Below are positions 1-23,292 of a stretch of 23,292 bases of DNA, piece after piece. This stretch comes from a virus. The DNA is taken from positions 1-23,292 of the IMG/VR virus record IMGVR_UViG_3300036389_000010. One strand, 5' to 3'. The stretch's first letter is position 1, and each line of letters opens with the position of its first letter. A program made the position numbers and the translations under genes. A model generated the notes under the pieces. The model saw nothing but the letters and a program-made list of their open reading frames with translations. It was not told the origin of the DNA and searched no databases.

Positions 1-291
1 ATGATGCAGATCCCGCTCAGCCTCTCTGGCCCCCCTGAGGCTTTCGCCAAGGCCGTCCAGGCTCATGTTGAGGCCTGCACGGCCCACATGATGGGGAAGC
101 CAGGTAAGGCCGCCCCGATCGCATCTGACATGGTTGCCAAGGTCGTTGCGCGCCAACCGCAGGAAGGCCCAGTCGCCACACGGGGGCCCGACCGCTTCGT
201 AGTCCTGCCCTACACCATCATCGACGACACGCCGCGAACTCCTGAACAGCAGCTCGCGATCGACACTCTCAGGGACACCATCATCAAGTAA
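1..291 (+). CDS. hypothetical small protein upstream of terminase
   Basis: The frame encodes 96 residues and ends in TAA at 289-291. It begins with two consecutive ATG codons at the first base of the window, so the true start could lie upstream. I recognise no domain, signal peptide or membrane segment. The C-terminal third (VVLPYTIIDDTPRTPEQQLA) looks like a short strand followed by a helix. It sits 33 bp ahead of the small-terminase-like gene on the same strand, so it is probably the last gene of the preceding phage module. Its function is unknown; the coding call rests on protein-like composition and collinearity. Confidence 0.55.
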   Translation: MMQIPLSLSGPPEAFAKAVQAHVEACTAHMMGKPGKAAPIASDMVAKVVARQPQEGPVATRGPDRFVVLPYTIIDDTPRTPEQQLAIDTLRDTIIK

Positions 292-324
292 CCGGAGGCA
301 GGCGCTCAAACCGCCTGAGCCGAT

Positions 325-615
325 TTGAAAAACAATCAAGTTTTATCAAGCGTCGGAGGGAAGCGCGCCGGAGCCGGGCGGAAAAAGGGTAGCCCGAACA
401 AGACGACGGCGCTGCTCAAAGACGCGATCATCAAGGCTGCTGAGGCTGTTGGTGAGGACATGCAGGGCAAGGGCAAGCTGACCGGCTATTGCAAGTTCCT
501 TGCGAAGAATGAGCCCAAGGCATTTGCGGGCCTCCTTGGACGAGTCCTGCCGATGCAAGTGACAGGCGAGGGCGGCGGCGCACTGATCGTCGAGATCAAG
601 CGCTTTGCGGATTAG
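325..615 (+). CDS. putative small terminase subunit / DNA-packaging protein
   Basis: This 96-residue basic protein lies immediately before the large terminase, the usual place for the small subunit that recognises phage DNA. Residues 11-27 hold a Gly/Arg/Lys-rich motif (VGGKRAGAGRKKGSPNK) that commonly opens small phage packaging proteins. The rest is helical and ends in a short segment (LLGRVLPMQVTGEGG) that I associate with the same group in alphaproteobacterial phages. The start is TTG at 325; no in-frame ATG precedes the basic motif. Its end overlaps the terminase start by 11 bp, which suggests translational coupling. It is shorter than classical small terminases of about 140-180 residues, so the role is inferred mainly from position and motif. 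Confidence 0.6.
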   Translation: MKNNQVLSSVGGKRAGAGRKKGSPNKTTALLKDAIIKAAEAVGEDMQGKGKLTGYCKFLAKNEPKAFAGLLGRVLPMQVTGEGGGALIVEIKRFAD

Positions 616-1960
616 CCTGCCGAATGGCTGGACGCCTCGGCATTACCAGCGCCCGTTGTGGAATTACCTGGAGCGGGGTGGCAAGCGGGCTATCGAGATC
701 GCCCATCGCCGCTGGGGCAAAGACGATGTGGCTTTGCATCGTACCGCGATCGCGGCTCATGAGCGCGTCGCGTCGTATTGGCACTGCCTGCCTGAGTTCG
801 CCCAAGCTCGCAAGGCGGTGTGGACGGCGGTCAGCCCTCATACGGGCAAGCGCAGAATAGACGAGGCCTTCCCGGTTGCTCTGCGGCAAAGCACCAATGA
901 CAACGAGATGTTTATTCGCTTCAAGAACGGATCGACATGGCAGGTTATTGGATCTGACCGTTACGATGGTCTTGTTGGTGCTGGCGTTGCTGGCGTTGTG
1001 TTTTCGGAGTTTGCGCTCTCCAATCCCTCGTCTTGGGGCTATATCCGCCCGATGGTGGAGGAGAACGATGGCTGGGCCACGTTCATCACCACGCCGCGTG
1101 GCCGAAACCACGCCAAGGCCATGCTGGACATGGCAAAGGCAAATCCCAAGTGGTTTGCTGAGGTTTCGACGGTTCACGACACGGGCGCGCTGAGCCCGGA
1201 ACAGCTTTCCGAGTCCTTGGCCGAGTATGTCGCGCTGTATGGCGAGGACGTAGGTCAGGCCCAGTTTGATCAGGAATATCTCTGCTCGTTCAACGCGGCG
1301 ATCCTTGGCGCCTACTTCGCCCGAGAGATGATGGCGCTCCGGGCCGATGGCAGGATCAAGGAGATTGAGCCTGTTCCTGGAAAGCCCGTGCACCGGGCTT
1401 GGGACATCGGCGTGCGGGACGACACCAGCATCTGGTGGTTTCAGGTGGTGGGTGGCCAGCCGCTGATCTTTGACTGCTACACGGCATCCGGCGCCGGCGT
1501 GGACCACTATGCGGAGGTCGTTCACGGCAAGCCGTATGCGCCTGGAACGGACTTTGTGCCGCATGACGCCAAGGTCAAGGAATGGGGCACGGGGCGCACC
1601 CGTGTCGAGACGATGGAAGCGCTGGGATTGAAGCCTCAGCTCGTGCCGATGGCGACGTTCCTGGATGGCATCAACGCAGCCCGCCTGACGCTGAAGAAGG
1701 CGGTCTTTCATCCTCGCTGCGAGGACAAGGGAATTGCCGCGCTGGAGCAGTACCGGCGCGAATGGGACGACGAGAAAAAGACGTTCAAGGCCACTGACGT
1801 GCACGACTGGACGGCGCATCTGTCTGCGGCGTTCCGGTACCTGTCGCTGTCATGGCGCAACGTGGCCGAGGTGATCGAGGAGTCCAAGCGGGTTCCGAAG
1901 CCAGGCCAATTCATTCCCCCGCCAGTGCAGGTGAGCACTGGCAAGAGGATTCGTGTATGA
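605..1960 (+). CDS. terL: terminase large subunit (packaging ATPase and nuclease)
   Basis: This 451-residue protein is the motor that translocates DNA into the prohead and cuts it. The N-terminal ATPase half has a Walker A-like loop at residues 34-41 (HRRWGKDD), a Walker B-like strand ending in VVFSEF with the catalytic Glu at 135, and a coupling motif TTPRGR at 162-167. The nuclease half shows the RNase H-like acidic set: Asp267 in AWDIGVRDD, Asp321 in PHDAK, and Asp401 with His405 in HDWTAH. The usual Ser/Thr after GK is Asp40, and the usual Walker B Asp is Ser134. I recall both variants from related phage terminases, so the enzyme is probably active. The TTG start at 605 overlaps the upstream gene. 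Its TGA overlaps the portal ATG as ATGA. Confidence 0.93.
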   Translation: MRISLPNGWTPRHYQRPLWNYLERGGKRAIEIAHRRWGKDDVALHRTAIAAHERVASYWHCLPEFAQARKAVWTAVSPHTGKRRIDEAFPVALRQSTNDNEMFIRFKNGSTWQVIGSDRYDGLVGAGVAGVVFSEFALSNPSSWGYIRPMVEENDGWATFITTPRGRNHAKAMLDMAKANPKWFAEVSTVHDTGALSPEQLSESLAEYVALYGEDVGQAQFDQEYLCSFNAAILGAYFAREMMALRADGRIKEIEPVPGKPVHRAWDIGVRDDTSIWWFQVVGGQPLIFDCYTASGAGVDHYAEVVHGKPYAPGTDFVPHDAKVKEWGTGRTRVETMEALGLKPQLVPMATFLDGINAARLTLKKAVFHPRCEDKGIAALEQYRREWDDEKKTFKATDVHDWTAHLSAAFRYLSLSWRNVAEVIEESKRVPKPGQFIPPPVQVSTGKRIRV

Positions 1961-4299
1961 CCGATTCCGCCGGCGTGGCCGGACATAGCGAAGCTGGCGA
2001 GCAGGATGAGCCCAAGACGGGCGAGTCCAAGCGCTGGCTTTCCATGATCGAAGACGCTGAGCACGCGTTCCGGGATTGGCAGAGCAAGGCCGACAATATC
2101 GACAAGCTCTATGCCAACCTGAATGATCTCGCGAGCGCTGGCCGCGACCGTCAGTTCCAGATGTTCTGGGCCAATATTCAGGTGCTAGGGCCGTCTGTGT
2201 ATTCCCGGCCGCCGGTGCCAGTCGTTGTCCCGCGGTTCAAGGACCGCAAGCCTGTGCCGCGGGCGGCGTCCGAATTGCTCGAGCGCTCGACAAGCGTCGG
2301 CTTCGAGCTGGAAGACATCGACGGCCTGATGCGCGCGGTGCGCGATGACCTTACCGTCGTGGCCCGTGGCTGCGCCTGGGTTCGCTACGAGACCAACGAT
2401 GACGGCAAAGGCCAGCGGGTCTGCTTCGACTTTGCAGACCGTAAGGACTTCCTACATCCCATGGCTCGGACCTGGAAGGAAGTGCCGTGGGTTTCAAAAC
2501 GGTCGTGGCTGACCGAAGACGCCATGGAGAAGCGCTTCAAGAAGCACTCCGGCAATGCCTACGAGAAAGCCTCATACGAGATCCGGAAGGACGATAACGG
2601 CCGAGAGAGCGAGAAGAAGGCCGGCGTTTGGGAGATCTGGCACAAGGAGGAGAACAAGGTCGTTTGGGTCACTGAGGGCGTGGAAGTCACGCTCGACGAG
2701 GACAAGCCGCACCTTGACCTTGAGGGATTCTTCCCGTGTCCGAAGCCGGCATATTCCACGGTTCAGCGCCGGTCGCTGCTGCCCGTGCCGGACATGCTGT
2801 TCTACAAGGACCAGCTTGAGGAGATTAACGAACTGACGGCGCGCATTGGCGCGCTGGCTGATGCAGTGCAGGTCCGCGGCTTCTACCCGGCTGGCGCCGG
2901 CGAGATTGGCGACGCCATCGAGACGGCGATCAAGTCCACCGTCAATAACCAGGTCCTGGTGCCCATCTCCAACTGGGCCATGGTCGGGCAGGGCGGCGTC
3001 AAGGACATGATCGTCTGGCTGCCAATCGACCAGATCACGACCACGATCGTGCAACTCGTGGAGCTTCGCCGGCAGATCATCGAGGACGTGTACGAGATCA
3101 CGGGCCTCTCGGACATCATGCGGGGTGCGACCGAGGCCAGCGAGACGGCCACGGCTCAGCAGCTCAAGAGCCAGTATGGGTCAGTCCGGATCAAGGATAG
3201 GCAGGCCGAGCTGGTGCGCTTCGCGCGCGATCTGGTGCGGATCGCCGCGGAGATCATGGCCGAGAACTTCTTGTCCAAGACGCTTCTGGAGATGTCGCAG
3301 TTCGATATCCCGACCGACGCGGACATCAAGAAACAGATCCAGCCGCTTGAGGCACAGATCAAGCAAATTATCGCCCAAGTCGAGCAGGCCAAGGCTGATC
3401 CGCAGTTGCAAGCGCAGGCTCAGCAAAACCCGCAGGCCGCTCAGCAGGTGCTCCAGCAGGCCCAGCAGCAAGCGCAGGGCCTCAAAGGCCAGATCGACAA
3501 GCTGAACGAGACGGCTACGGTCGAGAAGGTCATGAAGCTGCTTCGTGACCAGAAGATCAGGCCGTTTGTACTGGACATCGAGACGGACTCGACGATTGCG
3601 CCGGACGAGAATGCGCAGAAGCAGCGCGCCACCGAGTTTGTGACCGCTGTCGGCGGCTTCATGGGGCAGGTTATCCCCATGGTGCAGCAGGTGCCGCAGT
3701 CGGCAAAGCTCGCGGCCGAAACCCTGAAATACGTCGCAAGCCAGTTCCGCGCCGGCCGGCAGCTTGAGCAGACCATTGAGGAATTCGCCGACGACATGGC
3801 GGCGGTTGCAGCGCAGCCAAAGCAGGACCCGGCTGCGGCTGAGGGGGCTGCCAAGGCCGAGCAGGTCAAGCAGCAGATGGCCGTCGCGCAGGCTCGGCAT
3901 GACCGCGAGCAGCAGACCGCAGCCGTAGATCAGCAGCGCAAGGACGCCGAGGCCAAGGCGAACCAGGACCGCGAGATTGCGAAATACGACGCAGACATGC
4001 GCGGTAAGGCTGCTGTGCTCGACGCGACGCTCGCCAACCTCGGCGCCGAGGAACAGCGCAAGGCACAGGAGCACGGCCAGGCCATGGACAAGGGCGCTCT
4101 GGAGATCGAAAAGCTGCGGCTCGAGATCGAGGGTGTGAAGGTCAAGACGGCCTCGACGGTCGCGACCACTCAGGCCAAGGTCGATCAGGCTAACACGGCG
4201 ACGGACAACTCGATCCGCTCCACTGATGCGAGCGTGCAGGCAACGGCTGACAGCACTGCAATCAAGCGCGATGCAGCCAAGGCGAAGGAGCCGGCCTGA
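1957..4299 (+). CDS. portal protein (P22-like podovirus type)
   Basis: The portal forms the ring at the capsid vertex through which DNA enters and leaves. I chose ATG at 1957, in an ATGA overlap with the terminase stop, although the frame is open further upstream; this gives 780 residues. The core (about 30-450) has the features of P22-type portals: an N-terminal helical segment, a long helix near 285-310 (DQLEEINELTARIGALADAV), and the conserved stretch around 375-415 (YEITGLSDIMRGATEASETA). Residues about 455-520 are Gln/Ala-rich. The last roughly 150 residues are charged heptad-like coiled coil with many Ala, Gln, Lys and Glu, comparable to the helical barrel of long portals. Its TGA overlaps the next ATG (TGATG). 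Confidence 0.92.
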   Translation: MTDSAGVAGHSEAGEQDEPKTGESKRWLSMIEDAEHAFRDWQSKADNIDKLYANLNDLASAGRDRQFQMFWANIQVLGPSVYSRPPVPVVVPRFKDRKPVPRAASELLERSTSVGFELEDIDGLMRAVRDDLTVVARGCAWVRYETNDDGKGQRVCFDFADRKDFLHPMARTWKEVPWVSKRSWLTEDAMEKRFKKHSGNAYEKASYEIRKDDNGRESEKKAGVWEIWHKEENKVVWVTEGVEVTLDEDKPHLDLEGFFPCPKPAYSTVQRRSLLPVPDMLFYKDQLEEINELTARIGALADAVQVRGFYPAGAGEIGDAIETAIKSTVNNQVLVPISNWAMVGQGGVKDMIVWLPIDQITTTIVQLVELRRQIIEDVYEITGLSDIMRGATEASETATAQQLKSQYGSVRIKDRQAELVRFARDLVRIAAEIMAENFLSKTLLEMSQFDIPTDADIKKQIQPLEAQIKQIIAQVEQAKADPQLQAQAQQNPQAAQQVLQQAQQQAQGLKGQIDKLNETATVEKVMKLLRDQKIRPFVLDIETDSTIAPDENAQKQRATEFVTAVGGFMGQVIPMVQQVPQSAKLAAETLKYVASQFRAGRQLEQTIEEFADDMAAVAAQPKQDPAAAEGAAKAEQVKQQMAVAQARHDREQQTAAVDQQRKDAEAKANQDREIAKYDADMRGKAAVLDATLANLGAEEQRKAQEHGQAMDKGALEIEKLRLEIEGVKVKTASTVATTQAKVDQANTATDNSIRSTDASVQATADSTAIKRDAAKAKEPA

Positions 4300-4619
4300 T
4301 GCGCGGCACTTGGGTCTATCGAGGCGGCAAGCTTGTCGAGAAATTCGGGCCAGAGGACGTGCGGCCCGAGCCTGCGCGGTCTGATCTGCCCATGCCGATG
4401 CTGATCAGCGACGAGATGCAGGCCAGTGAGCACGTTGACGGCCAGTTCTACACGTCGAAGGCGGCCTATCGCGCGGTCACTCGTGCGAATGGGCTCACTG
4501 AGGTTGGCACCGAGCGGCCCAAGCCGCGCAAGCGCCAGCCTGTGAGCGACAAGGCAATTTCCGACGCGGTCGATAAGGCCGTGGCTGACTACAGCAAGGG
4601 CCGGCGTCCGGCCGCTTAG
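4299..4619 (+). CDS. conserved small head-region protein of unknown function
   Basis: This 106-residue protein starts at an ATG sharing one base with the portal stop. It opens with a short strand-like motif (MRGTWVYRGGKLVEK) and contains a central block (LISDEMQASEHVDGQFYTSK) followed by AYRAVTRANGLTEVG. I associate this arrangement with small proteins lying between portal and scaffold in alphaproteobacterial podovirus-like phages, but know of no assigned function. It has no cysteine, signal peptide or membrane segment. The C-terminus is basic and helical. Coupling to the portal suggests a role in head assembly or in controlling scaffold expression; this is inference from position. Confidence 0.75.
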   Translation: MRGTWVYRGGKLVEKFGPEDVRPEPARSDLPMPMLISDEMQASEHVDGQFYTSKAAYRAVTRANGLTEVGTERPKPRKRQPVSDKAISDAVDKAVADYSKGRRPAA

Positions 4620-4646
4620 CCGCATTCCCTCAGACGGAGATACTTC

Positions 4647-5804
4647 ATGACCGATGCAGCCATTGTCGCTGATAGCGCCCCCGTGTCCGACGCGCCCGCT
4701 GGGGGCGCCGTCATCAACGAGAACGCTCCAGGCTTCAATTCGCCGCTCGGCTCGCAGATTCCGCCCGACGCTCAGGCCAAGCCGGATGTTCCGGCCAAGC
4801 CCGCATCGCTCGACGACAGCATTGATCGCGCCATTGCGAAGAGCCAAGAGAAGCAGGCCGCGGCCGCCAAGACGCCCGAGCCCAAAGCCGACGCCAAGGC
4901 CGATGCGAAGGTTGAGCCAAAGGAGCCGCAGGCGCGCGGCGAGGGTGGCAAGTTCGCGGCCAAGGAGCCGGTGGTCGATCCGAAGGCCGCGCCGGCGCCG
5001 AAAGTGGCTGAGCCGGCCAAGCAGAGCTTCACGGCCAGCGACGCGCCCTCGCGCTTCTCGGACGATGCCAAGAAGGAATGGGCGACCGCGCCCGAGTCCG
5101 TGCGTCGTGAGACCGAGCGCGCGATCAAGGAGCTGACGGACGGCTTCCAGAAGTACAAGGGCGCGGCCGAGCGTGACGGTACTCTGAACGAATTCCACGA
5201 CATGGCGAAGGCCAGCGGCAAGGAGCTGTCCGGCGTCGTCCGTGAATATGTCAACATGGAGAACAAGCTTCGTCAGGACCCGATCGGCGGCCTGGACATG
5301 ATCTGCCAGCGCATGGGGCTGTCGCTGCGTGATGTGGCCGCTCATGTGATGGGCCAGAAGCCAGAGCAGGTGGCGAGCCAGCAGGACGCGACGATCCGTG
5401 AGCTGCGCGCCGAGCTTACCGCGATCAAGGAACAGGTCGGCGGCGTCACCCAGACGCTCCAGCAGCAGAGCCGCGATGCGACGCTCACTGAAGTCAACAA
5501 ATTCGCAGCGGATCATCCCCGCTTTGAAGAACTGGCCGACGCGATCAGCGAAGAGCTGAAGCACGGCTATTCGCTTGCCGAGGCCTATAGCAGAGCGGAG
5601 CGGCTCAACCCCGCACCCGCGGCAGCAGCCAAGGAAGATCCTCTCGCAGCCTCATCCGCTGCACCCGAGCCCCCGGTTCAACCCGACAAGGGCCAGAAGT
5701 CCATCAACGGCGCACCTTCCGCGGGCTCAACCCCGGCAGCGAAGAAGCGCGTTCCCAAATCCCTCGATGAAGCCCTTGACCGTGCCTTCGGGCAGGTGGG
5801 CTAG
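4647..5804 (+). CDS. putative scaffolding protein
   Basis: The 385-residue product lies between portal and major capsid, the standard place for a scaffold that templates prohead assembly and then leaves. Residues 1-130 are low-complexity Ala/Pro/Lys/Glu sequence, probably disordered. The middle is helical and contains a predicted coiled coil around 240-275 (TIRELRAELTAIKEQVGG). The C-terminus is basic and helical (KKRVPKSLDEALDRAF), resembling the short basic end by which P22-type scaffolds bind coat protein. A Shine-Dalgarno-like GGAG lies 8-12 bases upstream of ATG 4647. Low sequence conservation is normal for scaffolds, so the call rests on position, composition and the basic tail. Confidence 0.8.
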   Translation: MTDAAIVADSAPVSDAPAGGAVINENAPGFNSPLGSQIPPDAQAKPDVPAKPASLDDSIDRAIAKSQEKQAAAAKTPEPKADAKADAKVEPKEPQARGEGGKFAAKEPVVDPKAAPAPKVAEPAKQSFTASDAPSRFSDDAKKEWATAPESVRRETERAIKELTDGFQKYKGAAERDGTLNEFHDMAKASGKELSGVVREYVNMENKLRQDPIGGLDMICQRMGLSLRDVAAHVMGQKPEQVASQQDATIRELRAELTAIKEQVGGVTQTLQQQSRDATLTEVNKFAADHPRFEELADAISEELKHGYSLAEAYSRAERLNPAPAAAAKEDPLAASSAAPEPPVQPDKGQKSINGAPSAGSTPAAKKRVPKSLDEALDRAFGQVG

Positions 5805-5816
5805 GAGAACTAGACA

Positions 5817-6839
5817 ATGGCTATCAACCCGGTAACCGCTTATCAGCAGGTGCTTTCGATGGCACTTGAAGAGCGCTCGCCGGCTTGGCAGGACCTCGTT
5901 TCGAACGGAAACGCGCTTCTCGCCACGCTGCGGCGCAAGGGTCTGTGGGAGTCCTATTCCGGCCCCCGTATCCGTGAAACCCTCCAGATCGCAAAGCAGG
6001 ATGCCCAGTGGTATTCCGGTTATGACTTCCTGGACAATCCCCCGATCGAGCTGTTCAACGACGCCTACTACACTCCCAAGATGGTGGCTGTCCCGATCAG
6101 CCTGACCATGGAGGAAATCCTCAACAACCAGGGCGCCAATCAGCTCAAGCCGGTGCTGAAGTCCTACATGTCTGCCGCGGAGTCGTCGCTGGAAGATGCG
6201 ATGGACCAGGGTATTCACTCGGACGGTACGGCGAACGGCGGCAAGCAGATGACCGGCCTTGCGGCTGCGGTCCCGATTGTCACCAACTCGGGCACCTACG
6301 GCGGCATCGATCGTTCGGCCAATGCGATCTGGCGCACCACGACCTATGACGTGAACTCCGCGTTCACGACCATCGGCACGCAAGTGTCGTCCACCACGAT
6401 CCGGCCGTTCCTCAACCGCATCATGACGGCCCGCTCGCGCGGCCGGCGCCATGCGGATCTGCTCATCATGAGCCCGGAACACTACGAGGCCTACGACGCG
6501 GCGACGCTGGCAATCCAGCGCACGACCAACACCTCGAGCGAGCTCGGCAAGCTGGGCTTCTCGGCGCTGGAGTACATCGGCGGCGGCAAGCGTGCAGAGA
6601 TCGTCATGGATGGTGGCATCGGCTCCAACATGCCGGCGAACACCACCTACGGCCTGGATACCGACAGCCTTCGGCTTCGGTACAACCCGAGCCGCAACTT
6701 CGACAAGCTGTTCGAGGGCGACGGCCAGAAGCCTCTCAACCAAGACGCTCTGGCGCAGTTCATCGGGTGGATGGGCGAGCTGACCATGACGAACCCGCTG
6801 TTCAACTGGCGCATGTACGACAGCAACCCGGCGGCGTGA
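5817..6839 (+). CDS. major capsid protein
   Basis: This 340-residue protein follows the scaffold, is preceded by GGAGAA at a good distance from ATG 5817, and is followed directly by a strong terminator, as expected of the most abundant virion protein. I see the order of an HK97-fold coat: an N-terminal helix (residues 1-40), an extended stretch around LWESYSGPRI, a long spine-like helix near 95-130 (SLTMEEILNNQGANQLKPVL), a central domain including RRHADLLIMSPEHYEAYDAA at about 218-237, and a C-terminal sheet ending in ELTMTNPLFNWRMYDSNP. It appears to belong to a podovirus coat family common in Alphaproteobacteria. No separate protease gene is present nearby, and the N-terminus gives no sign of a long cleaved delta domain. 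Confidence 0.9.
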   Translation: MAINPVTAYQQVLSMALEERSPAWQDLVSNGNALLATLRRKGLWESYSGPRIRETLQIAKQDAQWYSGYDFLDNPPIELFNDAYYTPKMVAVPISLTMEEILNNQGANQLKPVLKSYMSAAESSLEDAMDQGIHSDGTANGGKQMTGLAAAVPIVTNSGTYGGIDRSANAIWRTTTYDVNSAFTTIGTQVSSTTIRPFLNRIMTARSRGRRHADLLIMSPEHYEAYDAATLAIQRTTNTSSELGKLGFSALEYIGGGKRAEIVMDGGIGSNMPANTTYGLDTDSLRLRYNPSRNFDKLFEGDGQKPLNQDALAQFIGWMGELTMTNPLFNWRMYDSNPAA

Positions 6840-6845
6840 TCTGAG

Positions 6846-6867
6846 GCGGCCTTCGGGCCGCTTCTTT
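6846..6867 (+). terminator. intrinsic terminator after major capsid gene
   Basis: A perfect 6-bp stem GCGGCC (6846-6851) and GGCCGC (6856-6861) encloses a TTCG tetraloop and is followed by TTCTTT. It begins 7 bp after the capsid stop and precedes the decoration-like gene. It probably terminates part of the transcription, lowering expression of genes downstream of the coat gene. Confidence 0.8.
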
Positions 6868-6896
6868 CCCCTTTCCCCAATTCGGAGACTTCTCAC

Positions 6897-7412
6897 ATGG
6901 CATACACCATCATGGACGAGGCGATGGGTCTTCCCAAAATCGCCGTGACCTCCACGGCGCCGTGGACTGGCGGCGGCTCTGCCGTTCCGCCCCTCGGCAC
7001 GATTGTCTCAGCCGTCGACCCCACCTATGGGACCGGCGAATTCATCTTCCTCAAAGGTGTTGCGTCCACGGTCGTTGGCTCGCTGGTCACCTATGACCAG
7101 ACGCTTGGCACCACGGCGCTTGCACCGGCCACCGGCGGCAACGGTCCTGTTGCGGTCGCTATGTCTGCGAATGTCGCCAACCAGTACGGCTGGTATCAGA
7201 TCGCGGGCGCGGCGGCTGTGAAGGCGCCGAACGCGATGACGCCGGGCGCGGACGTGTTCATGTTGGCGGCGACGCCGGGCAGTGTGGACGATACGCAGGT
7301 GAACGGCGAGCAGGTCGTCAATGCAAAGGTGTCGACCACCACCGGCACTCCGTCGACTGGCCTGGGCATTATCCAGATCAACCGGCCCTTCTTGCAGGGG
7401 CAGATCGTCTAA
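6897..7412 (+). CDS. putative head decoration / structural protein
   Basis: The 171-residue product is rich in Gly, Ala, Val and Thr, has few charged residues and no cysteine, and looks all-beta. It starts at ATG 6897 with GGAG about 10 bases upstream, and lies between two terminators directly after the major capsid gene. Position, size and composition fit a capsid-stabilising decoration protein. I cannot name a family with certainty. A minor head protein is the main alternative. Confidence 0.72.
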   Translation: MAYTIMDEAMGLPKIAVTSTAPWTGGGSAVPPLGTIVSAVDPTYGTGEFIFLKGVASTVVGSLVTYDQTLGTTALAPATGGNGPVAVAMSANVANQYGWYQIAGAAAVKAPNAMTPGADVFMLAATPGSVDDTQVNGEQVVNAKVSTTTGTPSTGLGIIQINRPFLQGQIV

Positions 7413-7420
7413 CGACAAAC

Positions 7421-7449
7421 AGGCGGGGCTTCGGCCCCGCCTTTCTTTT
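7421..7449 (+). terminator. strong intrinsic terminator after decoration-like gene
   Basis: A perfect 8-bp stem GGCGGGGC (7422-7429) and GCCCCGCC (7434-7441) encloses TTCG, is extended by one A:T pair, and is followed by TTTCTTTT (7442-7449). It lies in the 63-bp gap between the decoration-like gene and the next gene. This is the strongest terminator in the window. Confidence 0.88.
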
Positions 7450-7475
7450 GCGCCCTCTCAGACAGGAAGAGCCAA

Positions 7476-8171
7476 ATGTCTCTCGACAAGAACGACCCGC
7501 TGGTTATCCCCGTGTTCAAGATCCACACCACGAAGAACGAGGCCAAGAGCCGTGAGGCCGGCCGGCCGATCTATGACGACATGGAGATCGTGGAAGTGCG
7601 CTTCGCCGGCGACCGCAATAAGATCAGCATTTTCCCAGCGCATGCTATCTGCGGCGAAGCGCAGGACGAGCACGGCGATACCCTCAAGATCACCTATGCC
7701 GAGCGCTGGAGCGATCAATACAAGCGCTTCAAGGCGAAGGAGCATCAGGTCGCTGAGGGGACGCCGGTGGACGAGCTGCCGTTCCTGACGCAGGCCAAGC
7801 GCTCCGAGCTGAAGGCGCTCAGCATCTACACGGCGGAAGCTCTCGCTGCGCTCGACGGACAGCCGCTCAAGAACCTCGGGCAGGGTGGCCGCGATCTGAA
7901 GAACCAGGCGCAGGCCTACCTCGACAACGCCTCTGGCTCGGCCAATGTCATGAAGATGGCAGCGGAGATCGAGGAGCTGCGCCGCACTGTCGCCGAGCTA
8001 CGGGCCGACAAGGCCTCGCCCGACTCGCAATTCGCATCTTGGTCAGCCGACCAGATCAAAGACTGGATTGAGGAGAAGATCGGCGAACGTCCCAAGGGGA
8101 ACCCGTCGCATGCGACGCTGGTGAAGCGCGCCGAGGAAGTCGCCATCGGCCTTGCGGATGAGGCGGCCTGA
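7476..8171 (+). CDS. conserved structural-region protein, unknown function
   Basis: This 231-residue protein starts at ATG 7476 behind an AGGAAGAG Shine-Dalgarno. Residues 1-85 form a mixed alpha/beta region (PVFKIHTTKNEAKSREAGRP and onward). Residues about 96-150 look like a small helical hairpin unit (FLTQAKRSELKALSIYTAEA). A short coiled coil follows at 155-175 (AAEIEELRRTVAELRADK), then a C-terminal helical segment that resembles a small DNA-binding-type fold. I recognise it as a type of protein found between capsid and adaptor genes in rhizobial phages, without an assigned function. Its TGA overlaps the next ATG (ATGA), so it is probably co-expressed with the head-tail joining proteins. 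Confidence 0.75.
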   Translation: MSLDKNDPLVIPVFKIHTTKNEAKSREAGRPIYDDMEIVEVRFAGDRNKISIFPAHAICGEAQDEHGDTLKITYAERWSDQYKRFKAKEHQVAEGTPVDELPFLTQAKRSELKALSIYTAEALAALDGQPLKNLGQGGRDLKNQAQAYLDNASGSANVMKMAAEIEELRRTVAELRADKASPDSQFASWSADQIKDWIEEKIGERPKGNPSHATLVKRAEEVAIGLADEAA

Positions 8172-8854
8172 TGACTGTTCTTTCGGCCTGTCAGGAAGCA
8201 GCAATCGAACTGAGCCAGACGGAGCCGACGACGCTTTTCTCGACGACGGACAGGTTCGCCAAGGAACTGCGTGTTCAGGCGAACAAGTCCGCCGTCGCGA
8301 TCATGAAGCGGTACGACTGGCAGATCCTGACCAAGCGGGCCACGATCACCGGAGATGGCTCGGACATGAGCTTTGATCTGCCTTCCGACTATGACCGGAT
8401 GGCCGCGAAGACCAACCTTGCTAGCAGCGCTTCGAACATTGATCTGGTGAAGGCCAAAGACCTTGATCAGTGGGACTATTTCCTGAACCACATGAGCACG
8501 ACAGTGCCGGGCTACTGGATCGTTCTCGGCGGCCAGTTGCAGGTCCGGCCGGCCCCGGCCATCGGTGTAGTTCATTCGTACTACTACATTAGCAAGAACG
8601 CGGTGTCTGGCGACAAACCAGCCTTTACGGCCGACACGGACACCTTCGTCCTTCCTGAGCGGCTGCTGACGCTCTCGATCATCTGGCGCTGGCGTGCATC
8701 CAAGCGTCTGGAATACGCCGAGGACATGCAGAATTTCGAGATCGCGTTCGGCGAAGAGTCGGCGACCGATAAGGGAAGCCGCGTTCTCGTGGCCGGACGC
8801 CAGCGTGTGCCGTACAACGTCAAGAACTCCTACCCAGGTCCGCTCGGCCCATGA
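8171..8854 (+). CDS. head-to-tail adaptor protein (P22 gp4 / T7 gp11-like)
   Basis: The 227-residue product starts at an ATG that overlaps the previous gene by one base. Features typical of short-tail phage adaptors are present: an N-terminal helical bundle (ACQEAAIELSQTEPTTLFST), the RFAKELRVQANKSAVAIMKR helix followed by YDWQ, a beta region with DLPSDYDRM near residue 75, and a C-terminal helix carrying IIWRWRASKRLEYAED. Such proteins form a dodecameric ring below the portal and seal the packaged head. Position between capsid genes and the hub gene agrees. Its stop overlaps the hub gene's start (ATGA). The family assignment is from pattern memory, not a search. Confidence 0.8.
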   Translation: MTVLSACQEAAIELSQTEPTTLFSTTDRFAKELRVQANKSAVAIMKRYDWQILTKRATITGDGSDMSFDLPSDYDRMAAKTNLASSASNIDLVKAKDLDQWDYFLNHMSTTVPGYWIVLGGQLQVRPAPAIGVVHSYYYISKNAVSGDKPAFTADTDTFVLPERLLTLSIIWRWRASKRLEYAEDMQNFEIAFGEESATDKGSRVLVAGRQRVPYNVKNSYPGPLGP

Positions 8855-10503
8855 GGCAGCCCGCTGCGCGCGTAAAGCCGCGTATTGCCAAGATGCAGAG
8901 CTTTCCGGCGCCTGTCGGGGGCTGGATCAAGAACGTGAATTTGGCATTGCCCGATGCGCGCCGGCCGGATGGGTCTCGGGTCAACGGTGCCGCGGTGCTG
9001 GAGAACTGGTTTCCGACCGCGACCGGAATTCGGATGCGCGGTGGATCTCAGGTCCATACGGTGGTGGACGGCTCCGAAGACATCACGGCGCTATTCACCT
9101 ACGTGGATGGCAACAACCGTTCTCTGTTTGCTGCGACCGAACACGAAATATTCGATGTGACGGCAGGGACGACCCCCGCATATCTGGTTGACGGGCTGGG
9201 CAATCGGCTGGTTGACGATCTCGGAAATATTCTGGTGATCGGAACGACTAGCCCCGATATGTCTGGTTTCAATGGTGGGGATTGGTCTGTCGTCCAGTTC
9301 TCCACGTCTGGCGGCACTTTCCTGCGCGCAGTGAATGGGGTGGATACTCCGCTCGTCTATGATGGGACGGCTTGGGATACGTCGCCTGCGATCACGGGCG
9401 TGACGCCAGAGACGCTGTCGTTCGTGTGGTCATACAAGAACCGCCTGTTCTTCGTCGAAAAGGACACGCAGAACGTTTGGTACCTCTCGGTTGACACGAT
9501 CGGGGGCGCGGCTTCGAAATTCCCACTGGGCGGCGTGTTTACCCGAGGTGGCGCGCTCCTATTCGGAGCGTCATGGTCGCTCGATAGCGGCGCCGGCCTG
9601 TCAGAACAGTGCGTGTTCGTCTCGACTGAAGGTGAGGTCGCAGTTTACCAAGGCACCAATCCCGGCGATGCAAGTGCATGGTCGAAAGTTGGCGTCTACC
9701 GGATTGGCAAGCCTCGAGGACCGAAAGCCTTCATCCGGGCTGGTGGCGATCTTGTCATTGCGACGGACATTGGCTTTGTGCCGCTCTCGGTGGCCGTTCA
9801 GCGTGACATCGCGGCCCTCGCGCCATCGGCGATCTCCTACTCAATCGAGGAAGCCTGGAACGACGCGGTTAGGAATAGGTCTGGAGAAGACTGGCACTGC
9901 GAAGTCTGGCCGACGAAGCAGATGGTCCTAGTGGCGCTCCCGACTCCTACGAGTTCGCAGGCTCAGATGTTTGTTGCCAACGCCAGAACCGGCGCTTGGG
10001 CGCTGTTCACGGGATGGCAGGGAACGTGCGTCGCCTTGTTCGGTGACCGTATGTTCTTCGGATCGATCGAGGGGCGGATTATCGAATGTGAAGTGACCGG
10101 GATTGATCAGGAATTGCCGTACACGGCAACGGTTGTCCCCTTGTTCGATCCCCTTAAAAGCCCGGCTTCGCTGAAAACGGGGCTGTTGGCACGCTCTGTC
10201 GTCAGATCAGCCGCATCCGTCAACGTCACCTTGTCGATGCAGGCGGATTTCCAAGTCGTTCTGCCACCGGCGCCGGATGACTCTGGCGCGACCAGCGGCG
10301 CGCTATGGGGAACGGCCGTATGGGGCGAGAGCACTTGGGGCGCTGCTGCACAGAAACAAACATTCAGCGCCTGGCAGTCGATCGGCGGTGAAGGGTACTC
10401 AGTTTCGGTAGCGGCGCAGATCACGAGCGGTTCGCTATCGCCGCCAGATATTGAGTACGTGCAGACAGATATGACGTTTGACTTGGCCGACATCGTAACG
10501 TGA
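8851..10503 (+). CDS. tail hub / packaged-DNA stabilisation protein (gp10-like)
   Basis: This 550-residue protein follows the adaptor, the usual order in P22-like phages, where gp10 forms the tail hub that plugs the portal and holds the needle or fibres. The N-terminus has the characteristic opening GGWIKNVNLAL, then AVLENWFPTATGIRMRGGSQ. After it come repeated beta segments typical of this class, including LSFVWSYKNRLFFVEKDTQN and WSLDSGAGLSEQCVFVSTEG. The C-terminal part has a Trp/Gly-rich strand cluster (LWGTAVWGESTWG) at about 485-500. ATG 8851 overlaps the adaptor stop. The TGA overlaps a GTG start of the next gene. Confidence 0.83.
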   Translation: MRQPAARVKPRIAKMQSFPAPVGGWIKNVNLALPDARRPDGSRVNGAAVLENWFPTATGIRMRGGSQVHTVVDGSEDITALFTYVDGNNRSLFAATEHEIFDVTAGTTPAYLVDGLGNRLVDDLGNILVIGTTSPDMSGFNGGDWSVVQFSTSGGTFLRAVNGVDTPLVYDGTAWDTSPAITGVTPETLSFVWSYKNRLFFVEKDTQNVWYLSVDTIGGAASKFPLGGVFTRGGALLFGASWSLDSGAGLSEQCVFVSTEGEVAVYQGTNPGDASAWSKVGVYRIGKPRGPKAFIRAGGDLVIATDIGFVPLSVAVQRDIAALAPSAISYSIEEAWNDAVRNRSGEDWHCEVWPTKQMVLVALPTPTSSQAQMFVANARTGAWALFTGWQGTCVALFGDRMFFGSIEGRIIECEVTGIDQELPYTATVVPLFDPLKSPASLKTGLLARSVVRSAASVNVTLSMQADFQVVLPPAPDDSGATSGALWGTAVWGESTWGAAAQKQTFSAWQSIGGEGYSVSVAAQITSGSLSPPDIEYVQTDMTFDLADIVT

Positions 10504-10877
10504 TCGTCACTGACGAGAGGGTTGCAAGGTTCGTCGGCGAGCGGTGCGGATCTATCATTTATCCGCCTTTTACGGCGATGGGAATTGAGCGAGACGGCAA
10601 GATCACGGCTGGCGTCGTGTTCAATTGTTATACGGGCCATGACATCTCGGTCACGGTCGCCGGCGGGCCGTTCAACCGGGATTTCATCGCGGCTGTTGGC
10701 AAATACGTCTTCGAGAAGGTTGGCTGCGAACGGATGTCGATCACGACTGAGCAGCCCCAGGTCATAGAGATTGCCCAACGACTGGGCGCCGCGGTGGAAG
10801 GCCTCAAACGCAACCACTTTGGCAAGGGCAGGGACGCGACGATCCTCGGCATCTTGCGTGAAGATTGGAACTATTGA
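10500..10877 (+). CDS. GNAT-like acetyltransferase-fold phage protein
   Basis: This 125-residue protein starts at GTG 10500, coupled to the hub gene by a GTGA overlap. The order of short strand, helix, a long hairpin (GVVFNCYTGHDISVTVAG), helix (DFIAAVGKYVFEKVGC), strand (ERMSITTE), helix and a final strand (RDATILGILREDW) fits the GNAT fold. The last segment resembles the YVLGILREDW-type end common in phage-encoded GNAT-like proteins. The acetyl-CoA loop (Q/R-x-x-G-x-G/A) is not clearly present, so catalysis is doubtful. Similar genes sit between hub and internal virion genes in other podovirus-like phages. The fold is likely; substrate and role are unknown. Confidence 0.7.
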   Translation: MIVTDERVARFVGERCGSIIYPPFTAMGIERDGKITAGVVFNCYTGHDISVTVAGGPFNRDFIAAVGKYVFEKVGCERMSITTEQPQVIEIAQRLGAAVEGLKRNHFGKGRDATILGILREDWNY

Positions 10878-11878
10878 TGGATACTCCTTCGGCCCCGGCC
10901 GCTCCTGATCCGGTAGCCACTGCCAAGGCGCAGGGCGACATGAACCAGAACACTGCGACGACGCAGCAGCTTCTGAACATGACCAACCAGGTGACGCCCG
11001 ACGGCTCCCTCACCTACAACCAGACAGGCAACAACACGTTCACCGGAGCGGACGGCAAGAGCTACACCGTGCCGCAGTTCACGGCTACGCAGACGCTTTC
11101 GCCCACGCAACAGCTCCTCAAGAGCCTGAGCGATCAGACCAAGCAGAACATTGGCCAGATCGGCGTCGATCAGTCTGCCAAGATCGGCAGCTTGCTAGGG
11201 ACGAACGTCAACCTCTCCAACGATGCGGTCGAAAGCCGCCTGATGGATCTGGGCACCAAGCGCCTTCAGCCCCAGTTCGATCGGGATGAGGAGGCGTTGC
11301 GGACGCGGCTTGCCAACAGCGGTATCCGGGCCGGCTCAGATGCGTGGAATGCCGAGATGCAGCGGCTCGGGCAGACGAAGAATGATGCCTTGGATCAGCT
11401 TCTGCTCAATGGTCGGCAGCAATCTGTCAACGAGATAATGGCTGAGCGCAACCAGCCAATTAACGAGATATCGGCGCTCCTGTCTGGATCTCAGGTCTCT
11501 CAGCCGAATTTCACGAGCACGCCGCAGACCAACGTCGCCGGCGTGGATTACACGGGACTTGTGAACAACAACTACAACGTCGCCAATCAGCAGTATCAGA
11601 CGCAGGTGGGCCAGCAGAACGCGCTCATGGGCGGCTTGTTCGGTCTCGCTGGCACGGCGGGCGGCATGGGAATCTACAAGTACTCGGATCGCCGTCTGAA
11701 ATCAGACGTGAAACATATTGGAGATGGGCCGCACGGCTTGCCTGTCTATGAATACACTATCTTCGGCAAGCGTGAGCGAGGTGTCATGGCTGACGAGGTC
11801 GCGCGGGTTATGCCGGCTGCCGTGATCGAGCGGGATGGCCTTAAGATGGTTGATTATGCAATGCTGGGGCTTGCCTAA
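10877..11878 (+). CDS. virion protein with C-terminal peptidase S74 (intramolecular chaperone) domain
   Basis: I chose ATG 10877, which overlaps the upstream TGA (TGATG), over a TTG four codons earlier; this gives 333 residues. Residues 1-90 are Asn/Gln/Thr-rich with a repeated-strand motif (TPDGSLTYNQTGNNTFTG). Residues 90-200 are helical and contain NSGIRAGSDAWNAEMQRLGQ, resembling internal virion proteins of rhizobial podoviruses. From residue 270 a C-terminal S74 domain begins with SDRRLKSDV. Ser270 and Lys275 occupy the places of the Ser-Lys dyad that autocleaves endosialidase-type fibre proteins. Downstream YEYTIFGKRERGVMADEVAR is the typical continuation. The S74 domain normally assists trimerisation of fibres. 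Here the rest of the protein looks more like an ejection protein, so its final role is open. Confidence 0.82.
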   Translation: MDTPSAPAAPDPVATAKAQGDMNQNTATTQQLLNMTNQVTPDGSLTYNQTGNNTFTGADGKSYTVPQFTATQTLSPTQQLLKSLSDQTKQNIGQIGVDQSAKIGSLLGTNVNLSNDAVESRLMDLGTKRLQPQFDRDEEALRTRLANSGIRAGSDAWNAEMQRLGQTKNDALDQLLLNGRQQSVNEIMAERNQPINEISALLSGSQVSQPNFTSTPQTNVAGVDYTGLVNNNYNVANQQYQTQVGQQNALMGGLFGLAGTAGGMGIYKYSDRRLKSDVKHIGDGPHGLPVYEYTIFGKRERGVMADEVARVMPAAVIERDGLKMVDYAMLGLA

Positions 11879-13620
11879 TGGCCGCTTTCGTGTGGGGCCC
11901 CGGCGGCTCTCAAATGACGCCGGAAGAGATCGCTGCTCAGCGCAAGGTCGCGCAGTCGATGATGGAGCAGGGTTCAGATTATTCGCCGGTCAAGAGCTGG
12001 TCGCAAGGTGCTGCGCGCGTGGCGCAGGCGCTCTTTGGCGGTATGCAGGCCCGCGATGCGAATGAGGCCGCCAAGGCGAATGCGGCAAGCGAGGCGGCTC
12101 TTATCTCCAGCCTTGTGGCTGGTGGGGCGCCCACGAATATTGTGCCCGCCGCAGCTGCGACCGCCCCCACGGTGCCAGCGGCAGCGCCGGCCTCAGGTGA
12201 CGCTGCATCCGCAATCGCCAGTATTGAAAGCGGCGGAAAGTACGATCTGCTCGGGCCCGTGACGAAAACCGGCGACCGCGCCTACGGCAAGTACCAGGTC
12301 ATGGGCGCTAACATCCCGACATGGACGAAGACCTATACCGGGCAGGCGATGACGCCCGAGCAGTTCTTGGCGAGTCCTGAGGCGCAGGAAGCGGTGTTCA
12401 AGGGCCAGTTCGGCCAGTATGCCCAGATGTACGGCCCGGAGGGCGCGGCCAAGGCATGGTTCGCCGGCGAGAGGGGCATGAACAACCCGAATGCTCGAGA
12501 TCAGCTCGGGACGACGGTGCAGAGCTACGCCGATCGGTTCAGCAAGGCGTATGGTGGGGCGCCGTATCAGGTCGCTGGGCCTGCGGTAGCGGCGCCGAGC
12601 GCGCCGGCCGCTGCTCCCGTTGAAGCCGCTGCTGCGCCGGCGGCTCCCCCGTCTCCCGCCGTCCAGTCCGTCGCTGCGGCTGTTGCGCCAACTGGCCCGA
12701 ACCCTCGCATCTTGTCGGCGATCGCAAGCCCCTATGTGAGCGAAGGCACCAAGAAGGTGCTGAGCATCATGCTGCAAAACCAGCTTTCGAGCGAGGGCGT
12801 TACGACCGCTGATGCCGGCAACAAGATCATCGTTATGGACAAGCGCGGCAATGTGGTCCGCGAGTTGGCCAAGGGCGAGCCGAACAAGGGGCCGGAATAC
12901 GGCGTCATAGGCAAGGACGCCTTCGGCAACGAGCAGTATGGCTGGCGCGATCCTCGCACCCAGACCACGACACCGGGACCGCAGGGCACCGCGCCGCCTC
13001 CCGCTGTCGTAGGTGCTGACGGTCAGCCTATCCAAATCCCTCAGGGGCAAGATCCCAAGGTGTACCGGGAAGCGGCATCCAAGGCTGGCGTCGCCAATGC
13101 GCTGCCGGCCAGCTTCGACGACACGGCCAAGGCCCGCACGGAGTTTGCCCAGCTCCCGTCCTACAAGAACCTGTCGCAGGCCGCGCCGATCTATCAGGCG
13201 ATGCACGAGGCCGCAGGCCGCAATACGAAGGCCGCGGATCTCAACCTCGTCTATGGCCTCGGCAAGATCATGGACCCCGGCTCGGTCGTTCGCGAGGGCG
13301 AAATCCAGATGGCCAACAATGCGCAAGGTTGGCAGGAGAAGCTGAACGGCATCATTGCTCAGATCAACGGGCAGGGCGGCCTGACGCCGGAAGGCCGGCA
13401 GGCGCTCATGGCTGAAGCCTATGGGCGCATCCAAGCCTATAAGGGCGAGTTCGACCGGGACGCGGCGCGCTATCGTGGCATTGCCGAGCGCAACCGGATG
13501 AACGTGCTCGACGTGGTGCCTGACTTCGGCACGTTCGACCCGTGGACAGTGCCAAAGGCGACCGCGACGGTTCACACGCCTTCAAACATCGATGACCTTG
13601 TGAAGAAGTACAGCAAGTAA
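11878..13620 (+). CDS. virion-associated lysozyme / transglycosylase-domain protein
   Basis: The 580-residue product starts at ATG 11878, sharing one base with the previous TAA. After a helical N-terminus (1-75) and an Ala/Pro-rich linker, residues about 108-232 form a lysozyme-like domain. It has AIASIESGGKYDLLG with probable catalytic Glu117, the AYGKYQVMG motif, and an AAKAWFAGERGMNNP segment. A second Ala/Pro linker lies near 238-272. The remaining roughly 300 residues are helical and unassigned. Tail or internal proteins with such domains open the murein layer during DNA delivery. Position in the ejection block supports this over a lysis role, and the separate lysis cassette lies 6 kb downstream. 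Confidence 0.83.
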   Translation: MAAFVWGPGGSQMTPEEIAAQRKVAQSMMEQGSDYSPVKSWSQGAARVAQALFGGMQARDANEAAKANAASEAALISSLVAGGAPTNIVPAAAATAPTVPAAAPASGDAASAIASIESGGKYDLLGPVTKTGDRAYGKYQVMGANIPTWTKTYTGQAMTPEQFLASPEAQEAVFKGQFGQYAQMYGPEGAAKAWFAGERGMNNPNARDQLGTTVQSYADRFSKAYGGAPYQVAGPAVAAPSAPAAAPVEAAAAPAAPPSPAVQSVAAAVAPTGPNPRILSAIASPYVSEGTKKVLSIMLQNQLSSEGVTTADAGNKIIVMDKRGNVVRELAKGEPNKGPEYGVIGKDAFGNEQYGWRDPRTQTTTPGPQGTAPPPAVVGADGQPIQIPQGQDPKVYREAASKAGVANALPASFDDTAKARTEFAQLPSYKNLSQAAPIYQAMHEAAGRNTKAADLNLVYGLGKIMDPGSVVREGEIQMANNAQGWQEKLNGIIAQINGQGGLTPEGRQALMAEAYGRIQAYKGEFDRDAARYRGIAERNRMNVLDVVPDFGTFDPWTVPKATATVHTPSNIDDLVKKYSK

Positions 13621-15680
13621 TGGCGACGCTGGACGAACTCGGAAAGGCTTTGGTGAACGCGGACGCCGCCGGCGATGTGGCGGCCGCACGCGCTCTTGCC
13701 GGCGAGATCACGAGGATGCGGCAGGTCGCGCCGGCGGCAGCGCCCGCTACCGCCCCGGCACCGCCCGCAGACCCGTTCGCCGCTCCGACCGGGGCAGAGG
13801 CCCCGCCGGCGCTGGCCGCCATGGGCTATGGCGAGTTGGCGCGCACGGCTGGCCGAACAGCTGACAACATCGTGCGCGCAGCTGCAAATGGCATGACCTT
13901 CGGGCTTGCAGACAGGTTCGCCGGCGGCATGGACGCGCTGACCGGCCAGGCGCCGTCTTATTCTGAGGGTGTCAAGGCTCAGCACGCCGAGAGCGAGGCG
14001 CGGCGGCAGGAGCAGCCGGCGGCAGCAGTAGTCGGCGATGTCGCAGGCGGTTTGGCTGGAGGCGCTGGCCTCGTCAAGAATGGCGTTACCTTGGCAACCC
14101 GCGTCGGTCCTGCGTTGTTGCCGCGCGTGCTCGGCTATGGCGCTGAAGGCGCCGCTTATGGCGCAGCGCACGGAGCCGGTAGCACCTATTCCGAGCGCAT
14201 TGCGGACTACATCGAGAATGCCAAGAAGGGCGCTACGACGGGCGCGCTGATCGGCGGGGCGCTCCCCGTTGTTGGAAACGCCGCTGGAGCGCTGTATCGC
14301 ACGGCGGCATCCTTCCTCGGCCCGCGCGTAGAGGGCGCCAGCCGTGGCGCGTCTGCGCTCCTGCGGGCCGCCGCCCAGGCCGACGAGGCCGGCCTGCGGG
14401 AGCTTCCTTCCATGGGCCCGGATGCGATGCTGGTCGATGCGGGGCCGGCCATGCTGGGGCTCGGGCAGGGCGCCGGGACGGGCACGGGATCGGGCCGTAC
14501 GGCGCTTGTGAATGCGTTGCGCGAGCGCGATGCGCGCACTGGGCAGAGGTTGGCAGAAGCGCTGGATACAAACCTAGGACCGGCGTCGGTGCCGTCCCGC
14601 ATAGAGGCGGGGCTGTCCGGTGATCGTGCCTATGCTGGCCTCGACTATCAGCCGCTATTGCAGAATGCGCGGCCCACGAATACCCGGGCGTTGGCCAACC
14701 AACTTGAGGATATTGCGGTCGTCGAACGCGGCGGAGCTCAGCGAGCGGCCCAGCAAGTCCGAGATATGCTGGATGGCCAGCCGCTGCGAAATGCTGCCCC
14801 TGGTGCCCGTCCGCCTTTGTCGGATAACCCGGCCGTTCTTCTCAACACCAGAGAAGCCATTGACGGCATGCTCAAGACCGAGGCTGACCCCAATGTAATC
14901 CGCGTTTTGACGCAAACGCGCCAAGCGGTTGACGAAGAATTGGCGCGCTCAGTTCCAGGGATCAAGGCGGTTGATGCGCAACTCGCGGAGTCACATCGCC
15001 AGTCGGCCGCGCTTCAGCGGGGGACCCAAGTCCTCGAGAGCGGAAAGACCGCCATTCGGCCGGTGGAGTTAGCGGACGAAATTTCGCAAGGCGCTCTCCC
15101 GCAAGGCAAGATGGTCGGCCCATCAGCCGCACCGGTGCGCTTGCGCCAAGGAACCCGCGCCGAGCTTGACCGCCTCGTCGGCACCAACGTCAACGACCTG
15201 AACACTCTAGAGCGCAAGATCGGCACGCCGCAGGACTGGAATAGCCAAAAGCTCGAGACGATCTTCGGAGAGGGCCCGGTTGCGAATGTCGCTAAGGCCT
15301 TGATGGATAACCGCCGCTTCCGGCAGGCCTATCAGGATATCGTCCAGAACTCGCAGACGGCCCAGCGCGTAGAAGCCGCAGCTTCGATGAAGGGCGCCGA
15401 GGGCGGCAATGTCCCGCACGACACGACCATAACTGGGATCGGCCTGAAGGCGCTCAACGCAGTCGCCAAGGCGATCTCAGGTGCGAGCAGCGCGAGGACC
15501 AAGGATGAAATCGGCAATATTCTCGCCCAGCAGGGACCGGCCGTTGAGCGCGTCGCTCGCGCTTTGCTGGAGTCGGCACGGACTACCGGCGAGAACGCGC
15601 GCGCGATCAATCGCGTTCTGTCATCGCCATATTGGATTTCCGTAACCGCGCCTGCCGCCGGTCGTAAATCCACGCAATGA
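13620..15680 (+). CDS. large Gly/Ala-rich putative ejection (internal virion) protein
   Basis: The 686-residue product starts at ATG 13620, overlapping the previous TAA by one base. The N-terminus (ATLDELGKALVNADAAGDVA, residues 2-21) is a short helical unit that I associate with phage internal proteins. An Ala/Pro linker follows at 36-65. Residues about 135-225 are very rich in Gly and Ala with hydrophobic stretches (GDVAGGLAGGAGLVKNGVT and GALIGGALPVVGNAAGALY), suggesting membrane interaction. The remainder is helical. With the two upstream genes it probably makes the set injected to form a conduit across the envelope, like P22 gp7/gp16/gp20. The last 74 bp overlap an antisense ORF. No catalytic motif is visible. 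Confidence 0.75.
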   Translation: MATLDELGKALVNADAAGDVAAARALAGEITRMRQVAPAAAPATAPAPPADPFAAPTGAEAPPALAAMGYGELARTAGRTADNIVRAAANGMTFGLADRFAGGMDALTGQAPSYSEGVKAQHAESEARRQEQPAAAVVGDVAGGLAGGAGLVKNGVTLATRVGPALLPRVLGYGAEGAAYGAAHGAGSTYSERIADYIENAKKGATTGALIGGALPVVGNAAGALYRTAASFLGPRVEGASRGASALLRAAAQADEAGLRELPSMGPDAMLVDAGPAMLGLGQGAGTGTGSGRTALVNALRERDARTGQRLAEALDTNLGPASVPSRIEAGLSGDRAYAGLDYQPLLQNARPTNTRALANQLEDIAVVERGGAQRAAQQVRDMLDGQPLRNAAPGARPPLSDNPAVLLNTREAIDGMLKTEADPNVIRVLTQTRQAVDEELARSVPGIKAVDAQLAESHRQSAALQRGTQVLESGKTAIRPVELADEISQGALPQGKMVGPSAAPVRLRQGTRAELDRLVGTNVNDLNTLERKIGTPQDWNSQKLETIFGEGPVANVAKALMDNRRFRQAYQDIVQNSQTAQRVEAAASMKGAEGGNVPHDTTITGIGLKALNAVAKAISGASSARTKDEIGNILAQQGPAVERVARALLESARTTGENARAINRVLSSPYWISVTAPAAGRKSTQ

Positions 15681-15810
15681 GGCAGAGGGCAGGGAAACCG
15701 ATCAGGAAGGCCAAGTCGGTATCGCCGACGAAGGCTTCCCAGCGCTTAACAAAGAATGTGACCACCGCGCCGAGCGCGAGTGCTGCGAGCAACTGAATAA
15801 GGCTGGTCAT
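15607..15810 (-). CDS. small two-TM membrane protein (antisense, convergent)
   Basis: This 67-residue frame on the minus strand has two clear hydrophobic segments, residues 2-21 (TSLIQLLAALALGAVVTFFV) and 32-49 (LAFLIGFPALCLIAWIY). A short polar turn separates them, and a strongly basic tail (DRRQARLRK) fits the positive-inside rule with both ends in the cytoplasm. It covers most of the otherwise empty gap after the ejection gene and overlaps that gene's 3' end by 74 bp. There is no Shine-Dalgarno, but a GATAAT element ends 8 bases before the ATG, which would suit a leaderless mRNA. A membrane-active moron or holin-like role is possible but unproven. It could still be a chance ORF. Confidence 0.5.
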   Translation of the reverse strand: MTSLIQLLAALALGAVVTFFVKRWEAFVGDTDLAFLIGFPALCLIAWIYDRRQARLRKSNMAMTERD

Positions 15811-15818
15811 CCGACCAG

Positions 15819-15845
15819 ATTATCCAAGTTCGACCGACCATCCAA
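15819..15845 (-). promoter_or_regulatory. candidate minus-strand promoter for small membrane ORF
   Basis: Read on the minus strand, TTGGAT (15840-15845) and GATAAT (15819-15824, 5 of 6 matches to TATAAT) are separated by 15 bp. The -10-like box ends 8 bp before the ATG at 15810, so transcription would begin at or near the start codon. The -35 match is weak and the spacing short, so this is tentative. Confidence 0.3.
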
Positions 15846-15866
15846 GGCCCCGACAGGGGCCTTTTT
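15844..15866 (+). terminator. intrinsic terminator after ejection-protein operon
   Basis: GGCCCC (15846-15851), loop GACA, GGGGCC (15856-15861) and a five-T tract (15862-15866) form a standard + strand terminator, extended by two A:T pairs from the AA at 15844-15845. It closes the long operon ending at 15680 and sits just ahead of the fibre gene's Shine-Dalgarno. Confidence 0.85.
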
Positions 15867-15871
15867 CTATG

Positions 15872-15879
15872 AGGAGGGG
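15872..15879 (+). promoter_or_regulatory. ribosome-binding site deciding a TTG start
   Basis: AGGAGGGG lies 3-10 bases ahead of TTG 15883, with the GGAGG core at 5-base spacing. The nearby ATG at 15869 overlaps this site and is in another frame. This supports TTG as the start of the collar-fibre gene. Confidence 0.65.
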
Positions 15880-15882
15880 CCT

Positions 15883-16773
15883 TTGCCCTCAGACGCAAAT
15901 GGCAATTACAGCCTGCCTGGTGGCTACCTCGCCGTAACCGGCGAAACCATCTTGGCAAGCCAACACAATCCGCCCTTGGAAGATCTGGCCTCTTCCATGT
16001 CGCTCCGGCTAATGAGGTCGGGCGCCGCCGCCATGACTGGGCCGCTCAAGCTTGCGGACGGCGCAGTTGGAACGCCGGGTATGGCATTCGGCAGCGCCAC
16101 GAGCACCGGCATCTATAAGACGACTGCCGGCATCGGTTTTTCCGTGGGTGGCACTCAAGTCGCTGAACTATCGTCAGGCGGGTTTAAGAGCGGCGCACTC
16201 CCGATCGGATCTCTCGTCCCGTTTACGGGAACGAGTGCTCCCGCGCTTTACGTTCTCCCCTACGGACAGACGCTGAGCCGTGCCACGTACGCGGACCTGT
16301 GGGCTTTTGCGCAGTCTGAGATCGCTGCTGGAAATGCTTTCTACAACAACGGTAACGGTTCGACGACGTTTGGGGTTGGAGACCTGCGCGGACGTGTTCT
16401 CGCTTGTAAAGATAACCTTGGTGGAACTCCGGCCGGCCGGCTTTCATTCGGACCAAGCGATGTTGATGGACAGACCTTAGGCGCAGTCGGTGGGGCGCAA
16501 AACATAACGCTTCTGGAATCACAGATACCTTCGCACGTTCATGGCAACACGCTGACCGACAACGGCCACGCGCACTCGTACACCCGTCTGCTGGGCGGTC
16601 TTAGAAATGATGGTACGTCGGCCTTAACGGTCAACACCAATCAGGTCGGCGACACGACCGGCAGCTCTCAGTCAAACATCACGATCAACAACGCCGCGGC
16701 CGGTGGCGGGCTTGGGCACATGAATGTGCAGCCCACAATTGTTGTTAGCTATGTACTCTTTGCTGGGGCCTGA
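15883..16773 (+). CDS. tail fibre protein with phage tail collar domain
   Basis: This 296-residue protein starts at TTG 15883, supported by a strong Shine-Dalgarno. The N-terminal third has the phrase SMSLRLMRSGAAAMTGPLKL, a shaft-type motif frequent in phage tail fibres. From about residue 105 a collar (MdpB-like) domain begins: IGSLVPFTGTSAP, LPYGQTLSRATYADLWAF, and FGVGDLRGRVLACKDN. Two HxH pairs, His218/His220 (SHVHG) and His229/His231 (GHAHS), resemble the metal-binding histidines of short tail fibres such as T4 gp12. The ending MNVQPTIVVSYVLFAG is diagnostic of the family. The protein probably binds the bacterial surface. It forms a pair with the second fibre gene, which starts 5 bp after its stop. 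Confidence 0.88.
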   Translation: MPSDANGNYSLPGGYLAVTGETILASQHNPPLEDLASSMSLRLMRSGAAAMTGPLKLADGAVGTPGMAFGSATSTGIYKTTAGIGFSVGGTQVAELSSGGFKSGALPIGSLVPFTGTSAPALYVLPYGQTLSRATYADLWAFAQSEIAAGNAFYNNGNGSTTFGVGDLRGRVLACKDNLGGTPAGRLSFGPSDVDGQTLGAVGGAQNITLLESQIPSHVHGNTLTDNGHAHSYTRLLGGLRNDGTSALTVNTNQVGDTTGSSQSNITINNAAAGGGLGHMNVQPTIVVSYVLFAGA

Positions 16774-16778
16774 AGGAT

Positions 16779-18185
16779 ATGGATAGTATTCGACCGAAGG
16801 ATCTGCCCGAGGCAACTACCGCTGGCGCTGGGGACAAGCTCATTATTGATGGTTCGACTGCTCGAAGCATCGAGGTCAAAAACCTCATGCACAACCTGAT
16901 CATCAGTTATGCGCCAGCAAATCCAGCCAATGCAGCGATCTACTCTGCCTCGGATGACCCGCCTGTCGGCTATTCTGGATTTTACAATGCATTGCAAATT
17001 TCGCAGGGCGCCCCTATGCCCGCTAATCAGCAATATCTCGGGGGTGCAGTGCCTGTGCGTCAGGCAATCGTCGGAACGTCTGTCATCCCCGCGACCGATA
17101 CGACGACTTGGCAGGCCGCAGGCGTCGCCGGTTATGCGCGCGGAGACATTGCCGGGACTGGGCGGAATCTAGTCGGCATCTTCGGCCAAGCGACGACGAC
17201 GGTCGCCAACGCGAATCTGTTCGGTGGTAACGCTCTCGCCGTTAACAACGACGGATCGACAAGCACAGTCGGGTTTGATGCGAACTACGTCACTGCATTT
17301 GAGTTCAACGTAAACCTTTGGAAGAAATCTGGCGGCGCCGATCCAACGATTCTGGGCGGCCACGTTTACGGCATCACGGTTGCCGGCAGTGGAAACATAG
17401 CCGGCCAGATCGCCGGATCTGCCGGTGTTGTCGTCAACCAAATGTGTGTTGCGACGAACATCCCTTGGAATTTTGCATTCCAGACATATGATGGCGCTGC
17501 CACTATTGGCGTCAGTCTTGGGACCAATGGTACTGGCAACAATGTCAACGGCCAGCCCTTGCGATCTACGGGCCGCGATGCTGGAGGTACGGCGCACACC
17601 ATTGACGTTCATTGTGATCCGAACGGGGCCTTGATCCTTGCTCCGGATGGCGCGTCTACCGTCGTAGCGCATCTGTCGGGCATCGGCGGATCCACGGTCT
17701 TTCAAACCGGGAACGTCTTTGGCAACGCCAAGATCAACGTGCCTGCACTCGCTACGGCTGGCGTTATCACTAATGATGCCTCCGGCAATTTCATCAGCAC
17801 GACGTCGCTTGGACTAGCTGGATCTATTAAAAGCAGCGGTACCGCCGGCGTCGGTTACACCACCGGCGCAGGTGGCACGGTCACTCAGGCTACCAGCAAA
17901 TCAACCGGCGTCACGCTCAACAAGGTGAGCGGCCAGATCACCATGAACAATGCGGCTCTGGGAAGCGGTTCATCGGTTAGCTTCACGCTGACCAACTCGA
18001 CCATTGCCGCAACTGACATTCCCCTTGTCGCTATCGCGACCGGCGCGACAGCCGGCGCTTATCGCATCATCGTCGATGCTATCGCGGCCGGCAGTTGCCA
18101 AATATCTCTGACGAACGGCACCGGCGGCTCGCTGAGTGAATCCTTAGTGCTGAACTTCTGCGTCATCAAGGGCGTTTCAGCGTGA
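16779..18185 (+). CDS. tail fibre / tail spike-like protein
   Basis: The 468-residue product begins with an adaptor-like N-terminus (IRPKDLPEATTAGAGDKLII) of the kind that joins phage fibres to the tail. The middle (60-350) is Gly/Ala/Thr/Asn-rich and beta-like, suitable for a trimeric spike or fibre. The last roughly 110 residues (from GGTVTQATSKSTGVTLNKVS, then ITMNNAALGSGSSVSFTLTN) form a C-terminal domain widely reused at the ends of phage tail proteins, probably for trimerisation or receptor contact. No enzymatic motif is evident. The closest Shine-Dalgarno-like AAGGA is only 1-2 bases from the ATG, so initiation may depend on coupling to the upstream gene. Its 3' end overlaps the convergent acyltransferase by 20 bp. 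Confidence 0.83.
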   Translation: MDSIRPKDLPEATTAGAGDKLIIDGSTARSIEVKNLMHNLIISYAPANPANAAIYSASDDPPVGYSGFYNALQISQGAPMPANQQYLGGAVPVRQAIVGTSVIPATDTTTWQAAGVAGYARGDIAGTGRNLVGIFGQATTTVANANLFGGNALAVNNDGSTSTVGFDANYVTAFEFNVNLWKKSGGADPTILGGHVYGITVAGSGNIAGQIAGSAGVVVNQMCVATNIPWNFAFQTYDGAATIGVSLGTNGTGNNVNGQPLRSTGRDAGGTAHTIDVHCDPNGALILAPDGASTVVAHLSGIGGSTVFQTGNVFGNAKINVPALATAGVITNDASGNFISTTSLGLAGSIKSSGTAGVGYTTGAGGTVTQATSKSTGVTLNKVSGQITMNNAALGSGSSVSFTLTNSTIAATDIPLVAIATGATAGAYRIIVDAIAAGSCQISLTNGTGGSLSESLVLNFCVIKGVSA

Positions 18186-19185
18186 CGGGAGCCAAACTAG
18201 TCCCGCTGTCCCGCCAAAGTCTGGCAATCCTTATCCCTGGCCTCTCGATGAACCGCTCCGTTAGATAGGAGAGGGCGAACGTAATAACAAGGAAGGATGG
18301 AGTATCGAGTACGTTCGGTAGCTTCTCGTATGGCAGGTAATCTAGAACCACGGCGTGGACGAGATAGAGCGAGAAAGAAATGCGGCCGATCCACGCAATG
18401 AAATTGTTCTTGAGTATGGTTTTGGACGCGTGATGATGAAGGATGGCTATGGCGCACAGTAGTGCGGCAATGCTCATCTCGAGATGCCAATGGGTGAGCA
18501 CTGCAATTTTGGCAATTGCTAAGTTCGCAAGCAGAGCTCCCCAGAACCACCACCGAGAGGAGAATAGTCCGACTATGTTGGAGTTCTTCTCGATCAACAA
18601 CGCGCAGATGGCGCCATACATGAGTTGGTCCAAATAGAGTACGGTTAGCCACTGATCGTTGCCTATGGGCCAACTCTCTGGCGTGCCGCCGTCATTGTTC
18701 TTCGCCCAAATGCTGACACCGATCAAAATTGCGATCACAAGCGGCAACAGACCGCGATTGTAGGTCAGTGCGAAGACGACGGGAAAGAGGAGATAGAACC
18801 AAAACTCTGCATGCAGAGACCATGCAACTGCTGTTGCGTATCCAGTGTCCTTCGGAAGGTGGGTGAACGTTAGTAGTCCAGGTAACCCGTCGATAAGGCG
18901 GGGAAGTATTTCTGGATGAAAGCCCCAAGCTAGGATGACGGCGACCCCCAACGTCGTCATGTAGAGCGGGAAGATCCGCATGAACCTGCGGAAGATGAAA
19001 CCCGCGATATCGGGGGGCGAAAGGCTGTGCATCCTGATCAATATCCGAGTGATCAGGAAGCCGCTGAGACAGAAGAAGATGCTCACTCCGATTGAGCCGC
19101 CGGGCATCTTGCCCTTGTGGCAAAGCAGAACGAGCAGCGCGGCAAACGCGCGGATGTAGTCGTAATAGGCGTCCCTCTGGCCCAT
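18166..19185 (-). CDS. acyltransferase 3 family membrane protein (O-antigen/exopolysaccharide acylation)
   Basis: The 339-residue multi-spanning inner-membrane protein has the length of a stand-alone acyltransferase 3 (OafA-type) enzyme that transfers acetyl groups to envelope polysaccharides. TM1 carries the family's R-X10-H signature, Arg12 to His23 in YIRAFAALLVLLCHKG. Then come GGSIGVSIFFCLSGFLIT and FRRFMRIFPLYM, and near the C-terminus the ERPGIRIAR ending common in the family. AGGAA about 8 bases before ATG 19185 is a plausible Shine-Dalgarno. It is the only large minus-strand gene in the window and its DNA looks visibly richer in A/T than its neighbours, both signs of an acquired moron. 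In phages such genes typically change the lysogen's O-antigen and block related phages; that role here is inferred. Confidence 0.88.
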   Translation of the reverse strand: MGQRDAYYDYIRAFAALLVLLCHKGKMPGGSIGVSIFFCLSGFLITRILIRMHSLSPPDIAGFIFRRFMRIFPLYMTTLGVAVILAWGFHPEILPRLIDGLPGLLTFTHLPKDTGYATAVAWSLHAEFWFYLLFPVVFALTYNRGLLPLVIAILIGVSIWAKNNDGGTPESWPIGNDQWLTVLYLDQLMYGAICALLIEKNSNIVGLFSSRWWFWGALLANLAIAKIAVLTHWHLEMSIAALLCAIAILHHHASKTILKNNFIAWIGRISFSLYLVHAVVLDYLPYEKLPNVLDTPSFLVITFALSYLTERFIERPGIRIARLWRDSGTSLAPVTLKRP

Positions 19186-19277
19186 TTATGGGTTCCTATC
19201 TAAACCTCTAGCAGATTCAACCCACGGTAATCCTAAACGCCCTCGCTCGGGCGAACGTCGCTATCTGACCGAAAACC

Positions 19278-19300
19278 AAGCCGCCTTCGGGCGGCTTTTT
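19278..19300 (+). terminator. intrinsic terminator upstream of lysis cassette
   Basis: GCCGCC (19280-19285), TTCG loop, GGCGGC (19290-19295) and TTTTT (19296-19300), with two extra A:T pairs, lie just before the endolysin Shine-Dalgarno. In the + direction it would stop transcripts arriving from the tail genes, so the lysis genes may need readthrough or antitermination. Confidence 0.85.
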
Positions 19301-19313
19301 CTATGGAGCACTC

Positions 19314-19943
19314 ATGACCGAGCCGGCCGCAATTCGCTTTAACAACCCTGGAGCCATGTGGGGAACGGGGAACTCGATCGCCACGAAATGGGGATCGACC
19401 AGCACCACCACCCTCAACGATGGCCTCGGTCAAGGCAACAACATCGCTTTCTTCCCTACGAAAGTTCAGGGGGCATGCGCACAATTCGACCTATGGCGAT
19501 CCTCTAAGAACTATCGCAACAAGACGTTGGCATCTGCCATCTCGACCTGGAGCGGTGGGAACTATGTCTCGAGCTACCTCAATTTCCTGACCGATCGTGT
19601 GCCGGGGCTGACGGCTAGCACGGTGATTGACGAGGCCTATCTTCGATCTCCGAACGGGATCGCCCTCATGAAGGCGCAGGCTTGGCACGAGTCCGGCAAG
19701 CCGTACCCGATGACCGATGGCGAATGGGCTGAAGCCCAGCGCCGTGTGTTTGCGAGCAAGGCGCCAACGATCCCGACAACCAAAGCCGCGACGACTGCCG
19801 TTGTCGTGAACACGGCCACGGCAACAGCGGCGGCGCAGGCGCATTCCTCCGGCGCATCACCCGTGGTCGTCATTTGCATCATCGCCGCTGGCCTCATCGC
19901 CGCGGCGATCGCTTGGTACTTCATCCACAAGAGGGCTGCCTGA
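19314..19943 (+). CDS. endolysin-like protein with C-terminal transmembrane anchor
   Basis: The 209-residue product starts at ATG 19314 behind GGAG at 5-base spacing. Residues 1-150 form a globular domain starting AAIRFNNPGAMWG, with FFPTKVQGACAQFDLWRSSK, ISTWSGGNYVSSYLNF and AQAWHESGKPYPMTDGEWAE. I associate this with peptidoglycan-active, lysozyme-like proteins of alphaproteobacterial phages; candidate acidic residues include the Glu of WHESG, but I cannot assign the active site. An Ala/Thr-rich linker (150-180) leads to one hydrophobic segment at about 183-203 (VVVICIIAAGLIAAAIAWYF) and a basic end HKRAA. No N-terminal signal is visible. Gene order with a holin-like gene supports a lysis role. 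The tail anchor is unusual for an endolysin. Confidence 0.75.
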   Translation: MTEPAAIRFNNPGAMWGTGNSIATKWGSTSTTTLNDGLGQGNNIAFFPTKVQGACAQFDLWRSSKNYRNKTLASAISTWSGGNYVSSYLNFLTDRVPGLTASTVIDEAYLRSPNGIALMKAQAWHESGKPYPMTDGEWAEAQRRVFASKAPTIPTTKAATTAVVVNTATATAAAQAHSSGASPVVVICIIAAGLIAAAIAWYFIHKRAA

Positions 19944-20554
19944 TGGATTGGAAGGACGTAGGTAAGATCGTCGCGCCGCTGGCGCCGACGCTGGGTGGCA
20001 TTCTCGGCGATCTCATCCCGATACCCGGCGGGGGCATGATTGGTACGGCTGCTGGCAATATCCTTGCCGCAGCACTCGGCGTTGATCCGACCCCGGATGC
20101 GGTCGGCGCAGCCATCCAAAATGATCCGAATGCCGCAGCGAAGATCTCGGCTGCGGAAACGGAAGCCGGTGCGAAGTGGCCCGCGCTGGCTGAGATTGCC
20201 AAGGCGCAGTTCCAGGCCAATGCGACGGAAGCGGAGTCCATCAACGCAACCATGCGGCAGGAATTGGCCGCAGGGCAGAAATGGTACGCCTGGCGTAATC
20301 TCTATGGCTATTCCGTTGGGTTCGAGGCGACAGCCACGAGTTGGGTGATCCTCTATGCGCTCGTGTTCCGGCCCGACATTGTGAGGGCTGTGCAGGACAG
20401 CCTTTCCTTCTTCCTGTCCTGGTACGGCATGCGCTTCGGTCTACTGGGATACATTCACAATCAGGCGACCGTTGAGAAGGTGGCTGCTGTCACTGGAACG
20501 CAGCCTGATGGCGTGGTGAAGAGCGTGATCAAAGCCGTGACCGGCAAGAAGTGA
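19943..20554 (+). CDS. three-TM holin-like protein
   Basis: I chose ATG 19943, overlapping the endolysin stop (TGATG), although the frame is open 23 codons upstream; this gives 203 residues. The N-terminus is amphipathic and hydrophobic (IVAPLAPTLGGILGDLIPIP). The middle is soluble and helical (AAAKISAAETEAGAKWPALA), followed by INATMRQELAAGQKWYAWRN. Two hydrophobic spans lie near 133-148 (ATSWVILYALVFRP) and 158-175 (LSFFLSWYGMRFGLLGYI). This layout matches the 3TM holin class linked to gene-transfer-agent release and common in rhizobial phages. It would permeabilise the inner membrane and let the endolysin act. The family call is from pattern recognition. Confidence 0.78.
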   Translation: MDWKDVGKIVAPLAPTLGGILGDLIPIPGGGMIGTAAGNILAAALGVDPTPDAVGAAIQNDPNAAAKISAAETEAGAKWPALAEIAKAQFQANATEAESINATMRQELAAGQKWYAWRNLYGYSVGFEATATSWVILYALVFRPDIVRAVQDSLSFFLSWYGMRFGLLGYIHNQATVEKVAAVTGTQPDGVVKSVIKAVTGKK

Positions 20555-20572
20555 CGCGGCTACGGGCTGGGG

Positions 20573-20603
20573 GAAATCCTAGCGATCGGCGGATTTCTAG
20601 GAG
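20573..20603 (+). promoter_or_regulatory. two mutually exclusive hairpins over a lysis-gene Shine-Dalgarno
   Basis: GAAATCC (20573-20579) pairs perfectly with GGATTTC (20591-20597). Alternatively TCCTAG (20577-20582) pairs perfectly with CTAGGA (20597-20602), which contains most of the AGGAG Shine-Dalgarno of the next gene. The two stems share bases and cannot form together. A regulatory role is inference. Confidence 0.35.
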
Positions 20604-20612
20604 CTTGGCGGA

Positions 20613-20924
20613 ATGGGACTTTCGTTTGAATGGACGGTCAAGCTTGGCGACATTTTCTGGCTGGTCGGAGCGCTCTCGATGGCGGGAGCCTTCCTCTATC
20701 GAAGGGGCGGCAAAGAAGCCGGTGACAGCATGACGCTACAAACGCTCTCCAGGGAATTCGGCGAGATGAAGGCCGAGTTCAAGACGTTCTCCGACACGCT
20801 TCAGAAGATCGCGGTCCAAGAGACCAAGATCGAACTTCTGATGAAGTGGTACGACGAGCTGCGGCACGGGACGGGATTTATCCAGGAGCGTCGCGCCAAC
20901 ATTGATGGCGAATACAAGCGCTGA
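20613..20924 (+). CDS. small TM plus coiled-coil protein of the lysis cassette
   Basis: This 103-residue protein starts at ATG 20613 with AGGAG about 9 bases upstream. One N-terminal hydrophobic segment lies at about residues 13-30 (IFWLVGALSMAGAFLYRR). A heptad-like helix follows at 40-85 (LSREFGEMKAEFKTFSDTLQ and onward), and the end (RHGTGFIQERRANIDGEYKR) resembles C-termini common in small rhizobial phage proteins of this position. The topology suits an inner-membrane spanin-like or holin-regulator protein, but the family is not assigned. It follows the holin-like gene after a 58-bp gap and overlaps the next gene by TGATG. Confidence 0.75.
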   Translation: MGLSFEWTVKLGDIFWLVGALSMAGAFLYRRGGKEAGDSMTLQTLSREFGEMKAEFKTFSDTLQKIAVQETKIELLMKWYDELRHGTGFIQERRANIDGEYKR

Positions 20925-21169
20925 TGCGCCATATGAAGCGTCGCGCTAACTTCTTTCTAGCCGTCATCTTCTCTGCCTTTGTTGCTCTCGTCGCCGCCCT
21001 GATCATACTCATGACCAGACCGGCGTGGCCCGCTGATCAAATCCCGTGCTGGAAGGCGCGGGCCATACTCGAATATGCGGGCAGTATCGCTGAGGCCGGA
21101 AAGATCGCTCAGCAGCACGGCTACACCAAATCGCAGATCGCCGAAGTTCGGCGCCGTTGCGGCCTCTAA
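20924..21169 (+). CDS. small secreted di-cysteine protein of the lysis cassette
   Basis: The 81-residue product starts at ATG 20924, sharing a base with the upstream TGA; ATG 20933 is an alternative. A basic N-terminus (MRHMKRR) precedes a hydrophobic stretch (FFLAVIFSAFVALVAALIIL) and a possible signal-peptidase site after RPAWPA, leaving about 44 residues. These contain two cysteines, in IPCWKARA and at the end RRRCGL, separated by helices (GKIAQQHGYTKSQIAEVRRR). A disulphide-bonded periplasmic peptide is plausible; alternatively the segment stays as a membrane anchor. No lipobox is visible, so a lipoprotein outer spanin is unlikely. The function is unknown, and position suggests a role at lysis. 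Confidence 0.65.
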   Translation: MRHMKRRANFFLAVIFSAFVALVAALIILMTRPAWPADQIPCWKARAILEYAGSIAEAGKIAQQHGYTKSQIAEVRRRCGL

Positions 21170-21185
21170 CGAAAGGTTATCCCCC

Positions 21186-21434
21186 TTGGCAATGACGATT
21201 GTCCGCGTCACGAGCGGAGGCATTCCCGCGGTCGAGTCCGATAAGGGGCTGCCATATTACGAGGCTGATAACGGGTTTGGCATTCCGGTGAACTTCGGCA
21301 GCACTGGCATTCCCCTTGGGAGAGCAATCTATGGACCGCCGCCTCAAAACGCCACCGCAAATGCAAAACCCCTGATTGGCGCAGATGGCGCCCCCCTTCG
21401 TGGCGCAGATGGCGCCCAACTTTGGAGCACTTGA
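21186..21434 (+). CDS. small fibre-associated protein with Gly-Ala-Asp-Gly repeat
   Basis: About 82 residues are encoded. I prefer TTG 21186, 9 bases after AAAGG, over ATG 21192 two codons later. The N-terminal half has short repeating strands (VRVTSGGIPAVESDKGLPYY, then EADNGFGIPV) of the kind seen in small proteins next to phage fibre genes. The C-terminus has a tandem repeat GADGAPLR-GADGAQLW encoded by a 24-bp DNA period. It lies 3 bp before the SGNH esterase gene and probably shares its transcript. No function is known. Confidence 0.6.
   Translation: MAMTIVRVTSGGIPAVESDKGLPYYEADNGFGIPVNFGSTGIPLGRAIYGPPPQNATANAKPLIGADGAPLRGADGAQLWST
21377..21417 (+). repeat. 17-bp perfect direct repeat, 24-bp period
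   Basis: TGGCGCAGATGGCGCCC occurs at 21377-21393 and again at 21401-21417, in frame within the small fibre-associated gene. It encodes the repeated GADGA unit. It may be a slippage or duplication product. Confidence 0.8.
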
Positions 21435-21437
21435 CGT

Positions 21438-22532
21438 ATGGCTACGCCTCGCATGATTCCGGATCTCGATCCGTCCAAGCTCATGAACTACCGGGCCGCG
21501 CGGTCCCTTAAAACGCGTAACACCCGTATCGCCTTCATCGGTGACAGCACTGGCGCCGGCACCGAGACGGGCGGCACTACCGCCCAGGTTCTGCACTCGA
21601 TCCCGATGCAGATGGCGGCGAAGCTCAGGGCGCGCGGGATCAATGCCGGCGCCAACAACCGCTTTGGCTGCGCCAGCGGCACCTTCTCGACGCTCCTCAC
21701 GATGGACAGCCGCGTCACGTCAACCGGCGCATGGACGCAGGGCGCAACCCTTGTGCAGGGCGGTAACGCCTTTGCGTGTGCGGCTGCGGGATCAATGACG
21801 TTTGCGCCGCAGGACAACATCACCAAGTTTGACCTCTTCTATCGCGACGGCGCAGCAGGTCGAAACATCACCTACAACGTGGACGCGGGCGGCACGACGG
21901 CGCTGAACTCGTCGGGCACGACGCAGATCACCAAGACCAATATCAACGCTGGCACGTCGGGCGCGCACTCACTCACTCAGACCTGGGCGCTCGGCTCCAT
22001 CACATCGATCGGTGTTGATGCCTACGACGACACGAACGGCCGGCGTGAGTTGTCCATCTGGAACTGGTCGATTGCCGGCGCAACGTCACTTCAGATGATT
22101 GATAATTCCGATACCGTGACAGGTCGGCTAGCGGAGATTTCTTCAGGAAAATCTTTGATGACGCCGGATTTAGCGATCATCAGAATGGGCATCAACGATT
22201 GGCGCACCTCGGTTTCGGTTGCGTCGATGGTCGCGAGCTAGACGACTCTGGTTAACGCGTTCCTGGCTAACGGCTGCGATGTGATCTTGGCCACGCCTCG
22301 GTTCGATGGCTCGAGCACGGGCCTCGCTGCTCAGCAGGAAGACTATGCGAACGCGATTCGCGCCCTCGGCCCGACGTTGGGTGTTCCAGTGCTGGACGCG
22401 CGGGCGTATTTCGGCTCCTACGCCATCGGCAACACGGCCGGCTGGTACAGCGACACGGTACATGGCGATACCGGCGGCGCCAGCTATGGCGAAGAGGCCG
22501 AATATTTCGTGCGGGCGTTGCTCACAGTATGA
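21438..22532 (+). pseudogene. SGNH/GDSL esterase interrupted by an in-frame amber codon
   Basis: Reading through TAG at 22239-22241 gives a 364-codon frame. Block I is at residues 34-38 (IGDST, nucleophile Ser37), and block III, GIND, at 251-254 (RMGINDW). Block V, DTVH with Asp339 and His342, lies after the amber, which is codon 268. As written, translation stops at 267 residues and lacks the Asp/His pair. The frame after the stop stays open for 96 codons and reads as good protein (NGCDVILATPRFDG), so the break is recent, recoded or a sequencing error. Between blocks I and III is a beta-rich insertion of about 150 residues, probably a jelly-roll for glycan binding. Such proteins deacetylate surface polysaccharides; here a virion-associated esterase is inferred from proximity to a fibre-type gene. 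Confidence 0.82.
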
Positions 22533-22533
22533 G

Positions 22534-22641
22534 CTAAGGCTCGACGATAATCCTCTCCGACCTCCGCGCTCGAGCGACCTCCATGGCCCGCTCCAGCGCC
22601 TTCTCATAGGTCCGTGGAGCGTCGCGGTGCGGGTGCCCCAT
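22534..22641 (-). CDS. possible 35-residue minus-strand peptide
   Basis: On the minus strand ATG 22641 opens a 35-residue frame ending at TAG 22534. It reads MGHPHRDAPRTYEKALERAM, then EVARARRSERIIVEP: one basic, helix-forming segment with protein-like composition. It fills the gap after the esterase. I see no Shine-Dalgarno, and the in-frame sequence upstream is open for only 8 codons. The 17-bp palindrome lies 21 bp upstream of its ATG. It could equally be a chance ORF in GC-rich DNA. Confidence 0.3.
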   Translation of the reverse strand: MGHPHRDAPRTYEKALERAMEVARARRSERIIVEP

Positions 22642-22661
22642 GTGACGCGCTGCGGGCGCGG

Positions 22662-22678
22662 TGAGTCAATTTGACTCA
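22662..22678. promoter_or_regulatory. 17-bp perfect palindrome, candidate operator
   Basis: TGAGTCAA-T-TTGACTCA is a perfect 8-bp inverted repeat around one central base. It lies between a possible minus-strand peptide and the + strand small membrane gene. TTGACT on each strand resembles a -35 box, though no convincing -10 follows. Symmetry, length and position suit a dimeric repressor site; its factor is unknown. Confidence 0.4.
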
Positions 22679-22777
22679 GGAGCAACCCCTCTTCTGCAGT
22701 CGATCCGGGATTCACACCGCAGAGCTTCCGCTCAATAATTCCTGGGCCGTTGGGATCGGGGAGCTGGGAACGCTAAA

Positions 22778-22936
22778 ATGCTTTGGATCGCCATCGTTGC
22801 AGGCGTGGCGCTACTCTCTGCCGCCGCCGCCCTGCATCGGCGTCGCCGTAAATTGAGGGAGGAGCAAGCCGCGTTCTCTGACATGGAGCAGGTCGTGGAT
22901 GCTTCTTTGAAAAAGGAGGGAGGCCCGCCGGCATGA
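22778..22936 (+). CDS. small single-TM membrane protein (52 aa)
   Basis: ATG 22778 opens a 52-residue frame ending at TGA 22934. Residues 2-19 are hydrophobic (LWIAIVAGVALLSAAAAL), followed by the basic patch HRRRRK and a charged helix (LREEQAAFSDMEQVVDASLK), then a Gly/Pro-rich end. This is a convincing N-out, C-in single-pass topology. GGGAG and GGGAA lie 8-18 bases upstream as possible Shine-Dalgarno sites. No family is recognised. It may be a late phage membrane protein or a host gene at the element's edge. Confidence 0.55.
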   Translation: MLWIAIVAGVALLSAAAALHRRRRKLREEQAAFSDMEQVVDASLKKEGGPPA

Positions 22937-22967
22937 TCGCCGACCAAGTTCGATAACCGGACCAGAT

Positions 22968-23015
22968 GCGGTTGTCAGACCTCGAGCCGCGCTTCGCAAG
23001 GGCTGCGACAACCGC
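22968..23015. repeat. 9-bp perfect inverted repeat between convergent genes
   Basis: GCGGTTGTC (22968-22976) and GACAACCGC (23007-23015) are perfect inverted arms separated by 30 bp. AGCC and GGCT within the spacer could extend the structure. It lies between the convergent 52-aa and 85-aa genes. Without a T tract it is not a clear intrinsic terminator; it may be a bidirectional transcript end or a protein site. Confidence 0.4.
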
Positions 23016-23034
23016 GGCGCGGCCGGGCTGATCA

Positions 23035-23292
23035 TTACTGCAAGACTTTCGGCATCACTAAGACGATGTCGACGTGCTTCTTCAGCACCATCGATGCAAT
23101 AGCAGCGATGTGTAGCGAAAATTCATCCTCGATCTTTGCTGCCTTCTCTTCGTCCTCGACGAAGGCATAGAGCATGGTGTCGTAAATTTCGTCGAAGTGG
23201 ATGCCGACGAACAGGTGGTCAAAGACGTCAGCGCCGACGACGCCGGCCATGCGTGCCTGGATGGCCAGATCCTGAATGGTGGTGAGTTTCAT
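23035..23292 (-). CDS. hypothetical 85-aa acidic protein at window edge
   Basis: The minus-strand frame runs from ATG at the last three bases of the window to TAA at 23035-23037. It encodes 85 residues with a helical, acidic middle (FVEDEEKAAKIEDEFSLHIA) and hydrophobic flanks that look like a soluble core, not membrane spans. The ATG may be internal if the gene continues beyond the window. No family is recognised. Its orientation opposes the late genes, so it could belong to another phage operon or to the host. Confidence 0.6.
   Translation of the reverse strand: MKLTTIQDLAIQARMAGVVGADVFDHLFVGIHFDEIYDTMLYAFVEDEEKAAKIEDEFSLHIAAIASMVLKKHVDIVLVMPKVLQ

Follow-up and report, generated by a model that had tools for sequence, protein, structure and literature searches.

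Does the amber codon that interrupts an SGNH esterase gene in this phage mark an enzyme that has been inactivated, a protein still made through the stop, or a base misread in the consensus? The source is a single virus record of 23,292 bases, the whole of which is referred to here as the window, and the TAG is read from its consensus. The esterase frame opens with an ATG that is preceded by an in-frame TGA at 21432, and the features considered are listed in Table 1. The initial annotation had described a single in-frame TAG at codon 268 of a 364-codon frame that splits an SGNH esterase, and this description was borne out both by the frame and by homology: Ser37 (in the motif GDST), the GIND block (251-254) and Asp339/His342 were found at the places claimed, with the DxxH block past the stop. 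It had also held that no frameshift is needed, which agrees with both sides lying in one frame and matching adjoining profile columns; a frameshift origin was rejected on the same two grounds.

Table 1. Positions in the window of the interrupted esterase gene, its parts and the other genes compared with it.
Feature	Position	Strand	Basis or content
O-acetyltransferase, O-antigen acetylase kind	18166..19185	-	Pfam Acyl_transf_3, phrog_3333
Small 80-aa open frame immediately 5' of the esterase	21192..21434	+	Sequence; no Pfam match
Esterase frame, 364 codons	21438-22532	+	ATG 21438 to TGA 22530-22532
Esterase as translated, 267 aa	21438..22238	+	Block I with Ser37, CBM35-like beta insert ~93-196, block II region, GIND 251-254 (block III), helix 261-277 up to a third of its length
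In-frame amber codon 268 (TAG)	22239..22241	+	Within predicted helix 261-277; site aliphatic in all relatives
Rest of the esterase gene, 96 codons plus TGA, untranslated as read	22242..22532	+	Strand 281-285, helix 297-314, helices 321-333, Asp339/His342, C-terminal helix 348-363
Control gene ending in TAG	4647..5804	+	Same end point in 10 of 12 relatives (TAG, TAA or TGA), the other two within 2 codons

A profile was built from 14 relatives with the window sequence excluded, and the whole frame was scored against it with an X at the stop (Z=1000). The joined frame reached 235 bits, the N part 160 and the C part 62 (E 2e-18 for the C part), and the matched columns ran from 22 to 277 for the N part and from 281 to 370 for the C part, leaving a gap of only a few columns around the stop. 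The Pfam family Lipase_GDSL_2 (PF13472) crossed the stop as one domain, with 48.7 bits for the read-through frame (cut-off 32.9, E 1.7e-12) versus 17.8 and 21.4 bits for the two parts separately, the first of these values being that of the 267-aa product as translated, which falls under the cut-off. The block I Ser, the block III Asn and the block V Asp and His are all encoded by the DNA frame; Ser37, Asn253 and His342 were invariant in an alignment of 15 sequences, and Asp339 in one of four. As read from sequence, this homology is decisive for taking the 96 codons 3' of the TAG to be the remainder of the same esterase gene. The open length after the amber codon is weak evidence of one gene (96 codons to the TGA; p ~0.05 by chance from base composition), and several other window genes also precede long open frames. 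GC3 is equal on both sides of the stop (0.76 and 0.75). Because neither the catalytic residues nor the codon bias shows damage 3' of the stop, the change should be either recent or not real.

The relatives, about 27 in all, were gathered stepwise: Gordonia phage Erutan, which was the one distant match in a tblastn search of phages; two genomes from a Rhizobiales/Alphaproteobacteria sample; 15 viral contigs found by an alignment scan; and further contigs and annotated actinophages. They are distant (22-32% identity). In none of them does a stop fall anywhere in the domain, and in most the C-terminus lies no more than 1-3 residues from the final profile column, which is also the end point of the window frame. 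Homologues ending at residue 267, which had been named beforehand as the finding that would speak against a split gene, numbered 0 of ~27, and conservation of the stop, the mark of programmed readthrough, was likewise seen in 0 of ~27. No close relative of the esterase was returned by single-sequence searches of viral contigs, genome contigs and plasmids, a 39-base pattern that covered the stop site but allowed any codon there gave no match, a DNA search of phages with the esterase gave none either, and no solved structure similar to it in sequence was found.

A structure was modelled for the read-through frame (pTM 0.85, mean pLDDT 78), and the top solved structure in the fold search was Ape1 from Campylobacter jejuni (PDB 8GKD; TM 0.71/0.72, E 6.6e-16), matched over almost the full length. 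Ape1 is a peptidoglycan O-acetylesterase whose SGNH core carries a CBM35-like domain between block I and the rest, placed at residues 104-221 in Ape (PMC6174289), and the window protein is laid out alike, with beta strands 93-196 of the model placed after Ser37 and ahead of the core's second half. Judged by the model, the frame encodes an SGNH O-acetylesterase of Ape1-like fold into which a CBM35-like domain is inserted, although the protein differs from Ape1 in being only 12% identical, phage-encoded and interrupted by a stop. Its substrate, as far as the fold tells, could equally be peptidoglycan, O-antigen or capsule.

The nearest predicted viral structures, at TM 0.70-0.78, belong to hydrolases and to minor tail and tail fibre proteins. 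In Arthrobacter, Gordonia and Klebsiella phages, SGNH esterases occur in minor tail, tail fibre and 'hydrolase' proteins. The SGNH tail esterases G7C gp63.1 and the Klebsiella prophage receptor-binding proteins, in which SGNH domains are frequent and two are proven esterases (PMC13123978), form the comparison group. These tail esterases are intact, whereas the window protein is cut by the stop and begins only ~27 residues ahead of the core, which leaves it practically without an N-terminal anchor domain. The sequence relatives are located among virion genes (terminase, portal and major head protein). The window esterase was probably part of the virion or attached to it, and its likely role is the deacetylation of surface polysaccharide during adsorption. 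As a separate observation, the esterase homologue adjoins a phage portal gene in the relatives L038 and L046 (in L038 also a terminase gene), as well as the portal gene in Gordonia phage Erutan, a portal-side place that is unusual for a tail enzyme.

In the model, residue 268 sits in the middle of helix 261-277, the apolar face of which is made up of positions 264, 268, 271 and 272. All 23 aligned relatives have Leu, Met, Ile or Val at this residue, as do all 14 of the curated set; the Gln, Glu, Lys or Trp codon from which the initial annotation had derived the TAG has no counterpart among the 23. An aliphatic codon can also become TAG by one substitution, so that a point nonsense change is still a sufficient cause.

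The explanation we prefer, with a probability of about 0.7, is that a recent nonsense mutation inactivated a phage SGNH O-acetylesterase. By this account the gene would have been interrupted recently, when one change turned codon 268 into an in-frame nonsense codon, and translation would end inside the helix that follows block III. The product given by the standard code is without Asp339 and His342, and it would lose, together with these catalytic residues, core strand 281-285 and the C-terminal helices. Hydrolysis should be lost, because two of the three catalytic residues reside in block V (PMC9487903); the hydrolase would then be dead, and the 267-aa fragment probably unstable. A short product able to bind but unable to cut glycan had been proposed at the outset, and this proposal stands in one respect, that the whole CBM35-like insert precedes the stop, but becomes doubtful in another, that the insert is embedded in an SGNH core which the stop cuts. 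With the insert predicted to be intact in sequence and half of the core that hosts it missing, stable glycan binding is uncertain. In itself, such a stop is commonplace. If it is real, a phage O-acetylesterase would have been knocked out naturally and observed at an early stage, with the remainder of the gene not yet decayed, which would be in keeping with a phage population for which acetyl removal is no longer necessary.

Of the three options put forward with the initial annotation, nonsense mutation is thus the one preferred and sequencing error comes second, whereas no positive evidence was obtained for readthrough or suppression. An error of sequencing or assembly in the consensus, with the phage esterase really intact, is unlikely but carries real weight: one wrong base would look identical, all the relatives are intact, the gene shows no other damage, and no second lesion was seen in the window genes that have relatives, among the blastx matches listed. 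Substitution errors in an assembled consensus are rare, and few of them create a stop, and we infer that the change arose in the phage rather than in the assembly. A defective prophage in gradual decay, of which the stop would be one lesion among several, is improbable. The structural genes (terminase, portal, scaffold, major capsid protein (MCP) and tail) match viral and Hyphomicrobiales contigs, with 97% identity for the MCP and 92% for the terminase to related contigs among the blastx matches listed, and the MCP relatives include Hyphomicrobiales genome contigs, a sign that the phage group can be temperate; however, among the blastx matches listed there was no other broken structural gene in the 23 kb, in-frame stops in true gene frames occurred only upstream of starts, and neither host flank nor integrase was recognised in the 23-kb fragment. 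Reinitiation at the in-frame GTG at 22281, 13 codons past the stop, by which the C and N parts would associate into a split enzyme, is the least probable of the alternatives, as no ribosome-binding site is visible in the sequence before 22281, a start there would omit the remainder of the broken helix, and no relative is split.

Partial readthrough or suppression, by which the short form would bind glycan and the long form hydrolyse it, draws on a frame that is open and coherent past the stop, on the position of the CBM35-like insert (~93-196) before it, and on the precedent of TAG recoding in some phages, where Gln is the usual amber insertion (PMC10607447). It is nevertheless judged quite improbable, below even prophage decay. 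The stop is absent from all ~27 relatives and falls, in the model, within a core helix and not at a domain border; a Gln would land where all 23 aligned relatives have an aliphatic residue, and a Gln-inserting suppressor would, on the model, put a polar side chain into the apolar face. No stimulatory RNA structure beyond that of shuffled sequence was detected after the stop (z 0.42 and 1.17), and a third stretch, spanning the stop, gave z -0.64 versus shuffled sequence. The 23,292-base fragment held no tRNA gene, suppressors included, and no Rfam match. A leaky switch, by which translation would mostly finish at residue 267 while a small number of read-through copies in each virion supplied the active esterase, is very doubtful; were it true, one gene would yield both glycan-binding and glycan-cutting forms.

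The use of TAG elsewhere in the window also bears on readthrough. Three other genes end in TAG (325-615, 4299-4619 and the control gene at 4647-5804), and the relatives of 325-615 and 4299-4619 stop at or near the same point; since the relatives of the TAG-ended genes stop at those places, TAG serves as a true terminator in this phage, which argues against its being read through. Amber recoding across the whole phage was rejected, as one gene only is interrupted and TAG terminates three others. The window resembles phAss-1 in having an in-frame TAG inside a phage gene of structural type; in phAss-1, by contrast, 41 ORFs contain TAG, suppressor tRNAs are encoded and the recoded sites take Gln (PMC10607447), whereas the window has one such TAG, at an aliphatic site, in a fragment without a suppressor tRNA. 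The genes at 4299-4619 and 4647-5804 share a frame and are separated by the TAG at 4617 and nine codons; this TAG is a real gene border, because the relatives also end the first gene nearby.

Around the esterase, the 80-aa frame directly upstream is probably co-transcribed with it. In the closest relative for which there is sequence at that end of the tail region, the place is taken by another acetylesterase, which is intact and of the SASA family (PF03629; L021:20303-21235), and 0 of 23 related records hold a close copy of the window esterase; on these two grounds the end of the tail region is regarded as an exchangeable esterase slot, which suggests that its content is exchanged often. The O-acetyltransferase gene is reversed relative to its neighbours and lies ~2.2 kb from the esterase, of which it is a possible functional partner. 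The presence of acetylating and deacetylating genes in one phage is suggestive of surface conversion together with a tool against it. A gene for the same kind of O-acetyltransferase directly adjoins the esterase homologue in another relative (L041:4384-5502, minus strand). Between the two window genes, positions 19314-19943 encode a 209-aa protein without a PHROG or Pfam match, relatives of which, 54-73% identical, occur in eleven soil-type viral contigs, most of them without the esterase.
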